64,000 nucleotides of DNA, from assembly GCF_010587385.1 (NCBI RefSeq), contig NZ_CP047475.1, positions 1,302,001-1,366,000 of the forward strand. Direction: 5' to 3'. The notes under the pieces were generated by a model. That model was given only the letters and a program-made list of their open reading frames with translations. It had not been told where the DNA came from and made no database searches. Below, in pieces: positions 1-64,000 of the stretch (positions are counted from its first letter, which is position 1; each line of letters starts with the position of its first letter). The translations under genes and the position numbers were made by a program. This stretch comes from Vibrio astriarenae (GTDB lineage: Bacteria; Pseudomonadota; Gammaproteobacteria; Enterobacterales; Vibrionaceae).

Positions 1-2
1 GT

Positions 3-680
3 CCGATAGCGAACTATTTGATGAAGAAGCACCGTATCAGTCCGTCGAATGAGCAAGATGTAGCCGTTGGTTCCTATCACGAGAGTGAGGCACGAGTGGA
101 GCTTAGTCATTATGGTGTCTTATGGGCTTGGCTTGTTCTGAACGTGACTCTCATGCTGGGCTATAGCGTGAGCGAAGTCATTGAGGCGATGGGCCTAAAA
201 TTACCTCTTTTTGTGAGTTGTTTGATTGCCGGTATTCTCGTTGGCAACATTGGTCGTGCGCTGTTCAAAAAGCGTCGTACTCAAGCAAAAATTGAGCAGG
301 GACGCAAGGGGCTAGCCATGATTTCCGATATCTGTCTTGGCATGTTCTTGACGATGGCACTTATGGGGCTGCGTATTTGGGATCTTGATGGTCTATTTGG
401 CTATATCTCGGTCATCATGGCGGTTCAAATACTGGTATCACTGATATTCACTATTTTTGTGGTCTATTACCTGATGGGCCGCAACTACGATGCTGTGGTG
501 GTTTGTTCTGGTTTTGGTGGTATCACACTAGGCTCTACTGCAACAGCTATCGTCAATATGACAGCAGTGACTAATCGTTATGGTGCAAGCCCACAAGCCT
601 TTATTGTTGTGCCGCTAGTGTGTGGCTTCTTTGTCGACCTCATCAATGCATTGGTCATTAGCTACTTTGTTGGTTTGTAA
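3..680 (+). CDS. gltS: Sodium/glutamate symporter GltS-like, C-terminal part (5' end outside window)
   Basis: The frame is open to the left edge, so only the last ~226 residues are present; GltS proteins are ~400 residues. It would import glutamate with Na+ across the inner membrane. Visible features are a short charged loop, several hydrophobic segments, and the Gly/Thr-rich segment GFGGITLGSTATAIVNM that resembles the second re-entrant loop of the family. The C-terminus ends in a hydrophobic helix. TTG18 and ATG21 are probably internal codons. The call is based on family resemblance; other ESS-family transporters are possible. Confidence 0.75.
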   Translation, partial: PIANYLMKKHRISPSNEQDVAVGSYHESEARVELSHYGVLWAWLVLNVTLMLGYSVSEVIEAMGLKLPLFVSCLIAGILVGNIGRALFKKRRTQAKIEQGRKGLAMISDICLGMFLTMALMGLRIWDLDGLFGYISVIMAVQILVSLIFTIFVVYYLMGRNYDAVVVCSGFGGITLGSTATAIVNMTAVTNRYGASPQAFIVVPLVCGFFVDLINALVISYFVGL

Positions 681-760
681 GAACAACTACACTGAGATAA
701 GCCTGTTTAATAAACAATCAAAGCTCAGAGCACAATAATACTGAGTTAAAGAGAAAGAAA

Positions 761-1825
761 ATGTCTAAAGCCGAGAAATCATCAAGAAAACTAAGTTCCA
801 TCATTATCGCCATTATTGTCTGTATTTGGCTCTACAGTCTGTGGGCAGATCGTGTTACCCCTATGACAGGTATCGCTCGGGTGCACTCTTATCTCGTGCG
901 TGTTGCTCCTGAGGTTTCAGGTAATATTACCGCGGTGAATACGCTCAACAATCAGGTGGTGGAGGCCGGAGACACCTTATTTGAAATAGATGATCGTAAT
1001 TATCAAGTCAGTGTTCGCTCGGCTGAAGCGAACTTGGCGTTAGCTGGGCAAAACATTGGTGCAAGCACTGCCGCGGTTGAAGTCGCACAAGCAAAAGTCA
1101 CCGATGCGGTGGCGGCAAGAGACAACGCCCGAGACCAAGCCGCGCGAGTCACTGAGTTGGCCGGTCGAGGTGTGTTAAGCCAGTCTGATTTAGATAATGC
1201 GATAGAGGCGAAGGATAGAGCACAGGCAAACTTAAATGCAGCAGAAGCCTCCTTGGTTCAGGCGAAGCAAGCGCTAGGGCCAGAGGGGAATGACAATCCG
1301 CAAATTTTAGCGGCGCTGGCAGCACTGGAGCAAGCGCAGCTTAACTTGCAAAAGACAAAAGTACTCGCGCCATCGAAAGGCATTGTGACGAATTTGCAAT
1401 TAACGGTTGGTCAGCGCGCGTCGGCGGGCTCACCCGTATTGACCTTTATTGATCCTCGTGGCGTTTGGATTGCGGCCCAGTTTAGAGAGAACTCTCTAGA
1501 GCATGTGAGGGTCGGGCAAACCGTGAAAATTGTACTAGATGCGCTTCCAGGTCGCGTATTAATGGGTAAGGTTGATAGCATCGGTTGGGGTACTGGGGGC
1601 AGTAACAGTATCGACCAAGAAACAGGGTTTCTAAATGCCGAAAACAACTCGTTAAATGCACAGCGTTACCCGGTTAATATTGTCTTTGAGCGTGATGATA
1701 TACCCGACAATGTCCGTTTTGGTTCTCAAGCAACCGTGGCGATCATGACAGAGCAAAGTACCGTTGGAGAGTGGTTGGCAGGAATCTGGATGCGCATCTT
1801 GAGTGTATGGACTTATGTTTCATAG
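761..1825 (+). CDS. HlyD-family membrane fusion protein (AaeA/EmrA-like efflux subunit)
   Basis: This 354-residue protein is a periplasmic adaptor of a multidrug or aromatic-acid efflux pump. An N-terminal membrane anchor (about residues 13-29) is followed by a lipoyl-like half motif near residues 45-75 (VAPEVSGNITAV). A long Ala/Gln-rich coiled-coil hairpin spans about 75-195, then come the second lipoyl half (VLAPSKGIVTNLQL) and a beta-barrel region. It overlaps the next gene by 23 bases, so the two are translationally coupled. The pairing with a DUF2955/FUSC-type membrane protein points to an AaeAB-like pump; substrate unknown. Confidence 0.85.
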   Translation: MSKAEKSSRKLSSIIIAIIVCIWLYSLWADRVTPMTGIARVHSYLVRVAPEVSGNITAVNTLNNQVVEAGDTLFEIDDRNYQVSVRSAEANLALAGQNIGASTAAVEVAQAKVTDAVAARDNARDQAARVTELAGRGVLSQSDLDNAIEAKDRAQANLNAAEASLVQAKQALGPEGNDNPQILAALAALEQAQLNLQKTKVLAPSKGIVTNLQLTVGQRASAGSPVLTFIDPRGVWIAAQFRENSLEHVRVGQTVKIVLDALPGRVLMGKVDSIGWGTGGSNSIDQETGFLNAENNSLNAQRYPVNIVFERDDIPDNVRFGSQATVAIMTEQSTVGEWLAGIWMRILSVWTYVS

Positions 1826-2825
1826 CGCCGCGAATCCGGTCATTCGTTTAGTTTTTATCCCACTTGCGTTGCTGTTTTACTTGATAAGCACTGGCGCAAG
1901 CCTTGCGGTGTTGTCGCCAATATTTGTCGTTATGTTTATGACGATCATGCCATCACGGCCTCCTTTGAGTGTCCTATTGAAGGTGATGGCAGCCATGTTG
2001 GTCATCAGTTTTGGTATGGTACTGTTTGGTAGCGTGCTCGTAGATTCTCCAACCGGTTTTTGGCTCTACAGTTGGTTACTGATGTATTGGGGATACTCTC
2101 GTAGCCATCGTGACCCTAAAGATATCATTGCAACTCTTACGCTCGTTGTCGTGGTTGTCATGGTGGTCTTTAACAAGCAGATGAATATCCCGTTAGGTAT
2201 ATTGCCTCTCATGCTGTTTGAGAAGTTGGTGGTTGCAATTGTAGTGACGTATCTGGGGTTCTGGGTCTTCCCCGGTGAAGATAAAGATATCTTGCCAGAG
2301 CAGGGGACGAGTGCAGCTGACGACACGCCGATGGACAGCCTTGTGGTGGCATTGAAGGTCACGGCACTTACTATCGTATTAGCCGTATTGATAGGGATGG
2401 ATGCTTCTCAGACTATGCTGATTACCATTACCATCAGCAACATGATTAAAAGTGGCAATAGTCATGACCATCGAACGTTTAGCATGAACAAATTGGTGAC
2501 GACAACAGTGGGTATTCTGTTTACTTTGCCGATTGTTTTGCTAGTGATGGCTGGCGCACCAGATTTTGTTTTGTTCGGTGTCGCGGTGGTATGTGGCCTA
2601 CAACTCGCATGCTTTGCTATTCGACGCAAAACCACGTTATCGATCTATCAATTGCTGTTTACTAACTTTGTGGCTTTGGCCTATCAGATTTTGAATCATC
2701 CCGGTTATGATTCTCTGACTGCACAGATGATGCGTTTGCTTTCGATAACCTGTGCTATCGTTATCGGAGCTTTGATCTTGAGTCTCATTCAGAGTGAGAA
2801 ACTGGTAACAGCAAAACAGTCATAA
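1803..2825 (+). CDS. DUF2955/FUSC-type inner-membrane efflux protein (AaeB-like)
   Basis: A 340-residue, highly hydrophobic protein with two blocks of transmembrane segments (about residues 10-150 and 180-335) split by an acidic loop (PGEDKDILPEQ). This is the layout of DUF2955 and related aromatic-acid exporter proteins. It starts inside the upstream membrane fusion gene, from GTG1803 or ATG1815; neither has a strong ribosome binding site, as is usual for coupled genes. It probably forms the inner-membrane channel of the pump. The substrate cannot be read from sequence. Confidence 0.75.
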   Translation: MYGLMFHSAANPVIRLVFIPLALLFYLISTGASLAVLSPIFVVMFMTIMPSRPPLSVLLKVMAAMLVISFGMVLFGSVLVDSPTGFWLYSWLLMYWGYSRSHRDPKDIIATLTLVVVVVMVVFNKQMNIPLGILPLMLFEKLVVAIVVTYLGFWVFPGEDKDILPEQGTSAADDTPMDSLVVALKVTALTIVLAVLIGMDASQTMLITITISNMIKSGNSHDHRTFSMNKLVTTTVGILFTLPIVLLVMAGAPDFVLFGVAVVCGLQLACFAIRRKTTLSIYQLLFTNFVALAYQILNHPGYDSLTAQMMRLLSITCAIVIGALILSLIQSEKLVTAKQS

Positions 2826-3026
2826 TTCGCGTTTGTCCTTGTAGTAATAAAGTGGGTGCAGAACGAGTTTGATGACTTACTTTTACAAGTTAGATATGTA
2901 GCAGCAGCTCAAATTTCTATCTGAGTGTGCTCTTCTGTAATTCAATGTAAGGAATAGAGCAAATACTTCGATCTGGCTCACATAAAATGGTAGGGTACAG
3001 GTCAAATTTCATATTGAGGTTGATTG

Positions 3027-4190
3027 ATGTTTTTACTCGGTATCTCAGTAATCTGTTTACTGACGGTTATCTTCTTTTTAGTCAAGCTAGCAAAGCTCGC
3101 AGGGCAGCGTTCTCATATCACAGAGTGTCATGACAGTCGCAAAGACTGGCCGACGGTGTCAGTGATCATTCCTGCCCGTAATGAGGAAGCGAATATCGCT
3201 AAGTCTTTAGGTAGCATGCTGGCGCAAGACTATCCGTCAGATAAATTGCAGATCATTGTGGTTGATGACTACTCAGAAGATAAGACGGAAGCCATCGCAA
3301 CAAAGTTAATGGAAACTTCGTCATTTGACGCCCGTGTGATTTCAGGTCGCCCACTGCCGGAAGGTTGGCTCGGTAAAAGTAATGCGTGTATGTGGGGAGC
3401 CATGAATGCAACAGGTGAATACTTGTTCTTTGTTGATGCTGACACAGAGTCAGAGCCTGCGTTACTCAAGAGTATTATCGAGTTTAGCCTGACGCGAGAC
3501 ATCGAGCTACTGTCATTTAACCCGCAACAAGAGATGATTTCGTTTAGTGAAAAGTCTCTGCTACCGGGCGTGTTCTTATCAACAGCGAACTCGATGGATT
3601 TCGTTGCGTCAAATACCCCAGAGAAAGAAGAAGCGATCGCCAACGGTCAAGCTATGTTGTTCTTGGCATCGTCTTATCATGCAGAGCAGGGACACGATTT
3701 GGTTAAGGCTGATATCTCGGAAGACCTTGCATTTGCTGAGAAGTTTAAGCGTCGTGGTCATCGTATCTACTGGGCGTTTGCAGACTCGCTCATGCGCACA
3801 CGCATGTACACCAACGCACAAGAAGTGTGGGATGGTTTTTCTAAGAACATGCACCGCATAGTGAAAGCACCGACCCTGTTCAAAGCGTCTTGGTACTGGT
3901 TCAAGTGTCAATGGATTGCGTGGATGGCGCCAGTGTTATTGGTCATTTCGGCTATCGAATACCTACAATCGCCAACACAATTGGCAACATGGGCCCTTGG
4001 GGTTAATGCGATCACTATTATTGCGCTGCTCGCTACGTTTATAGGTTTGGTACGTGAACTGTTTGTGCCGTTGCACTACGCTATCTTTGTACCTGTTGGG
4101 ATCAGTCTCAATGGTTTTCTTACTTTGAACGCACTGCGTCTACACAGGCTAAATAAAGTGACTTGGAAAAATAGGAGTATCCCTCAATGA
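3027..4190 (+). CDS. Family 2 glycosyltransferase, membrane-anchored
   Basis: ATG3027 has an AGG ribosome site about 8 bases upstream and is preferred over TTG3024. An N-terminal membrane helix precedes a GT-A domain: VSVIIPARNEEANI (nucleotide-sugar binding start), VVDDYSED, and the metal-binding DADTE. Two or three hydrophobic helices close the C-terminus. The arrangement resembles CruC-like or lipid-linked glycosyltransferases. The stop overlaps the START-domain gene by ATGA, and an RND-type exporter follows, so this may be a lipid-modification and export group. Sugar and acceptor are unknown. Confidence 0.85.
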   Translation: MFLLGISVICLLTVIFFLVKLAKLAGQRSHITECHDSRKDWPTVSVIIPARNEEANIAKSLGSMLAQDYPSDKLQIIVVDDYSEDKTEAIATKLMETSSFDARVISGRPLPEGWLGKSNACMWGAMNATGEYLFFVDADTESEPALLKSIIEFSLTRDIELLSFNPQQEMISFSEKSLLPGVFLSTANSMDFVASNTPEKEEAIANGQAMLFLASSYHAEQGHDLVKADISEDLAFAEKFKRRGHRIYWAFADSLMRTRMYTNAQEVWDGFSKNMHRIVKAPTLFKASWYWFKCQWIAWMAPVLLVISAIEYLQSPTQLATWALGVNAITIIALLATFIGLVRELFVPLHYAIFVPVGISLNGFLTLNALRLHRLNKVTWKNRSIPQ

Positions 4191-4834
4191 GATCAAAATT
4201 GATCGCGGCTTTTCTAATCGTTTGTGCATTCGGCGCGCAAGCCATGCAAGACAATTGGAAAGAAGTGAAGGATAAGAAGGGTGTTAAAGTTTACAACCAA
4301 AGTATTGAAGGCAGCAGTTTTAAGGCGTTTCGCGCTGAAATGAACATCAATGCTAACTTGAGTACGTTGATCGCTGCATTCAATGACGTTGATGCTGGAA
4401 CGAGTTGGGTGGAAAATGTCGACGAGATGCGTCTAGTAAAGACAACGTCCGTGACTGACACCATCACTTACACGCTGTCGAAAGCGCCTTGGCCTGTTTC
4501 TGATCGTGATGCGGTAGTACATAACATCACAACGCAGGACCCTGAAACCTTGGTTGTTACGATTGATCAAGCCGCTGTGCCTGACTTTGTACCCCGTATA
4601 AAAGGTAACGTTCGCATCGAGCAGCTAAACAGTGCTTGGACCTTCACGCCTGTTAGCGAAAATGAAACCTACGTGACTTACCAAGTGTTCACTGAGCCTG
4701 GCGGTAATCTTCCAGCATGGCTAGTGAACACGGTTGCCGTTTCACAACCCTACAAGACATTCCTTGGGTTGCGTGAAATGGCAGCAAAAGCAGAATATCA
4801 GCAACAAGAGTTGGAGCATATCCAAAACTATTGA
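4187..4834 (+). CDS. START-domain (lipid-binding-like) periplasmic protein
   Basis: 215 residues with a signal peptide ending near residue 19 (FGAQA-M). The body matches the START/Bet v1 helix-grip pattern seen in bacterial START proteins: WKEVKDKKGVKVYNQ near the N-terminus, PWPVSDRDAV in the middle, and a C-terminal helix (LVNTVAVSQPYKTFLGLREM). Such proteins bind a hydrophobic ligand. It is coupled by ATGA overlap to the glycosyltransferase and lies before an RND/MMPL exporter, which suggests handling of a lipid. The ligand is unknown. Confidence 0.8.
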   Translation: MRSKLIAAFLIVCAFGAQAMQDNWKEVKDKKGVKVYNQSIEGSSFKAFRAEMNINANLSTLIAAFNDVDAGTSWVENVDEMRLVKTTSVTDTITYTLSKAPWPVSDRDAVVHNITTQDPETLVVTIDQAAVPDFVPRIKGNVRIEQLNSAWTFTPVSENETYVTYQVFTEPGGNLPAWLVNTVAVSQPYKTFLGLREMAAKAEYQQQELEHIQNY

Positions 4835-4992
4835 TCCCTCTTGTAAAGCCAGCGCATGGAAGCGCTAGCTTCGTACTTTTCCTCGTTATACATTTTCTTA
4901 CCTTATCTTTACTGATTTATTGATCAATACAATGCCATTCTAGTGCGGTTCTCGCTATGATAATGCCTTTCCTAGTTTAGCCTGTTTCTCGC

Positions 4993-7437
4993 ATGAACAA
5001 ACTGTTTTCTCTATTGCATCGCCATCCATACATCATTGCACTCCTCATTACTGTTACCACAGCCTACAGCGCATGGTATGGTCAGCGCCATTTTGAAGTT
5101 AATGCCGATCTTTCGTCGCTGGTGAAACAGGAAGGAGAGTGGGTAGATAATCTGGAGAGGATCAACCAGACCTTCCCTGATATAGGTAATGTCCTGGTTT
5201 TGGTCAGCAGTGATAGTGCTCAGAGCGCCGAAGCGGCAAAAAACTACACACAGCAATTAGCCGCTGAATTTCGCCAACATTCAGTCTTTACCGATGTATT
5301 TGCACCGAGCACATTTGAATGGTTTGATGAGTACGCGCTGGGCTTTATTGATGAAGTGGACTTCTCAAAGTTACGTGACGAGTTTGAATATCAGTTAGGA
5401 CCAGCAATTGTTTCCGCCAGAATGCAGAGTCTTGAACAATATTTTGTGCTGCTTGCAGAAAATGGCCAGAATCTTCAGAGCCCTTTGAACCCACTTTTAG
5501 AGGCCGCGACCGGTGAGCAAGTTGCATGGGAAACACGCCTAAGTGACGTGGTGTCAGTACCAAGAAATTACGTTGTCACGTTAACCGCTGAGCCAGACAA
5601 CTCGGAGAAAAATCCGAACCAACAGGTGATAACAAAAGTAGAGCAAGTTCTTGCCTCTGTAGAGCCACCTCAGGGTGTCTCAGTGGAATACACAGGGCAA
5701 ACTCCGCTGGATTATGACGAAATCAAAGATGCGAATGACAGCATTGCATTGGCAGGTAGCGCTTCACTATTTGGTTTGCTGCTCATTTTGGCGATTGGTA
5801 TCCGCTCTTTCCGAGTGATTGTGGCTTGTTACATCACGGTGTTGATAGGTTTAACGTGGACATTCGCAGCAGGGTTGGCCGTTGTAGGTCACTACAGTAC
5901 GATTTCCATCGTCTTTATGGTGATGTTTATCGGCCTTGCTGTCGATTTCGCCATTCATCTCTGCCTGCATATCCAAGAACTTCGTGCGGGTGGTCAAGAC
6001 AATCAAACTGCCATTAAACATGCATTGAAGCACTCATTTCGCCCTCTTGGTTTGTGCGCGCTCTCTTCTGCGATTGGCTTTATGAGTTTTTATCCGACGG
6101 CCTACTCCGGACTTGGTGAGTTAGGTGTTATTTCAGCCATGGGAATGATATTGGGCTTGATTGCCACGTTTGTCGTTATCCCACTGTTTTTTGAGCTATT
6201 CGGTTACCCTAAAGTGAAGCATCAAGTGAACCATGGATTTGGTTTACGCTATGGCGCTTGGCTAGAGAGTCAACGAAATTGGGTCGTAATGCTGTCTCTC
6301 GCGCTGTTCATCGTGATGGGTTGGGGGGCAACGAAGTTCAAGTTTGATTTCTCTACGTTGGTATTGAAGAATCCAGAGTCTAGTTCAGTCCTCTCACTCA
6401 GTCGCTTACAAGAGCTAGGCTTAGGCTCAAGTTATCAGCTCTACGCCATAGCAAGCGATGATGCGCAGGCTCAGCATTGGCAAAGCGAATTAGTGGTATT
6501 AGATACCGTGAGTAGCGTGACGATAGCCAATGATTTTCTTCCATCAGATTGGACTGATAGGCAAGCCAAACTGAATCAAGCGGTTGCAGGCATTACGCCT
6601 TTAGAACCAATGTCGTATGAAGCGTTCAGATCGCTTGCATTAGACCAGCAGTGGAGCAAGGCAGAAGCGCTTCCGGAGCAATTCCCGGCGCAAAATGCGA
6701 TGTTGCTATTTGCCGGGACACAAGATTTGGCTGGGGCAATGGTTGCTAAGCCTGCTCCAAGCATTGATCAGATTCCGCAAGATTTGCTCTCTCGTTTCGT
6801 CAGTGAGCAGGGGCAGTACTTATTAACCATTGTCCCAAATGGTGATATGACGAATGTTGCCTCGGTAAAAGAATTTATCGAGCAAGTGCAAGAGATTGCG
6901 CCTAATGCGAGTGGTCGCGCGGTGGCAGAGCAAGAAGTGGGTAAAATTATCGTCGGTGCTTTTCAGATGGCGATCGTTATCGCTGTCGTTGCGATAACTT
7001 TGTTGCTGACAACGACGATTCGCCGAGCGAAGGACATTGCTCTCATTTTTATTCCACTCACGTTGGCATCGTTAACTACGTTGGGAATGATGCATTGGTT
7101 AAATCTCTCTTTAAACATGGCAAACATTATCGTTATTCCACTAATCTTCGGTTTGGGTGTCGATAATGGCATTCATATTGTCAACCGCTTCAGATCTGTA
7201 GGCAATATCCATGCATTTTTCGCTACCTCAACACCGAAGGCAAGTGTAGTAAGCTGCTTGTCGACACTGATGACGTTTGGTGCATTGATTCTAGCGCAGC
7301 ACCAAGGTATGCACTCGATTGGTGTCGTGCTCACCATCGCGCTGAGTAGCATTCTTGTCTACAGCTTGGTATTGCTGCCTGTCACGTTGGAACTGACTCG
7401 AGACGTGACCAATGAGCAAATGAGAGTGACGAGTTAG
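4993..7437 (+). CDS. RND-superfamily MMPL-type exporter (HpnN-like)
   Basis: This 814-residue integral membrane protein has the two-fold RND layout: helix 1, a periplasmic loop (~30-255), five helices, then a repeat with helix 7 (~430), loop, and five helices. The paired GxxxD-like motifs GLAVDFAIHL and GLGVDNGIHI in the middle helix of each half are the proton-relay signature of MMPL/HpnN-type lipid exporters. There is no clear ribosome site before ATG4993. The neighbours (glycosyltransferase, START protein) suggest lipid or glycolipid export to the outer membrane. Confidence 0.85.
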   Translation: MNKLFSLLHRHPYIIALLITVTTAYSAWYGQRHFEVNADLSSLVKQEGEWVDNLERINQTFPDIGNVLVLVSSDSAQSAEAAKNYTQQLAAEFRQHSVFTDVFAPSTFEWFDEYALGFIDEVDFSKLRDEFEYQLGPAIVSARMQSLEQYFVLLAENGQNLQSPLNPLLEAATGEQVAWETRLSDVVSVPRNYVVTLTAEPDNSEKNPNQQVITKVEQVLASVEPPQGVSVEYTGQTPLDYDEIKDANDSIALAGSASLFGLLLILAIGIRSFRVIVACYITVLIGLTWTFAAGLAVVGHYSTISIVFMVMFIGLAVDFAIHLCLHIQELRAGGQDNQTAIKHALKHSFRPLGLCALSSAIGFMSFYPTAYSGLGELGVISAMGMILGLIATFVVIPLFFELFGYPKVKHQVNHGFGLRYGAWLESQRNWVVMLSLALFIVMGWGATKFKFDFSTLVLKNPESSSVLSLSRLQELGLGSSYQLYAIASDDAQAQHWQSELVVLDTVSSVTIANDFLPSDWTDRQAKLNQAVAGITPLEPMSYEAFRSLALDQQWSKAEALPEQFPAQNAMLLFAGTQDLAGAMVAKPAPSIDQIPQDLLSRFVSEQGQYLLTIVPNGDMTNVASVKEFIEQVQEIAPNASGRAVAEQEVGKIIVGAFQMAIVIAVVAITLLLTTTIRRAKDIALIFIPLTLASLTTLGMMHWLNLSLNMANIIVIPLIFGLGVDNGIHIVNRFRSVGNIHAFFATSTPKASVVSCLSTLMTFGALILAQHQGMHSIGVVLTIALSSILVYSLVLLPVTLELTRDVTNEQMRVTS

Positions 7438-7441
7438 CCAT

Positions 7442-8362
7442 CTATTTCTGATTGACGAGACTCAAACCAATGGTGACCACCTTATCGCAAAACCAGCGAT
7501 AGAACGGGTCACTGGTCAGCCCTGAAGTCCAACACACGGCGATCGGAATAGAGGGTAATGATTCAAGTGTCTCGTAATTAAACTCACCTGAGAGTGTGAG
7601 AGACTGAACAAACTTTTTGGGGCCAACCATGATTGCATTGGTGGTTTTCAAAGTTTCTAAAGCGAGCCAAAGACCGACCTCGTCAATAAGAGTGACGTTC
7701 TGTTCGAATGCACTCTCATAGATTTGTTGATAGCGTTTAGAGCCTTTCATTTTGACTAACGGGAATGTCTTTAAAGCGAGCGATTTCTCATCCTGCGACA
7801 TCGAAAATAGAGGATGGTCATGACGCGCTATATAGCCATTTTCATGGTCTCCTAGACTCGCACTTTCACACAAAGACTCAGCTCCAACCATGGGGCCCAA
7901 TGCAAAGTTAATGTCACCCTTATAGAGTTTCTGAATGTTTTCTTCGCTCCAATTTTTGCAAGTGATACTGACATTCGGTGCTTCTCGGTTCACTTGAGCA
8001 AGAAGCTGTGTCATCCAGTTAGGACTTGCGTAGTCGGAGCACATGATGGAGACATTGGCTTCGATCTGTGTGAGGTCAAGCTCTTCAGGCAATACGAGCG
8101 CTCTAAGTTGCTGACAGAGATTCTGTACTAAAGGAAAAAGACGTGTTGCTTTAGGAGTGAGGACGAGCTGATTCCCGGTTCTGACCAACAAAGGATCGTC
8201 AAACATATCCCTAAGCTTATTCAGTTGTTTACTTACCGCTGGCTGAGAGATAAATAGGATCTCTGCACTTTTTGAGATGTGTTTATGCTCAAGTAACACT
8301 AATAGTGTTTTTAATAAGTTAAAGTCTAAGTTCCGCAAGCTTTGAATCTCATCGTTCCTCAT
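7442..8362 (-). CDS. LysR-family transcriptional regulator
   Basis: An N-terminal winged HTH (about residues 10-70: LDFNLLKTLLVLLEHKHISKS, then AVSKQLNKLRDMFDDPLLVR) and a substrate-binding domain typify LysR regulators. ATG8362 has GGAAGGG five bases upstream and is preferred over the TTG 18 bases earlier, giving 306 residues. The 3' end faces the RND exporter gene with a 4-base gap. The gene is divergent from an outer-membrane beta-barrel-like gene; LysR proteins commonly control a divergent neighbour, but no operator was identified. Confidence 0.9.
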   Translation of the reverse strand: MRNDEIQSLRNLDFNLLKTLLVLLEHKHISKSAEILFISQPAVSKQLNKLRDMFDDPLLVRTGNQLVLTPKATRLFPLVQNLCQQLRALVLPEELDLTQIEANVSIMCSDYASPNWMTQLLAQVNREAPNVSITCKNWSEENIQKLYKGDINFALGPMVGAESLCESASLGDHENGYIARHDHPLFSMSQDEKSLALKTFPLVKMKGSKRYQQIYESAFEQNVTLIDEVGLWLALETLKTTNAIMVGPKKFVQSLTLSGEFNYETLESLPSIPIAVCWTSGLTSDPFYRWFCDKVVTIGLSLVNQK

Positions 8363-8607
8363 ACACACCCTTCCGCACAATGACCTTTATCTACAACATA
8401 GGTTTTTACTGGCGGTTTTCAATACAGAAGTCTCTCTTCTTTCTCACTGAGCACTGATATACCCATAGTCATTGGTTTGCGTCATAACTATAACTTGACG
8501 TTATTGCGCCTATGAAAATCAACCATTTCTTTTACTTCTCTTAACTTGTCAATATGACTGCATCCAAGCCCAGCACTGTTGCGGGTACATCAACTAGGAG
8601 GCTTTCA

Positions 8608-9129
8608 TTGAGCAAAACACGAAAAGTGGTTCCAACATTGATTCTGTCATTGAGCTTATTGTTTATGGGAACATCGCCTGCGTTAGCAGAAGATGATTGG
8701 GGAAAACAACATATTGACAGTTTCTCTTTTGGCGGTTTGTTTGAGGGAAGTTCGAAGGATATGTACTTTGGTTACACACGCTATAAGCAGGAAGGTATCG
8801 GGCTAGGTGTTGAAGTAGCACTCTATCGTTACAAGCACACAAACGATGAGATTGATTACTCATCAACATACACCGAACGCGACTTATCGTTAACGTTTCC
8901 AGTGGCAGCGACAGATAAGATCTACATTTCGCCGTCACTCGGTGTGCGTCAAATCAAAAATTCACATGAGTTAGAGGGAGAAGGACTAGAACATGAAGTG
9001 AAAAACTATGAAGCACTTTACGGCCTAGACCTTACCTACATGCTCGACAACGTCAGCATCACTATCGGGGCAGATAAATCGAAAAGCTCAGAATGGTCCG
9101 TGTCATATGGGCTAGGGGTTTCGTTCTAA
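8608..9129 (+). CDS. Small outer-membrane beta-barrel-like protein, unknown role
   Basis: The frame opens at 8554, but a strong AGGAGG (8596-8601) sits six bases before TTG8608, which gives a clean signal peptide (SKTRKVVPTLILSLSLLFMGTSPALA-type, cut before EDDW). I therefore take TTG as the start, 173 residues. Alternating polar/hydrophobic strands, many Tyr/Gly residues and a final aromatic (YGLGVSF) suggest an eight-strand or similar barrel in the outer membrane. It lies divergent to the LysR gene and upstream of a lipoprotein gene. No function is assigned. Confidence 0.75.
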   Translation: MSKTRKVVPTLILSLSLLFMGTSPALAEDDWGKQHIDSFSFGGLFEGSSKDMYFGYTRYKQEGIGLGVEVALYRYKHTNDEIDYSSTYTERDLSLTFPVAATDKIYISPSLGVRQIKNSHELEGEGLEHEVKNYEALYGLDLTYMLDNVSITIGADKSKSSEWSVSYGLGVSF

Positions 9130-9199
9130 CCACCTTGGTAATGCTCCAATGATTTGGGCTTAATCAAAATTTAGTAGATTTAATCTTATAGAGGTATAC

Positions 9200-9895
9200 A
9201 TGAAACGTGTATTAAAACTGACTTCAATCGCTTTACTTGTCTCACTAGCCGCTGGGTGTAGCTCATCAGGAGGAACAAGTGGTGGAGGTGAGACTACGCC
9301 ACCGAAATTTGATGGTGATTTAGGATACGAAAATGTTGATCCAAACTTTGGTAATGATGCTCCAGAAGTGGATGAAGGACCTGACTTAGGCTTTGATTTA
9401 GGCTACGTGTACATTCCTGATATTGATAAGGAAGTACCAGTACCAACGCACCCAATTGAAAGGCACATTCAAAACCCAGATGCAAAAATGGGTGTCGTTA
9501 AAGAGCGCTCGGATGATCAAGAAACACTTTACACAATTTATTGGGGTGAACGTCGCGTTGGTGAAATCATCATTAATGAAGAGGGCATCACCGTCACGGC
9601 TCTGCACAGCGACAAGGAGATCTCAGCGAAAAAGAACACTGATGAAGACTCATGGCAGGTGCGCGGTGTCGATGGCAATGTTAAAGGCGACGTTAAACGC
9701 TTAGATAATGGTAACTGGATTGTTCGTGAAGAGATCACGCGAGAAGTTTATGTATCAGTGGTTCGAGATGGTCAAAGAATCTTTGTTCCGGTGAGTGATA
9801 TTAAAGATGCGATCAAGCCAAAAGCAAAAAAAGCCGCGCCTAAAATGATCGTTCCTGCCTTACCAGCTCAAAGGGTACGTCCTACCCTCGGTTAA
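9200..9895 (+). CDS. Lipoprotein of unknown function
   Basis: A 231-residue protein with a lipoprotein signal peptide and lipobox LAAGC (Cys20), then a Gly/Ser linker and a low-complexity stretch with repeats of the type DLGYENVDP / DLGFDLGYV. The C-terminal half alternates beta-strand patterns (RRVGEIIINEEGITV) and ends in a Lys/Ala/Pro-rich tail. GAGG precedes ATG9200 by 8 bases. It follows the beta-barrel gene in the same direction, 70 bases away, so both may act together in the envelope. The family is not recognised. Confidence 0.75.
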   Translation: MKRVLKLTSIALLVSLAAGCSSSGGTSGGGETTPPKFDGDLGYENVDPNFGNDAPEVDEGPDLGFDLGYVYIPDIDKEVPVPTHPIERHIQNPDAKMGVVKERSDDQETLYTIYWGERRVGEIIINEEGITVTALHSDKEISAKKNTDEDSWQVRGVDGNVKGDVKRLDNGNWIVREEITREVYVSVVRDGQRIFVPVSDIKDAIKPKAKKAAPKMIVPALPAQRVRPTLG

Positions 9896-9909
9896 TACTC
9901 TTACCCATA

Positions 9910-9934
9910 AGGGGTTACGGTCCTTGTAACCCCT
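9910..9934 (+). terminator. Hairpin after the lipoprotein gene
   Basis: Nine-base stem AGGGGTTAC / GTAACCCCT with a 7-base loop, 15 bases past the lipoprotein stop. No strong T-run follows, so it is a probable rather than classical terminator. Confidence 0.6.
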
Positions 9935-10228
9935 CATTATCCGCCAAAACTCAATTGTCAATTAAGCCAGTTTTAAATCATTTGCTGCATTAAATTGTTA
10001 TCTTGATCACGCCGATGGCTGGTGGTAGCATGCGCACCCTAATTAAAATGCAGATAATTTAGCAAGCAATGATTAATAGTTAGCAATGGTAAAAAATAGT
10101 AGCAAAATGCTTCTATAGTTATTGTAACTATTAAGAAAACAAGACAATTCGGTGAGCTGGGTAACTAGCCACCCTTTATACAAATAACTATCACTTTGTC
10201 GTTGTTTTCCAATCTCTGGAAAAATGAT
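9935..10228. other. Intergenic AT-rich region
   Basis: About 290 bases without a gene. It is AT-rich and must carry the promoter of the next outer-membrane gene, but I could not name a convincing -35/-10 pair. No RNA gene or repeat was recognised. Confidence 0.5.
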
Positions 10229-11110
10229 ATGAAAAAATTTTTAATGTTGACTTTGGCAGTGGTCAGCGCACCTTTCTCATTTGCACAAGACTCTTTCTTC
10301 CCGATTTGGGGTGAAGAAGCAGAAGCTCGTGGGTATACCTTACCGAAACCATATGGCCTTTCTCTATCTTATATGGATATGAGTAACCCGATTACGGTAA
10401 ATAGTATTGGGCTGACTGGAGCTCCTTTGCTTGAAGCAATTGATGTTGATGCGAACAAAGCGGATTTTAGTGGCTCTAACATTACTTTGCGTGGTGATGT
10501 GTGGATATTTCCATTCCTTAATGTTTATGGAATTTTGGGTTATACACGAGGAGAAAGTAAAGCACCGATTAACTCAGTTACATGTGACCCTTCGGGACTT
10601 AACTTCGGTGAGCTAATTGCGTGTGGAGCGCTGAATACGGCAAATGAACTAGGTGCATTTGAAGGCCAGACTTTTACTCTCGATATGGAAGGTGGTACTT
10701 ACGGTGTAGGAACAACTATCGCTGGAGGAGTTGGTGATTGGTTTGCACTGGTTGATATGAACTACACCTACACCAGTATTAAAGCGATAGATGGCGATAT
10801 CAAGACTTTTGTAGCAGCACCACGTGTTGGTCACCGTTGGCAGTATGATGGTGGACGAGAACTACGACTTTGGGTGGGTGCGATGTACCAAGACGTGCAG
10901 CAATATCTCTCGGGCAATATTGCTGATTTAATCCCTGAGTTAGCTGGTATTGTCGGTGATGGTGGTTTTGAAGTACAACAAAGCGCAGACGACAAATGGA
11001 ATGGCACCGCAGGTTTCCAATACGCGTTCAACCGAGACTGGGACATCCTATTCGAAGCAGGCTTCGGCTCTCGTGAAACACTCTTTGTTGCTCTAGGTCG
11101 CCGCTTCTAA
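10229..11110 (+). CDS. Outer-membrane protein, beta-barrel, unknown function
   Basis: Start taken at ATG10229 because MKKFLMLTLAVVSAPFSFA makes a signal peptide; the open frame begins 33 bases earlier with polar residues. The mature ~275 residues are rich in Gly, Tyr and alternating strands (WIFPFLNVYGILGYTRG, GGVGDWFALVDMNYTYTS) and end in a terminal aromatic (LFVALGRRF), the outer-membrane insertion signature. One Cys pair (TCDPSGLNFGELIAC) could form an extracellular disulfide. The substrate or role is not evident. Confidence 0.8.
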   Translation: MKKFLMLTLAVVSAPFSFAQDSFFPIWGEEAEARGYTLPKPYGLSLSYMDMSNPITVNSIGLTGAPLLEAIDVDANKADFSGSNITLRGDVWIFPFLNVYGILGYTRGESKAPINSVTCDPSGLNFGELIACGALNTANELGAFEGQTFTLDMEGGTYGVGTTIAGGVGDWFALVDMNYTYTSIKAIDGDIKTFVAAPRVGHRWQYDGGRELRLWVGAMYQDVQQYLSGNIADLIPELAGIVGDGGFEVQQSADDKWNGTAGFQYAFNRDWDILFEAGFGSRETLFVALGRRF

Positions 11111-11131
11111 GCTTTCGACCCAAGTGATTCC

Positions 11132-11160
11132 ACAGGCTAGCACTTTTGCTAGCCTGTTTT
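11132..11160 (+). terminator. Rho-independent terminator
   Basis: Eleven-base perfect stem ACAGGCTAGCA / TGCTAGCCTGT with a 4-base loop, followed by TTTT. It ends the outer-membrane protein unit. Confidence 0.85.
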
Positions 11161-11390
11161 GATCTAGCCCTAGTTAAAAGCCGATCTAGATACGTCCACT
11201 TCATCCAATCTGAAAATGTATACTTTGCGATACATATCATTCTCTTCACTAAATCACATAAATAGAAATGTGAATATAGTCGCAAATACAAAACTCCTAT
11301 ATTATCCACGTTATCAATAGGGCAATGAGTGCCCGACCCAGTTTTTGGGTGATTAGTGAGCGAGATGCTCGATATGTATTAGGTTGTTGC

Positions 11391-12326
11391 ATGTTCTTTC
11401 GATGTTTTGTTTCGATTCTTTTCGTCTTTTCTGCGATTGCTGTTCAAGCAGCGCCAAACAATTTTAGTCACGCCAAAGTTCTTGCCAAAGAGAAGGTGTA
11501 TTTTGATCAAACCGATGTCGGTACATTCTACTGCGGTTGTCAGTATGAGTTTACTGGTCGCAGTGGTGGCCGAATCAACCTTGAAAGCTGTGGCTATGAA
11601 GTACGCAAGAATGAAACACGCGCTCAGCGATTAGAGTGGGAACATATTGTGCCTGCATCCAACTTTGGCCGTGCCCGTCAATGTTGGCAAGAGGGTGGTA
11701 GAAAAAACTGCGTACGCAACGATCCCGTGTTTGCCGTGATGGAAGCGGACATGCATAACTTGACGCCGTCTATTGGTGAGATCAATGGCGACCGCTCCAA
11801 CTTCAATTTTAGTCAGTTTAATCAACGCTCCAGTTTTTATGGCCAATGTGATTTTAAAGTCGACTTTAAGAATCGACTTGCGGAACCAAGAAACGAAGTA
11901 AAAGGGCAGATAGCACGCGTTTATTTCTACATGTTTGATCGTTATGGTCTGAACATGTCGACGGCGCAGCAGCAAATTTTAATGCTATGGGATAAGACCT
12001 ACCCAGTCTCTGCGTGGGAACGAGAGAGAGATGAGCGTATCGCCAAACAAATGGGGCACAGCAATCCGTTTGTGACAGGTGAGCGCACTTGGACTCTTGG
12101 CCACAAGAACAGTCGTGAAGGCATGATGGACGCGTACAGTGCGAACAGTGTTCCAGTGAACCTAGATGCCAGCTTTGTTCGTGGTAACAAGCGCTCAAAG
12201 GTCTACCACTTACCAGAGGGTTGTCCGAGCTACAACCAAATCAGCGAAAACAACATTGCGCTATTCAGCTCAGAGCTAACAGCAATAGAGGCAGGCTACC
12301 GCAAAGCGGGTAACTGCCGAAACTAA
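11391..12326 (+). CDS. Secreted/periplasmic endonuclease I with C-terminal Ada-like domain
   Basis: Nonspecific DNase of the EndA/Dns family. ATG11391 opens a signal peptide (FFRCFVSILFVFSAIAVQA); the frame extends 66 bases further but without secretory character. The nuclease core shows the family motifs FYCGC, CGYEVRKNE, the catalytic RLEWEHIVPA, CWQEGGRKNC, MEADMHNLTPSIGEINGDR and ARVYFYM. Vibrio Dns proteins end shortly after the NP(F/Y)V segment. Here about 80 residues follow, ending in a module like the Ada metal-binding domain: SKVYHLPEGCPSY, then IEAGYRKAGNC. The extension may aid DNA or envelope binding. Confidence 0.88.
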   Translation: MFFRCFVSILFVFSAIAVQAAPNNFSHAKVLAKEKVYFDQTDVGTFYCGCQYEFTGRSGGRINLESCGYEVRKNETRAQRLEWEHIVPASNFGRARQCWQEGGRKNCVRNDPVFAVMEADMHNLTPSIGEINGDRSNFNFSQFNQRSSFYGQCDFKVDFKNRLAEPRNEVKGQIARVYFYMFDRYGLNMSTAQQQILMLWDKTYPVSAWERERDERIAKQMGHSNPFVTGERTWTLGHKNSREGMMDAYSANSVPVNLDASFVRGNKRSKVYHLPEGCPSYNQISENNIALFSSELTAIEAGYRKAGNCRN

Positions 12327-12342
12327 CTCTTCCCGTTCAATC

Positions 12343-12380
12343 CTCTAGTGCCAATAGCAAGCCCATGCCGCACTAGAGGA
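12343..12380 (+). terminator. Hairpin after endonuclease gene
   Basis: Ten-base perfect stem CCTCTAGTGC / GCACTAGAGG with an 18-base loop, between the endonuclease stop and the nifH control region. There is no T-run, so termination strength is uncertain. Confidence 0.5.
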
Positions 12381-12435
12381 GGCATTCCCTCAAACCTTCA
12401 ACCTCATTCCTCCTACCTGTTCTCAAGAAAACCAT

Positions 12436-12451
12436 GTAACAAACCCGACAA
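12436..12451 (+). promoter_or_regulatory. NifA upstream activator sequence for nifH
   Basis: Exact TGT-N10-ACA (TGTAACAAACCCGACA), about 90 bases upstream of the -24 element of nifH, the usual distance for NifA sites. Confidence 0.75.
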
Positions 12452-12524
12452 ACCTTTGTGTGTTTGTACATCAAGCTAACGCCAACAATGTTGTTAAGTC
12501 ATTGTATTTATGTGACTTAATCTG

Positions 12525-12541
12525 TTGGTATGTTTCTCGCA
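12525..12541 (+). promoter_or_regulatory. Sigma-54 promoter of nifHDK
   Basis: TTGGTATGTTTCTCGCA carries GG and GC spaced by exactly 10 bases, the -24/-12 rule of sigma-54 promoters. Predicted start of transcription is near 12552, and AAGGAG lies before ATG12580. Confidence 0.8.
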
Positions 12542-12576
12542 CTACACACCATGAGTCTAATTTAATAAGGAGATAG

Positions 12577-13461
<885 letters not shown>

Positions 13462-13508
13462 AGTGGCACCGTGTGACTAGGAATCCAACTAAACATTGGG
13501 AGGCAAGG

Positions 13509-14981
13509 ATGTCGATGAATAAACAAGACACACAAGCCATTATTGATGAAATTCTCGAGGTTTACCCCGAGGTTGCTCGTGAAGAGCGAAAAAAACACTT
13601 AACCGTCAACGACCCTAACGAGACCAGTACCAAGTGTATTACGTCAAACCGTAAGTCTTTACCAGGCGTGATGACGGTGCGTGGTTGTTCTTATGCTGGC
13701 TCGAAAGGGGTCGTATGGGGACCCGTGAAGGATATGATTCACATTTCGCACGGTCCTGTTGGGTGCGGTCAATACTCAAGAGCAGGACGCCGAAACTACT
13801 ACACTGGCTCTACTGGCGTTGATACATTCGGTACGATTAACTTCACCACCGACTTCCAAGAGCGAGACATCGTATTTGGCGGTGATAAAAAACTCGCCGC
13901 TGCGATTGATGAAATTGATGCACTGTTTCCACTAGCGAAGGGCTATTCCGTGCAGTCGGAATGTCCAGTTGGCTTGATTGGTGATGACATTGAAGCGGTA
14001 TCTAAAACCAAATCAGAAGAGTTAGGCAAAACCATTGTGCCGGTACGCTGTGAAGGTTTCCGTGGGGTGTCACAATCTCTTGGGCACCATATTGCCAACG
14101 ATACCATTCGTGACCATGTGTTGAGCAAATCTGATCAAGTTGAATTTGAGTCAACGGATTACGACGTGGCGATTATCGGTGACTACAACATTGGTGGTGA
14201 TGCTTGGTCATCACGTATCATCCTCGAAGATATGGGGCTGCGCGTTGTTGCTCAATGGTCGGGTGACGGCACATTGACAGAGATGGAGAACACGCCAAAA
14301 GTGAAGCTCAATCTTGTCCACTGTTATCGTTCGATGAACTATATCGTGCGTTACATGGAAGAGAAACACGGTGTGCCTTGGGTTGAATACAACTTGTTTG
14401 GTCCAACCAAAATCGTTGAGTCAATGCGCAAAATTGCTGCGATGTTCGACGAGAAGATCCAAGCAAGAACCGAAGAGGTGATTGCCAAGTATCAAGAGCA
14501 GTGGCAAGCGGTGATTGATAAGTATCGTCCGCGCCTAGAAGGCAAGAAAGTGATGCTTTATGTCGGCGGTCTGCGTCCACGCCATATTATTGGTGCTTAT
14601 GAAGACCTTGGTATGGATATCGTTGGTGCAGGTTATGAGTTTGCCCATAACGATGATTATGTGAAGACCGTACCAGAGATGAAAGAAGCCACGCTCTTGT
14701 TTGATGATGCCTCAAGTTTCGAATTGGAAGAGTTTGTGAAGAAACTCAACCCAGACTTGATTGGTTCTGGAGTGAAAGAGAAATACGTTTTCCAGAAAAT
14801 GGGTTTCCCATTCCGTCAGATGCACAGTTGGGACTATTCAGGCCCTTACCATGGTGTTGATGGTTTTGCGATATTTGCGCGTGATATGGACCTTACACTC
14901 AACAACCCATGCTGGGCAAAAATGCAGGCCCCTTGGCTTGCTAAACAAGAAGACGATGTCGTACTCGCTGAAACAGCGTAA
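13509..14981 (+). CDS. nifD: Nitrogenase MoFe protein alpha chain NifD
   Basis: Start set at ATG13509, which has GGGAGG upstream; the frame opens 36 bases earlier at a GTG. 490 residues, normal for NifD. P-cluster ligands fall at Cys60 (VRGCSYAG), Cys86 (GPVGCGQYS) and Cys152 ([11 protein letters not shown]). The FeMo-cofactor Cys is in [10 protein letters not shown] and the His in [12 protein letters not shown]. NifD with NifK forms the alpha2-beta2 enzyme that reduces N2. It is co-transcribed with nifH and nifK. Confidence 0.99.
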
Positions 14982-15050
14982 GCGAATCGTTTGTTAATGC
15001 GAATAACCGAGCCACCGTTCACGGATGAGTGACGTGGTAGGAGATGAGCT

Positions 15051-16622
15051 ATGACTCAAAAAGTTGATGATATCAAACCAGGTTTCCCGTTATTTAATGA
15101 CGAGGATTACCAAAGCATGCTAGCTGAGAAGCGCTCTAATTTTGAGGAGCTTGCTAGCCCGGAAAAAGTAAAGGAAGTGTTCGACTGGACAACTTCTGAA
15201 GAGTACGCAAAGTTAAACTTTGAACGCAAACACATCACCATCGACCCAGCAAAAGCGTGTCAGCCATTAGGCAGTGTGTTGTGTGGTTTGGGTTTCGAAA
15301 ATACTTTGCCTTATGTCCATGGTTCTCAGGGGTGCGTTGCCTATTTTAGAACCTATTTCAATCGCCATTTCAAAGAGCCTGTAGCCTGTGTGTCTGACTC
15401 CATGACAGAGGATGCAGCGGTTTTCGGTGGTCAAGACAATATCTTCTATGGTCTGCAAAATGCGTATGCACTGTATAAACCAGAGGTGATTGCCGTTTCT
15501 ACCACCTGTATGGCAGAAGTCATCGGTGATGATTTGAATGCATTTATCGGTAACGCAAAGGATAAAGGTTTTATTCCAGCGGATGTGCCAACCCCATTTG
15601 CCCACACACCGAGTTTTGTGGGCAGTCACCTAAATGGTTGGGACGCGATGTTCGAAGGCATGCTTCGCTACTTTACGTTGGCTGACAAAGGCGAATACAA
15701 AGTCGCGAGCGAGAATAAACTGAATATTGTTCCGGGTTTTGAAACGTATTTGGGTAACTATCGAGTTATCAAGCGCATGCTCGATCAAATGGGCGTAGAT
15801 TACTCTGTATTGTGTGACCCTTCAGAAGTGCTAGATACACCAGCAGACGGGGAATATCGCATGTACGCTGGTGGTACTCCAATCAGTGAGGTTAAGTCAG
15901 CGCCTAATGCGAAGGCCACACTGTTCTTGCAACCAGAGCACTCAGTGAAGAGTCGTAAATTCATCAACACTACATGGGAGCAGGAAACCCCTGATACCAA
16001 GATCCCAATGGGTCTCGATTGGACTGACGAATTTGTCATGAAGGTGTCTGAGCTAACCGGTCAGCCGATCCCCGATGAGATTGCCAAAGAGCGCGGTCGT
16101 CTGGTGGATATGATGACAGATTCTCATACTTGGCTGCATGGCGTTTCAATCTCACTTTACGGTGATCCAGACTACTTGCTAGGCATGGTGAAGTTCCTGA
16201 CGGAGCTGGGCTGTGATATCAAACACGTGCTTTGTCACAATGCGAACAAACGCTGGCGTAAGAAGATGGAAGCGCTATGTGCAGAGTCTCCTTATTCTGC
16301 CAATGCACAAGTGTTTGTTGGTAAGGACTTATGGCATTTCCGTTCACTGATGTTTACTGAGAAACCCGATCTCATGATTGGTAACTCTTACGGCAAGTTT
16401 ATTGAACGCGACACACTCGCCAAAGGTGCAGAGTTTGAGGTGCCGTTAGTTCGAATCGGCTTCCCAATCTTTGACCGTCACCATTTACACAGAGAGACCA
16501 CTCTTGGCTATGAAGGTGGCATGTATATCTTGAAAACACTCGTGAATGAAATCCTCACGAAGTTGGATAGAGACACCAATAAACTTGGTTTGACTGACTA
16601 CGGCTTCGACCTCGTCCGCTAG
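15051..16622 (+). CDS. nifK: Nitrogenase MoFe protein beta chain NifK
   Basis: 523 residues, as expected for the long (Klebsiella/Azotobacter-type) beta chain with an N-terminal extension. P-cluster ligands are visible in KACQPLGSVLC, GSQGCVAYFRTYFNRHFKEP and VSTTCMAEVIGDD. It pairs with NifD and provides the P-cluster interface. The ribosome site GGAGATGAG lies just before ATG15051. A hairpin with a T-run follows the gene, suggesting that nifHDK is transcribed above the level of nifTY. Confidence 0.99.
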   Translation: MTQKVDDIKPGFPLFNDEDYQSMLAEKRSNFEELASPEKVKEVFDWTTSEEYAKLNFERKHITIDPAKACQPLGSVLCGLGFENTLPYVHGSQGCVAYFRTYFNRHFKEPVACVSDSMTEDAAVFGGQDNIFYGLQNAYALYKPEVIAVSTTCMAEVIGDDLNAFIGNAKDKGFIPADVPTPFAHTPSFVGSHLNGWDAMFEGMLRYFTLADKGEYKVASENKLNIVPGFETYLGNYRVIKRMLDQMGVDYSVLCDPSEVLDTPADGEYRMYAGGTPISEVKSAPNAKATLFLQPEHSVKSRKFINTTWEQETPDTKIPMGLDWTDEFVMKVSELTGQPIPDEIAKERGRLVDMMTDSHTWLHGVSISLYGDPDYLLGMVKFLTELGCDIKHVLCHNANKRWRKKMEALCAESPYSANAQVFVGKDLWHFRSLMFTEKPDLMIGNSYGKFIERDTLAKGAEFEVPLVRIGFPIFDRHHLHRETTLGYEGGMYILKTLVNEILTKLDRDTNKLGLTDYGFDLVR

Positions 16623-16637
16623 TAGTAAGTCAGTCTT

Positions 16638-16678
16638 GGCTTTCTTCAAAGATGCATAGCTTGGAGAAAGCCTTTTTT
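16638..16678 (+). terminator. Intra-operon terminator/attenuator between nifK and nifT
   Basis: GGCTTTCT / AGAAAGCC stem (extendable by a GU and a GC pair) with a ~19-base loop and TTTTTT. Because nifT follows 25 bases later with no separate sigma-54 box seen, it is probably a partial terminator lowering nifTY expression. Confidence 0.75.
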
Positions 16679-16703
16679 ATGTTTGACATGGAAGGAGTCG
16701 ATA

Positions 16704-16925
16704 ATGGCAAATGTCATGATTCAATATACCGAGCAAGGTGAACTGTCCCTCTACCTTGCCAAAAAGGATTTAGAAGAAGTCATCACTCAAATCGAGTTTG
16801 ATGAAGAGGAAAAGTGGGGAGGGGAACTGACCTTGGCCAACGGCGCGATCTATTACGTTGAGCCGTATGGAGTGAAGCCCAAGCTCCCAATAAGTGTGCG
16901 CGCCAAGCGCTTACAAGCTGCATAG
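16704..16925 (+). CDS. nifT: NifT/FixU family protein
   Basis: Start at ATG16704, behind GGAAGGAG; 73 residues, the usual NifT size. Family features include the MANVMIQYTEQGELSLYLAKKDLE start and the EEKWGGELTLANG core. NifT is conserved after nifK in many diazotrophs, but no essential role is established; a minor part in maturation is assumed. nifY follows 13 bases downstream. Confidence 0.93.
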   Translation: MANVMIQYTEQGELSLYLAKKDLEEVITQIEFDEEEKWGGELTLANGAIYYVEPYGVKPKLPISVRAKRLQAA

Positions 16926-16938
16926 GAGAGGTAGGGTT

Positions 16939-17586
16939 ATGGCATCAATATCCGAAGCGCTGTCTCAATCGGTAGCACAAAAGCTCGCCCATGCGATGCT
17001 TGCGCTTAACTATCATCAGCCAACAAAGCTCATTGAGCTGCTTAATGCCAACCTAAGCGGTAAGGTGTCTGAGGAAGCCTTGAATACCATTACGCCAAAA
17101 CGCTGGCGAGCTATGGCGAGTAAACTGGAAGGCAATTTCACACGCAATCAGCTTGATTCCGCCTATACAGAGTTGACTCGAGTGGGAGACCGAGAAGCGC
17201 CCCCTTCGCCGCAACAAGATAACTTGGAAGGACAGCCTATTTATGTCGGTATCACCTCCAATAATGGCGAAGAAATTGACGGTCACTTTGGCTCATGTTT
17301 ACGAATCTTGATCTATAAAGTGACGGATCTTGGCTTTGTACTAAAGGAGGTTCGAGAAGTAGACAGTGATGCAAAAGGTGAAGAGCGAGCGCAATATTTG
17401 GTCTCATTAATTGATGACTGTCATATCCTCTTTACCCTCTCCATTGGTGGCCCAGCGGCTGCAAAAGTCACCAGAGCAAAAGTACACCCCATTAAAGTGA
17501 AGTCACCAGAAAAGGTCAGTGAACGATTAGGTGAGTTGAGTGATAAGTTGAAAGTAGGCTACCCGCGATGGATAAAGTCTGCCTAA
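16939..17586 (+). CDS. nifY: NifY, FeMo-cofactor-binding apodinitrogenase chaperone
   Basis: ATG16939 with GGAGAGG upstream (the frame opens at a GTG inside nifT); 215 residues. The N-terminal ~100 residues match the helical NifY/NafY recognition domain (LNYHQPTKLIELLNANLSGKV, PKRWRAMASKLEGNFTRNQL). The C-terminal half is the NifX/NafY cofactor-binding fold, starting IYVGITSNNGEEIDGHFGSC. NifY binds cofactor-deficient NifDK and helps insert FeMo-co. The position after nifT is as in Klebsiella nifHDKTY. Confidence 0.93.
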   Translation: MASISEALSQSVAQKLAHAMLALNYHQPTKLIELLNANLSGKVSEEALNTITPKRWRAMASKLEGNFTRNQLDSAYTELTRVGDREAPPSPQQDNLEGQPIYVGITSNNGEEIDGHFGSCLRILIYKVTDLGFVLKEVREVDSDAKGEERAQYLVSLIDDCHILFTLSIGGPAAAKVTRAKVHPIKVKSPEKVSERLGELSDKLKVGYPRWIKSA

Positions 17587-17615
17587 TTGAATCGCTATCT
17601 AAAGTGGCGTGGTTG

Positions 17616-17643
17616 ATAGGGATCTGTCATTGCAGATCCCTAT
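17616..17643. terminator. Bidirectional terminator between nifY and the minus-strand gene
   Basis: Eleven-base perfect stem ATAGGGATCTG / CAGATCCCTAT with a 6-base loop and TTTCT on the plus side, between converging genes. Confidence 0.75.
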
Positions 17644-17659
17644 TTCTACAGAGTTATCG

Positions 17660-18034
17660 TTACTCTACGTCACAGTCAGCACAGCTTTGTAGTGCGATTT
17701 CGTGCTCAAATACCGCCTTTTCATTGCCTTGAGCAAGCTGTTCTGCGATTTCGTCCGCGACTTCTTTTTCATCTTCTGCTTCGATGTCGTTAGCAAGCTC
17801 TTCCTCAGAGTAGCCATAGAAGTTAAGCAGCAAATAGTCACGAGCTTCTTCTTTTGAACACGCCACGTTGACAGAAATGTCAGGTTCAATTTCACCTTTA
17901 GCAACGATAGCCTCTACTTGCGCCAATACGTCGTCTTTCATCGCCTCAGTCAGCCAACCCAGGTCGGTGCTGACTTTGGTTTTTTTGCAGTTAAAGCAAG
18001 GCAGTTGTTGGAAGTAGTATTGGAAGTTTGTCAT
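17660..18034 (-). CDS. Unknown acidic protein with paired CxxC motifs, inside the nif cluster
   Basis: A 124-residue protein, not recognised. It sits on the opposite strand between nifY and nifE. Cys pairs lie at both ends: LPCFNCKKTK (Cys13, Cys16) and SCADC (Cys118, Cys121), with one more Cys near residue 59. Four Cys in two CxxC pairs could bind zinc or an Fe-S centre if the termini meet. The middle is strongly acidic and helical (EEELANDIEAEDEKEVADEI). There is no signal peptide or membrane segment. The start at ATG18034 has only a weak GAAGA upstream. A NifA-type site at 18171-18186 lies about 137 bases before it, so nif control is possible but unproven. Confidence 0.8.
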   Translation of the reverse strand: MTNFQYYFQQLPCFNCKKTKVSTDLGWLTEAMKDDVLAQVEAIVAKGEIEPDISVNVACSKEEARDYLLLNFYGYSEEELANDIEAEDEKEVADEIAEQLAQGNEKAVFEHEIALQSCADCDVE

Positions 18035-18170
18035 AGGAAAATGTCTTCAATTAATGTGGTTTAACGAGATTATGAATGTTTTTCAGCAAATTGCTATCTC
18101 TACAGAGTCTGTCGATAGAGTAAGAGCGGCAGAAGTCGCCCGCAATCCTCTGATTGTTGGCGAGAAAGTT

Positions 18171-18186
18171 TGTCCACTTTATGACA
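18171..18186 (+). promoter_or_regulatory. NifA upstream activator sequence for nifE
   Basis: Exact TGT-N10-ACA (TGTCCACTTTATGACA), about 60 bases before the nifE -24 element. It also lies upstream of the divergent minus-strand gene. Confidence 0.65.
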
Positions 18187-18245
18187 ATGGCTGATGTTTT
18201 GTATTTATCGTCGAATTTAAGGTTCTGATTTTTTTAGGTTTATCT

Positions 18246-18262
18246 TGGGTATGTTTGTTGCA
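18246..18262 (+). promoter_or_regulatory. Sigma-54 promoter of nifENX-fdxB
   Basis: GG (18248-49) and GC (18260-61) are spaced by 10 with a perfect TTGCA -12 box. It falls inside the longest open frame, so codons before about 18273 should not be transcribed from it. This supports the downstream nifE start. Confidence 0.7.
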
Positions 18263-18298
18263 GGCCATATCAAAAAACCATCCAATATGGACGATGTT

Positions 18299-19762
18299 AT
18301 GGATAGAAAACAAATTTCAGAGCTACAAAATGAACCCGCTTGCGAGCACAACCAAAGTGAGAAAAGTGGTTGTGCTCGGCCTACGCCAGGGGCAACCGCT
18401 GGTGGATGCTGTTTTGATGGGGCGCAAATTAGTCTATTGCCAATTGCGGATGTTGGACACATTGTACATGGCCCGATCGCGTGTGCAGGAAACAGTTGGG
18501 ATAATCGCGGTACACGCTCAAGCGCTTCAGATCTATTTCGATATGGCTTTACCACCGACTTGAATGAACAAGATGTGATTATGGGTAGGGCTGAAAAACG
18601 CCTCCTACATGCTATTAAAGAGTTGATTGACCGCCATAGCCCTCCAGCCGTGTTTGTTTACGTCACGTGTGTGCCAGCCCTTGAAGGTAACGATGTTGAG
18701 GCGATTTGTTCATTAGCTGAGAAGAAGTGGGGTATCCCTTGTATCACAGTCGATGCTGCGGGTTTTTACGGTAGCAAGAACTTTGGTAACCGTATTGCAG
18801 GGGAAGTGATGGTGGACAGGGTGATCGGTAGCGCAGAGCCACCACAAAAGCCGTTGATGGCTCATGACTCGAGTCGCCGAGTACACGATATCGTGTTGAT
18901 CGGCGAATACAATATCGCGGGTGAATTCTGGCATGTTTCACCACTTTTCGAAGAGTTAGGTTTACGAGTACTGTGTTGTATGGCGGGGGATACTCAGTTT
19001 CATCAAATACAAACTATGCATAGAGCGGATGCTGCCATGGTGGTGTGCTCGCGCGCGCAAATCAACGTGGCGAGAAAGCTCGAAGAGCGGTGGCAGATAC
19101 CGTGGTTTGAGGGCAGTTTTTATGGCATTGAAGATACCTCTCATGCCCTGCGTCAGTTTGCTTTACTGCTGGATGATCCGAAACTCACACAGCATGTCGA
19201 AGAGGTGATTCGTCGAGAGGAAAGACGCACTCGTGAGCGCTTACAGTCATACAAAGCGCGCTTAAGTGGTAAGCGTGCGCTGCTATACACCGGAGGGGTG
19301 AAGTCTTGGTCGGTGGTGTCAGCTCTCCAAGAGTTGGGTATAAAAGTCATCGCAACCGGGACCAAAAAATCAACTGCGGCCGATAAAGCACGGATTGAGC
19401 AAATCATGGGGGACGAAGTGCGGATGCTCGATGATGGTGGCGCAAAGCGCTTACTCAATACATGCTACCAGTATGATGCTGACGTCATGATTGCGGGTGG
19501 CCGTAATATGTATACGGCAATAAAAGCCAAGATTCCTTTTTTGGATATTAACCAAGAACGAGAACACGCCTATGCGGGGTATGAGGGCATGGTGACGTTG
19601 GCTGAGGAGTTGGTGCGCACTCTTGAAAGCCCGGTTTGGCAGCACGCTAAATCTCAACCGCCTTGGAGCACAAAAGCTGAGGTAGAAGTACTACCAACAA
19701 GTGCTAAAGAAAGCGGAGAGGTAATTCTGGGAGCTGCTGGATTAGGGGAGGAGGTGTTATGA
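18299..19762 (+). CDS. nifE: FeMo-cofactor scaffold protein NifE
   Basis: The frame opens at 18245, but a sigma-54 promoter overlaps those codons. ATG18299 gives [18 protein letters not shown], aligning residue for residue in length with the Klebsiella NifE start (both 18 residues to EPACEHN). This makes 487 residues. NifE with NifN forms the alpha2-beta2 scaffold where the NifB-cofactor is matured with Mo and homocitrate. Cluster-ligand regions are seen in [34 protein letters not shown] and [13 protein letters not shown]. It overlaps nifN by ATGA. Confidence 0.97.
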
Positions 19763-21111
19763 GTATTGTTCACACTCAAAAAAGTGCGCTTACGTCTAAG
19801 CCATTAAAAACCAGCCAAGCGACGGGGGCGGCGTTGGCAACAATGGGGTTTGCTGGTGCAATGCCTCTGATTCATGGCTCTCAAGGGTGCAGTGCGTTCA
19901 GCAAAGTTTTCTTAATTTCCCACTTTCGTGAGCCTTTTCCGATTCAAAACACCGCTGTTGATCAAGTCGCTGCAGTGATGGGAACGGAAGACAACTTGGA
20001 AACTGCGCTAAAGAACCTGTGTAAGGACGCAAAGGTGCAATGTATTTCTGTTTTAACGACAGGTTTGGTGGAGATGCAAGGCTGTGACATCTGGCGCATC
20101 ATTGCCAATTTTAAGAGTCATCATCCTCAGTGGGCACATATCGACATTGTTCCCGTTTCGACACCAGACTTTAAAGGCACGATGGAAACTGGTTTTGCGA
20201 AATTGGTTGAATCCGTGGTGAAACAGTGTGTTGATCCGTCACCGACTCAAACCACTCATAACCAGATCAATGTTATCTGCTCTGCATCAACGACAACGGC
20301 AGATATTGAGTTGCTAGAAAGATATTTAGCGGCCTTTGATTTAGAGCCGATTTTCTTGCCTAACATCGCAGACTCATTGGATGGACATTTGGATAGTGAT
20401 GATCACTCCACCACTTCAACTGGGGGGACATCGATCTCGGCGGTGAAACGAGTGTCGTCGAGCGGTCTAACATTGGTACTAGGAGAGTCGGGGCGCTCAT
20501 TGGCGAAATGGTTAGAAATACGATTTTCAACGCCTTACCTATGCGTTAATCAAGGTATAAGGGGAACCGACCAGTTGTTGAGCGAGCTCTCACACTATAC
20601 CGGTCTGCCAGTGCCCAAGTGGATTGAGAGAGGCCGTAAACGTCTTCAAGACGCGATGCTCGATACACATTTCGTGCTGTCTAACTCACCTATCGCTATC
20701 GCCAGCGAGCCGGATCTGGCTTATGGGCTGTACACTATTTTTAAGGAAGTGGGGGTGAGCTTCAAATCCATTATAACCAGCTATCCTGCTAAGTGGTGTG
20801 ACACTATTGTAGAGCCCGTTACCATCGGTGATTTGTCTTATCTGGAGCCAGTTATGAATGAAGTGAAGATCATCTTTGGTAATTCACACATTCAACCATT
20901 TACCGAAGGCAAAGTGCCTCTAGTCAAAGTGGGCTACCCTTGTCATGACCAGTTTGGAAACACTGATCTGTTGCAATTTGGCTATGAAGGGGCGAGAGCG
21001 CAGATATTCAGAGTGGCGAACCTCTTACTCGATAATCAACAACAAGAAGTGGCTCCCCACATCAGTCAATACAAGTTCGAACCAAGTGAGGTTGTGTATG
21101 TGGGAGCGTAA
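19759..21111 (+). CDS. nifN: FeMo-cofactor scaffold protein NifN
   Basis: 450 residues, partner of NifE and a structural relative of NifK. The motif [25 protein letters not shown] holds the single conserved Cys near residue 45, matching the NifK region GSQGCVAYFR. The stretch [20 protein letters not shown] and the GTD-type segment LVEMQGCDI are family-typical. The start codon overlaps the nifE stop (ATGA) behind GGGGAGGAGG, and nifX begins inside its last 14 bases, so all three are coupled. Confidence 0.96.
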
Positions 21112-21574
21112 ATTACATATCGCCAATACTGATGACCATTTTAAACCGATTGTACTAGTTGCATTTGCAACCAAGGATAGACACTGCGTCGATCAGCACT
21201 TTGGACAAGCGCGTACCTTTTTAGTCTATGGCGTGAGCAAAGAAGAATATCGGCTGATGGATGCGATTGACTTCACCGATCACGGAATGACCAAGCAGAA
21301 GCTTACCGACAAAACACAAGCGCTTTCTCATTGTCACGCGGTATTTTGCAATGCGTGTGGGACATCTGCACTCAAGCAACTGCTTAATCTCAAAACCTAT
21401 CCAGTGAAAGTGGATGTCGGGACGGAGATCAACACCTGTCTTTACAAAATTCAATTTGAAATAAACCACCCAAAAGAGAGTTGGCTGCAACGTGCACTCA
21501 TTGAAGCAAAACACGGCCAATTTGATCGAGAGGCGTATTTGGACGCGCTACTTGAGGAACCATGGGATTACTAG
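21098..21574 (+). CDS. nifX: NifX, FeMo-cofactor/NifB-co carrier
   Basis: The open frame reaches back into nifN (20945), but ATG21098 with GTGAGG six bases before it and overlap of the nifN stop is the natural start; 158 residues. The core begins IVLVAFATKDRHCVDQHFGQA, where the His after DQ is the conserved cofactor-associated residue of the NifX/NafY/NifB-C fold. NifX shuttles NifB-co and intermediates to NifEN. Confidence 0.95.
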   Translation: MWERKLHIANTDDHFKPIVLVAFATKDRHCVDQHFGQARTFLVYGVSKEEYRLMDAIDFTDHGMTKQKLTDKTQALSHCHAVFCNACGTSALKQLLNLKTYPVKVDVGTEINTCLYKIQFEINHPKESWLQRALIEAKHGQFDREAYLDALLEEPWDY

Positions 21575-21583
21575 GAGCAACAT

Positions 21584-21853
21584 ATGGAAATGACACTAGG
21601 AGTAACCAAAGGCGGTCAGCCTTGGGAACAGAAATTCATATCTGGGTTAGATGAAGCTAAGTGCATCGGATGCGGACGTTGTTATAACGTGTGCTCAAGA
21701 GATGTGTTTGATCTAACCGAGTCAGAAATCGAAGACGATTATGGTGATGATCAACTTATCATGGTGATGACCATTAAAGATGATAGCGACTGTATTGGCT
21801 GTCAGTCGTGTGACAAAGTGTGTAGTAAAAACTGCCATACCTTTGAGGCATAA
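21584..21853 (+). CDS. fdxB: Nif-specific ferredoxin III, 2x[4Fe-4S]
   Basis: 89 residues with two cluster motifs: CIGCGRCYNVC and CIGCQSCDKVC, the latter followed by an extra Cys two residues on (SKNC). Between them lies an acidic insert typical of nif-associated ferredoxin III. It likely donates electrons to cofactor assembly or to NifH. ATG21584 is behind TAGGAGC, 9 bases after nifX, and a long hairpin follows the stop. Confidence 0.92.
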   Translation: MEMTLGVTKGGQPWEQKFISGLDEAKCIGCGRCYNVCSRDVFDLTESEIEDDYGDDQLIMVMTIKDDSDCIGCQSCDKVCSKNCHTFEA

Positions 21854-21862
21854 CTGTGTGAT

Positions 21863-21890
21863 AAAGCTGACAATTTCAATTGTCAGCTTT
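21863..21890. terminator. Perfect 28-base palindrome after fdxB
   Basis: Thirteen-base arms (AAAGCTGACAATT and its complement) around TC. It ends the nifENX-fdxB unit, though without a T-run. The right arm is shared with the NifA site upstream of nifU. Confidence 0.65.
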
Positions 21891-21896
21891 ACAACA
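21881..21896 (+). promoter_or_regulatory. NifA upstream activator sequence for nifU
   Basis: TGT-N10-ACA (TGTCAGCTTTACAACA), about 73 bases before the nifU -24 element and overlapping the right arm of the fdxB hairpin. Confidence 0.65.
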
Positions 21897-21966
21897 AGCC
21901 TTCTTGATTGACCTTCCTAATATCAACTAAGTATAAGTTAAACAATGACTTAACTATTATTTGTTT

Positions 21967-21983
21967 TTGGATTGTTCCTTGCA
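21967..21983 (+). promoter_or_regulatory. Sigma-54 promoter of nifUSVWZM-modABC
   Basis: TTGGATTGTTCCTTGCA: GG-N10-GC with a perfect TTGCA -12 box. Transcription should start near 21994, with nifU at 22030. Confidence 0.82.
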
Positions 21984-22029
21984 ATTACCCTAGTAATAGC
22001 TTAGAAAACAAAAATTGTGAGGAGTGGTT

Positions 22030-22890
22030 ATGTGGGATTATTCAGAAAAAGTGAAGGAACACTTCTTCAGTCCAAACAACGCCAAAGTAGTGAAAGACGC
22101 GAATGCGACGGGTGAAGTTGGTTCATTGAGTTGCGGTGATGCGTTGAGCTTAACCCTAAAAGTGAATCCAGAAACAGAAATTATCGAAGATGCAGGCTTT
22201 CAGACATTCGGCTGTGGAAGCGCTATTGCCAGCTCCTCGGCTCTTACGACCTTGATTATAGGTCAATCTCTCGATCAAGCGAGTCAACTGACCAACCAAG
22301 ATATCGCTGACTACCTTGATGGCCTGCCACCAGAAAAAATGCACTGCTCTGTAATGGGAATGGAGGCATTAGAAGCCGCTATTGCTGATTACCGAGGAGA
22401 GATAGTCGATGAACACGAAGAAGAGGGTGAGCTGATCTGTAAGTGCTTTGCGATTGATGACGTGTTGATCAAGAAGGTAGTAAGAGAGAACAAGTTAACC
22501 ACCCTCGATGATGTTATCAACTACACCAAGGCGGGCGGCGGGTGTTCCGCGTGTCATGAAAAAATAGAGTTAGTGCTAGAGGCGTGTTTAGAAGAGTACG
22601 CGACAGAGGATCTCGAAGCGACCGAGCATAAAACCAGCGAACTTGAACTGGTAGAGCAAGTGATTGCTGAAGTAAGACCCTCAATTGAAGCTGATGGCGG
22701 TCAAGTGGACATCGTCGAGCTAGACAATGACTTACTGTTTATTTCACTGGAAGGTGCCTGCTCTGGATGCGGGATGGCCGGTATGACAGCGATGAACATC
22801 GAAAATAAGGTCTCTAAGAAGCTGGGGCGATCCATCACCGTCTTTCCAGTGAGTAATGAAAAACGTCTGGAGGGTACACATCATGGATAA
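22030..22890 (+). CDS. nifU: NifU, Fe-S cluster scaffold for nitrogenase
   Basis: ATG22030 has GAGG seven bases upstream; 286 residues in the three-domain NifU layout. The N-terminal IscU-like domain carries Cys35, Cys62 and Cys106. The central permanent [2Fe-2S] domain carries Cys137, Cys139, Cys172 and Cys175. The C-terminal Nfu domain has the CSGCG pair. These positions match Azotobacter NifU. It assembles clusters with sulfur from NifS and hands them to NifH, NifB and others. The end overlaps the nifS start. Confidence 0.98.
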   Translation: MWDYSEKVKEHFFSPNNAKVVKDANATGEVGSLSCGDALSLTLKVNPETEIIEDAGFQTFGCGSAIASSSALTTLIIGQSLDQASQLTNQDIADYLDGLPPEKMHCSVMGMEALEAAIADYRGEIVDEHEEEGELICKCFAIDDVLIKKVVRENKLTTLDDVINYTKAGGGCSACHEKIELVLEACLEEYATEDLEATEHKTSELELVEQVIAEVRPSIEADGGQVDIVELDNDLLFISLEGACSGCGMAGMTAMNIENKVSKKLGRSITVFPVSNEKRLEGTHHG

Positions 22891-24103
22891 ACCACAAGCT
22901 CCGGTGTGTTATTTGGATAACAACGCCACCACTAAAATAGATCCAAGCGTACTTGAGACAATGATGCCTTATCTCAGTGAGTTTTATGGTAATCCATCGT
23001 CCATCCATCAGATTGGCTCTCAAGTGGGTAAAGCGGTCGCAGGTGCTCGCAAACAAGTTGCTCACTTGCTTGGCGCGGAGTTTGACAGTGAAATTGTGTT
23101 CACTGCTTCAGCAACAGAAGCTTCTGCGACTGCCATTTTGTCGGCTCTTGAAGCTTACCCGGAAAGAAAAGAGATCATTACGACAGTGGTTGAACACCCT
23201 GCTACCTTGTCTCTATGTGAGTATTTAGAACGAAAAGGCTATTTGATTCATTGGATTGAAGTGGACGGCCAGGGTCGCCTGAATATGTCTCAGCTTACTG
23301 CAGCGTTAAGCGACAACGTCGCGATTGTTTCCCTTATGTGGGCGAACAACGAAACGGGTACCTTGTTCCCCGTTGAGCGCGTCGCACGGCTAGCAAAACA
23401 GTTTAAAATTCAGGTGCATGTGGACGCGGTGCAAGTCACTGGCAAGATGAAATATACGGTGAAAGACACACACATTGATATGTTGTCGGTGTCTGCTCAT
23501 AAGTTTCATGGTCCAAAAGGGGTCGGCGCACTGTATTTGAGAAGAGGGACACGATTCAGACCGCTTTTACGAGGTGGTCATCAAGAACGTGGCCGAAGAG
23601 CAGGCACTGAGAACGCCGCCTCTATTATAGGGATGGGGCAAGCGGCAGAAATCGCGATGGCATCCATAGCAGAGAACTCCGTATCGATTGAAGCAATGAG
23701 AGATAGATTGGAGCTTGGCTTACTCGACACCATTCCACACTGCTTTGTGACTGGGGATATTGATAACCGTGTGCCTAATACGACCAATATTGCGTTTGAA
23801 TATATTGAAGGCGAAGCACTGCTACTACTGCTAAATCAGGTGGGTATCGCTACATCCTCGGGTTCTGCTTGTACCTCCGGTTCCCTTGAAGCGTCCCATG
23901 TGATGAAAGCGATGAACATTCCATTATCAGCGGCGCATGGGACGCTTAGGTTTTCACTTTCAAAATTCAATACTGATGCGGATATTGACCATGTACTTGA
24001 GCAACTGCCAGGTATCGTGTCACGGCTTCGAGAACTCTCGCCTTATTGGGACAGTGACACCAATAGTGAAAAAGCGGACTCATTTGCACCTGTGTATGGC
24101 TGA
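22883..24103 (+). CDS. nifS: NifS, cysteine desulfurase
   Basis: Start at ATG22883 behind GGAGGG, overlapping the nifU stop; 406 residues. This PLP enzyme takes sulfur from L-cysteine to NifU. The PLP-binding lysine is Lys207 in SAHKFHGPKGVG; the active Cys is Cys330 in SSGSACTSGSLE. The N-terminal YLDNNATTKIDP and NNETGT are family hallmarks. It is the second gene of the nifUSVWZM-modABC unit; nifV follows 14 bases later. Confidence 0.98.
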   Translation: MDKPQAPVCYLDNNATTKIDPSVLETMMPYLSEFYGNPSSIHQIGSQVGKAVAGARKQVAHLLGAEFDSEIVFTASATEASATAILSALEAYPERKEIITTVVEHPATLSLCEYLERKGYLIHWIEVDGQGRLNMSQLTAALSDNVAIVSLMWANNETGTLFPVERVARLAKQFKIQVHVDAVQVTGKMKYTVKDTHIDMLSVSAHKFHGPKGVGALYLRRGTRFRPLLRGGHQERGRRAGTENAASIIGMGQAAEIAMASIAENSVSIEAMRDRLELGLLDTIPHCFVTGDIDNRVPNTTNIAFEYIEGEALLLLLNQVGIATSSGSACTSGSLEASHVMKAMNIPLSAAHGTLRFSLSKFNTDADIDHVLEQLPGIVSRLRELSPYWDSDTNSEKADSFAPVYG

Positions 24104-24117
24104 TTTAGGGGCTGAGT

Positions 24118-25233
24118 ATGGCAAAGAGAATCACAATCAATGACACGACCCTGCGTGATGGAGAACAAAGCCCAGGTGTTGCCTTTACGAGCGAAGAGAA
24201 AGTTCAGCTAGCGAAAGCGCTCTATGCCGCTGGGGTGAACATGCTTGAAGTTGGGATTCCAGCAATGGGGGCGGGGGAAGTTTCAACCATTGCACAGATT
24301 AGAAAAGCGATCCCTGAAGCCGAGTTGATGGTTTGGTCCCGCATGAAACGCGAAGATGTCGTTCAGTGTATCAGCACCCAAGTGGACTGGATTAATATTT
24401 CGGTGCCCGCATCGAAGCAGCATCGTCGCTATAAACTCAACATTGATATCGACGCAATGCTTCAATCGATGGTGACACTGATTAATTTGGCATGCAGCCA
24501 TGGATATCAGGTGAGTATTGGACTGGAAGATGCATCGCGCGCGCCAATTTCTGTATTAACACGTATCGCGGAAGAGGCCGAAAAAGCAGGCGCTAAACGG
24601 CTTCGTTATGCCGATACACTCGGTGTATTAGACCCTTTTACCACCTACGAGCAGGTCTCACGATTAGTGACCGCGACGAATCTAGAGATTGAAGCACATC
24701 CTCACAATGATCTCGGACTGGCTACAGCGAATGCAATAGCAGCAATACGAGCTGGTGCGACAGCCATCAATACTACTCTGATGGGGCTGGGAGAGCGTGC
24801 AGGCAATGCGCCATTAGAAGAAGTCGCTGTCGCACTAAAAGTACTCAATAGCGGTGTTACGGGAATCGACTTGTCGCGAATTCCTTCGCTATGTCAGTTG
24901 GCTAGGGCGTGTTCAGGGCAAAGTTATGCTCCTCATAAATCAATTATCGGTGACAAGGTGTTTACTCATGAGTCTGGCATTCATGTTGATGGGCTATTGA
25001 AGCATCCAAACAACTATCAGTCTTTCGACCCGAAGTTGGTAGGCCGAGAGCATAGAATGGTATTGGGTAAACACTCCGGTAGTCATGCGGTAAGAGCACT
25101 CCTTGGGCAGATGGAGATAGCGATGCCTTCAGATCATTATGTGAGGTTAACCGATGCAATATCTCAGTGGAGTGAAGTCCACAAACGTATCCCGACAAAA
25201 GAAGATATCCAAAGATTGGTTAAGCAGTTGTAA
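24118..25233 (+). CDS. nifV: NifV, homocitrate synthase
   Basis: 371 residues. Condenses acetyl-CoA and 2-oxoglutarate to R-homocitrate, the organic ligand of FeMo-co. TIM-barrel motifs: INDTTLRDGEQSPGVAF near the N-terminus, IEAHPHNDLGLATANA (metal-binding HxH), and NTTLMGLGERAGNAPLE. HESGIHVDGLLK marks the LeuA/NifV-type C-terminal linker. It is shorter than LeuA and lacks the leucine regulatory domain, as expected for NifV. Confidence 0.97.
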   Translation: MAKRITINDTTLRDGEQSPGVAFTSEEKVQLAKALYAAGVNMLEVGIPAMGAGEVSTIAQIRKAIPEAELMVWSRMKREDVVQCISTQVDWINISVPASKQHRRYKLNIDIDAMLQSMVTLINLACSHGYQVSIGLEDASRAPISVLTRIAEEAEKAGAKRLRYADTLGVLDPFTTYEQVSRLVTATNLEIEAHPHNDLGLATANAIAAIRAGATAINTTLMGLGERAGNAPLEEVAVALKVLNSGVTGIDLSRIPSLCQLARACSGQSYAPHKSIIGDKVFTHESGIHVDGLLKHPNNYQSFDPKLVGREHRMVLGKHSGSHAVRALLGQMEIAMPSDHYVRLTDAISQWSEVHKRIPTKEDIQRLVKQL

Positions 25234-25246
25234 GTGAGGGGATGGT

Positions 25247-25513
25247 ATGGAGGATGTAGAACTTATCAGTACGTTAAACAATCTAGAAGAGTGTTTTGAG
25301 TTATTTGGTATCGAGTATCGAGCTGATGAAGTTTCGGGGAAACGAGTGGCGATTCTTAGGCAATTTGCCGACAACATTGAGCGGTATCCACAGCCTGAGT
25401 TTGTTCACTATCAGAAAGCATTTGTTAAGGCATATTACTCGGTATTGAAAGGGAAACACCTTCCGTTAGCGCCGAGTCGATGTGGTTCTTGTACTGTGTG
25501 CAGCACGGATTAG
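25247..25513 (+). CDS. nifW: NifW, nitrogenase-stabilising protein
   Basis: 88 residues, 13 bases after nifV. The family pattern is visible: LNNLEECFELFGIEY at the start, VAILRQFADNI and FVHYQKAFVKAYYSVL. NifW binds NifDK and is needed for full MoFe activity, proposed to protect against oxygen or to help maturation. A C-terminal CGSCTVC motif is present; I do not know whether it binds metal. Confidence 0.93.
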   Translation: MEDVELISTLNNLEECFELFGIEYRADEVSGKRVAILRQFADNIERYPQPEFVHYQKAFVKAYYSVLKGKHLPLAPSRCGSCTVCSTD

Positions 25514-25535
25514 GCGGAAGTAGAGAGGGAAATCT

Positions 25536-26072
25536 ATGTATTTAGAAACACGTTTTGAAATTGGTGATGAAGTGCGTGTTGTGAGAACCATACGCAATGA
25601 TGGCTCCGTGACTGATGATTCTAGTAAAGGCAATGTGCTCGTTAAGGCAGGTGAAATTGGCTATGTTCGGAGCTTAGGCTTTTTTCTGCAAAACCAGATC
25701 ATCTTTAGGGTGTATTTCCCAAGTGAAGATAGAGAAATTGGGGTTCGCAACGAAGAGTTACTCACGTCAGACTTACCTTGGCAAGAGAATATTTTTTATC
25801 GTAAGCAAAGAGTACCACTAAATTATAGCTTGGCTCACAAAGGCCAAGTCTTCGCACGAAAAAACGAGACGGTTGAGATCCGAGATATAAAAAGAAACTT
25901 AGATACTGGCTTACTGCAATATTTGGTGTTAGCCAAAGGGCAGTGGGTGTGGCTGGAGCAAGGAGCGTTGCAAAGACCAGAGCCGTTACCTGAACAGTTG
26001 CCTGAACAGCCAACAGACCAGTTGAATGCGTTTGATTCTGAAGAGTCAGAGTTGTGTGTAATGAACGGTTAA
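25536..26072 (+). CDS. nifZ: NifZ, P-cluster maturation protein
   Basis: 178 residues. The N-terminal ~80 residues hold the SH3-like NifZ fold (FEIGDEVRVVRTIRNDGS, VKAGEIGYVRSLGFFLQNQIIFRVYF). A second related beta segment (FARKNETVEIRDIKRNLDTG) and a Pro/Glu-rich tail follow. NifZ acts with NifH to complete the second P-cluster of NifDK. It precedes nifM in the same operon by 13 bases. Confidence 0.93.
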   Translation: MYLETRFEIGDEVRVVRTIRNDGSVTDDSSKGNVLVKAGEIGYVRSLGFFLQNQIIFRVYFPSEDREIGVRNEELLTSDLPWQENIFYRKQRVPLNYSLAHKGQVFARKNETVEIRDIKRNLDTGLLQYLVLAKGQWVWLEQGALQRPEPLPEQLPEQPTDQLNAFDSEESELCVMNG

Positions 26073-26085
26073 GTGGGGTATGTGA

Positions 26086-26916
26086 ATGACAGTAAACAGT
26101 TCAGTCGCACTGCATTACCAGTGCTTAAAGCTCTCGCATGAAAAGTTCGCATTAAACATGAATGAGCTGAATGATGCAGAACAAGCCCATATCCAAAAAC
26201 TTGCTCGGCAGACCGTGACGCTGCAGAACAAGGTTTGCGCTGCACCTGAGGCGAAAATAATCAATGTATCGGACGGGGACGTTGCTGAGGCAGTCAAGCA
26301 ATTAGTGGATCAATGCGGGGATATCTACCAGTTTCAGCTGACGCTCTCGAAACACAAGTTAGAGGAAAACGACTTGCGTCAGATACTAAAGCAGCAGCTT
26401 GTCGTTGAGGCGGTACTGGATCACGTGAGTCAAGATATCCCCGAGTTAGCTCATCAAGATGCTTATGATTACTACCTAAATCACTCAGATAAGTTTTCGC
26501 GAGCACGAGCATGGGACGTCAGTCAGATTCTTTTAACAATCAATGATGACTATCCGGAAAACACGGTTAAAGAGGCCAAAAAACGAATTCACCAACTGTA
26601 TGACACGGTGACGGTAGACACTTTTTCAACCACCGCATTGCGTCATTCTGAATGTCCCAGTGCAATGGAGGGGGGAAGACTTGGTTGGTGTGAGTCTGGA
26701 AAGCTGTTTGGGGAACTCGAGTCCGTATTGCAGTGGCTACCCAAGAATATGGTTAGCGCTCCAATACGCAGTGAAATTGGTTTTCACATTCTCGTTTGTC
26801 ACGCTGAAAAGCCACCGATGGTGGCGAGTTTTGAAGAAGCCTTGCCTTCCATTCGTGAGTTGCATGAGAAAAGGGCAAGGCACTACATGCAACGAGAGTG
26901 GATAAAAAAACTCTAG
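26086..26916 (+). CDS. nifM: NifM, PpiC-type peptidyl-prolyl isomerase for NifH maturation
   Basis: 276 residues. A helical N-terminal half is followed by a parvulin-like rotamase domain from about residue 140 (SRARAWDVSQILLTIND, GRLGWCESGKLFGELE, IRSEIGFHILVCHAEKPP). NifM is required for active NifH in Klebsiella and Azotobacter. There is no signal peptide, which fits the cytoplasmic nif form rather than periplasmic PpiC proteins. modA follows in 10 bases. Confidence 0.94.
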   Translation: MTVNSSVALHYQCLKLSHEKFALNMNELNDAEQAHIQKLARQTVTLQNKVCAAPEAKIINVSDGDVAEAVKQLVDQCGDIYQFQLTLSKHKLEENDLRQILKQQLVVEAVLDHVSQDIPELAHQDAYDYYLNHSDKFSRARAWDVSQILLTINDDYPENTVKEAKKRIHQLYDTVTVDTFSTTALRHSECPSAMEGGRLGWCESGKLFGELESVLQWLPKNMVSAPIRSEIGFHILVCHAEKPPMVASFEEALPSIRELHEKRARHYMQREWIKKL

Positions 26917-26926
26917 GAGAGAAAAC

Positions 26927-27706
26927 ATGGACGTTACTAAAAAGCACTACACATTTATGCTGACTTGGTTGATATCAATTACCGCTTGGCTGATGAGTGC
27001 AGCAGCCTTTGCTGAATCAAAAAACCTAACGGTTGCAGTCGCGAATAACTTCTTCATTCCAATGCAAAAACTCGCTCAAACCTATCAAGAAGAGCACGAT
27101 ACTTTGATTGAGATATCTACCGGCAGTAGTGGACAACTCACCAGTCAGATAGAGCATGGCGCACCTTTTGACGTATTTTTCTCTGCCGATCAAGCAAGAC
27201 CTCAATACCTGCTTGAAAAAGGAAAAGCCACAGCGCCGATTACCTATGCAGAGGGGACTTTGGTTTTGTGGTCAAAAAACAGCGTCTGGGGCCACCCAGA
27301 AAGTGATGATCATAAGCCGAATCTTTCAGGCCGTATTGCGATACCGGAGCCAGCCGTTGCTCCTTATGGCCAGGCGGCAAAAGAGTACTTGGAAGCTATT
27401 GGCCTTTATGAAGAGAAAAAGAGTGACTACATCTTTGGCAAGGGGCTGAATGCCACTTATCAATTTGCTGCCACCCATAATAGCCAGTTTGCGTTTTTAG
27501 CACTGTCCCAGATACTCAATCCAAGTAGCGAGATTGGGGGGACATATTGGGTGGTTCCCAACCATCTGCATCACCAGATTTTGCAAGATGCCGTAATCAT
27601 CAAAGACACACCGAATTTAGCTCAAGCGAAAGACTTTATCGAGTTTATGTCTAGCCCAAGGGCGCAGAGCATCATGGTTGATTTTGGATATAGAATCCCA
27701 GAGTAA
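26927..27706 (+). CDS. modA: Molybdate ABC transporter, periplasmic binding protein ModA
   Basis: 259 residues with a signal peptide ending in MSAAAFA-ES. The binding-protein core (NLTVAVANNFFIPMQKLAQ, ISTGSSGQLTSQIEHGAPFDVFFSAD, IPEPAVAPYGQAAKEYLEA) carries the Ser residues and Gly turn of ModA ligand sites. It supplies molybdate for FeMo-co. TAGGAGAG precedes ATG26927, 10 bases after nifM, so Mo uptake appears to be part of the nif operon. Confidence 0.93.
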   Translation: MDVTKKHYTFMLTWLISITAWLMSAAAFAESKNLTVAVANNFFIPMQKLAQTYQEEHDTLIEISTGSSGQLTSQIEHGAPFDVFFSADQARPQYLLEKGKATAPITYAEGTLVLWSKNSVWGHPESDDHKPNLSGRIAIPEPAVAPYGQAAKEYLEAIGLYEEKKSDYIFGKGLNATYQFAATHNSQFAFLALSQILNPSSEIGGTYWVVPNHLHHQILQDAVIIKDTPNLAQAKDFIEFMSSPRAQSIMVDFGYRIPE

Positions 27707-27720
27707 AGTGAGAGTCGCCT

Positions 27721-28398
27721 ATGATTGATTGGCAAGTAGTCACACTCACCCTAAAACTGTCACTTTCAGTGACGTTGTCACTATGCTTGGTGTGTATTCC
27801 CTTAGCTTGGTGGTTATCACAAACAAAGGCGGCATATAGAGACTGGGTCGCTTCGATTGTCACGTTACCTATGGTGTTGCCAGCAACGGTGTTGGGCTTC
27901 TACCTATTAGTGTTCTTTAGTCCAAATGGTATTGTGGGCTCTTGGTTAAACACCTTAGGTCTTGGAACGATACCGTTCAGCTTTACAGGGATTGTGATTG
28001 CTTGCGTGATTCATACCCTTCCTTTCGTGGTGATGCCGCTTAGAAATGGCTTTGAGTCTTTGGGCAAAGAGCCGTTCGAGGCAGCTGCGACCTTGGGTTG
28101 TTCTCCAGTAAATACCTTTTTGAAGGTGGCTTTACCTCTATCTTGGCCGTTCATTTTCTCCTCTATGATTCTGGGTTTTTGTCACGCGCTTGGGGAGTTT
28201 GGCATCGTGCTAATGATTGGTGGCAATATTCCAGGCGAGACGCGAGTCATGTCGGTTGAGATATATAATCTGGTTGAATCAATGGAGTTCCAAAAGGCAC
28301 ATTATCTATCAATCTCTCTGCTCACATTTTCATTTGTTGCCCTAATGAGTGCCCATAAACTAAATCAGTGGGCGGTAAAAAGAGGGGGTTGTGGATGA
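27721..28398 (+). CDS. modB: Molybdate ABC transporter permease ModB
   Basis: 225 residues, about five transmembrane segments. The EAA loop typical of ABC permeases is present (EPFEAAATLGCSPVNTFLKV), followed by GFCHALGEFGIVLMIGGNIPG, a ModB signature. It forms the membrane channel with ModC, whose start codon overlaps its stop (ATGA). Confidence 0.94.
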   Translation: MIDWQVVTLTLKLSLSVTLSLCLVCIPLAWWLSQTKAAYRDWVASIVTLPMVLPATVLGFYLLVFFSPNGIVGSWLNTLGLGTIPFSFTGIVIACVIHTLPFVVMPLRNGFESLGKEPFEAAATLGCSPVNTFLKVALPLSWPFIFSSMILGFCHALGEFGIVLMIGGNIPGETRVMSVEIYNLVESMEFQKAHYLSISLLTFSFVALMSAHKLNQWAVKRGGCG

Positions 28399-29456
28399 TT
28401 AAAATTGAGGTTGATAGCCAATTGGGCAGTTTTCATCTTAATCACACAATTGAATTGCCAAGCAGCGGTGTCACTGTGCTTTTTGGTGAGTCAGGCTGTG
28501 GTAAAACGTCTACGTTACGCGCTTTAGCGGGGTTATCAAGGCTTGATAACTGTCTAGTCTCTGTCAATGATGAGGTTTGGCAATCAAAGTCGGGTCTCGA
28601 TTTTGTCCCCACTCATAAGAGAAGCCTAGGTTATGTATTCCAGCAGGCTGCGCTATTTCAACATTTGAATGTGAAAGCCAATATTATGTTTGGTATGCAC
28701 AGTAACTCTCTATCGCACGAACAGCAGCTACGCTTTGACCAGTTGGTTAATTTATTGGGTTTAGCGCACTTATTAGAGAGAGGGCTTTCTGGTCTCTCTG
28801 GAGGCGAAAAGCAACGTGTCGCCATCGCGCGCTCACTATTGCCAGAACCCAGTGTGCTATTAATGGACGAGCCACTGTCAGCATTGGATGAGCAACGAAA
28901 ATCTGAAGTGATGCCATTTTTGGAGTCGCTGGCCAAAGAGTGCTTAGTCCCGATTATCTATGTTACTCACAGTGTTTCTGAGGTCATAAAACTCGCAGAT
29001 CATGTGGTGGTCATGTCCAAAGGAATGGTGGTAAAGCAAGGTAGTGTGGAGGCGTGTTTACCGTATATGACCTTAGGAGGAAGTGAGCCCCGTTCTGTTC
29101 TAAAAATGCACGTCACGCAGCATTCAGAGGATGGTGTGACTGAACTGTGTAAAGGTGATATTCGTCTTTGGATGACAGGTGCGCTTCATCATGAAGGTCA
29201 AGTGCGCTGCGAGATTCTCGCAAGTGATGTCAGCATAACGAAAACTCGAGTTTTAGATAGTTCAGTGCTCAATATCTTATCGGCAACGATAGAGCGAATT
29301 GAGGAAACTAAGGTTAGCGGTGAAATGCTGGTGGAAGTCAGATTGATTGGGGGCGATTGCATTCGCGCCCTCATTACTCGTCGCTCGATAACGCGACTTG
29401 GGTTGGCTGAATTAGATAAAGTTTGGGTACAAATAAAAGCTATCGCTATCTTATAA
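28395..29456 (+). CDS. modC: Molybdate ABC transporter ATPase ModC
   Basis: The longest frame starts at 28368, but ATG28395 overlaps the modB stop and gives the expected N-terminus; 353 residues. Walker A is GESGCGKTS, the ABC signature LSGGEKQRVA, Walker B VLLMDEPLSALD and the switch His in YVTHS. The last ~75 residues form a molybdate-binding MOP/TOBE-like domain (ILSATIERIEETKVSGEMLV). It ends the nifU operon, convergent with nifQ. Confidence 0.95.
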   Translation: MIKIEVDSQLGSFHLNHTIELPSSGVTVLFGESGCGKTSTLRALAGLSRLDNCLVSVNDEVWQSKSGLDFVPTHKRSLGYVFQQAALFQHLNVKANIMFGMHSNSLSHEQQLRFDQLVNLLGLAHLLERGLSGLSGGEKQRVAIARSLLPEPSVLLMDEPLSALDEQRKSEVMPFLESLAKECLVPIIYVTHSVSEVIKLADHVVVMSKGMVVKQGSVEACLPYMTLGGSEPRSVLKMHVTQHSEDGVTELCKGDIRLWMTGALHHEGQVRCEILASDVSITKTRVLDSSVLNILSATIERIEETKVSGEMLVEVRLIGGDCIRALITRRSITRLGLAELDKVWVQIKAIAIL

Positions 29457-29545
29457 CTCAGAGATTACAAAATCGACGATAGCTAAGTCTTCAAGCCCTA
29501 AATGGTTGTCGCTGGGTAAGAAACCGTTGTCTAAGATGCTGTTGA

Positions 29546-30112
29546 CTAAGATACAAAGCACTCTTTGAAACTGCTGCAATGCAGGCAATTTGGGGCACGA
29601 CATACATAATCACCTTCCTGTTCGCACAGCTGTTTGTAGAAAAAACGTTTCCAACGCATATTCAGCGTGTTTTGTTCGTGAAGGGTCGGGAAATAGAGCT
29701 GAATGAGTTCGCCCAACCTGGAACGACTCTCTAAACCCAATATCTGCCACAGGTGAGATGGCATCAGGCTCGCTTTCGCTATCAAAGAGGACATGGCTTC
29801 ACCATACTCAAGCTCATGATTGATGTGTGCATCCAACAATGACTTCATATCATGTTCTTCTTCGTATCTCACATTCCAAATGGCATCGTAGACCGAGTTG
29901 TGGTGACTATTTTCAAGATCCTCGTGCCACGTCTCGGGAAGGAGTTCATTATTGGGGCTTTGGCCGTCTTCGAGTGTGGTAATACTCAAGTCACGGCGAA
30001 TGGTGTTCAGTACGTTGAGTTCTAACCCCAAGTTGTTTGGTAAGCGACTAAAACCACCAATAAAACGGCTGATGAGCTCTAGCCAGATACGATATTCAGC
30101 TTCATTTTTCAT
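29546..30112 (-). CDS. nifQ: NifQ, molybdenum donor for FeMo-co synthesis
   Basis: 188 residues. The diagnostic C-terminal metal motif C-x4-C-x2-C-x5-C is present (CRAPNCLHCSSFKEC), preceded by MRWKRFFYKQLCEQEG as in NifQ proteins. NifQ carries a Mo-Fe-S cluster and delivers Mo to NifEN/NifH. Its start overlaps the stop of the ferredoxin gene by 4 bases, making it the last gene of nifB-fdxN-nifQ. Confidence 0.93.
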   Translation of the reverse strand: MKNEAEYRIWLELISRFIGGFSRLPNNLGLELNVLNTIRRDLSITTLEDGQSPNNELLPETWHEDLENSHHNSVYDAIWNVRYEEEHDMKSLLDAHINHELEYGEAMSSLIAKASLMPSHLWQILGLESRSRLGELIQLYFPTLHEQNTLNMRWKRFFYKQLCEQEGDYVCRAPNCLHCSSFKECFVS

Positions 30113-30369
30113 AACAATCCTTGCAAGGCTGAGACTGGTTGTAAAGAACCCACGGGGTTGAGTGGTCGGTCATTTGATGTGATGGCTTCTTCTACGGGGC
30201 AAATTTCACCACATTGACGTGAATCGAATTGGTTAACGCACTCATTACATCGTTTGGGGTGAATAGCGAACGAGGGCTTAGCGTCAGGGTCGACGGCAAT
30301 GGCTCTATTCGGGCAGACATTGTAGCAGGCATAACAACCCACACACTTCTCTGTAATCTTCATGCTCAT
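30109..30369 (-). CDS. fdxN: NifB-associated 2x[4Fe-4S] ferredoxin (FdxN-like)
   Basis: 86 residues. First cluster motif CVGCYACYNVCP; second CNECVNQFDSRQCGEICP, a C-x2-C-x8-C-x3-C spacing typical of FdxN/chromatium-type nif ferredoxins. It lies directly behind nifB (start and stop share a base) and before nifQ, as in Azotobacter nifB-fdxN. It likely supplies electrons to NifB's radical SAM chemistry. Confidence 0.9.
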   Translation of the reverse strand: MSMKITEKCVGCYACYNVCPNRAIAVDPDAKPSFAIHPKRCNECVNQFDSRQCGEICPVEEAITSNDRPLNPVGSLQPVSALQGLL

Positions 30370-31631
30370 TAACCCACCTCCTTATTGGCAGAGAGATTGT
30401 TGGCATTGATGGTTTGAGCTAGGGTGGAGAGTGCCTCTCTCTCAGATAGATAAGCGAAGTCGGTATTAGGAATGATGCCCATATTTTCTAGCTCTTCCCA
30501 AGGACCAAGCCCTACACGAACACTGAGAAGGTGCTGGCAGTCTTTAATCGCTTCAACCGGCATTGGCCGTTCGCAATCTTGAGGGCCTGAGCAGTAGGGT
30601 GCGACCATACGAGATTCCACAAAACGGATTTCATGTTGGTTAATATCGTAAATGTTCATTTGTGTGGCGTGACCAAAGTGGCACTCAATGATATCTGTGC
30701 CTTTGCTTGCGATGGCGACACGGGTCGATTGGGCGTCGTCTTTAGAAGAACAAGCTGCATCCAACTGACCCACGGCATCCGCTCGACATTGTTGGCAGTG
30801 ACTCATTTGCGGAAGATACAACACGGATTGACTGCGAGCCTCTTCTATTTGCTGCTCGGTGGGCGAGGGCATCTCATTGAGCCCATAGTAGGTACCATGC
30901 TCAGGCTCAGAGATCAGTGGCATGATGTTATGAAGAAAAGCTCCCCGCTGTTTAAGCGCTTTAGAAAGCTGAGTAATTGACTGATCGTTGATGCCGGGGA
31001 TAAGCACAGTATTGACCTTGACCAGCATCCCTTGCTCGATAGCGGCTTCCAGCCCTTTGAGTTGCTGCTCAATCAGTATACGAGCAGCTTCTATTCCTTT
31101 ATAACGCTTGTGGTTCCAAAAAATCCAAGGATAAATTTTCGATGCAATCTTCTCATCAATGGTGTTGATGGTGATCGTAAGGTGGTCAACACCTATAGCG
31201 GCAAGCTGCGGCGCATACTGTGCGAGTTCTAACCCATTGGTTGAGATACACAACTTTACTGAAGGGTCATCCTCGCGAATCAGTTTTAACGTCTCTAGTG
31301 TGACTTTGGGGTTGGCTAGAGCATCACCTGGCCCCGCTATTCCTACCACGGATAAGTTGGGCATGTGTTGTTTGATACTATGAAATCGTGCCAGTCCATC
31401 GATGGGCTGGAGTACTTTGGATACGACACCCGGTCGAGACTCATTGCTGCAGTCATATTTTCGATTGCAGTAATTACACTGAATATTACAAGCAGGAGCG
31501 ACAGGTAAATGGATACGTGCATAGTTTGACGCCTTTTTTGAATAGCAAGGGTGCTGCTCAATCCTATTTTGTATCTCTTTGCCAATAAAATGAGTGACGC
31601 CTGCGCTGGCGTGATGTGCTGCTGTTTCCAT
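30369..31631 (-). CDS. nifB: NifB, radical SAM enzyme making the NifB-cofactor core
   Basis: 420 residues, the two-domain long form. The radical SAM cluster ligands are Cys48, Cys52 and Cys55 (PACNIQCNYC), followed by NRKYDC and the SAM-binding GIAGPGDALANP. A further Cys group (CQQCRADAVG) ligates the accessory K clusters. From about residue 300 a NifX-like domain follows (RVAIASKGTDIIECHFGHA). NifB fuses two [4Fe-4S] units with carbide to form NifB-co. It is first in a minus-strand operon with fdxN and nifQ and has its own sigma-54 promoter. Confidence 0.98.
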   Translation of the reverse strand: METAAHHASAGVTHFIGKEIQNRIEQHPCYSKKASNYARIHLPVAPACNIQCNYCNRKYDCSNESRPGVVSKVLQPIDGLARFHSIKQHMPNLSVVGIAGPGDALANPKVTLETLKLIREDDPSVKLCISTNGLELAQYAPQLAAIGVDHLTITINTIDEKIASKIYPWIFWNHKRYKGIEAARILIEQQLKGLEAAIEQGMLVKVNTVLIPGINDQSITQLSKALKQRGAFLHNIMPLISEPEHGTYYGLNEMPSPTEQQIEEARSQSVLYLPQMSHCQQCRADAVGQLDAACSSKDDAQSTRVAIASKGTDIIECHFGHATQMNIYDINQHEIRFVESRMVAPYCSGPQDCERPMPVEAIKDCQHLLSVRVGLGPWEELENMGIIPNTDFAYLSEREALSTLAQTINANNLSANKEVG

Positions 31632-31664
31632 AAACCATCCTTAGTGTTGTTCTAAGATGGTGGT

Positions 31665-31680
31665 TGCAATGCTTATGCCT
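31665..31680 (-). promoter_or_regulatory. Sigma-54 promoter of nifB-fdxN-nifQ
   Basis: On the minus strand AGGCATAAGCATTGCAA has GG-N10-GC with a TTGCA -12 box. The predicted start is near 31653, about 22 bases before the nifB ATG. Confidence 0.75.
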
Positions 31681-31731
31681 AAACGGGAATGGTGATATGT
31701 TCAATTTAATCAGTGGTTTATGTTGGATGAA

Positions 31732-31765
31732 GAATCAGGTTGTCTGAAATCAGACAACCTGATTC
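31732..31765. promoter_or_regulatory. 34-base perfect palindrome between nifA and nifB
   Basis: Sixteen-base perfect arms around AA. The centre contains the NifA-type site TGTCTGAAATCAGACA (31741-31756), itself fully symmetric. It lies past the nifA stop, about 50 bases upstream of the nifB -24 element. It may be a NifA operator, a nifA terminator without U-tract, or both. Confidence 0.7.
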
Positions 31766-31776
31766 ATTGTGTTGTT

Positions 31777-31792
31777 TGTCGTAATGACAACA
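31777..31792 (-). promoter_or_regulatory. Second NifA-type site upstream of nifB
   Basis: TGTCGTAATGACAACA fits TGT-N10-ACA, immediately downstream of the nifA stop codon and about 98 bases from the nifB -24 element. Confidence 0.5.
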
Positions 31793-31794
31793 TC

Positions 31795-33411
31795 TTATAG
31801 CTGCTTAAGCTCTATGTTCATCGTCTTGATTCGATAGGCAATTTGTCTTGGCGTCATGTTGAGCAGTCTAGCCGCTTTGGCTTTCACCCAGCCCGTTTGC
31901 TCTAGTGCATGAATGACTCGTTGTTTCTCTTCTTCATCAAACTCAAGGTTTAAGCCGCCATAGCCATTATTGGGTTGGTTTGCTGACCGTAGTGGTGTAC
32001 TAAATTTTGCCGGGAACGGCGTTGATTTTGGGCTACTTAGTGGTGTTGGGTTGCTAATTGAGGTTGAAAACTGTCTAGAACTATTAAGTTGAACGAGAGA
32101 AATATCGATGGTCCCGTCACTACTCAAAACGGCGGCACGCTCTATTGTATTTTCCAGCTCGCGCACGTTCCCGGGCCAGTGATAGGTCATCATGTAACTC
32201 AAGGCCTGCTCGTCGATATGGAGTTTTCGATTTTGAATGCCTGATAGTTTATCAAGAATCGAGAGTGCTAAAGCGGGGACATCATCCAAACGTTCACGCA
32301 GTGGAGGAAGGAAGATAGGCATGACATTGAGGCGATAGTAGATATCTTCGCGGAAATTGCCTTGAACGACTTCATTCTCCAAATCTCGGTTAGTTGCAGC
32401 AATGATTCTCACATCGACCGAAATAGGGTCGGTTCCGCCAACTCGATCGAAAGTTTTTTCTTGGAGAACACGCAGTAATTTTGCCTGAAAAGCGGGGGAG
32501 GTTTCACCTATTTCATCCAAAAAGATGGTGCCTCCATTAGCCACTTCAAATCGCCCTTTACGCAGTTTTACCGCCCCGGTAAAAGCCCCTTTTTCATGGC
32601 CGAAAAGTTCAGATTCTAGAAGGTTATCAGGCAGTGCTGCACAGTTGAGCTTAACAAAGGGTTGGTTGGCGCGTGGTGAATTATAGTGAATGGCGTTGGC
32701 GATGAGCTCTTTACCTGTCCCCGATTCTCCGCGAATCAAAATGGTCGAATCCCACCTTGAGACTAACCTAATTTGATCAAAGACTTCACGCATGGCCTTG
32801 GTGTTACCAACAAGCGAAGCGACACCATGTTCTTTGCGCACTTTTCGACGCAGGCCATCACGCTCACTCTTAATTTGGTCATGTTTTTTCGATACCGAAT
32901 GAGCGAGTTGGATATTGACGGTGATGAGTTTGGCGATCATCTCAAGAAAGTCATTAATGACTCGTAGATCATCATCTAAGGGGGAGTTAGGTTGCGCACA
33001 AATCACCCCAATCAACTCCTTACTTACGCTTTTTAGAGGCACTGCGATAAAAGGTTTAGCGTAATCATAGATAGCGAGTTTGTCAGCAAAACGAGGGTCG
33101 TTACCCAGATTTTTGAGAACGACGGAGCCTCCGTGTTCAAGCATCGAACCGATGATACCTTCCCCGTTTTTGTAGTTAATAGCGCTGCTTTGCGCAGAGA
33201 ACGGAGAATCAGGGGCGTGGACGGATTCGACTAACATGATGTTGCGCTCTCTATCTCGAATCGCGAGTAGTCCTCCGTATAGGTGACACTCATCGTGGAG
33301 AATTTGCATCACAGAAGCAATATTGGTTCGGTAATCGAGACTCCTATTGAGCTCAGTGCATACTCGATAGAGAGTCGAGAGCAGCTGTTTACTGGTTACA
33401 GAGTTAATCAT
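31795..33411 (-). CDS. nifA: NifA, sigma-54-dependent activator of nif genes
   Basis: 538 residues: N-terminal GAF domain (about 25-170), AAA+ domain with Walker A RGESGTGKE (227-235), the sigma-54 contact GAFTGA (275-280) and Walker B GGTIFLDEIGE, then a linker and a Fis-type HTH (WVKAKAARLLNMTPRQIAYR). The linker before the HTH is Ser/Pro-rich and holds no Cys, unlike the oxygen-sensing alpha-proteobacterial type. This fits control by NifL. It overlaps nifL by 4 bases, so the two are co-translated. Confidence 0.97.
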   Translation of the reverse strand: MINSVTSKQLLSTLYRVCTELNRSLDYRTNIASVMQILHDECHLYGGLLAIRDRERNIMLVESVHAPDSPFSAQSSAINYKNGEGIIGSMLEHGGSVVLKNLGNDPRFADKLAIYDYAKPFIAVPLKSVSKELIGVICAQPNSPLDDDLRVINDFLEMIAKLITVNIQLAHSVSKKHDQIKSERDGLRRKVRKEHGVASLVGNTKAMREVFDQIRLVSRWDSTILIRGESGTGKELIANAIHYNSPRANQPFVKLNCAALPDNLLESELFGHEKGAFTGAVKLRKGRFEVANGGTIFLDEIGETSPAFQAKLLRVLQEKTFDRVGGTDPISVDVRIIAATNRDLENEVVQGNFREDIYYRLNVMPIFLPPLRERLDDVPALALSILDKLSGIQNRKLHIDEQALSYMMTYHWPGNVRELENTIERAAVLSSDGTIDISLVQLNSSRQFSTSISNPTPLSSPKSTPFPAKFSTPLRSANQPNNGYGGLNLEFDEEEKQRVIHALEQTGWVKAKAARLLNMTPRQIAYRIKTMNIELKQL

Positions 33412-34904
33412 AATCCGGCTCCCTCATTGTCGATAGGCAGGGCAATAACAAACTTAGCACCCGAGTAAGCGCTGCTTTTCTCAACGGTAATGATACTGGC
33501 ATGATCATTGACGACTTGTTGAACAATGGAGAGCCCCAGGCCATGGCACCCCGCTTTATACGTCGGTTTCGAGCTATAAAAAGGTTCGAAAATCTTATTG
33601 CGATTGTTGGGGCTGACACCTAGGCCTGAGTCCTCGACCTTGAGCATCACCGAATCACCGTCAACACAAGAACTGATGGCAATGACCCGCTCACTGGGTT
33701 TGGCAACTTCAATTTGCTCAATTGCGTTGTCGATGAGCTGCACTAAGGCAAGAATAAGGCGAGAAGGGATCGCGTTAATCGCTGGTAGTTCCCGCTCGAG
33801 AAATAGGTCAAGCTTGATGTAGTGGGAAACTAAGTTTTGTGAACTGATACTGCACGCATCCCGAATGACTTCATTGAGGTTGGTGACCTGCATACTTTCG
33901 ACGTTACGCTCAGGAATATGATCCTGAATGTACTGAAGCGCATTAAACCCTTCATCAACCGCTTGGCTCATCAGTTCAAGCCCTTGGCAGCGATGATTGC
34001 GTCCATTCATGATTTTCACGGCTGATTGAATCATATTCAGCGGGCCTTTGAGCTGGTGGATAGTTCCCATCAACACCTCTTGCATGCTATGGACGTGCTT
34101 TCTATCGGCGATAAGTAGCTGCATTGCGCTAATGCGTTGTGCTTCGAGGAGTCTGCGTTTTTCCGTACGCTCATTGATCACTAAGATGATGTGAGGCTCG
34201 GTGCTAGGTTCAAAATAGCAATCCGCTTTACTCTCTTGAAGCGTCAGTGGGTCAACCGAACAGTGGAAACTTCGATATTGATGGTGTGTCTCAATATCGA
34301 GTTCAAGATGCTGCGAGCTTTGCCATATTTTATCGCCAAGTGCTTTCAACTCCTCTACAATTTGTGGGTAAAGCGTTTTATAGAAGAATACTTCATCTAT
34401 GTTGTCTTTGAGGCCTCGGCTAGAATAGGTGATATTAAACTCTTGATCTAGCATGACTAATGAAAGAGAACGCGTGTTTAATATTGCTGAAAATATAGAG
34501 CGATGGTTGTGGGATATCTGAGATTGGGTAAATAATTTAGTCACATCCTTTTGTATGGAATAATACCCTTCAAAGTGACTGTTTTTTATTGGGTATATTG
34601 AAACTTCAGCGATATAAGGTTGGCCACTCTTCTTACAGTTAATCAAATTTCCTTGCCATTTCTCACCATGAGTGATGGTTTTCCACAACTGTTCATAGAG
34701 AAAGTTAGGTGTGCTCGCGTTTGAAAAGATGGAACAACTTTGCCCAAGTAGTTCGGTTTTAGTAAACCCTGTCAGATCGAGCAAAGCCTTGCTGATATTG
34801 ACAATATTGCCACTTGTGTCTGTCACGACAATAGGCTCACTCACATCATCAAGTTCGATGGTGTCAATAGTTTCTAGCTGGTTGATATATTGATTAATAG
34901 TCAT
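33408..34904 (-). CDS. nifL: NifL, redox- and nitrogen-sensing inhibitor of NifA
   Basis: ATG34904 or TTG34910 is the likely start; GGAGG lies 8 bases before the TTG. About 498 residues. A PAS domain (about 20-130: EPIVVTDTSGNIVNISKALLD, SIQKDVTKL) would hold FAD, a second PAS-like region follows, then a histidine-kinase-like core. That core shows IHQLKGPLNMI (H-box with His), LIDNAIEQ (N-box), VEDSGLGVSPNN and GLGLSIVQQV (G-boxes). NifL binds and blocks NifA under oxygen or fixed nitrogen. Whether the His is functional is unknown. Confidence 0.95.
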   Translation of the reverse strand: MTINQYINQLETIDTIELDDVSEPIVVTDTSGNIVNISKALLDLTGFTKTELLGQSCSIFSNASTPNFLYEQLWKTITHGEKWQGNLINCKKSGQPYIAEVSIYPIKNSHFEGYYSIQKDVTKLFTQSQISHNHRSIFSAILNTRSLSLVMLDQEFNITYSSRGLKDNIDEVFFYKTLYPQIVEELKALGDKIWQSSQHLELDIETHHQYRSFHCSVDPLTLQESKADCYFEPSTEPHIILVINERTEKRRLLEAQRISAMQLLIADRKHVHSMQEVLMGTIHQLKGPLNMIQSAVKIMNGRNHRCQGLELMSQAVDEGFNALQYIQDHIPERNVESMQVTNLNEVIRDACSISSQNLVSHYIKLDLFLERELPAINAIPSRLILALVQLIDNAIEQIEVAKPSERVIAISSCVDGDSVMLKVEDSGLGVSPNNRNKIFEPFYSSKPTYKAGCHGLGLSIVQQVVNDHASIITVEKSSAYSGAKFVIALPIDNEGAGL

Positions 34905-34956
34905 GTTCAAAGCAACGACCTCCACAACGACGTTTTACTTAGCTATAGAGATAGGA

Positions 34957-34973
34957 AGCATTTTCCATTCCGA
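34957..34973 (-). promoter_or_regulatory. Candidate sigma-54 promoter of nifLA
   Basis: On the minus strand CGGAATGGAAAATGC has GG-N10-GC. The -24 match is weaker than at nifH, but placement ~45 bases before nifL fits. Confidence 0.6.
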
Positions 34974-35046
34974 TTGAGAGGGTTTGATTTATTTGAATAG
35001 AACAAAGGGAGTATGAATTGATCTACCTCAATGGATGGAGACAAAT

Positions 35047-35062
35047 TGTCAGTTTAGTTACA
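35047..35062 (+). promoter_or_regulatory. NifA upstream activator sequence for rnfA (shared with nifL region)
   Basis: TGTCAGTTTAGTTACA fits TGT-N10-ACA, 94 bases before the rnfA -24 element. Confidence 0.7.
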
Positions 35063-35104
35063 AAATGTAGCTGCTTTAATAATAATTTTCTCAATAAAAT
35101 CGGC

Positions 35105-35153
35105 TAATACTCATGTGAATTGCATCAATTTGATGCAATTCACATGAGTATTA
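35105..35153. promoter_or_regulatory. 49-base perfect palindrome with NtrC-like core in the nifL-rnfA intergenic region
   Basis: Twenty-four-base perfect arms around one central T. The core TGCATCAATTTGATGCA (35121-35137) has the 17-base layout of NtrC sites (TGCACC-N5-GGTGCA) with one symmetric change in each half. It ends 3 bases before the rnfA -24 box and lies about 150 bases upstream of the nifL promoter. It may be an NtrC enhancer for nifLA, and it could form a hairpin or cruciform. Confidence 0.65.
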
Positions 35154-35155
35154 TT

Positions 35156-35171
35156 TGGCACTTTTAATGCA
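35156..35171 (+). promoter_or_regulatory. Sigma-54 promoter of rnfABCDGEH
   Basis: TTGGCACTTTTAATGCA: a full TTGGCAC -24 box and TGCA -12 box, GG-N10-GC. The best sigma-54 match in the window. Start near 35182, rnfA ATG at 35220 behind AGAGG. Confidence 0.88.
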
Positions 35172-35219
35172 CAGTCTCTTCTATTAATTGATTTTGTCGT
35201 TATTAGTTAGAGGTGTTTC

Positions 35220-35792
35220 ATGGATGGGTTGCTAGTGTTTTTAGGTGCAGCATTCGTTAATAACGTGGTGCTGGCTAAGTTTCTTGGGCTTTGTCCGTTT
35301 ATGGGGGTGTCAAAGAACATTGGTAGCGCTTTTGGGATGGGAATAGCGACCACGTTTGTTATCACGGTTGCAGCGACGGTCGCATGGTTGTTTGATCATT
35401 TTATTCTACAAACGATGGGGCTTGAGTATTTACGCACGATAGCGTTTATTGTCGTCATCGCTTCAGTCGTGCAGTTGACAGAGTTGTACGTCCAGAAAAA
35501 TAGCCCTTCTTTATACAAAGCTCTTGGTGTGTTTCTTCCTTTAATCACAACAAATTGTGCGGTACTGGGTGTAGCACTACTCGTCATTCAAGAAGAGTTT
35601 TCGTTCCTCTATACCTTGTTGTTTAGCTTGGGCTCATCGTTTGGTTTCACTTTGGTGATCGTTTTGTTTTCAGGGATGCGCGAGCAACTTGCGCTGAGTC
35701 ATGTACCTGAGGCAATGAAGGGGACACCGATAGCATTTCTAAGCGCCGGGCTATTGTCGATGGCGTTCATGGGTTTTGCCGGGATGGCATAG
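35220..35792 (+). CDS. rnfA: RnfA, membrane subunit of the Rnf electron-transfer complex
   Basis: 190 residues with six predicted transmembrane segments and the paired motifs NNVVLAKFLGLCPFMGVS near residue 14 and LITTNCAVLG near residue 105, each with the Cys that ligates the membrane [2Fe-2S] centre with RnfE. Rnf couples ion flow to ferredoxin/flavodoxin reduction. It is first of seven rnf genes under a nif-type promoter; Vibrio usually also has a housekeeping rnf set elsewhere, so this is probably the nif-dedicated copy. Confidence 0.96.
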   Translation: MDGLLVFLGAAFVNNVVLAKFLGLCPFMGVSKNIGSAFGMGIATTFVITVAATVAWLFDHFILQTMGLEYLRTIAFIVVIASVVQLTELYVQKNSPSLYKALGVFLPLITTNCAVLGVALLVIQEEFSFLYTLLFSLGSSFGFTLVIVLFSGMREQLALSHVPEAMKGTPIAFLSAGLLSMAFMGFAGMA

Positions 35793-35814
35793 ACAGATTC
35801 TTAGGGAGAGAGAG

Positions 35815-36342
35815 ATGGCAATATTGATATTTTCAGTACTTGGAGGCGTTCTGGGTTTGCTACTCGCTATCGCGTCACGAGTGTTCGTGGTAGAGAGCGA
35901 TCCAACGGTCGACAAAATCGTTGCGATGATGCCAGGAGGGCAATGTGGTCAGTGTGGAAAGGCAGGCTGTCGTCAGGCAGCGCAAGCGATGGCCGATGGT
36001 GAATTGGCGATTGACCAATGCCCTCCTGGTGGTGCGTCACTGGTTAGTGAGATAGGCAAAATATTAGGTGTTAGCAGCTCAAGTGAAGAGATTGCCCCGC
36101 AGTTTTTGGCTCGCATTGATGAAGCCTATTGCAGCGGATGTACTCGTTGCTATAAAGCTTGTCCTTTTGACAGCATTTTTGGCGCAACGAAGCAGATTCA
36201 CACGGTCATTACCGATATCTGTACCGGATGTCGCTTATGCGTTGATAGCTGTCCACAAGGCTGCATAGAAATTTACACACCTAACGCGACATCACAATCT
36301 TGGATCTGGCCGAAGCCATCCACTTCGGAGGTGACCTCATGA
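35815..36342 (+). CDS. rnfB: RnfB, Fe-S subunit of Rnf
   Basis: ATG35815 with GGGAGAGAG upstream (the open frame reaches back into rnfA); 175 residues. An N-terminal membrane anchor is followed by a [4Fe-4S] domain (GGQCGQCGKAGCRQAA) and two ferredoxin-type motifs, CSGCTRCYKACP and CTGCRLCVDSCPQGC. It passes electrons between the membrane centre and ferredoxin/flavodoxin. It overlaps rnfC by ATGA. Confidence 0.96.
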   Translation: MAILIFSVLGGVLGLLLAIASRVFVVESDPTVDKIVAMMPGGQCGQCGKAGCRQAAQAMADGELAIDQCPPGGASLVSEIGKILGVSSSSEEIAPQFLARIDEAYCSGCTRCYKACPFDSIFGATKQIHTVITDICTGCRLCVDSCPQGCIEIYTPNATSQSWIWPKPSTSEVTS

Positions 36343-37847
36343 TTAATGTCGATAGATATACAAGTTTTTGGGGTAGACCTTTTAAAGGCGGAGTCCATCC
36401 AGAGTCACACAAAGGATTGACGAGTGGCCGTTCTGGGAGAGCCCCATTAGTCACGCCGAAGGTTTTGCATCTCTCTTTGCTACTCCCAAACGGGGCTATA
36501 TTAAAGCCTTTAGTGAAAGCAGGTGATGAGGTCGTTCGTGGTCAAATGGTTGCGATTGGTACGCACCGTAATCAAGCTCCTTTGCATTCCCCCGTCAATG
36601 GTAAAGTTGAATCCATATCTCCTCACATAAGCGATCACCCAGGCCAGCTAAAAATTGATGCGATCCATATCAAGTGTTTTAAAGATCAAACGTGGGGCAG
36701 GGAGTTTTCCTCAAAGCCATTTAACAGCCTTACGTCAGAGGAAATCTTACAGAAGATTGAAGATGCCGGAATTATTGGTCTTGGGGGAGCCGGATTTTCA
36801 ACTGCCGCAAAGGCGCGCTTTGCAAAACGAGCGAACGTTCAGCAGCTCATTATCAATGGTGGAGAGTGCGAGCCGTATATTAGCTGTGATGATTTTGTCA
36901 TGCGCTCACATAGCAATGAGGTCATCGAGGGAGTACGTTTACTTCTCAAAGCGACCGGCGCAGTTGAAGCGCTTATAGGAATTGAAAGTAACAAGCCAGA
37001 AAGCTTTGAGGCGATGACGTCAGCGGCGGCAGATGATGAAAATATCCATGTCCAAATGGTGCCAACAGTCTATCCAATGGGCTCAGCCCATCATTTGACG
37101 AAGACCTTAACGGGTAAATGTGTCTCCCATGGACAGCGTTCCACCGATATTGGCGTTATCGTCAATAACGTATCGACTGCAAGGGCGGTGTATCAGGCAG
37201 TGCGATATAACCGTCCGCTTGTTTCCAAAATACTCACGGTATCGGGACAGGGCATTGATAATCCAATGAATGTTGAAGTGCCTTTAGGCACGACGGTCCG
37301 CGATATTATCGCTTATTGTGGCGGTACAACATTAGAGTGCGAACGCTTGATTTTCGGGGGACCGATGATGGGGCAAGTTGTCACACATCTTGATGTTCCC
37401 ATCAACAAAACGACCGCAGCGCTGCTGGCATTAACCTCACATGAAATAGGCAGCGATCAACAACAAGAGTGTATTCGTTGTGGCCAGTGCGTACGAGCGT
37501 GTCCGATGGGCTTGATGCCTTTTCAAATGAAAGCAGCGGCGTCAGCATCGAATTATGAATTGGCTGAGAGCTTGGGTATCAACCAGTGTATGTCTTGTGG
37601 GGCATGCAGCTTTATTTGTCCTTCCAGAGTCCCTTTGACGGAGTATTTCCATCACGCCAAAAGTGTTTTGAGTCACAACAAACAATCAAAACACCGTCAA
37701 GAGAAAGCAAAAGCCCTATCAGAAGCGAGAAAGATACGGCTAGAAAAAGAAGCTGAGCTGAAACGAGCAGCGAAAGAGGCGAAAAAGGCCAAACGTAAAC
37801 GTGGCCGTTCAAGAGTTAGCACTAATAGCGAGGTAGTTCCGTCATGA
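36339..37847 (+). CDS. rnfC: RnfC, peripheral NADH/FMN-binding subunit of Rnf
   Basis: ATG36339 overlaps the rnfB stop and has GGAGGT upstream; 502 residues. A barrel-sandwich N-terminal region, a Rossmann-type flavin/NADH site (GIIGLGGAGFSTAAK) and a glycine-rich SLBB segment precede two [4Fe-4S] motifs, CIRCGQCVRACP and CMSCGACSFICP. The C-terminus is a short Lys/Arg/Ala helix, far shorter than the long repeat tail of many housekeeping RnfC proteins. Overlaps rnfD by ATGA. Confidence 0.95.
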   Translation: MINVDRYTSFWGRPFKGGVHPESHKGLTSGRSGRAPLVTPKVLHLSLLLPNGAILKPLVKAGDEVVRGQMVAIGTHRNQAPLHSPVNGKVESISPHISDHPGQLKIDAIHIKCFKDQTWGREFSSKPFNSLTSEEILQKIEDAGIIGLGGAGFSTAAKARFAKRANVQQLIINGGECEPYISCDDFVMRSHSNEVIEGVRLLLKATGAVEALIGIESNKPESFEAMTSAAADDENIHVQMVPTVYPMGSAHHLTKTLTGKCVSHGQRSTDIGVIVNNVSTARAVYQAVRYNRPLVSKILTVSGQGIDNPMNVEVPLGTTVRDIIAYCGGTTLECERLIFGGPMMGQVVTHLDVPINKTTAALLALTSHEIGSDQQQECIRCGQCVRACPMGLMPFQMKAAASASNYELAESLGINQCMSCGACSFICPSRVPLTEYFHHAKSVLSHNKQSKHRQEKAKALSEARKIRLEKEAELKRAAKEAKKAKRKRGRSRVSTNSEVVPS

Positions 37848-38833
37848 TTAACTTCAAACCAGGGGCTGGCCCCTATGCGCATTCAAATAACTCGACAACT
37901 AAAATTATGTACCAAGTTGTGCTGGCTCTGCTACCGGCTTGTGCGTTTGCCGCCTATAGCTTTGGTCCTTCAGCAGTAGAGATCATGCTCGCATGTGTTG
38001 GCTCAGCGATCGTCTTTGAGTTCATATGTTTGGCAATACAAGGAAAACCCGTCCTAGGGTGTTTTGATGGTTCAGCGGTATTGACCGGTTTGATATTGGC
38101 CATGTGCTTACCCCCAAAGTTTCCGCTATTGCTGTGCGTGCTTGGTACCGCATTTGCTATCGTCATCGGTAAACAGGCTTACGGAGGCCTCGGACAAAAC
38201 CTGTTTAACCCGGCTATGCTGGCACGCGTGTTTTTGTTGATCTGTTTTCCCGTTGAAATGACACAGTGGTATGAACCTATCGGAGAACATGTCGGCAGTG
38301 CTGCGCAATGGCTGGAATTTGATGGTGTTACTTCAGCCACCATTTTGAGTTTGGAGGTGATTCCTCCTGCTACACGAGATCTGATATTAGGGCATCATTC
38401 CGGTAGCTTAGGCGAAATGAATGCGGTTCTCTTAATATTGGGTGGCTTTTACCTTATCTATAAACGCGTGCTGAATTGGGTTATACCATGTTGCTTTATC
38501 GGTGCGTTAGTCACTCCTGCAGCCGTTTTTTCACTGATATCGCCAGACCGTTTCCTAGGTCCCGGCATCCACCTTTTCAGTGGTGGCGCCATCATGTGTG
38601 CATTCTTTATTGTTACCGATATGGTGACATCACCATCGAGTTACAAAGGGCAGGCATTATATGCCGCGTTGGGGGGCCTATTAGTCTGGCTGATTAGAGA
38701 GTTTGGCAACTATCCAGAGGGTGTCGCTTTTGCGATTTTAATCATCAACTCAGCCAGTCCATTGATTGATCATTATGTCCAACCGGTGCGCTTTGGAGCT
38801 GAGCAAAAAGTCAAAGGGGAGGCACAGTCATGA
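37844..38833 (+). CDS. rnfD: RnfD, membrane flavoprotein subunit of Rnf
   Basis: 329 residues with about nine to ten transmembrane segments. Family motifs KPGAGPYAHSNNSTTKIM near the start, GKQAYGGLGQNLFNPAMLAR in the middle and GGAIMCAFFIVTDMVTSPSS late. The Thr in DGVTSATILS is a candidate for covalent FMN attachment (inference from NqrB/RnfD). It is coupled to rnfC and rnfG by 4-base overlaps. Confidence 0.95.
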   Translation: MINFKPGAGPYAHSNNSTTKIMYQVVLALLPACAFAAYSFGPSAVEIMLACVGSAIVFEFICLAIQGKPVLGCFDGSAVLTGLILAMCLPPKFPLLLCVLGTAFAIVIGKQAYGGLGQNLFNPAMLARVFLLICFPVEMTQWYEPIGEHVGSAAQWLEFDGVTSATILSLEVIPPATRDLILGHHSGSLGEMNAVLLILGGFYLIYKRVLNWVIPCCFIGALVTPAAVFSLISPDRFLGPGIHLFSGGAIMCAFFIVTDMVTSPSSYKGQALYAALGGLLVWLIREFGNYPEGVAFAILIINSASPLIDHYVQPVRFGAEQKVKGEAQS

Positions 38834-39480
38834 GTGTAACCTTCAAACTGCCCAGAGGATTTGCTGCCAAGAGGCTTGACAAAAATACCGTGCCCGCTCA
38901 AGTAGCGATGCTGGCGCTTAGCTGCGCGTTAGCTGCTTTTGCGCTGGGAGAGCTAAGTGCTTATCTGAAACCGCTGATTGAACAAAATAGACTTAATAAA
39001 AATATCGCGACACTCAATGAGCTGGTACCGAATGCAAATATCGATGAGAGCCTATTTAACAACGCAAGCGAGATTGAGCTAGATGGAAGTGCATATCAAG
39101 TCATGACGTTACGTGATCCTACTGGCTTACCCCTTTACTACGTACTTTCCGGAGCTGAACCGGGTTACAGCGGTGATATTCGCTTTATGGTGGCAGTGGA
39201 TGTGGAAGGAGTGATCAAAAATGTACGTGTGATGAGTCATACTGAGACCCCAGGGCTCGGTGACAAAATAGAACTTGCCAAAAGCGATTGGGTTCTGAGT
39301 TTTAACTCCCTGTCTTTATTGAATACTCCCATATGGGGTGTTGAAAAAGATGGTGGCACATTTGAGCAGTTCACTGGTGCAACGATAACGCCAAGGGCTG
39401 TTGTTAGGGGCGTGCATCGTGTTCTGTTAGCGCATTCGTTGATTAAAGAAACCCAAGAAAAGGAGGCGCTTGATGAGTAA
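38830..39480 (+). CDS. rnfG: RnfG, periplasmic flavin-carrying subunit of Rnf
   Basis: 216 residues: one N-terminal membrane helix, then an FMN-binding domain. SHTETPGLGDKIE is characteristic, and the flavinylation motif appears as FTGATITPRAVV, where the second Thr is the usual covalent FMN site. It overlaps rnfD and rnfE, keeping the seven-gene chain. Confidence 0.95.
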   Translation: MSVTFKLPRGFAAKRLDKNTVPAQVAMLALSCALAAFALGELSAYLKPLIEQNRLNKNIATLNELVPNANIDESLFNNASEIELDGSAYQVMTLRDPTGLPLYYVLSGAEPGYSGDIRFMVAVDVEGVIKNVRVMSHTETPGLGDKIELAKSDWVLSFNSLSLLNTPIWGVEKDGGTFEQFTGATITPRAVVRGVHRVLLAHSLIKETQEKEALDE

Positions 39481-40159
39481 GGTATCTGAAGTAAAGAGCG
39501 TAATTGCTAATGGCCTTTGGAATAACAATATCGTACTAAGCCAGTTACTCGCACTTTGTCCACTTCTTGCGGTGACGAATGGTGCGACCAATGGATTGGG
39601 CCTTGGATTGGCGACAACCGCAGTCATGGTTGGGGCTAACCTGTTAACTTCTCTAATGAAGAATGTGGTCAGCCATGCGATCCGAATCCCTTTAAATATC
39701 TTAGTCATTGCGCTTCTGGTCACGATGACCGATTTAATCCTCAACGCTTTTTTACCATCGCTGCACGAAGTCTTAGGGCTTTTTATCCCTTTGATTGTGA
39801 CCAACTGCGCCATTCTGGGGCGGGTAGAGTCGTTCTCAACCAGAAATAGTCCAGTCATGTCTGTGTTAGACGGTCTAGCAATGGGTATCGGATTTACGTG
39901 GGTTTTGGTCGTTCTTGGCGGCGTACGCGAGGTGTTGGGAACGGGAGAGCTGTTTGCGAATGCAGAGCTGCTACTGGGACCTCACTTTAGCTTTTTAGAG
40001 ACTACGGTTTTGCAAGATTTTCAAGGCCTGCTGCTTGCGATTCTTCCCCCAGGTGGCTTTATTGTGCTAAGCCTCATGCTTATGCTCAAGCAAAAAGGTG
40101 AAAGCTTAATCCGCTCAATGAGTCGTAAAAAACAAGGGAGTGTAAGTTATGAGAGCTAG
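39473..40159 (+). CDS. rnfE: RnfE, membrane subunit of Rnf
   Basis: ATG39473 has AGGAGG six bases upstream and overlaps the rnfG stop; 228 residues. It is a paralogue of RnfA with six membrane segments and the matching Cys motifs NNNIVLSQLLALCPLLAVTN and LIVTNCAILGRVESF. With RnfA it forms the membrane [2Fe-2S] site. Confidence 0.95.
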   Translation: MSKVSEVKSVIANGLWNNNIVLSQLLALCPLLAVTNGATNGLGLGLATTAVMVGANLLTSLMKNVVSHAIRIPLNILVIALLVTMTDLILNAFLPSLHEVLGLFIPLIVTNCAILGRVESFSTRNSPVMSVLDGLAMGIGFTWVLVVLGGVREVLGTGELFANAELLLGPHFSFLETTVLQDFQGLLLAILPPGGFIVLSLMLMLKQKGESLIRSMSRKKQGSVSYES

Positions 40160-40397
40160 TGTGATTTATGCCAATCAGAAAGACCAATTGTGGCTTGATG
40201 TCGATGTCACCAGTCCTGCGACGCTTTTAACGGCAATTACGGCGTCTAATATCGTTCGCCTATTTCCAGAGATTGACCTTGAAACACAGAAAGTGGGTGT
40301 GTTCGGAAAGATAAAACCCTTAGATAGCGAGTTAGTTGAGGGTGACCGGGTAGAGATTTATCGACCTATTACATTTGAGGACACGGAATTGTCCTGA
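40149..40397 (+). CDS. rnfH: RnfH, small ubiquitin-fold protein of the rnf operon
   Basis: 82 residues. RnfH-family pattern: an N-terminal strand pair (VIYANQKDQLWLDVDV), FPEIDLETQKVGVFGK and LVEGDRVEIYRPI, a beta-grasp fold. It overlaps rnfE by 11 bases. RnfH occurs with nif-linked rnf operons in Rhodobacter; its exact job is not established. A NifA site for nifF begins just inside its 3' end. Confidence 0.9.
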   Translation: MRASVIYANQKDQLWLDVDVTSPATLLTAITASNIVRLFPEIDLETQKVGVFGKIKPLDSELVEGDRVEIYRPITFEDTELS

Positions 40398-40405
40398 AGA
40401 AGACA
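40390..40405 (+). promoter_or_regulatory. NifA upstream activator sequence for nifF
   Basis: TGTCCTGAAGAAGACA fits TGT-N10-ACA and straddles the rnfH stop codon, about 53 bases before the nifF -24 box. Confidence 0.65.
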
Positions 40406-40456
40406 ATTGTCTCACTGAGCTGATCGTAAGTCGTTGTTTTACCGTGGCCTGTGGGC

Positions 40457-40472
40457 CGGAATGAGTATTGCA
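40457..40472 (+). promoter_or_regulatory. Sigma-54 promoter of nifF
   Basis: CGGAATGAGTATTGCA: GG-N10-GC and a TTGCA -12 box; the start should fall near 40483, so nifF can be transcribed separately from rnf. Confidence 0.75.
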
Positions 40473-40518
40473 GAACATCTAAAGTAGCAACATTAAGAAA
40501 AATCTCAGGGAGATGAGT

Positions 40519-41052
40519 ATGTCGAAAATTGGAATTTTCTTTGGAACAGACACAGGTAGCACTCGAAAGATCGCTAAACAGATCTATCAGCAACTTGGTG
40601 ACTTAGCGGACAAGCCCTTAAACATTAATCGCGTAGATGCCGAGGTTTTGAAAAGCTACGACAAGCTCATACTGGGCACGCCCACATTGGGTGAAGGGGA
40701 GCTACCAGGGCTCGCCGTCGAGTGTGAATCAGAGAGTTGGGCAGAGTTTTTGGACAACAATGAAGAGCTAGATCTAGCAAATACAACGGTGGCTCTATTT
40801 GGGTTAGGGGATCAGGTTGGTTACCCAGATGAGTTTGTGGATGGTTTAGGTGAGCTTTATGATTATGTTTGTGACGCTGAAGCAGACGTCATTGGACGCT
40901 GGCCCGCGAAGGGGTATACCTTCAATGAATCGACCGCTCTGGACGGAGACGCTTTTGTTGGTTTAGTGATCGATAAAGACAATCAAGCCAGCTTATCTGA
41001 TGAGCGAGTTTCCCACTGGGTTGAGCAGATTAAGTCTGAGTTCGGAGTTTAG
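40519..41052 (+). CDS. nifF: NifF, nitrogen-fixation flavodoxin
   Basis: ATG40519 is preferred over ATG40513, because AGGGAG abuts the earlier codon; 177 residues, a long-chain flavodoxin. The FMN phosphate loop is TDTGSTRKIA; LGTPTLGEGELPG and ALFGLGDQVGYPDEF are the flavin-stacking loops. NifF is the direct electron donor to NifH in Klebsiella. No nifJ is nearby; the adjacent rnf operon is the likely source of its electrons (inference). Confidence 0.95.
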   Translation: MSKIGIFFGTDTGSTRKIAKQIYQQLGDLADKPLNINRVDAEVLKSYDKLILGTPTLGEGELPGLAVECESESWAEFLDNNEELDLANTTVALFGLGDQVGYPDEFVDGLGELYDYVCDAEADVIGRWPAKGYTFNESTALDGDAFVGLVIDKDNQASLSDERVSHWVEQIKSEFGV

Positions 41053-41109
41053 CTTCGCATTATGATGAGCTAGGTTGCAACCCTCAAGGTTAGCCTAAGC
41101 ACTTTTATC

Positions 41110-41135
41110 GGTTGAGGGGGGGGGACTCCTCAACC
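41110..41135. terminator. Hairpin between nifF and the PTS gene
   Basis: Eight-base stem GGTTGAGG / CCTCAACC with a G-rich loop containing a run of nine G (41116-41124). It separates converging genes; right arm overlaps the end of the PTS gene. Confidence 0.65.
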
Positions 41136-41462
41136 TAGCGATAATTGACTCATTTTACCTTCAATAATTTGTGAATACATATTCGCCTTCATGCCAAAGA
41201 CTATTTGAACGCAGTGTTCATCTAAAACAATGACCCCAAACGCCCCTTGCTTCTTCAACGCGTCTTGATCAATGAGTTCCGTAGTCACTAACTCCAAGCG
41301 CAATCGAGTCGCGCACGCTCCCGTATGGACTAAATTTTCAATACCACCAATCGCTTGTAATACCGAATCAACTTCATTGTCTAAATTGTCATTCGTTTTG
41401 GTCAGTGCAGTGATGATTGCTCTGACAGCACTGGCGATTGATAGGCCAAGCTTCTTTATCAT
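41130..41462 (-). CDS. Stand-alone PTS EIIB domain protein (glucose/GlcNAc family)
   Basis: 110 residues from ATG41462 (GTG41474 is possible). The EIIB active site is clear: VLQAIGGIENLVHTGACATR, where the Cys in GACATRLRLEL receives the phosphate. The protein is otherwise only an EIIB domain with a short N-terminal extension. No EIIA or EIIC gene is adjacent, so it may work with a permease elsewhere or act as a regulator. It marks the right border of the nif region. Confidence 0.88.
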   Translation of the reverse strand: MIKKLGLSIASAVRAIITALTKTNDNLDNEVDSVLQAIGGIENLVHTGACATRLRLELVTTELIDQDALKKQGAFGVIVLDEHCVQIVFGMKANMYSQIIEGKMSQLSLG

Positions 41463-41824
41463 GATTATTGTCACTCTCCACGTTCATCAATACTGAGTCA
41501 TTAAAACAAACGTGTCAGTTGTTAAATGCACTCACAGTGCAATCCTAATAAAAGGTTTCATTTTTTGAATGGCTGTTTGAAGGTTGTTTTGTTTTTGTGG
41601 GCTGCCTGAGGTTGGTTTGTGTTGTTCTTGGTGGTGTTTTGTTCTGCATTTGATCCATCGTTAGGATGATAAAGGTGTCGTTTTGGTTTGGTGTGTGTAT
41701 TTACCCTAAATATGTGCATAAATAGGCAATAAAGGGCTTGCTATATGTTTTGCGATTAAATACACTGCACACAAATGACAATAAATGCTTGATTTGAGCA
41801 TAATTATTCATCGTGAGGTTGTAG
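41463..41824. other. Intergenic region with a G/T-skewed segment
   Basis: About 360 bases without a gene. From about 41565 to 41700 the plus strand is almost entirely G and T with few C or A, unlike its surroundings. The rest is AT-rich and must hold the promoters of the divergent PTS and YjiH-like genes. No named motif was recognised. Confidence 0.5.
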
Positions 41825-43198
41825 ATGAGCGATACACTAACAATAGAAACTAAGCAAAACACAATGAGAAATGTGTTGATGTTTGCCATTCCATCCCTAC
41901 TGGGCTTGTTCTTTTTCTTAGCACCACTGAGCATTGATGGTAATTTCACATTCCCATTGGCTTTGATGGCGAAAGGCGTTAAATCGGTACTTGGTGAGGC
42001 TATTTTGCCGACAGTAACAGCAATTATCTGTTTCTCAGCGTTGGTGACTTTGGTCGCTAATGTCATCAAACCTGCGTTTGTAAAGAACTCAGAACTATTG
42101 ACTCGTCTGTTTGTCCTATCGCCTGTTTGGGTGGCTATCAGAGTTTTGGGTGCAGTATTCACCCTGTTAGCTCTGCATCAAATTGGTCCGGAATTTATTT
42201 GGAGTGGTGACACTGGTGGGTTGGTACTTCACGACCTGCTGCCGTCGCTATTTGTCACCTTCTTCTTTGCTGGCCTGCTACTTCCTTTACTACTTAATTT
42301 TGGTCTGCTTGAGCTCCTTGGTACGCTGCTAAGTAAATTAATGCGCCCAATATTTCGTCTACCAGGCAGAGCGGCTATTGACTGCATGTCATCTTGGTTG
42401 GGTGATGGTACGGTTGGTGTGTTGTTGACAAGCAAACAGTACGAGCAGAAGAAATATACAGCAAGAGAAGCGGCGGTTGTAGCAACCATGTTCTCACCTG
42501 TAGGTATCTCGTTTTCACTGGTTGTATTAACGCAGGTCGGTCTGGAAAACTACTTCGTTCCTTTCTACCTAACTATCTGTTTATCTGGCGTTATCGCGGC
42601 GATGGTGATTCAGTATCTCCCACCACTAAGTTACAAAGCAGATACTTATATTGACGGTTCTAAACCAGAGCAAAACGATGAGCTAGTACCAGAAGGACAA
42701 ACAACAGTCGGGTACGGTTACCAACTCGCCATCGCGCGTGCAAGCAAAGTGAAGAGCCTTTCATCCGTTGCAAAAGAAGGTCTGCAAAGCGCGTTAGATA
42801 TGATGTTTGGTGTACTACCAGTGGTCATGGCTGTGGGTACTGTCGGACTGGTTATCGCAGAAACAACACCGCTATTTACTTGGTTAGGCGCACCGTTTGT
42901 TCCAGTGCTAGACTTACTGAACCTGCCTGAAGCGACAGCGGCAGCAGAAACGGTGATGGTTGGCTTTACTGATATGTACGTTCCTTCAATCATCGCAGCG
43001 TCAGCCATTGATAGTGACCTCACTAAGTTTGTTATCGCAGCGCTATCGATTACACAGTTGATCTTTATGTCAGAGACGGGTGCCGTGATTCTATCGAGTA
43101 AAATCCCGGTGAATATCTTTGAACTCATCGCAATCTTCATCCTACGTACTTTAGTTACGCTGCCAATTATCGCTCTTTGTGGGCACCTAATTTTCTAA
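41825..43198 (+). CDS. YjiH-like membrane protein with nucleoside-recognition (Gate) domains
   Basis: 457 residues with about ten transmembrane segments. The segment LPGRAAIDCMSSWLGDGTVG and the later ALDMMFGVLPVVMAVGTVGL are the paired Gate-domain repeats of YjiH/SpmAB-like proteins. It probably transports a small solute; the substrate is unknown. GTGAGG lies upstream of ATG41825, and a terminator follows the gene. Confidence 0.82.
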   Translation: MSDTLTIETKQNTMRNVLMFAIPSLLGLFFFLAPLSIDGNFTFPLALMAKGVKSVLGEAILPTVTAIICFSALVTLVANVIKPAFVKNSELLTRLFVLSPVWVAIRVLGAVFTLLALHQIGPEFIWSGDTGGLVLHDLLPSLFVTFFFAGLLLPLLLNFGLLELLGTLLSKLMRPIFRLPGRAAIDCMSSWLGDGTVGVLLTSKQYEQKKYTAREAAVVATMFSPVGISFSLVVLTQVGLENYFVPFYLTICLSGVIAAMVIQYLPPLSYKADTYIDGSKPEQNDELVPEGQTTVGYGYQLAIARASKVKSLSSVAKEGLQSALDMMFGVLPVVMAVGTVGLVIAETTPLFTWLGAPFVPVLDLLNLPEATAAAETVMVGFTDMYVPSIIAASAIDSDLTKFVIAALSITQLIFMSETGAVILSSKIPVNIFELIAIFILRTLVTLPIIALCGHLIF

Positions 43199-43216
43199 AT
43201 GACAGCGACATAAATC

Positions 43217-43253
43217 AAAAAGCCTCACGATCCTACGGAAGTGGGGCTTTTTT
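43217..43253 (+). terminator. Rho-independent terminator after the YjiH-like gene
   Basis: AAAAAGCCTCAC / GTGGGGCTTTTT stem with one GU pair, a ~12-base loop and six T. Confidence 0.8.
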
Positions 43254-43389
43254 GCAAATGTGGTTTAGTGATTGGTGCATAGCAAACCGATTAACAACTT
43301 AATACAATTGAAATCAAAGTCGTTAGTTATAGATGTGGTATAAGACCTCAAAATAACATCTCTAAATACGTTTAACGATTGCGATTCAC

Positions 43390-45276
43390 ATGCTAAATAG
43401 ACTCACCTTAAAGAACAAACTTGCGCTGTCAGCAAGCCTTACGATCATATGCGGGATCTCCGTGTTGGAAGTCGTCAACTTCAATACTGCACGAGATAAA
43501 CTGAACCGTGATACTGAATCTCAATTACTCGCGAGTGTTGAGGGTTACAATCACTACGTTTCAGGGTGGCTTGCTTCTAAGCAACGAACACTAGAAGCTC
43601 TGCCTAGCACGATACAAGAACAAAGCGTGCTGTCTCATTTAGAGCAAGTACGAGATTCTGGCGCGTTTGATAATGTCTTTTTGGCTTATGCTGATGGGTC
43701 GCAGCAAAACGCAAATGGTGTAGTACTTCCGCCTGGTAATGATGATCCGCGAGAGTGGGGCTGGTACATAAACGCGCTTAAGATGCCAAACAGTGTGTTT
43801 ATTGATGAGCCGACGGTGGCTGCTGCAACAGGTGCAAACGTTGTTTCTATGGGTAAGACTGTACACACATCCAAAGGACAATCGGTTTTAGGCGCAGATG
43901 TTGAAATTGGCGATATTATTGAAGGTCTGCACAACATTGAGTTACCTAGCGATGGTGTGGCGTTTATGGCTAACCAAAAAGGGAACGTTTTTGTTCATGA
44001 AAACGTGTCGCTTCTTAATCAGTCGGTAGACGTTACAGGCGTTTCTTACTCAAGTATCCAACAAGCGATACGAGGCAATGGCCTGAGCTTGCTTGAATCT
44101 TCAGCAGGCAATCTCCTTCTCGTGGCTCAAACGATTCCGGACACAGAGTTTACGACGGTGACGGTTATTGACCATGATGCGCTAATCGCACCGTTGAAAA
44201 CGGCCGCGATGAAGCGAATGGGTGGTGTGTTCATAGTACTACTTATCTGTATTTCTATCTTTAACCTGATTTGCACGCGCTTGTTCAGACCTTTAGGAAA
44301 TATTAGCCACGCTTTGAATGACATCGCGAGTGGGCAAGGTGATTTAACGAAAAGGTTGGACGTGGAGTCGAACGATGAGATTGGCCAACTAGCAAAACAG
44401 TTCAACACGTTTATTGATACGCTGCAGCAGCTGATTATTCAAGTCCGTAATGATGCTAATACTCTGACTCAAAGCTCATTAGAAGGCGCGACTCGTGCCG
44501 AGCAAGCCACCAATGTGTTGGTCAACCAGCAGTCGGAAGTTGCGATGATCGCCACGGCAGTGACGCAAATGTCGTCTGCCACAACCGAGATTGCTTCTCA
44601 TGCCGATAATACTGCTCAAGCGGCACTGAGCTCGACAGAGAACACGCAAAGTGGTCACCAGCTGGTAGTTCAAACTAAGGAGTCGATCCATAACCTAGCG
44701 AAGGAGATGAATGAAGCGAATCAGGTCATTTCCGATCTTGATAGCTATGCGAATGACATCTCAAAGGTTCTGGCGACGATTCGCGAGATTGCAGAACAAA
44801 CCAATCTTCTGGCGCTTAATGCGGCGATCGAAGCGGCACGTGCAGGCTCACAAGGCCGTGGCTTCTCTGTCGTTGCTGATGAAGTGAGAGTACTTTCACA
44901 ACGCACCCATAGCTCCACCGAAGAGATCAAGTCAACGATTGAAACTCTTCAAAAAACCACGGCTAAGGCAGTGTCATTGATGGAGTCTAGCTCTCAGCTC
45001 GCAACCAATTCGGTAGCGAATGCGGAAGATGCCTCTGACGCGATTAATGAGATCAACGAGAGCGTTAAGCTTATTAGTGATATGGCGGCACAAATCGCAA
45101 CGGCGGCTCAAGAGCAAAGTCATGTGACTCAAGATATCAGTTGTAATATCAATGCGCTTAAGTCGGGTTCAGACAACTTAGCGAATGTAGCTTCCAATGC
45201 ACTGGGTGAGTCAAACACCTTAAGCGCGCAATCTCAAGCGTTGAGTGACAAAGTCGCGGTTTTCAAGCTTAGCTAA
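43390..45276 (+). CDS. Methyl-accepting chemotaxis protein with Cache sensor domain
   Basis: 628 residues. A first membrane helix (~12-28), a periplasmic dCache-like sensor (~35-270: [32 protein letters not shown]), a second helix (~278-295), HAMP ([20 protein letters not shown]) and the signalling domain follow. The signalling tip is [20 protein letters not shown]. It senses a small ligand, often an amino or organic acid, and controls flagellar motors through CheA. No C-terminal CheR-docking pentapeptide is seen. Confidence 0.95.
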
Positions 45277-45313
45277 TCACTGAAGCTCTGAACTCCGCTA
45301 TTGCATTTGACAC

Positions 45314-45345
45314 AGGGTGCTGTTTATTTTTTAATTCAGCACCCT
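45314..45345 (+). terminator. Hairpin after the chemoreceptor gene
   Basis: Nine-base stem AGGGTGCTG / CAGCACCCT with a T-rich 14-base loop; no T-run after it. Confidence 0.55.
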
Positions 45346-45371
45346 AACTCATTATCAAACAGAGCCACATC

Positions 45372-45830
45372 ATGATTCCTGATTACACTTTTGAATGCTT
45401 AAACCAGATGCCACGTGAGGAGCTCGAAGAGTTTAGCTTGCGTATGATCAGTCGCATGGTGCCAGAAGATACGATGAGTGAGCTGTTCACCTTTGAACAA
45501 GAAGAGGTGGATAGTGAAGAGCGAATGATGTCTGCTCAATTGGACGCAACGCTTCGTATGACGGCTATTGCCTTAAGTGAGATTCAACAAGCGTTTGATG
45601 ATTCAGACAACGCCAACCAAAACAGCGAGCGAATGACTCGATTAGTACTTTGGCATTTTTATGCGGTTTCATTCAACTTAGAACGCGCTATTTCACTGAA
45701 AACACACTGTGAGCAGGTCGAGCCGATTGTGGCAAATCGTCCACAAGACGCGTTTGGTTGGGTCACGAAACTTACAGAGCTCCTTCATACCTACGCAAAA
45801 ATCAGTGCCGAGCAAGAACAAGCGAAATAA
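45372..45830 (+). CDS. Hypothetical helical protein
   Basis: 152 residues, acidic and mostly helical (MPREELEEFSLRMISRMVPEDT, ATLRMTAIALSEIQQAFDD), without signal peptide, membrane segment or Cys cluster. I do not recognise the family. Codon use and length suggest a real gene. The ribosome site before ATG45372 is weak. Confidence 0.7.
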   Translation: MIPDYTFECLNQMPREELEEFSLRMISRMVPEDTMSELFTFEQEEVDSEERMMSAQLDATLRMTAIALSEIQQAFDDSDNANQNSERMTRLVLWHFYAVSFNLERAISLKTHCEQVEPIVANRPQDAFGWVTKLTELLHTYAKISAEQEQAK

Positions 45831-45876
45831 CCCTTCCTATTGAGAATGAAGGCCATTCTCTGAGTTCACAAAATGA

Positions 45877-45913
45877 AAAAAGGGCGAGAGAACTTGGTTC
45901 TCTCGCCCTTTTT
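45877..45913. terminator. Bidirectional terminator
   Basis: Seventeen-base near-perfect stem (AAAAAGGGCGAGAGAAC and its complement) with loop TTG, A-run and T-run on either side. It serves the converging genes 45372-45830 and 45933-46280. Confidence 0.9.
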
Positions 45914-45932
45914 GTATCTGGCAGTTGAGTAT

Positions 45933-46280
45933 TTAAACCATTCCGTCTGTATTTGAATGCGTTTGACGGTGGCGATACCAATAAATGGTCGCGGCTACAG
46001 AGGTATAGAAGTAGGCGATGACTGCCACCATTGGTGATGAAGCTAGCTCTGTTAAGAATGTCACAGACAATCCAAGAGACGTAATCATCAGCTTGGTCAT
46101 TAGGCCCAGGAACAAAAGACCAAGTGCGAACTCAGGTACTTTAGTAGGACGAAACGCGACCCAATAGCATGCCGTTAATGATAAAAGTGCGACGATAGAT
46201 CCCGCAGCGAAAGCATCAGCGTGTTCGATAGAAGTAAAGCCAAAAAGGGTAAGACAAACTAACGCAAGAGCAATTTTCAT
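45933..46280 (-). CDS. Small inner-membrane protein, unknown
   Basis: 115 residues, four hydrophobic segments (about 1-22, 27-45, 50-70, 78-103) and a polar His/Asn-rich tail (HRHRQTHSNTDGMV-type). GAGG lies 7 bases before ATG46280. Family not recognised. Confidence 0.72.
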   Translation of the reverse strand: MKIALALVCLTLFGFTSIEHADAFAAGSIVALLSLTACYWVAFRPTKVPEFALGLLFLGLMTKLMITSLGLSVTFLTELASSPMVAVIAYFYTSVAATIYWYRHRQTHSNTDGMV

Positions 46281-46622
46281 TTTATAACCTCGAATAGGTG
46301 TAACCCGTATCCATACACGAAAGTGTTACTCAATCAACGGGTGTTATTGTCTATTTATTCGACATAAATGCAAGCAAAGTTTTCAAAAATCGAGATCAAA
46401 TTAACAGCAATTGCTCTAGTATAAGTTTCTGATAACATTAATTTAACATTTCGTTCGCTCTGTGAACTAATTCGAGAAGTGCTTGCTGAAATATGGGGCA
46501 TTTGGGTGTAAGTAAAATTGCTTTCCGTTTTGATTTTCAAACGCTGTTTGTCGCGTTTTGACCTACTGTTATTTAGGCGTTGAAATAGTCTATTGTCCCC
46601 CAAGAAATAGGTTGTCGAATAA
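46281..46622. other. Intergenic AT-rich region
   Basis: About 340 bases with no supported gene. A loose inverted pair (AACCCGT near 46305, ACGGGTGTT near 46340) is visible; nothing else was recognised. Confidence 0.45.
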
Positions 46623-46805
46623 ATGACGAAAGCACATGAGAATGCGGAAGGGCATCAAGTTGTACATGACTGGATTCGGGAGAATCGTGAAAAAGAGCGC
46701 CAAGAGGCGTCGTTCGAACAACAAAAGAAAAGTGAGGTAAAGTTGACCCCGCTAGAAAACTTTCTATCTGACTGGAAGAAGCAGCTTAAATCCAGAAGCT
46801 ATTAA
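46623..46805 (+). CDS. Small charged hypothetical protein
   Basis: 60 residues rich in Glu, Lys and Gln (NREKERQEASFEQQKKSEVK), with a C-terminal amphipathic segment (PLENFLSDWKKQLKSR). Only a weak AGG lies about 12 bases before the ATG. Plausible but unproven. Confidence 0.5.
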   Translation: MTKAHENAEGHQVVHDWIRENREKERQEASFEQQKKSEVKLTPLENFLSDWKKQLKSRSY

Positions 46806-47055
46806 ACGCCAATGACGCTGACTCTGCTTTGTAAGAGCAATGTAAAACTTAGTGAAAGTGCACAAAATACAGCGAATCCATTGTTCTTCGTCCACCAAGT
46901 TAGCGTAATCTTCCAACGGCAAAAATAATACAAATAAAGCAAACCCACTCAAGTTGATGTGGTCTCTTGCTTTACCGGTTATAAGGGCCGGCTCATCAAG
47001 GCTCAATGAGTTCTGGCCCTTCCTTAGATTTTTATATTTCGGAGACATCCCCCAG

Positions 47056-48039
47056 ATGAAGATGGCTTTATCAACGCTTGCTGTGTGTGGTCTGATCGCT
47101 GCGCCAGCAATGAGTGCGAGCGGAGACGCTCTTTCTTTCGACCTTAGCCCTTGGAAGATCACGATTCCTGATAGTCAGCTCGATTACTATGGCTCAGGGA
47201 AGGCAGGCACTGCTGCAGAGCTGCTCCCGGCACAATGTAACGATAGACGTGATGTTCTAAGCTCACAAAGTGCGGTGAAGGGTTTGAGTGATGCCGCTTA
47301 CTTCGAAGTTGTCGATGGACGCGCGCATTTTAGAGCGGACATGGGGCGTGGCATCACAACGGAAAACTCCAACTATATTCGCAGTGAGCTGCGTGAGCTT
47401 TTCAATGTGGATGCTGAAAGTCGAAACCCTTGCTCAACATCGACGGCAAACACATCATGGTTTATTAACGACGAAGCAACAGGCACTTCAACGCATACAT
47501 TAGCGTCTACATTGCGTATCGATAGCTACCCAGACCGAGCGGTCACCAACGAGATGCCGAAAGTCGTGGTGGGTCAGGTTCATGGCTGGAAGGTCAAACA
47601 AGCACTCGTTAAGCTGCAATGGGAAGGCGACGATAAACCCGTTCGCGTGATCTTAAACCAAGACTTCTTCTTGGATAATAAATCGTGTAACAGCGAGCTG
47701 GCAAAAACCACAGGTTGTGACCTGTGGTCGTTCAGTGTTGAAATGGGGCAGTATCAAGCAGGCGATGAGTGGAGCTATGAAATCACGGTCGATGATAAAG
47801 CTATTTACTTGATGACTCGTGATGCAGACGGTTCAAACAAAGTAGAACGCACACTAAACTGGGGCGAGACAACGCAAGATCGTGATGGTCGCGATGTGTT
47901 ACTTGTGAACGAATGGGCTACAGGTGAGGTGGCGTACTACTTTAAAGCCGGTATCTACCCACAGTTCCGTCCTGCAGCAAAATATGCTGGGCAAGTCTTT
48001 GACGTAAGCTTCTCAGACATCAACCTAACGCACAAATAA
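47056..48039 (+). CDS. Alginate lyase, polysaccharide lyase family 7
   Basis: Start at ATG47056, which opens a signal peptide (MALSTLAVCGLIAAPAMSA); the frame runs 102 bases further upstream without secretory character. 327 residues. PL7 signatures are complete: the catalytic Arg segment YIRSELREL, the substrate-specificity motif QVHGWK (QIH/QVH type) and the Tyr motif YFKAGIYPQ. It cleaves alginate by beta-elimination in the periplasm or outside. Val at the QxH position is often linked with guluronate preference (family knowledge). Confidence 0.95.
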   Translation: MKMALSTLAVCGLIAAPAMSASGDALSFDLSPWKITIPDSQLDYYGSGKAGTAAELLPAQCNDRRDVLSSQSAVKGLSDAAYFEVVDGRAHFRADMGRGITTENSNYIRSELRELFNVDAESRNPCSTSTANTSWFINDEATGTSTHTLASTLRIDSYPDRAVTNEMPKVVVGQVHGWKVKQALVKLQWEGDDKPVRVILNQDFFLDNKSCNSELAKTTGCDLWSFSVEMGQYQAGDEWSYEITVDDKAIYLMTRDADGSNKVERTLNWGETTQDRDGRDVLLVNEWATGEVAYYFKAGIYPQFRPAAKYAGQVFDVSFSDINLTHK

Positions 48040-48123
48040 GCGACAGACTTTTCTTAGGTTTAAAGGCTTATAAAAAGGTGTAAGAATTATTGTGAATGTA
48101 GCCGTTTTTACTCGCTTATTTTC

Positions 48124-48145
48124 TGGCGCATGCTAGCATGCGCCA
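48124..48145. promoter_or_regulatory. 22-base perfect palindrome before the porin gene
   Basis: TGGCGCATGCTAGCATGCGC plus CA, perfectly self-complementary, 24 bases before ATG48170. Could be an alginate-lyase transcript hairpin or an operator; no U-tract follows. Confidence 0.5.
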
Positions 48146-48169
48146 ACTCATTACATTTGGCTCACAATC

Positions 48170-49285
48170 ATGCCTTACATAAAACGTCTTACTGTCGTGT
48201 CGTTTTGTTTTGCTTCAACCGTTTCTCACGCAACGGGTCTTAATTTCTGGGAATCTTCAACCACAAACAGTGCCTTAGCGAGCGCAAACGGTGCTCGGGC
48301 GATGGATGCGAGTGTTCTTGCGACTGCTCCGTCGAGTATGACTCAGTTTGATTCATCAATTGTCACTGGCAACGTTACCCGTTACCAAGTCGATACCGAC
48401 TATGACATCTTTGGTGACAAGTCTAACTACTCAAAATCCGATCCAATTCCAGCGGGCTTCTTTGTTACACCGTTAACTGACAAGTGGTATTTTGGTCTGG
48501 CTGCTTATAGTCGAACAGCAGCGGATATCTCGGTACCAGAGCTCCCGATTATTCCACCTTTGATATCGATAGATGAGGCACGAGTTAGACCTATCGTCGT
48601 CTCTTTTGCCCCGAGTGTGGCCTATCAGTTTGGCGAAGTGAGCGTAGCGGGTACGCTAGAGTACCAATACGCAGATTACACGCTTGAGAGGACGGAGTGT
48701 AATTGGCGTGGCTGCTCACTAAGCTCTCAGAGTGGAACAACAAGTGGTTGGAGTGGTGCACTGAGTGCGACTTGGCAAGCAAATGACAAGGTGTCTTTCG
48801 CAGCAACACATCGTTTCGCAACGCAATTTGGTGATGACAATATCGATTTTGATTTACCGTCAATCACGAGTGTGTATGCAAGTTTAGAGCTAGTAGACGA
48901 TCTCATTTGGCATAACACTTATAGCCTTTCTCGTTGGAAGGGTAAAAGTATTCAATATGATGACTACATGGACTTTATCGGTTTATTGAAAGGCTCACAA
49001 CACAGCAAACGGCTTGCCACTTCGCTTGAGTATCAATGGCACGATGTCACCGTGATGGCGGGTGTGAGTATTGACGAAGCCATTGATGCATTTGGTGGTG
49101 AGGATGTTCGCTATCGATTGGGTGTGGGCTATCAACTGACTGAAAATTTGAAGGTTGATCTTGCCGGTTTCAAGGAAAACTACGCAAGAAAGTACCTTAA
49201 TGAAACAATTTTAGGGGAAGAGGTGAAGGTCGATGTCCAAAACTCTGGCTACGGAGTGAGTTTGGGAATAACCTACCAAATGTAG
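48170..49285 (+). CDS. FadL/TodX-like outer-membrane transporter
   Basis: 371 residues with a signal peptide ending in VSHA-TGLNFWE. The mature start GLNFWESSTTNSALASANGA, with its NxxxxAxA pattern, is the FadL-type plug. It is followed by many amphipathic strands and ends in a beta signal (YGVSLGITYQM). It should admit a hydrophobic compound across the outer membrane. The sequence is shorter than classical FadL (~420), so substrate assignment is open. Confidence 0.8.
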   Translation: MPYIKRLTVVSFCFASTVSHATGLNFWESSTTNSALASANGARAMDASVLATAPSSMTQFDSSIVTGNVTRYQVDTDYDIFGDKSNYSKSDPIPAGFFVTPLTDKWYFGLAAYSRTAADISVPELPIIPPLISIDEARVRPIVVSFAPSVAYQFGEVSVAGTLEYQYADYTLERTECNWRGCSLSSQSGTTSGWSGALSATWQANDKVSFAATHRFATQFGDDNIDFDLPSITSVYASLELVDDLIWHNTYSLSRWKGKSIQYDDYMDFIGLLKGSQHSKRLATSLEYQWHDVTVMAGVSIDEAIDAFGGEDVRYRLGVGYQLTENLKVDLAGFKENYARKYLNETILGEEVKVDVQNSGYGVSLGITYQM

Positions 49286-49331
49286 AAGGTAATGAACAGG
49301 ACACCTATCTCATGTGGTGTCCTGTCTTGGT

Positions 49332-50867
49332 TTAGTCGCTATCTGGTTTTATAAACGTCCCATAGATATCCGTTCGACGATGCTTGAGGTTGGTTACAGA
49401 GCCCTCAGTATTTAACTGTTTGAGCTTGGTGAGATCGACATCGGCAAAGATGATCATCTCAGTGTTGGCATTCGCTTCCGTCAGCGTCGCATCATGCGGG
49501 AAGTAGATATCTGACGGAGAGAACACGGCTGACTGGGCATACTGAATATCAACGTTATCGACTCGAGGCAAATTACCAACGCTGCCCCCAATCGCCACAT
49601 AGCACTCATTCTCAATCGCTCGTGCTTGCGAGCATATCCTGACGCGCTGATAGCCATTTTTGGTGTCTGTCCAGAATGGCACAAAGATAATCTGTACATC
49701 TTGCTCTGCCATGATACGACCCAGCTCTGGGAACTCACTGTCGTAGCAGATAAGTATACCCACGCGCCCAGAATCGGTATCGAAGACTTTCACTTTGTCG
49801 CCACCATCGATTACCCAATCTTTCTCTTCGTGAGGTGTGATATGGATTTTGTACTGCTCATCGATTTGACCATCACGATGAAGAAGATAAGCAACGTTAT
49901 ACAGTTTCCCGTCCTCGAAAACCGGCACACTGCCAGCAATGATGTTGATGTTGTAGGTGACCGCCATTTGCGAAAAACGTGCTTTAATCTCTTCACTAAA
50001 GCTCGCCAAAAAGCGAATCGCTTCCACCGAGTTTTGGTCTGACTGCAAGCCCATGAGTGGTGCATTGAAGAACTCAGGGAACAGAGCAAAGTCAGCCTTG
50101 TAATTAGAAAGTGAGGTGACAAAAAACTCCGCCTGATCCATCAAGTCATCGAGGTCACGCACTGCACGCATCTGCCACTGAATCACCCCAATGCGAACCA
50201 AGGTTTTCTCAATATCATGGACAGATTGGATGTCCTCTTCATAGAAGAAGTTGTCCCATTCTAGTAATGTCGCATAGCCTTTAGATGCTTCATCTTCCGG
50301 TAAGTAGTTACGCATTAAGCGTTTAACATCAAAATCGTTGGCGAGCTGAAAAGAGAGAATAGGGTCATGTAGCTGGCGACGTTTCACTTGGTCAATGTAT
50401 TCAGTCACTGAGAGTTTATCAGCGTACTTGTGATAGCAAGGGATACGCCCACCAGTAAGGATCGCTTTGAAGTTCTTATTTCGACACAACTCTTTTCGTG
50501 CATCATAAAGGCGACGGCCCAAGCGCAAGCCACGATAGTCAGGGTGGACAAAAACATCCAACCCATACATCGCATCACCAGAGGGTTGGTTTTGAATAAC
50601 GTTTTGCTCAGTGATGATGTCGGTGTAAATATGAGGCAGCGAGAAGCGGTTGTAATCGACTTTTATGGTAAGTGCGGCACCGACTATTTTGTCGTTGTCG
50701 ACAATGCAGATTTGCCCATCAGGAAACTGGTGAATGAGATCCATAATGGTGATACGAGGCCAAGCACCGCCCACATCGGGGAATACCAAATCCATCAGTT
50801 CTGCTAGCTGAGGATAATCCTTGGCCTCAATGGTCCTTAAAGAGAGTTTTGGGGTGTTACTGTCCAT
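49332..50867 (-). CDS. Bifunctional GNAT acetyltransferase / carbon-nitrogen hydrolase fusion
   Basis: ATG50867 has AAGGAC eight bases before it and is preferred over the codon 36 bases upstream; 511 residues. The N-terminal ~210 residues are a GNAT domain (GLDVFVHPDYRGLRLGRRLY holds the CoA loop). The rest is a nitrilase-superfamily domain with its Glu-Lys-Cys triad visible as LFPEFFNAP, HEEKDW and LICYDSEFPE. Such fusions occur in many gammaproteobacteria; substrate unknown, likely a small amide. Confidence 0.92.
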   Translation of the reverse strand: MDSNTPKLSLRTIEAKDYPQLAELMDLVFPDVGGAWPRITIMDLIHQFPDGQICIVDNDKIVGAALTIKVDYNRFSLPHIYTDIITEQNVIQNQPSGDAMYGLDVFVHPDYRGLRLGRRLYDARKELCRNKNFKAILTGGRIPCYHKYADKLSVTEYIDQVKRRQLHDPILSFQLANDFDVKRLMRNYLPEDEASKGYATLLEWDNFFYEEDIQSVHDIEKTLVRIGVIQWQMRAVRDLDDLMDQAEFFVTSLSNYKADFALFPEFFNAPLMGLQSDQNSVEAIRFLASFSEEIKARFSQMAVTYNINIIAGSVPVFEDGKLYNVAYLLHRDGQIDEQYKIHITPHEEKDWVIDGGDKVKVFDTDSGRVGILICYDSEFPELGRIMAEQDVQIIFVPFWTDTKNGYQRVRICSQARAIENECYVAIGGSVGNLPRVDNVDIQYAQSAVFSPSDIYFPHDATLTEANANTEMIIFADVDLTKLKQLNTEGSVTNLKHRRTDIYGTFIKPDSD

Positions 50868-51041
50868 ACATATGTTGTCCTTGTTATGCACTTGTTTCAG
50901 CATGGCACAAGTTGTAACGAAGATAAACTGTTGATGGTGCGTCTTTGGCTAACTATGAGTATGCTCTAAATTATCTATATCTATGAGGTGCTTATCGTTG
51001 CACTATACTGCTAACAGGCAAGCGCACAGCAAGGAAGAAGA

Positions 51042-52784
51042 ATGAAGAAAACGGCACTCTTAGCAACGTTCACATTGTGTGGATTTAGCGTGTGGGCGAG
51101 CACTCAGGTCTCGGATTCCGTGGCGCCAGAAGCCACCAGTCAGGTTGTGACTAAAAAAGCCGTGATGACAAATAAATATATGGTGGCCGCAGCTCACCCA
51201 GAGGCCGTGAAAGCAGGTTACGAGGTATTAAAGCGTGGTGGAACCGCAGTTGATGCCATGGTTGCGGTACAAACAGTTTTAGGCTTGGTCGAACCGCAAT
51301 CATCAGGCATTGGTGGCGGTGGGTTTGTGGTCTATTTTGATGCTGAATCTAAACAACTGACGACATTTGATGGGAGAGAAACCGCACCTCTGGCAGCAAG
51401 GCCAGAGCTGTTTCAGGATAAAAACGGAAAACCACTCAAGTTCTTTGATGCGGTGGTCGGGGGACGCTCAGTCGCAACTCCGGGCACAGTGAAGTTGCTG
51501 GAAGCCATGCATCAACAGTACGGCAAAGAGAAGTGGTCAGAGTTATTTGTGCCTGCAATCAATCTAGCCACAGATGGGTTCACCGTCTCCGAAAGAATGG
51601 CGGCATCCATTGCACGAGACCAAAAGTATCTCGCACGTTACCCTGAAACGAAGCAGTATTTTATGGATAAGAACGGCGCGCCTTTGCAAGAAGGTCACCT
51701 TTTGGAAAATGGAGCTTATGCAAATACATTGAAGGCAATTGCAGAAGGCGGAGCCGATGCTTTCTACTATGGAGAGATTGCTAAAGCCATCGTCAATAAA
51801 GTGAACTCTGTCGAGGATAACCCCGGCGTATTGGCGTTAGAGGATTTTGCCACCTACAAAGTGATTGAGCGTGATGTAGTGTGCGCGCCATACCATCAGT
51901 ATGAAGTGTGTGGCATGGGGCCACCAAGTTCTGGTGCACTTACTGTCGGGCAGACACTTGGGATGTTAGAACATTTCGATATCGCAGCAATGGGCCCGTA
52001 CAGCGCGAAAGCGTGGCAGATCATCGGTGACGCATCACGACTCGCATTTGCAGACCGAGGTCGATACATAGCAGACACCGACTATGTACCAATGCCGAGC
52101 GGATTACTCGACCAAGATTATCTTAAGCAACGCGCAGAGTTGATTACCGAAGGAAAAGCACTGAGCCAAGTCTCAGCGGGCATGCCTCGTTGGGAGCAGT
52201 CGATTGCTCAAGCCGACGATCAATCTATCGAGCTACCAAGCACCACCCACATCGTTATCGCTGACCAATACGGTAATGTGTTGTCTAAAACCAGCACTGT
52301 TGAAAATGGTTTTGGCTCAAGATTGATGAGCAACGGCTTCATCTTAAATAACGAGCTCACCGACTTCTCATTCGCCTCTCATAGTAACGGTTACCCAATC
52401 GCCAACCGAGTCGAACCCGGCAAACGCCCAAGATCGTCAATGGCACCCACCATCGTCATGAAAGAGGGCAAACCCTACATGGCAATAGGCTCTCCCGGTG
52501 GCTCACAAATCATTGGTTATGTGCTCAAAACCCTCATCGCTCATATCGATTGGAAACTGGATATTCAACAAGCGATAGATTATCCCAACATGGTTAACCG
52601 TTTTGGCACATTTGATATCGAAATCAACACAACCGCGACAGACTTGATTTCAGAGCTAGAAAAGATGGGGTTTGAAACTAACGTACGTGACCTCAACTCA
52701 GGCTTGCATGGAATTGTGTTTGAGGAAAGTCAGATGATTGGTGGTGCTGATCCGAGAAGGGAAGGGATTGTATTGGGGGACTGA
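51042..52784 (+). CDS. ggt: Gamma-glutamyltransferase
   Basis: 580 residues with a signal peptide ending near residue 20. The Ntn-hydrolase processing site is ELPSTTHIVIAD, where the second Thr becomes the N-terminal nucleophile of the small subunit. GIGGGGFVVYFD, PPSSGALTVGQTL and GSPGGSQIIGYV form the gamma-glutamyl pocket. It hydrolyses or transfers the gamma-glutamyl group of glutathione in the periplasm. Its 3' end is partly duplicated at 55810-55897. Confidence 0.97.
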   Translation: MKKTALLATFTLCGFSVWASTQVSDSVAPEATSQVVTKKAVMTNKYMVAAAHPEAVKAGYEVLKRGGTAVDAMVAVQTVLGLVEPQSSGIGGGGFVVYFDAESKQLTTFDGRETAPLAARPELFQDKNGKPLKFFDAVVGGRSVATPGTVKLLEAMHQQYGKEKWSELFVPAINLATDGFTVSERMAASIARDQKYLARYPETKQYFMDKNGAPLQEGHLLENGAYANTLKAIAEGGADAFYYGEIAKAIVNKVNSVEDNPGVLALEDFATYKVIERDVVCAPYHQYEVCGMGPPSSGALTVGQTLGMLEHFDIAAMGPYSAKAWQIIGDASRLAFADRGRYIADTDYVPMPSGLLDQDYLKQRAELITEGKALSQVSAGMPRWEQSIAQADDQSIELPSTTHIVIADQYGNVLSKTSTVENGFGSRLMSNGFILNNELTDFSFASHSNGYPIANRVEPGKRPRSSMAPTIVMKEGKPYMAIGSPGGSQIIGYVLKTLIAHIDWKLDIQQAIDYPNMVNRFGTFDIEINTTATDLISELEKMGFETNVRDLNSGLHGIVFEESQMIGGADPRREGIVLGD

Positions 52785-52936
52785 ATTGCTTCTGATTGGT
52801 ATAGGTACATAAGCAAGCGTCAATAAGTGAAAGAATACAGAAATGAATTGATTGGCTCTCATAAATCATTCTTAGACTTATAAATTTCACTGTAAACTTG
52901 ATAGAGTTATCATTGTCTTTGCAAGGAGGGTTGTTG

Positions 52937-53071
52937 ATGGGAACTATCATTGGTTTAGTTGTTTTGGCTGCAGTAGATTGATTTCTTGTTCGCAAAACAG
53001 GACTGCACATACATCAACTCATTTCTAAAAAATATGCAGAGCATCTGCAAGGTACAGAGCAACACAAGTAG
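52937..53071 (+). pseudogene. 44-codon small membrane ORF interrupted by in-frame TGA
   Basis: An excellent AAGGAGGG lies 7 bases before ATG52937. The frame reads a hydrophobic stretch (MGTIIGLVVLAAVD), TGA at 52979, then FLVRKTGLHIHQLISKKYAE and ends at TAG53069. Restoring Trp (TGG) at the TGA gives a natural membrane helix followed by a basic tail. Most likely a small protein gene with a nonsense change, or a 14-residue peptide. Confidence 0.5.
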
Positions 53072-53120
53072 GGTTTGCTAGCTGCAACTTAGCAAGACAT
53101 CCAGAGTGAAGGAGGAACAC

Positions 53121-53618
53121 ATGCAAAGCCAGGGAAAGCTGTATTTCTTCTGTGGCAAGATGGGCGCTGGAAAATCGACTCAGTCTAGGGTTGTTGCGGC
53201 GGAAAAGAAAGCCGTTTTAATTTCAGAAGACGATTGGTTGGCGGCTCACTTCCCCACTCAAATCACAACATTTGACGAATACATTAAGTATTCAAATCGC
53301 ATTAAGCCATTCGTTAAAAGCCATGTTCAAAGCTTGTTGAGTATTGGGGTTAATGTTGTCATGGATTTTCCCGCAAATACCGTAAAGCAGAGAACTTGGT
53401 TTAAATTATTATGTCATGAAGTAAAGAGCGAGCATGAACTGTGGTATCTGGACCTCAGCGACGAGGCGTGTTTATCTCACATTGCTAAACGTCGGGTTGA
53501 GAAGCCAGAACGAGCCATGTTTGATACGGAAGAGGTGTTTCATCATGTCACTCAGTATTTTGAAGCGCCTGCAATTAGTGAACAGCTCAATGTGGTACGT
53601 GTCAGTTCAGATACCTAA
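53121..53618 (+). CDS. P-loop kinase-like ATPase (AAA_33/zeta-like)
   Basis: ATG53121 behind GGAGG (an in-frame GTG lies 15 bases earlier); 165 residues. The Walker A is CGKMGAGKST, followed by LISEDDWLAA; a later acidic motif is VVMDFPANT, and HIAKRRVEKPERAMF resembles the Arg-rich lid of small kinases. It probably phosphorylates a small molecule. It opens the accessory patch downstream of ggt; the following genes are all acetyl- or phosphotransferase-like. Confidence 0.85.
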   Translation: MQSQGKLYFFCGKMGAGKSTQSRVVAAEKKAVLISEDDWLAAHFPTQITTFDEYIKYSNRIKPFVKSHVQSLLSIGVNVVMDFPANTVKQRTWFKLLCHEVKSEHELWYLDLSDEACLSHIAKRRVEKPERAMFDTEEVFHHVTQYFEAPAISEQLNVVRVSSDT

Positions 53619-53706
53619 TTGGTGAGAATGCCCTTGCTAGAAGCCCTAGAAAATGGTGTCGTTAATGGACGCTGCTTAATTTAGCGTTAGGTTTAGACGA
53701 GGAAAT

Positions 53707-54183
53707 ATGGAAGTTCAATACAAGGTTTTGAAGGCTGAGGATAGTAGGGCGTATCGAGAATTACGCCTAGAAAGCTTACGCAAAAACCCCGAAGCATTTG
53801 GCTCTGACTATCAAACGCAATCTCAGTTATCTAAATTGTTTTTTGAAGAAGTGCTCGAAACGGGTAGTAGAAACCACGTTGTGCTCGGTGCGTTGTGTGA
53901 AGGGAAACTCGTAGGCTTGTGTGGCTTGCTTTCTCAAGGGCAGGCACAGTCATTGGAGCTGGTACAAATGTTTGTTGCTCCTGAATGTCGTGGTCAGTCA
54001 ATAGGTAAAGCTCTTTTGTCTAAAGCTGAGTCAATACTTCAGAGCCGTCATGAAGATAGTTTAACGTTGACGGTATACACCGACAACGAAGCAGCAATCA
54101 GGTCATATGAAAGTTTTGGTTTCACCAGAGTTCTCCAGCATGACAACGAAATCACAATGAAATTTCAGCCTGAAACATCATAA
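53707..54183 (+). CDS. GNAT-family N-acetyltransferase
   Basis: 158 residues. The acetyl-CoA pyrophosphate loop is VAPECRGQSIGKALLSKAE (Q/R-x-x-G-x-G/A form), preceded by VGLCGLL and followed by the Tyr-containing NEAAIRSYESFGF. The acceptor is not predictable; small antibiotic-like or amino compounds are common for this family. Confidence 0.9.
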   Translation: MEVQYKVLKAEDSRAYRELRLESLRKNPEAFGSDYQTQSQLSKLFFEEVLETGSRNHVVLGALCEGKLVGLCGLLSQGQAQSLELVQMFVAPECRGQSIGKALLSKAESILQSRHEDSLTLTVYTDNEAAIRSYESFGFTRVLQHDNEITMKFQPETS

Positions 54184-54213
54184 TAAACTAACCTAGCGGA
54201 TCGTATATCTAAC

Positions 54214-55007
54214 ATGTGTCAGCGACGTATAAGGACAGAAATGAACAAAGACGATGTAATGCAAGAGTACAATGAGGTTGAGCGAAAACTGATTAACTCT
54301 TTCAATGGCGTGAAAGAATCAGATAGCAATCTAACTAAGTTCGTATCGAAAGACCGTCATGGGAGTTACATTTCATTCTTCAACTTCGGTGAAAGTCGCA
54401 CAGAATCCATTGTTAGAGAGCAACTCGCTTACTTTGACGAGCGTAATTTGTACTTTGAATGGAAGACATACAGCACCGATGTGCCGAGTAATATCGGTGA
54501 AGTGTTACTTGCCAATGGTTTTAAGCAAGAAGAGTCCGAATCATTTATGGTTCTGGAGTTAGCAAAGGCTGTTGACGAACCGTTTGATGATTTGTTGATC
54601 ACAGAGGTGACGGATAGCAAAGGTATTCGTGAAGCAATCAGAGTTCAAGAACAGGTTGGGGTGGAGATTTTGAGTGGCAATACCACTATCTGTTGAGCCT
54701 AAAACAGTATTCACCTGAATCCGTGTCGATTTATGTTGTGTATGTCGACAATCAGCCAGTGGCCTCTGCTTGGCTGACGTTTAATAGCTGCAGCCCATTT
54801 GCTGGAATTTGGGGGGGAAGTACGGTCAAAGAATATCGAGGAAAGGGTTTCTACAGTTTGCTGCTTAACAAGCGTATTGCTGAAGCAAAATCCAGAGGGG
54901 CGAAATATCTCATCATTGACGCTTCGGATATGAGTAAGCCGATCGTAGCAAAGCGTGGCTTTGAAGTGGTAGCGACAACCACCGGGTATACTTCTCCAAG
55001 TCGTTAG
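54214..55007 (+). pseudogene. GNAT acetyltransferase gene broken by a one-base frameshift
   Basis: Two frames overlap at 54693-54696. The first (54214 or ATG54241) codes for an N-terminal half with GFKQEESESFMVLELAKA. The second begins only at 54693 and carries the CoA site (VKEYRGKGFYSLLLNKRIAE) and the terminal DASDMSKPIVAKRGF. Between them, restoring one T in the GGTTGGGG at about 54654-54660 joins the reading into VWGGDFEWQYHYLLSLKQ. So the gene is intact in design but frameshifted, unless it is a sequencing error. Confidence 0.8.
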
Positions 55008-55024
55008 TAAAATAAGGAACTATC

Positions 55025-55807
55025 ATGGAAGAGTTATCAGGCGGAAGGGCATCCTCAATTTATCGAGAGGGTGAAGTTGTATACCGACCGCTTCAGCCAT
55101 GGAGCCCCACTATTCATCAGATACTACAACATCTAGAGCAATCGGGTGTAAATGAGATCCCCAGGTTTATTGGTGTTAGCAAAAACCGAGAAGCCTTAAG
55201 TTTTGTTGAAGGGGACACCTACAACTATCCATTAGTGGGTGCAATTGTGTCACATGAAGCACTCGTCTCTGCGGGCAAATTGCTGCGCAAAATACACGAC
55301 TCGACCGTTTCGTTACTGAATGAGATTGATGTGAATAACCAGCAATGGATGCTTGAACCAAGAGAGCCTTTTGAGGTTATCTGCCATGGTGATTTTACTC
55401 CCTACAACGTGGCGCTATCAGATAACACCGTTGTTGGTGTGTTCGACTTCGACACGGCACATCCAGCACCAAGGGTGTGGGATCTGGCGTATTCAGTATA
55501 TTGTTGGGCTCCGTTTAAAACTGACAGTAATGATAAGTTAGGTACACTATCAGAGCAGATATCGAGAGCTCGTGTTTTTTGTGACAGTTATGGCGCAACT
55601 CAGTGCCAAAGAGAACAATTGGCGGAAGTGATGATTCAGAGGCTAGGTGCTCTCGTGTCATTTATGCGCCGTGAGGCAGAGGAAGGGAATGTCACCTTTG
55701 CTGAGAATATAGAACAAGGTCACCTTCAAGCCTACCTCAATGATATTGAATACATCCATGAAAATAGTAAACAAATGCAGTGCTTACGATTGAAACAAAG
55801 TATCTAA
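55025..55807 (+). CDS. Aminoglycoside phosphotransferase-family kinase
   Basis: 260 residues. The APH catalytic loop is ICHGDFTPYNVAL (catalytic Asp) and the Mg-binding GVFDFDTAHPAPRVWDL. The N-terminal lobe is short (GRASSIYREGEVVYRPLQPW) compared with antibiotic-resistance APH enzymes, so the substrate may be a metabolite rather than an antibiotic. Last gene of the accessory patch. Confidence 0.87.
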   Translation: MEELSGGRASSIYREGEVVYRPLQPWSPTIHQILQHLEQSGVNEIPRFIGVSKNREALSFVEGDTYNYPLVGAIVSHEALVSAGKLLRKIHDSTVSLLNEIDVNNQQWMLEPREPFEVICHGDFTPYNVALSDNTVVGVFDFDTAHPAPRVWDLAYSVYCWAPFKTDSNDKLGTLSEQISRARVFCDSYGATQCQREQLAEVMIQRLGALVSFMRREAEEGNVTFAENIEQGHLQAYLNDIEYIHENSKQMQCLRLKQSI

Positions 55808-55809
55808 TT

Positions 55810-55897
55810 TCAACTATGGTTTGCATGATATTGTGTTTGAGGAAAACCGATGGTTCGTAGTGCAGAACCAAGAGGATAAAGGTGTGTTTTAGGGGGG
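55810..55897 (+). pseudogene. Decayed copy of the ggt 3' end
   Basis: From 55810 the sequence matches ggt from 52693: 31 of the first 36 bases agree by eye (both include TTGTGTTTGAGGAAA), then similarity falls and a one-base gap breaks the frame. The readable part gives GLHDIVFEEN against GLHGIVFEES of Ggt. It ends in a G-run like the ggt stop region. Confidence 0.8.
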
Positions 55898-56042
55898 CTA
55901 ATACTGTTTGTCGTTATTGGAAAATTGAAACCTGGTTAACCAAAAGTGTGCGATAGTCGCTGTTTTTGGTTTGCCACTTTGTTTTTTTGGCGTGCCAAAT
56001 GTACAGTTTGTTGATACACGATTATGTTAAGGTTGATTTGAA

Positions 56043-56756
56043 ATGAGAGAGAAACTAATTATTGGCGCCATACTTGCCGGGGTTGTTGGTTGTTCAAATA
56101 TTACTAACATGTTCGAAGAGCCAGAGTATACGCGACAGGAAAGTAATAGAACTATTGAGTCGATGTTGGAATTACAGGCACTGCCATTACAACCTGAAGC
56201 CGTAGAAGAAATTGAAATTACAAGGCAAAGTCAATATCTTGATGCGTATGGAATTCAAAGCCCTGTCGCTGTTTATAAAGTCGAGACTGATGCGGAACAG
56301 ATTAAACTCACATTGAAGTCATACCTAGGCAAGACAGTTTACGCACCTTCCTATAAGGTTATTGATTTAAAAGGGAACGTTGTTTTTGATGCTCATAATC
56401 ACGACTTTAGTGTCATTCCATCTAGCTTAACGGATAGCTATCGCCAAGAAATCGAATCAGACATCTTATTGCCAAGCGCTTCATCTCCTTATTTTGTTGT
56501 TGTTTATACGTCAGAAGATGATCTTGAGGGTAAAACAGAGGTTACGCTTCGCCCTAACACCAATAAAGAAGAGACAATGTATGTAGAGCATGACTCTGTA
56601 GGGATAATATCTGCAGAGTTTACACTTTCAGGAACTAAGCGTTCAGTTGTACACTCGCAAACAACGAGTAAGGATGAAGAACTTCGTGAGCAACTGAGAG
56701 CTTCAATCGAGAGTGGTGATGTTGATGCTGCTCTCGATTTGGTTGACCAGTTATAG
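56043..56756 (+). CDS. Lipoprotein of unknown function
   Basis: 237 residues with lipobox VVGC (Cys17) after a hydrophobic signal. The mature part has beta-rich stretches (QIKLTLKSYLGKTVYAPSYK, PYFVVVYTSEDDLEGKTEVT) that loosely recall MalM-like periplasmic lipoproteins, and an acidic helical C-terminus (LREQLRASIESGDVDAALD). Not assigned. Confidence 0.75.
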   Translation: MREKLIIGAILAGVVGCSNITNMFEEPEYTRQESNRTIESMLELQALPLQPEAVEEIEITRQSQYLDAYGIQSPVAVYKVETDAEQIKLTLKSYLGKTVYAPSYKVIDLKGNVVFDAHNHDFSVIPSSLTDSYRQEIESDILLPSASSPYFVVVYTSEDDLEGKTEVTLRPNTNKEETMYVEHDSVGIISAEFTLSGTKRSVVHSQTTSKDEELREQLRASIESGDVDAALDLVDQL

Positions 56757-56875
56757 TTTACAAGGTTTTGGTTGCAGAGATTTCCATGTGAATGATCTGA
56801 TCCTTCATATTGGATTTAATCAATCACTTTTGCTGCATTAACGTATTCCTCGAACACGATTGAGAGGAATGCGTT

Positions 56876-57742
56876 ATGAAAAAAGTAAGATTCGGTGTGA
56901 TTGGTAATATGGGCCCTGAGGCTGACGCATTATTCCAAGACATCGTAGCGAAAATGGAGATTAAGCACGGAGCACTGAAAGACCAAGATCATATGGGTAT
57001 GATCGTGGTTAAAAACCCAGATATTCCAGATCGCTCAGAAGCGATCAACGAGGGTGGTAAAGACCCTGTTGATGAGATGGTAAAATCAGCAAAACTGCTT
57101 GAGCAAGTGAACGCACAATTTGCGGTAATGACATGCAATACTGCTCACTATTTTAGAGAGCGCGTGCAAGCAAAAACTGATGTTTATATTGTTGATATGC
57201 TGAAAACAACGGTTGACCAAATTAAAGCACAGGATCCAGAATCTGTAGTCGGTATTTTATGCACTAACGGCACATATAACTCTGGTATCTATGATACCTA
57301 CCTAGACCAAGCCCACCTAGTTTACGTTAAGCCAGATAGCGACTCACAAGAACACTATGTTCATAGTGCCATTTATGGCGAAGTGACCGGTGAGAAAACA
57401 GCGTGTGGACAAGCGATTCGTGAAACGAACGGTATCAAAGCCGGTGAGTTTGAACGCAATGCGGAACTGTTGAGCAAAGCGATTAATCAGTTTGTAGAGC
57501 AAGGTGTGACGAGCGTTATTTTGGGTTGTACAGAGCTCCCTCTGGTGAGAGAGTCTCTAGAGCGGCGCTTCCCGAACATCAGTTTTATTGACCCAATGGA
57601 AGCAGTTGCTGACCGCGTTGTGGGTTTGTATCAATCTGCTCAAGAGCGTGTTGATCTTTTGGACACCGAAGGACAGCTATATTCGCCATTGGACATCCAT
57701 TCGGATGAAGAGATTGTTGACTATATTGTCAGCCGTGCATAG
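56876..57742 (+). CDS. Aspartate/glutamate racemase-family protein
   Basis: 288 residues. The two catalytic cysteines of the PLP-independent racemase family are visible: VMTCNTAHYF and VILGCTELPLV. The N-terminal GVIGNMGPEADALFQDIV is the phosphate/substrate loop. It likely racemises aspartate or a related amino acid. The ribosome site is GAGAGGAA before ATG56876. The C-terminal ~45 residues extend beyond the minimal enzyme. Confidence 0.9.
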   Translation: MKKVRFGVIGNMGPEADALFQDIVAKMEIKHGALKDQDHMGMIVVKNPDIPDRSEAINEGGKDPVDEMVKSAKLLEQVNAQFAVMTCNTAHYFRERVQAKTDVYIVDMLKTTVDQIKAQDPESVVGILCTNGTYNSGIYDTYLDQAHLVYVKPDSDSQEHYVHSAIYGEVTGEKTACGQAIRETNGIKAGEFERNAELLSKAINQFVEQGVTSVILGCTELPLVRESLERRFPNISFIDPMEAVADRVVGLYQSAQERVDLLDTEGQLYSPLDIHSDEEIVDYIVSRA

Positions 57743-57770
57743 CCGATGCCGACTTAACCGATGAGACGGT

Positions 57771-58157
57771 TTGGTCATATCTAACTGGTTAAATATTGAG
57801 CTAGATCAGTCAAGTCCTGAATTACTATTCAGGCTTGGCGATTATTGTGCTATCAAAGATAAGTTTGAAGCAAATGCTCAAAAAACGACTCTTTCCAGAT
57901 TGGCATCGGAAGCAACAAGGAACAGGGAGATCTCGGCCATGTACATCAAAAAGATCAACGACAAGCAGATACGTGAAATGATGATGGGGAATCCCAGTTT
58001 GTTTAGGGGGATGATCTCGACACACTATCACTATGTAGATAGGGTTCGTCAGGAGATGGCACTGTATGAACATCAAGCCAACCCTCTGTCAGCAGAGCAG
58101 CTCGTCACTGGTTATCTTTCTTTTAGAGAACAATGCGAAGCGATGCCGGAAATCTAG
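57771..58157 (+). CDS. Hypothetical protein
   Basis: 128 residues if begun at TTG57771; an in-frame stop lies 9 bases upstream, and no good ribosome site or ATG start is available, so the start is uncertain. The product is helical and basic in the middle (RNREISAMYIKKINDKQIRE), without recognised motifs. It ends before a terminator hairpin. Confidence 0.55.
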   Translation: MVISNWLNIELDQSSPELLFRLGDYCAIKDKFEANAQKTTLSRLASEATRNREISAMYIKKINDKQIREMMMGNPSLFRGMISTHYHYVDRVRQEMALYEHQANPLSAEQLVTGYLSFREQCEAMPEI

Positions 58158-58190
58158 GGCGACACCTTGATTTATTAACGGTTAAAAATG

Positions 58191-58214
58191 AAGGGGTATC
58201 CATTGATGCCCCTT
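58191..58214. terminator. Terminator hairpin between converging genes
   Basis: AAGGGGTATC / GATGCCCCTT stem with a GU pair and loop CATT, followed by TTTC-like bases. Confidence 0.7.
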
Positions 58215-58251
58215 TCGCATATTTGACCAATTAATTCATTGAAATAAATAG

Positions 58252-58653
58252 TTAATTTAGCACTTTGTAGCCACGGCCAATCATGCAGTTTCGCATGACA
58301 TTTTGCACATCCATATTATGCTGTGCTTGGTTGTGGCGTTTCTCTGCGCCATGCTTTAAAGCGCCGCCAATGATACCGACACCGGCACCGACTTTGGCTC
58401 CTTTTGAACCACTGCCTCCGGCAATCGCACTGCCCGCTGCGCCCAAGGCCGCGCCTTTGGCGGTTGAGCCAACAATGTCTTTCCCTAGGCTGTCGGTTTG
58501 CCGAGCATCCGTTTGTTGACTGAGTTGCTGACACTCATAAAGGTCAGCGTGATACTGTGTTTGATCGACGTTTTTTGTATCGACAATGATATTGGCGGAT
58601 GCACTTGATATAGAAAGCAGTGCGAGAGCGCCAATGGCGATGGTTTGTCTCAT
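58252..58653 (-). CDS. Glycine-zipper periplasmic/outer-membrane protein
   Basis: 133 residues with a signal peptide (MRQTIAIGALALLSISSASA). The centre is a Gly/Ala zipper (AALGAAGSAIAGGSGSKGAK, then VGAGVGIIGGAL), a membrane-inserting repeat as in OmpA/Rcs-type lipoprotein relatives. Two Cys (YECQQLSQ and NCMIGRGY) could pair. Envelope role, exact function unknown. Confidence 0.8.
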   Translation of the reverse strand: MRQTIAIGALALLSISSASANIIVDTKNVDQTQYHADLYECQQLSQQTDARQTDSLGKDIVGSTAKGAALGAAGSAIAGGSGSKGAKVGAGVGIIGGALKHGAEKRHNQAQHNMDVQNVMRNCMIGRGYKVLN

Positions 58654-58807
58654 AGTGATTTACTCGCTTAAGGTGAACACATTAAGGCTACCTTCGGAGT
58701 GGGAGAGGACTAAATCGCTTTACGAGGATGGGGTCATTCAAAAGCCAAAGCTGATTAGCAAAGAGGCAGTAGCCAAGGTTCGGTAGCGAGCCTTGGCTAT
58801 GGTCTCG

Positions 58808-60175
58808 TTAACTTTCGGTTTGATGCTCGGTTGCTACTGCACTCTGTTTGATAAATACAGACACGATGGCAGAGATCGCCAGTGCAAAACAGTAGTATGA
58901 GTTTGAGATGACAGCCAACGGCGATAAGCCGAATATTGAGCCAAGCAGAAGCACTTGCGCACCGTATGGCAGAATACCTTGAACGACACAGGAGAAAATG
59001 TCGAGCAAGCTTGCCGAACGTCGTGGTGACACGTTGTTGGTTTCTGCAAGTTCACGCGCTACGCCACCTGAGACGATGATAGCCACTGTGTTGTTTGCAG
59101 TACATGTGTTCACCATCGATACCAAACCAGCAATACCCAGTTCGCTCGCGCGGCAATTTTCTTGACGGCTGTGTGATGAACCAAACTTACGAATCGCTTT
59201 GCTGACAAGCTCGGTAAGAAAGGCAAGACCACCTTGGCGACGCATCAGTTCACTTAAGCCACCAATTAGCATGGACAGCAAGAAGATCTCTTGCATGCTG
59301 CCAAAGCCTTCATAGATATCCTGACCAAATTGAGTCAAAGCGTATTCATCAATGGAAACCAGACTGACGGTGCCCGCGAACAAGATGCCGATGGTGAGTA
59401 CCACGAAAACATTGACGCCTGATACCGCCAAAATAAGAATGGTGAGATAAGGCAGTACTTTGAGCCATTCTACGGACTCAGTTTGCGGTACCTGCGTTGC
59501 AGTACTATTGAAGGCAAAAATCGCCATAGCGACCAGAGCGGCTGGCACTGCAATCTTTACGTTCTCTTTAAACTTATCGCGCATTTCACAACCTTGCGAG
59601 CGCGTTGCTGCAATCGTGGTATCAGAAATTATCGATAGGTTATCGCCAAACATTGCACCACTTAATACGACACCCGCGGTCAGAGAAAGGCTCATGCCAG
59701 CTGACTCGGAAATACCGAGTGCTACAGGGGCAACGGCTGCAATGGTACCCATCGATGTGCCCATTGCGGTCGCAATAAAGGCAGAGATGAGGAAAATACC
59801 CGGAAGAATCAGACTCGTAGGGATAGCAGACAAACCTAAGTTCACAGTGGCATCAACACCACCTGAGGCTTTAGCTACGGTGGCGAATGCTCCTGCAAGT
59901 AGGTAAATCATACACATTGCGATGATATCTGGATGCCCAACACCTTTAAGAAACTGCTCAATGGCGCGGTTTAATTTCTCTTTACTCAGCAATAGAGCAA
60001 GTACAACTGCTGGTAGCACGGCAATAGGTGCTGGCAGCTGATAGAAAGCGAAATCGACACCTTGGATCGTTAGATAAGTACCAACACCAATGAATAGGGC
60101 GAGAAAGACAAGTAAAGGCAATAGCGCGATTGCTGAGGGAGCAACCGTTGCTTTGTTATTATCAAAAGAGGACAT
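58808..60175 (-). CDS. NhaC-family Na+/H+ antiporter
   Basis: 455 residues with about eleven to twelve transmembrane segments. Family features: AMGTSMGTIAAVAPVALGIS and MFGDNLSIISDTTIAATRSQ (NhaC-type GDNLSxISDTT motif), and VNTCTANNTVAIIVSGGVA late in the protein. It exchanges Na+ (or an organic anion couple) for protons in the inner membrane, which fits a marine organism. A tail of polar residues follows the last helix. Confidence 0.92.
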   Translation of the reverse strand: MSSFDNNKATVAPSAIALLPLLVFLALFIGVGTYLTIQGVDFAFYQLPAPIAVLPAVVLALLLSKEKLNRAIEQFLKGVGHPDIIAMCMIYLLAGAFATVAKASGGVDATVNLGLSAIPTSLILPGIFLISAFIATAMGTSMGTIAAVAPVALGISESAGMSLSLTAGVVLSGAMFGDNLSIISDTTIAATRSQGCEMRDKFKENVKIAVPAALVAMAIFAFNSTATQVPQTESVEWLKVLPYLTILILAVSGVNVFVVLTIGILFAGTVSLVSIDEYALTQFGQDIYEGFGSMQEIFLLSMLIGGLSELMRRQGGLAFLTELVSKAIRKFGSSHSRQENCRASELGIAGLVSMVNTCTANNTVAIIVSGGVARELAETNNVSPRRSASLLDIFSCVVQGILPYGAQVLLLGSIFGLSPLAVISNSYYCFALAISAIVSVFIKQSAVATEHQTES

Positions 60176-60276
60176 GTGAACAGGCTAACCAAATAAAATT
60201 GGCGTGCAGAGTAGCGTTCACCTTTGGACTTGTCAATGTCTAGACGTCTAAATGGCTAATGTTGTTTCTGACCAGA

Positions 60277-60543
60277 TTATTTGACGCGCATTAAACGATG
60301 CTTTACTTCACCGAGATTGAAGATACTGACTTGAGAGCGAGCCATGGAATCGATTTTGGCGATCATCTCGTCACTATAGCCTTTGTTTTTCATCCACTGA
60401 TACGGGCGTTCAAAGCTGTCTTCATTGACGATAAAAGACTCCCCTTTATTAGGTCCTTCAAAGACATTGACCACCCAGACACGGCCTTGGAAATCGAGGT
60501 TTTCTTGAACGAATTGTTTAACTTTATGGAATAATGAGGACAT
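60277..60543 (-). CDS. Hypothetical small protein
   Basis: I take ATG60543 (88 residues; MSSLFHKVKQFVQENLDFQG) as start; the open frame extends 84 bases further to 60627 and the choice is not secure. Features: VWVVNVFEGPNKGESFIVNE and a C-terminal basic tail. No known family recognised. Confidence 0.6.
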   Translation of the reverse strand: MSSLFHKVKQFVQENLDFQGRVWVVNVFEGPNKGESFIVNEDSFERPYQWMKNKGYSDEMIAKIDSMARSQVSIFNLGEVKHRLMRVK

Positions 60544-60678
60544 AAGTAGTTTGGAACCAAGTCGAGCTAAGTGGTCTATTTTATAGTCTATTGAGGCACT
60601 ATGCGAGTAGAGTTCTCGGTAGGTCATTCATAACCTGATCTACCGAGATGAGACAAGACGGAACTTGTCTGAGTGATG

Positions 60679-61170
60679 CTAGAGAGTGATATCTTGTAGC
60701 TTGCGAAGATTACCGGTGACGTTCAGTCGATAGCCAGTTTGAATAGAATCTTGAGTGTGTTGCTCTACTTTTAATGTCCCATCCAAAACAACAGGCTCCC
60801 ATGGGTCAACGTAGTCAATGGTGTGATTGACCAAAATTATCTGATTGGGCGGAGGGGGCGGCACATGCAAACAGGCACCAAAAAATGGCACGAGAAGAAA
60901 CTGTTGTATCTTATTGCCGGATATCTCTAGAGGAACAACAAAGCCAGCGACAGTTTGCTGTGTGTTGTTTAGGTCGCTGACCATCGTTCCAATAAGCTGC
61001 TGTGGTGCACGTTCATCAAGCGATAGATCATGATTTATCATTGTCTCAATGTGTTGATTGCGCTCACTTAACGGGACAAGTTCTGTCCACGGCAGTATTT
61101 TGGTGCTTGCGTGAGAAAAGCCAGATATCGCTAAGCCTATTAGCGAGATAATGAGGATGCGTGTTTTCAT
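60679..61170 (-). CDS. DUF3299-family periplasmic protein
   Basis: 163 residues with a signal peptide (ISLIGLAISGFSHA). The DUF3299 signature is clear: VAGFVVPLEISGNKIQQFLL and VPFFGACLHVPPPPPNQII, with the Cys-His-Pro run, a possible metal site. Function unknown; usually linked with envelope or metal handling. Confidence 0.88.
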   Translation of the reverse strand: MKTRILIISLIGLAISGFSHASTKILPWTELVPLSERNQHIETMINHDLSLDERAPQQLIGTMVSDLNNTQQTVAGFVVPLEISGNKIQQFLLVPFFGACLHVPPPPPNQIILVNHTIDYVDPWEPVVLDGTLKVEQHTQDSIQTGYRLNVTGNLRKLQDITL

Positions 61171-61174
61171 AAGT

Positions 61175-61198
61175 AAAAGGCCCCGAGTGCTCGGGGCT
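61175..61198 (-). terminator. Terminator of the alkaline phosphatase gene
   Basis: On the minus strand AGCCCCGAG / CTCGGGGCC (nine pairs, one GU) followed by TTTTAC; it lies just past the phosphatase stop. Confidence 0.85.
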
Positions 61199-61211
61199 CC
61201 TTATTTGACGG

Positions 61212-63458
61212 TTATTTCGCTGGCATCGAGCCTAGCATGATGCTGTGAACTGAGGTGTTATCGACGGAACGACCATGAACAACATCGCTGTTTAATCCCC
61301 AAGCTTTCATTGGCACAGGGACATTGGTGTGGTTACCCCAGAACCAAGTTACTTCTGGCACTTCGCCCGTCCCGTTTGTTTTCACGAGTTCTAGGCCGCC
61401 AGTTTCGTGGTCAGCGGTTACGATGACCGTCGTATCTGAACGTGATTCAGCCCAATTAACGGCAGCTTCAACAGAGTCATCAAACTTGAGTGTTTCATGA
61501 ATTAAACGCTCTTCATCGTTGATGTGACCCGCAAAGTCAATTTGTGAACCTTCAACCATAAGGAAGAAGCCATTGGGGTTACGAGAAAGAACATCGATAG
61601 CAACTTCAGTCATCTCTTGAATATGAGGGATATCTAGAGACTCATAGCTCCAACCATTTGACTGCTGGTGGTCCGAAGGAATGACATAAGGGATTTCATC
61701 TTCACCAAAGATCGCTGCGAACTTGATCTCTGCACCAGCGTCTTCTGCTGGAAGACTGTTGATGGCTTCCAGCATGTCGGTACGGTTTTTAACAACGGTA
61801 TAGTCATTTGCCAGTGCAGCTTGGCTGATGACATCGACATCTTTAACTTGCTTACTGCCACAGATGGCTAGGTTAGGCTGCACATCGCCAAACATGCTGT
61901 CAGACAGTTGAGCGAAATCGTTGCGATTTGGCCCATGTGCTACGAAGGCCGCTGGGGTTGCGTGAACACAGTGAGATGTGGCGACAACCCCGACTGATTT
62001 ACCCATTTTTTGTGCGTGTTCTAAGATCGTTTCTAGGTCGGAGCCATCACCAGGGCGCGCTTGAGCGATGGTACCAGATACCACTTTTACACCTGTCGAC
62101 ATTGCTGTTGCGGCCGCTGCGGAGTCGGTATAGTAGTTCATACCTAACCCTGCGAGTTTTTCATAACCCAGAGTGTCGGCACTCGCTGTGTGAATTTGGC
62201 CACGATGTGGTGCCGAGTCCATAAATAGCGCTTCACCTTTAAATGCACGAGTGACATCGAGCTGAGCGTAACCCATTCCATCACCGATCATCAGAATCAC
62301 GTTATTGGCTTCGTCGACAGATACAACATCAATTTCGTGAGTATCGATAGTTTCTGAGTGAGTATCTTTGTTGGTTGTTAGCTGAACTTGGTAGCGACCT
62401 TCTGAGTCTGCAGTGGCTAACTGGCGGAATGTAGGATCAACGAAACGAGCATCATCGACCAAGCGAACAGCCTCTGAATCTACTTTCCAGTCATAACTTG
62501 ATGCGTGTGTGCTGCCATCCGCACCAATATTAATTTCGGTGTTTGGTGTGGTTAACTTGTCATAACCTGAATGAGCGCGGACTTTAGAAATTGAGACTGG
62601 TACAGCAAGTTGACCGTCACCTAAGGTAGATATACCAAATATATACGTTCCGGCATCCACAGACGCATGCATCACGCCACCAGGGTAAGTGGTGAGAGCA
62701 GAGGCACCTTCTTTGAGGTCAATCAGCTGATTCTTAAGTGCACCGTAGATAAGCTCTTTGCCATCTAGGTTTTGTACAAGGTTGAACTGTATATCTTGCT
62801 GTTGTTCGAAGGAGGCAGTGACCTGATAGTTACCTGCTCCAACATAATCAAACGCGTAGCTATCCAATGTATCCCACTCGTTGAAGTTACCCGTCAGGTA
62901 TATTTTGCTGCTCGTTGTTTCGACATCGGCTTCAGTAACATTCTCAATATATAGCGTTGGATTGTTTATTCCACTGGTCGCATCAAGAGAGAATTTATAG
63001 ATTTGATCTTGGCCATCTACAACGATATCCATGTTCTGATTTTTATGGTCATCATATTTACGTTGTAGCTCGTAAAGGACATCAGTAGTGACCTGACTGT
63101 CAAACTCGGCACCAATCGCTAGGTCTCGCTCTGCACTCCATTCAGGGTCTGAAATCTTGAAGGAGTAACTTCCTGCTTCCATTTTGAAGAGGGCAATATG
63201 AAGGTCGTCACCTTGATAGTGAAATTGTGCTTCGGGTGGAGCAGACCAGCTGTTCATTGAACCTTTGATGTATAGACGACAGTCCTTATTTGGAGAGCTT
63301 TCTAGTTCTTCATCGGTACAGCCATAAGGGCCTGAATCGATGCTCTCTGCGATTTCACGTTCAACATCGACATATTCGGTATTCGTTTCGTTACAGCCAG
63401 CGAGTATGGCCATAGTCAGTGCCGAGAGCACAAGGGGTCTATTGCTTGGATTTATCAT
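61212..63458 (-). CDS. Alkaline phosphatase lipoprotein with N-terminal carbohydrate-binding-like modules
   Basis: 748 residues, larger than PhoA (~470). Lipobox LAGC at Cys22. Two tandem starch/glycogen-binding-like beta modules occur first (~residues 60-160: RLYIKGSMNSWSAPPEAQF; ~180-290: KIYLTGNFNEWDTLDSYAF). The phosphatase domain starts near residue 390 with VILMIGDGMGYAQL; the nucleophile Ser is in YYTDSAAAATAMSTG. Metal ligands appear in EGSQIDFAGH and VTADHETGG. It should release phosphate from esters at the cell surface. No Pho box was identified upstream. Confidence 0.93.
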   Translation of the reverse strand: MINPSNRPLVLSALTMAILAGCNETNTEYVDVEREIAESIDSGPYGCTDEELESSPNKDCRLYIKGSMNSWSAPPEAQFHYQGDDLHIALFKMEAGSYSFKISDPEWSAERDLAIGAEFDSQVTTDVLYELQRKYDDHKNQNMDIVVDGQDQIYKFSLDATSGINNPTLYIENVTEADVETTSSKIYLTGNFNEWDTLDSYAFDYVGAGNYQVTASFEQQQDIQFNLVQNLDGKELIYGALKNQLIDLKEGASALTTYPGGVMHASVDAGTYIFGISTLGDGQLAVPVSISKVRAHSGYDKLTTPNTEINIGADGSTHASSYDWKVDSEAVRLVDDARFVDPTFRQLATADSEGRYQVQLTTNKDTHSETIDTHEIDVVSVDEANNVILMIGDGMGYAQLDVTRAFKGEALFMDSAPHRGQIHTASADTLGYEKLAGLGMNYYTDSAAAATAMSTGVKVVSGTIAQARPGDGSDLETILEHAQKMGKSVGVVATSHCVHATPAAFVAHGPNRNDFAQLSDSMFGDVQPNLAICGSKQVKDVDVISQAALANDYTVVKNRTDMLEAINSLPAEDAGAEIKFAAIFGEDEIPYVIPSDHQQSNGWSYESLDIPHIQEMTEVAIDVLSRNPNGFFLMVEGSQIDFAGHINDEERLIHETLKFDDSVEAAVNWAESRSDTTVIVTADHETGGLELVKTNGTGEVPEVTWFWGNHTNVPVPMKAWGLNSDVVHGRSVDNTSVHSIMLGSMPAK

Positions 63459-63710
63459 TGATCTACTTCCGTTTAAATGAGTCGGAAGTAAGCTAGGCCG
63501 GTAACGTTATGTTTTTATTGATTATTTATTTATGTTTCATTTACAAATTAATAAGATTGTATTAATACGCCTTGACTTTATATTCACCTACGCCCTTTTG
63601 ACTGTCACTGTAAGAGGAGTAGCACAGAGCATTTGGTATTCTACGCCCTGCATATCTATTCATCTTGTCGAAAGGGTGAGCTAAGGCTTAGTGCAATATT
63701 GAAAACTCGC

Positions 63711-64000
63711 CTAGTTCACCTCTGCTTCAGAAGAGAGTATGACTTGATCATTGGTTGGCGGCCAAGGTCTATGCAGCTCTGAATCTACCCACTCTTTGAC
63801 CCACTGGGGCATGGTGATATGGTCGAAGCTTGAGTCGGATGCACTGATCACTTCCTGTGGAGGAACGACGCCGTTTTTCGAGGTCACACCCGCGCGAATG
63901 AGAACGGAAGAGCAAGGTTGGCCTTCTACCCACATTGATTGCTCTAGATAGAGCCACTTGTCATCCGTTGCAACGCATTGGGTTTTCATGGTGATTTTGT
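63711..64000 (-). CDS. Hypothetical protein, probably partial (5' end beyond window)
   Basis: The frame is open to the right edge, with ATG63989 as an internal or true start. About 96 residues are visible: KWLYLEQSMWVEGQPCSSV, a central Ser/Asp segment and WVKEWVDSELHRPWPP. Compact, with one Cys shortly before it and a Trp/Pro-rich end. Not recognised. Confidence 0.5.
   Translation of the reverse strand, partial: KITMKTQCVATDDKWLYLEQSMWVEGQPCSSVLIRAGVTSKNGVVPPQEVISASDSSFDHITMPQWVKEWVDSELHRPWPPTNDQVILSSEAEVN

Follow-up and report, generated by a model that had tools for sequence, protein, structure and literature searches.

The nifL-rnfA intergenic region

In the window, as the whole stretch of DNA analysed (64 kb) is called here, the divergently oriented nifL and rnfA genes, on the minus and plus strand respectively, are separated by an intergenic region of 294 bp, within which a 49-bp perfect palindrome is found. 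The coordinates of the relevant features are reported in Table 1. NifL, NifA and RnfA, as well as NifB, score above the NCBIfam cut-offs.

Table 1. Features of the nifL-rnfA region, in window positions; strand is left empty for symmetric sites.
Feature	Coordinates	Strand	Remarks
nifA	31795..33411	-	TIGR01817
nifL	33408..34925	-	TIGR02938; internal ATG start possible
Predicted sigma-54 promoter of nifL, GG-N10-GC	34958..34971	-	Comparison of intergenic regions
NifA-type site TGT-N10-ACA	35047..35062		110 bp before rnfA box
49-bp perfect palindrome	35105..35153		24-base arms around one T; single copy in genome
17-bp core TGCATCAATTTGATGCA	35121..35137		NtrC layout, one symmetric change per half
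CRP-type site TTTGATGCAATTCACA	35129..35144	+	9 of 10 fixed positions of the assumed consensus
Predicted sigma-54 promoter of rnfA	35156..35171	+	Consensus scan; corresponding box in relatives
rnfA, first gene of rnf unit	35220..35792	+	TIGR01943

The two arms of the palindrome (35105-35128 and 35130-35153) are 100% complementary over 24 nt and surround a central T, exactly as described in the initial annotation. The palindrome is flanked on the left by the NifA-type site and on the right by the sigma-54 box of rnfA, and is located upstream of the divergent nifL promoter; the placement originally given, between a NifA site and the rnf promoter and upstream of nifL, was therefore correct. The rnfA box, TGGCACTTTTAATGCA, has its first base at 35156, three positions past the final base of the palindrome, and is the sole match reaching the top score (14) in a crude sigma-54 consensus scan of the window, in agreement with the 3-base gap to the best box that had been noticed at first. 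No TGT-N10-ACA is present between 35105 and 35153, so a NifA upstream activator site inside the palindrome was discarded as a candidate; IHF was also discarded, as the consensus that we assume for it has no match in the nifL-rnfA region of the window.

The palindrome is far beyond chance: arms of this size, separated by a gap of at most 1, are expected about 6e-10 times per 64 kb at an assumed G+C content of 44%, and 3e-8 times at the local composition. Among the 10 inverted repeats reported by the inverted-repeat search it is the longest perfect pair, and it also ranks first in length when 464 kb of genome are considered, corresponding to the window plus twenty 20-kb stretches, about one tenth of the total: 26 perfect inverted repeats with a gap of at most 10 and arms of 13 or more were identified there, the runner-up having arms of 19. 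In this census no enrichment of long palindromes was seen in the window, as 4 of the 26 fall within its 64 kb and 22 within the 400-kb sample. The sequence is present only once in its own genome, which is composed of two contigs of 3.1 and 1.7 Mb. To our knowledge, the 16 bases found on each side of the core resemble no known motif.

Other symmetric sequences were observed in the window. Upstream of nifB, a 34-bp perfect palindrome (31732-31765) holds a NifA-type TGT-N10-ACA; here too the symmetry exceeds the regulator-type site, by 9 bases on each side, and the differences from the 49-bp palindrome are the NifA type of the site, the 16-base arms and the 2-base centre. Upstream of nifU, at 21857-21896, two inverted NifA-type sites form a 40-bp imperfect palindrome, with 19-base arms that are 89% complementary. 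An FNR-type site, TTGATCTACCTCAA (35018-35031), with 1 mismatch to what we take to be the FNR consensus, is flanked by the nifL promoter and the NifA-type site. According to the same assumed consensus, a perfect FNR-type sequence, TTGATACAAATCAA, is located at about the same place in V. agarivorans (L004), and in most other relatives this position is taken by a NifA-type site, itself 1-2 mismatches off.

Comparison with related loci

NifL was found in 27 of 227 Vibrio genomes, the one under study included. The 27 relatives used for comparison are the 26 further Vibrio genomes with NifL and Shewanella mangrovi; NifL identity is 98% to one protein, 62% to that of Vibrio sp. WXL210 and 46% to those of V. 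agarivorans and V. hippocampi. Loci L061, L063 and L069, being duplicates of L022, L114 and L115, were excluded from the GTGCA, CRP/FNR/IHF, 17-mer-column and shuffle counts; L026 repeats L025. As for the other named loci, either their genomes were represented in the set already, or they entered only the checks for arms of at least 11 and of the nifA-nifB regions. The Shewanella locus (L071) was included in the GTGCA count, the CRP/FNR/IHF scan and the shuffle test, and left out of the 17-mer column count. At some loci the match to nifL is split into two parts or contains a stop (L025/L026, genome G138; L024, genome G015; L116, genome G207); these may be decaying nifL genes.

None of the 27 related nifL-rnfA regions contains a palindrome of such length, the longest perfect arm being 11. 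Among the regions of 22 relatives this arm was contributed by V. xiamenensis, where a NifA-type site is found at the same place, and arms of 7 or more are missing from 13 of the 22; four further loci, and the Shewanella locus, were found to have no perfect arm of at least 11. Spacing, on the other hand, is directly seen to be unchanged: the divergent sigma-54 boxes are 192-225 bp apart in the relatives and 199 in the window, and the NifA-type site precedes the rnfA box by 100-110 bp in 21 of 22 relatives and by 110 in the window. Since both window values fall within the range of the relatives, sequence appears to have been replaced, not added, which indicates that the palindrome is a length-neutral rewrite and not an insertion.

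In 23 of the 27 relatives a short box, GTGCA, is observed close to the -24 element of rnfA, on its upstream side, ending 9-12 nt before TGGCA, whereas 0.12 occurrences at such a place (9-13 nt) are expected from shuffled sequences. The four exceptions include V. xiamenensis, with TGATGCA at the expected place, a heptamer identical to that of the window, and V. agarivorans, where GTGCA is 31 nt away; no GTGCA box was found in the nifL-rnfA regions of V. hippocampi and S. mangrovi. Here, nifA-nifB regions from 13 relatives and the window served as control: all 14 have NifA-type sites and none has GTGCA, so the box is not a general feature of NifA/sigma-54 promoters.

When the 17-mers ending in GTGCA are stacked, all 23 show G at position 2, which pairs across the dyad with the C of GTGCA; the letters at positions 13-17 follow from the selection itself, as these 23 relatives were chosen for having GTGCA. 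The columns do not include the window (L003), L004 and L022 (where position 2 is C, not G), and L005 has no site. Sites with a strong TGGTGCA half and a weaker left half are also frequent upstream of glnA in 30 Vibrio genomes. The box conserved at this place in Vibrio nif clusters is a 17-bp one with the layout of an NtrC site. The alignment with other diazotrophic Vibrio genomes, proposed with the initial annotation as a check, gave a divided answer: the palindrome itself is absent from all relatives, and a box of NtrC layout is kept in most of them. Neither the box nor the palindrome is named in the titles or abstract openings of the papers found.

The core as an NtrC-type site

NtrC sites have the consensus form TGCACC-N5-GGTGCA, which is borne out by the sites present in these genomes. 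Against the 14 fixed positions of TGCACCA-N3-TGGTGCA, TGCATCAATTTGATGCA shows one symmetric change per half, as originally claimed. Like the NtrC (NR-I) enhancers of glnA and of Klebsiella nifLA, the core is a 17-bp dyad of the form GC-N11-GC with A at 7 and T at 11, and it lies upstream of a sigma-54 promoter, that of nifL, at a distance fit for looping. It differs from such enhancers by having T at position 5 where they have C and A at position 13 where they have G, and by a symmetry that extends 16 bases past the site on each side; moreover, the palindrome holds one site, unlike glnA of the same genome, which has a pair. Among 67 loosely picked sites upstream of glnA, T is found at position 5 in 22 and A at position 13 in 4.

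The core reaches a matrix score of 18.6, within the range of 34 Vibrio sites located upstream of glnA (16.8-24.3), a matrix that is not independent of the consensus, because its sites were picked by it. The boxes of the relatives all score under the lowest glnA-upstream site, from 16.7 for the best to about -0.1 for the lowest, and in 7 of the 26 genus relatives some other place in the region outscores the box by the same matrix. The NtrC pattern with 2 mismatches was never obtained in 5000 shuffles of the nifL-rnfA region; genome-wide, 23 places are within 2 mismatches of the consensus, versus 12 in the reversed control.

MAFFT alignment pairs the right half of the core with the box of the relatives, so that, for instance, TCAATTTAGTGCAA of V. 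plantisponsor corresponds to TCAATTTGATGCAA of the window. The core carries ATGCA, as opposed to GTGCA in 23 of 27 relatives, and its distance to the rnfA box exceeds that in most of them by 7 nt. The genome directly provides for the regulator: NtrB and NtrC are encoded, and consensus-type NtrC sites are present at two places upstream of glnA (220 and 260 bp) and at the start of ntrB. The connection with nitrogen status suggested in the initial annotation is therefore favoured by the conserved box, by the score of the core and by the presence of NtrB and NtrC, and weakened by the absence of the palindrome from the relatives.

Outside the genus, 20 NifL loci were considered, 5 of them with no rnfA in reach and 1 not divergent. 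Of the remaining 14, all scored and all from other Gammaproteobacteria, 11 have no strong NtrC-type site in the divergent nifL-rnf region, and 3 have one, with scores of 12.9, 16.5 and 17.5, flanked by the NifA sites on one side and the rnf box on the other. In Klebsiella, nifLA is reported to be activated by NtrC, and in P. stutzeri rnfA is described as NtrC-dependent, with a putative NtrC site; the P. stutzeri sites are there defined as GC and GC at 11-nt spacing (PMC8443478).

Possible role and origin of the palindrome

Most likely, the palindrome grew on an older, weaker NtrC-type box. That it represents an enlarged, perfectly symmetric version of this inherited operator, serving nifLA, perhaps also rnf, and perfected by template switching, is an interpretation of the sequence that we hold at about even confidence. 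When nitrogen is limiting, the core, about 183 bp upstream of the predicted nifL start, would be occupied by phosphorylated NtrC, which would reach the sigma-54 promoter of nifL by looping and switch nifLA on; rnf and nif would next be controlled by NifA, acting from a site of its own. The distance from the nifL start would suit looping activation, while that from the predicted rnfA start, about 53 bp, is close for looping, and NtrC bound there may also temper rnf. In having an NtrC-type site near a sigma-54 promoter, rnfA resembles E. coli glnAp2 with its low-affinity governor sites, as described in PMC3870243; those sites work together with NtrC enhancers located upstream of glnAp2 itself, whereas rnfA has a NifA-type enhancer.

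Measured from the centre of the box, the -24 element of nifL is found at five classes of distance (138, 158, about 170, 181.5 and 191), which share a helical face with a p of about 0.01, a result that is suggestive only, because 2 of the 5 classes moved together with the NifA-type sites. For L006, the distance of about 170 refers to a promoter element at position 137 of its region.

As to the arms, replication template switching at a near-palindrome would rewrite one arm as an inverted copy of the other, leaving the length unchanged. It would be the simplest explanation of the long arms, and fits because the change is length-neutral on an inherited dyad. In E. coli, template switching is reported to make near-palindromes more perfect (PMC7202029). 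The palindrome is like the quasipalindrome products described there in being a more perfect inverted repeat with the overall spacing unchanged, and unlike them in that we infer its origin, distant relatives carrying an asymmetric box. That a single length-neutral step of this kind upgraded a weak asymmetric NtrC-type box, located in the region common to the nifLA and rnf promoters, to a perfect dyad is put forward tentatively, as a possible but doubtful course of events. The same process may have enlarged the NifA-type site upstream of nifB (31732-31765).

Template switching, or another accident, could also have left a neutral by-product, in which core and arms are now without function. Consistently, the structure is not kept as a palindrome in the 27 relatives, and GTGCA has been lost from the core; the core, however, outscores the box of every relative for NtrC likeness, which a random accident need not yield, and we regard this outcome as rather unlikely. 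Somewhat less probable still is that the core serves a different regulator as its operator. The best candidate is CRP, in which case nifLA and rnf would respond to carbon or energy status; FNR is a weaker one. Taking the CRP consensus to be TGTGA-N6-TCACA, the palindrome holds one match with 1 mismatch, TTTGATGCAATTCACA, which overlaps the NtrC-type core, and a weaker mirror copy with 2; when the region is shuffled 5000 times, a CRP match as good as the first is seen in 0.94% of the cases. The palindrome also contains two FNR-type matches, each 2 mismatches away from the assumed consensus. Yet the CRP pattern is unspecific, with 190 such places genome-wide against 168 in the reversed control; an equally good match is found in only 1 of the 27 relatives, elsewhere in the region, and in none at this place, and the conserved GTGCA with its mate G is neither a CRP nor an FNR half-site.

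Structural roles fare no better. Extrusion of a cruciform, or shaping of supercoiled DNA, might tune how the NifA site and the rnfA promoter come into contact, and the palindrome has arms running 16 bases past the 17-bp core on each side and a single strand that folds with a z of -10.3, a value to be read knowing that any perfect palindrome gives such folding. No such structure is present, however, in the 27 relatives of the same architecture, and the spacing between NifA site and promoter is already the usual one; as this spacing is equal with and without the palindrome, nothing calls for a shortening device. The early suggestion of an element bringing the upstream activator and the promoter together is thus left with foldability as its argument; a cruciform role gains no support from these results, and we consider it improbable. 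Very improbable is an intrinsic terminator or a copy of a mobile or interspersed palindromic repeat. A simple scan does list the palindrome as terminator-like, but in place of a G+C-rich hairpin followed by a T-run at a gene end we find a hairpin in which 7 of the 20 counted pairs are G-C and the tail TTATTTGG, and a terminator was rejected because the palindrome sits between two divergent gene starts. An insertion or mobile repeat, for which several copies would be expected, was rejected because the palindrome is single-copy and length-neutral with respect to the relatives; among the matches listed in the 227 Vibrio genomes outside its own, all are short and partial, the best being 32 bp at 84%.

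In V. porteresiae, both nifLA and rnf are reported to be strongly up in nitrogen-free medium, in a study whose main text does not mention NtrC (PMC12625758). If an NtrC-type box is indeed conserved in the nifL-rnfA regions of Vibrio, general nitrogen status would act directly on the nifLA/rnf switch of the genus. The perfected box of the window would then offer an example of a mutational process that reshapes a regulatory site while promoter spacing stays unchanged.
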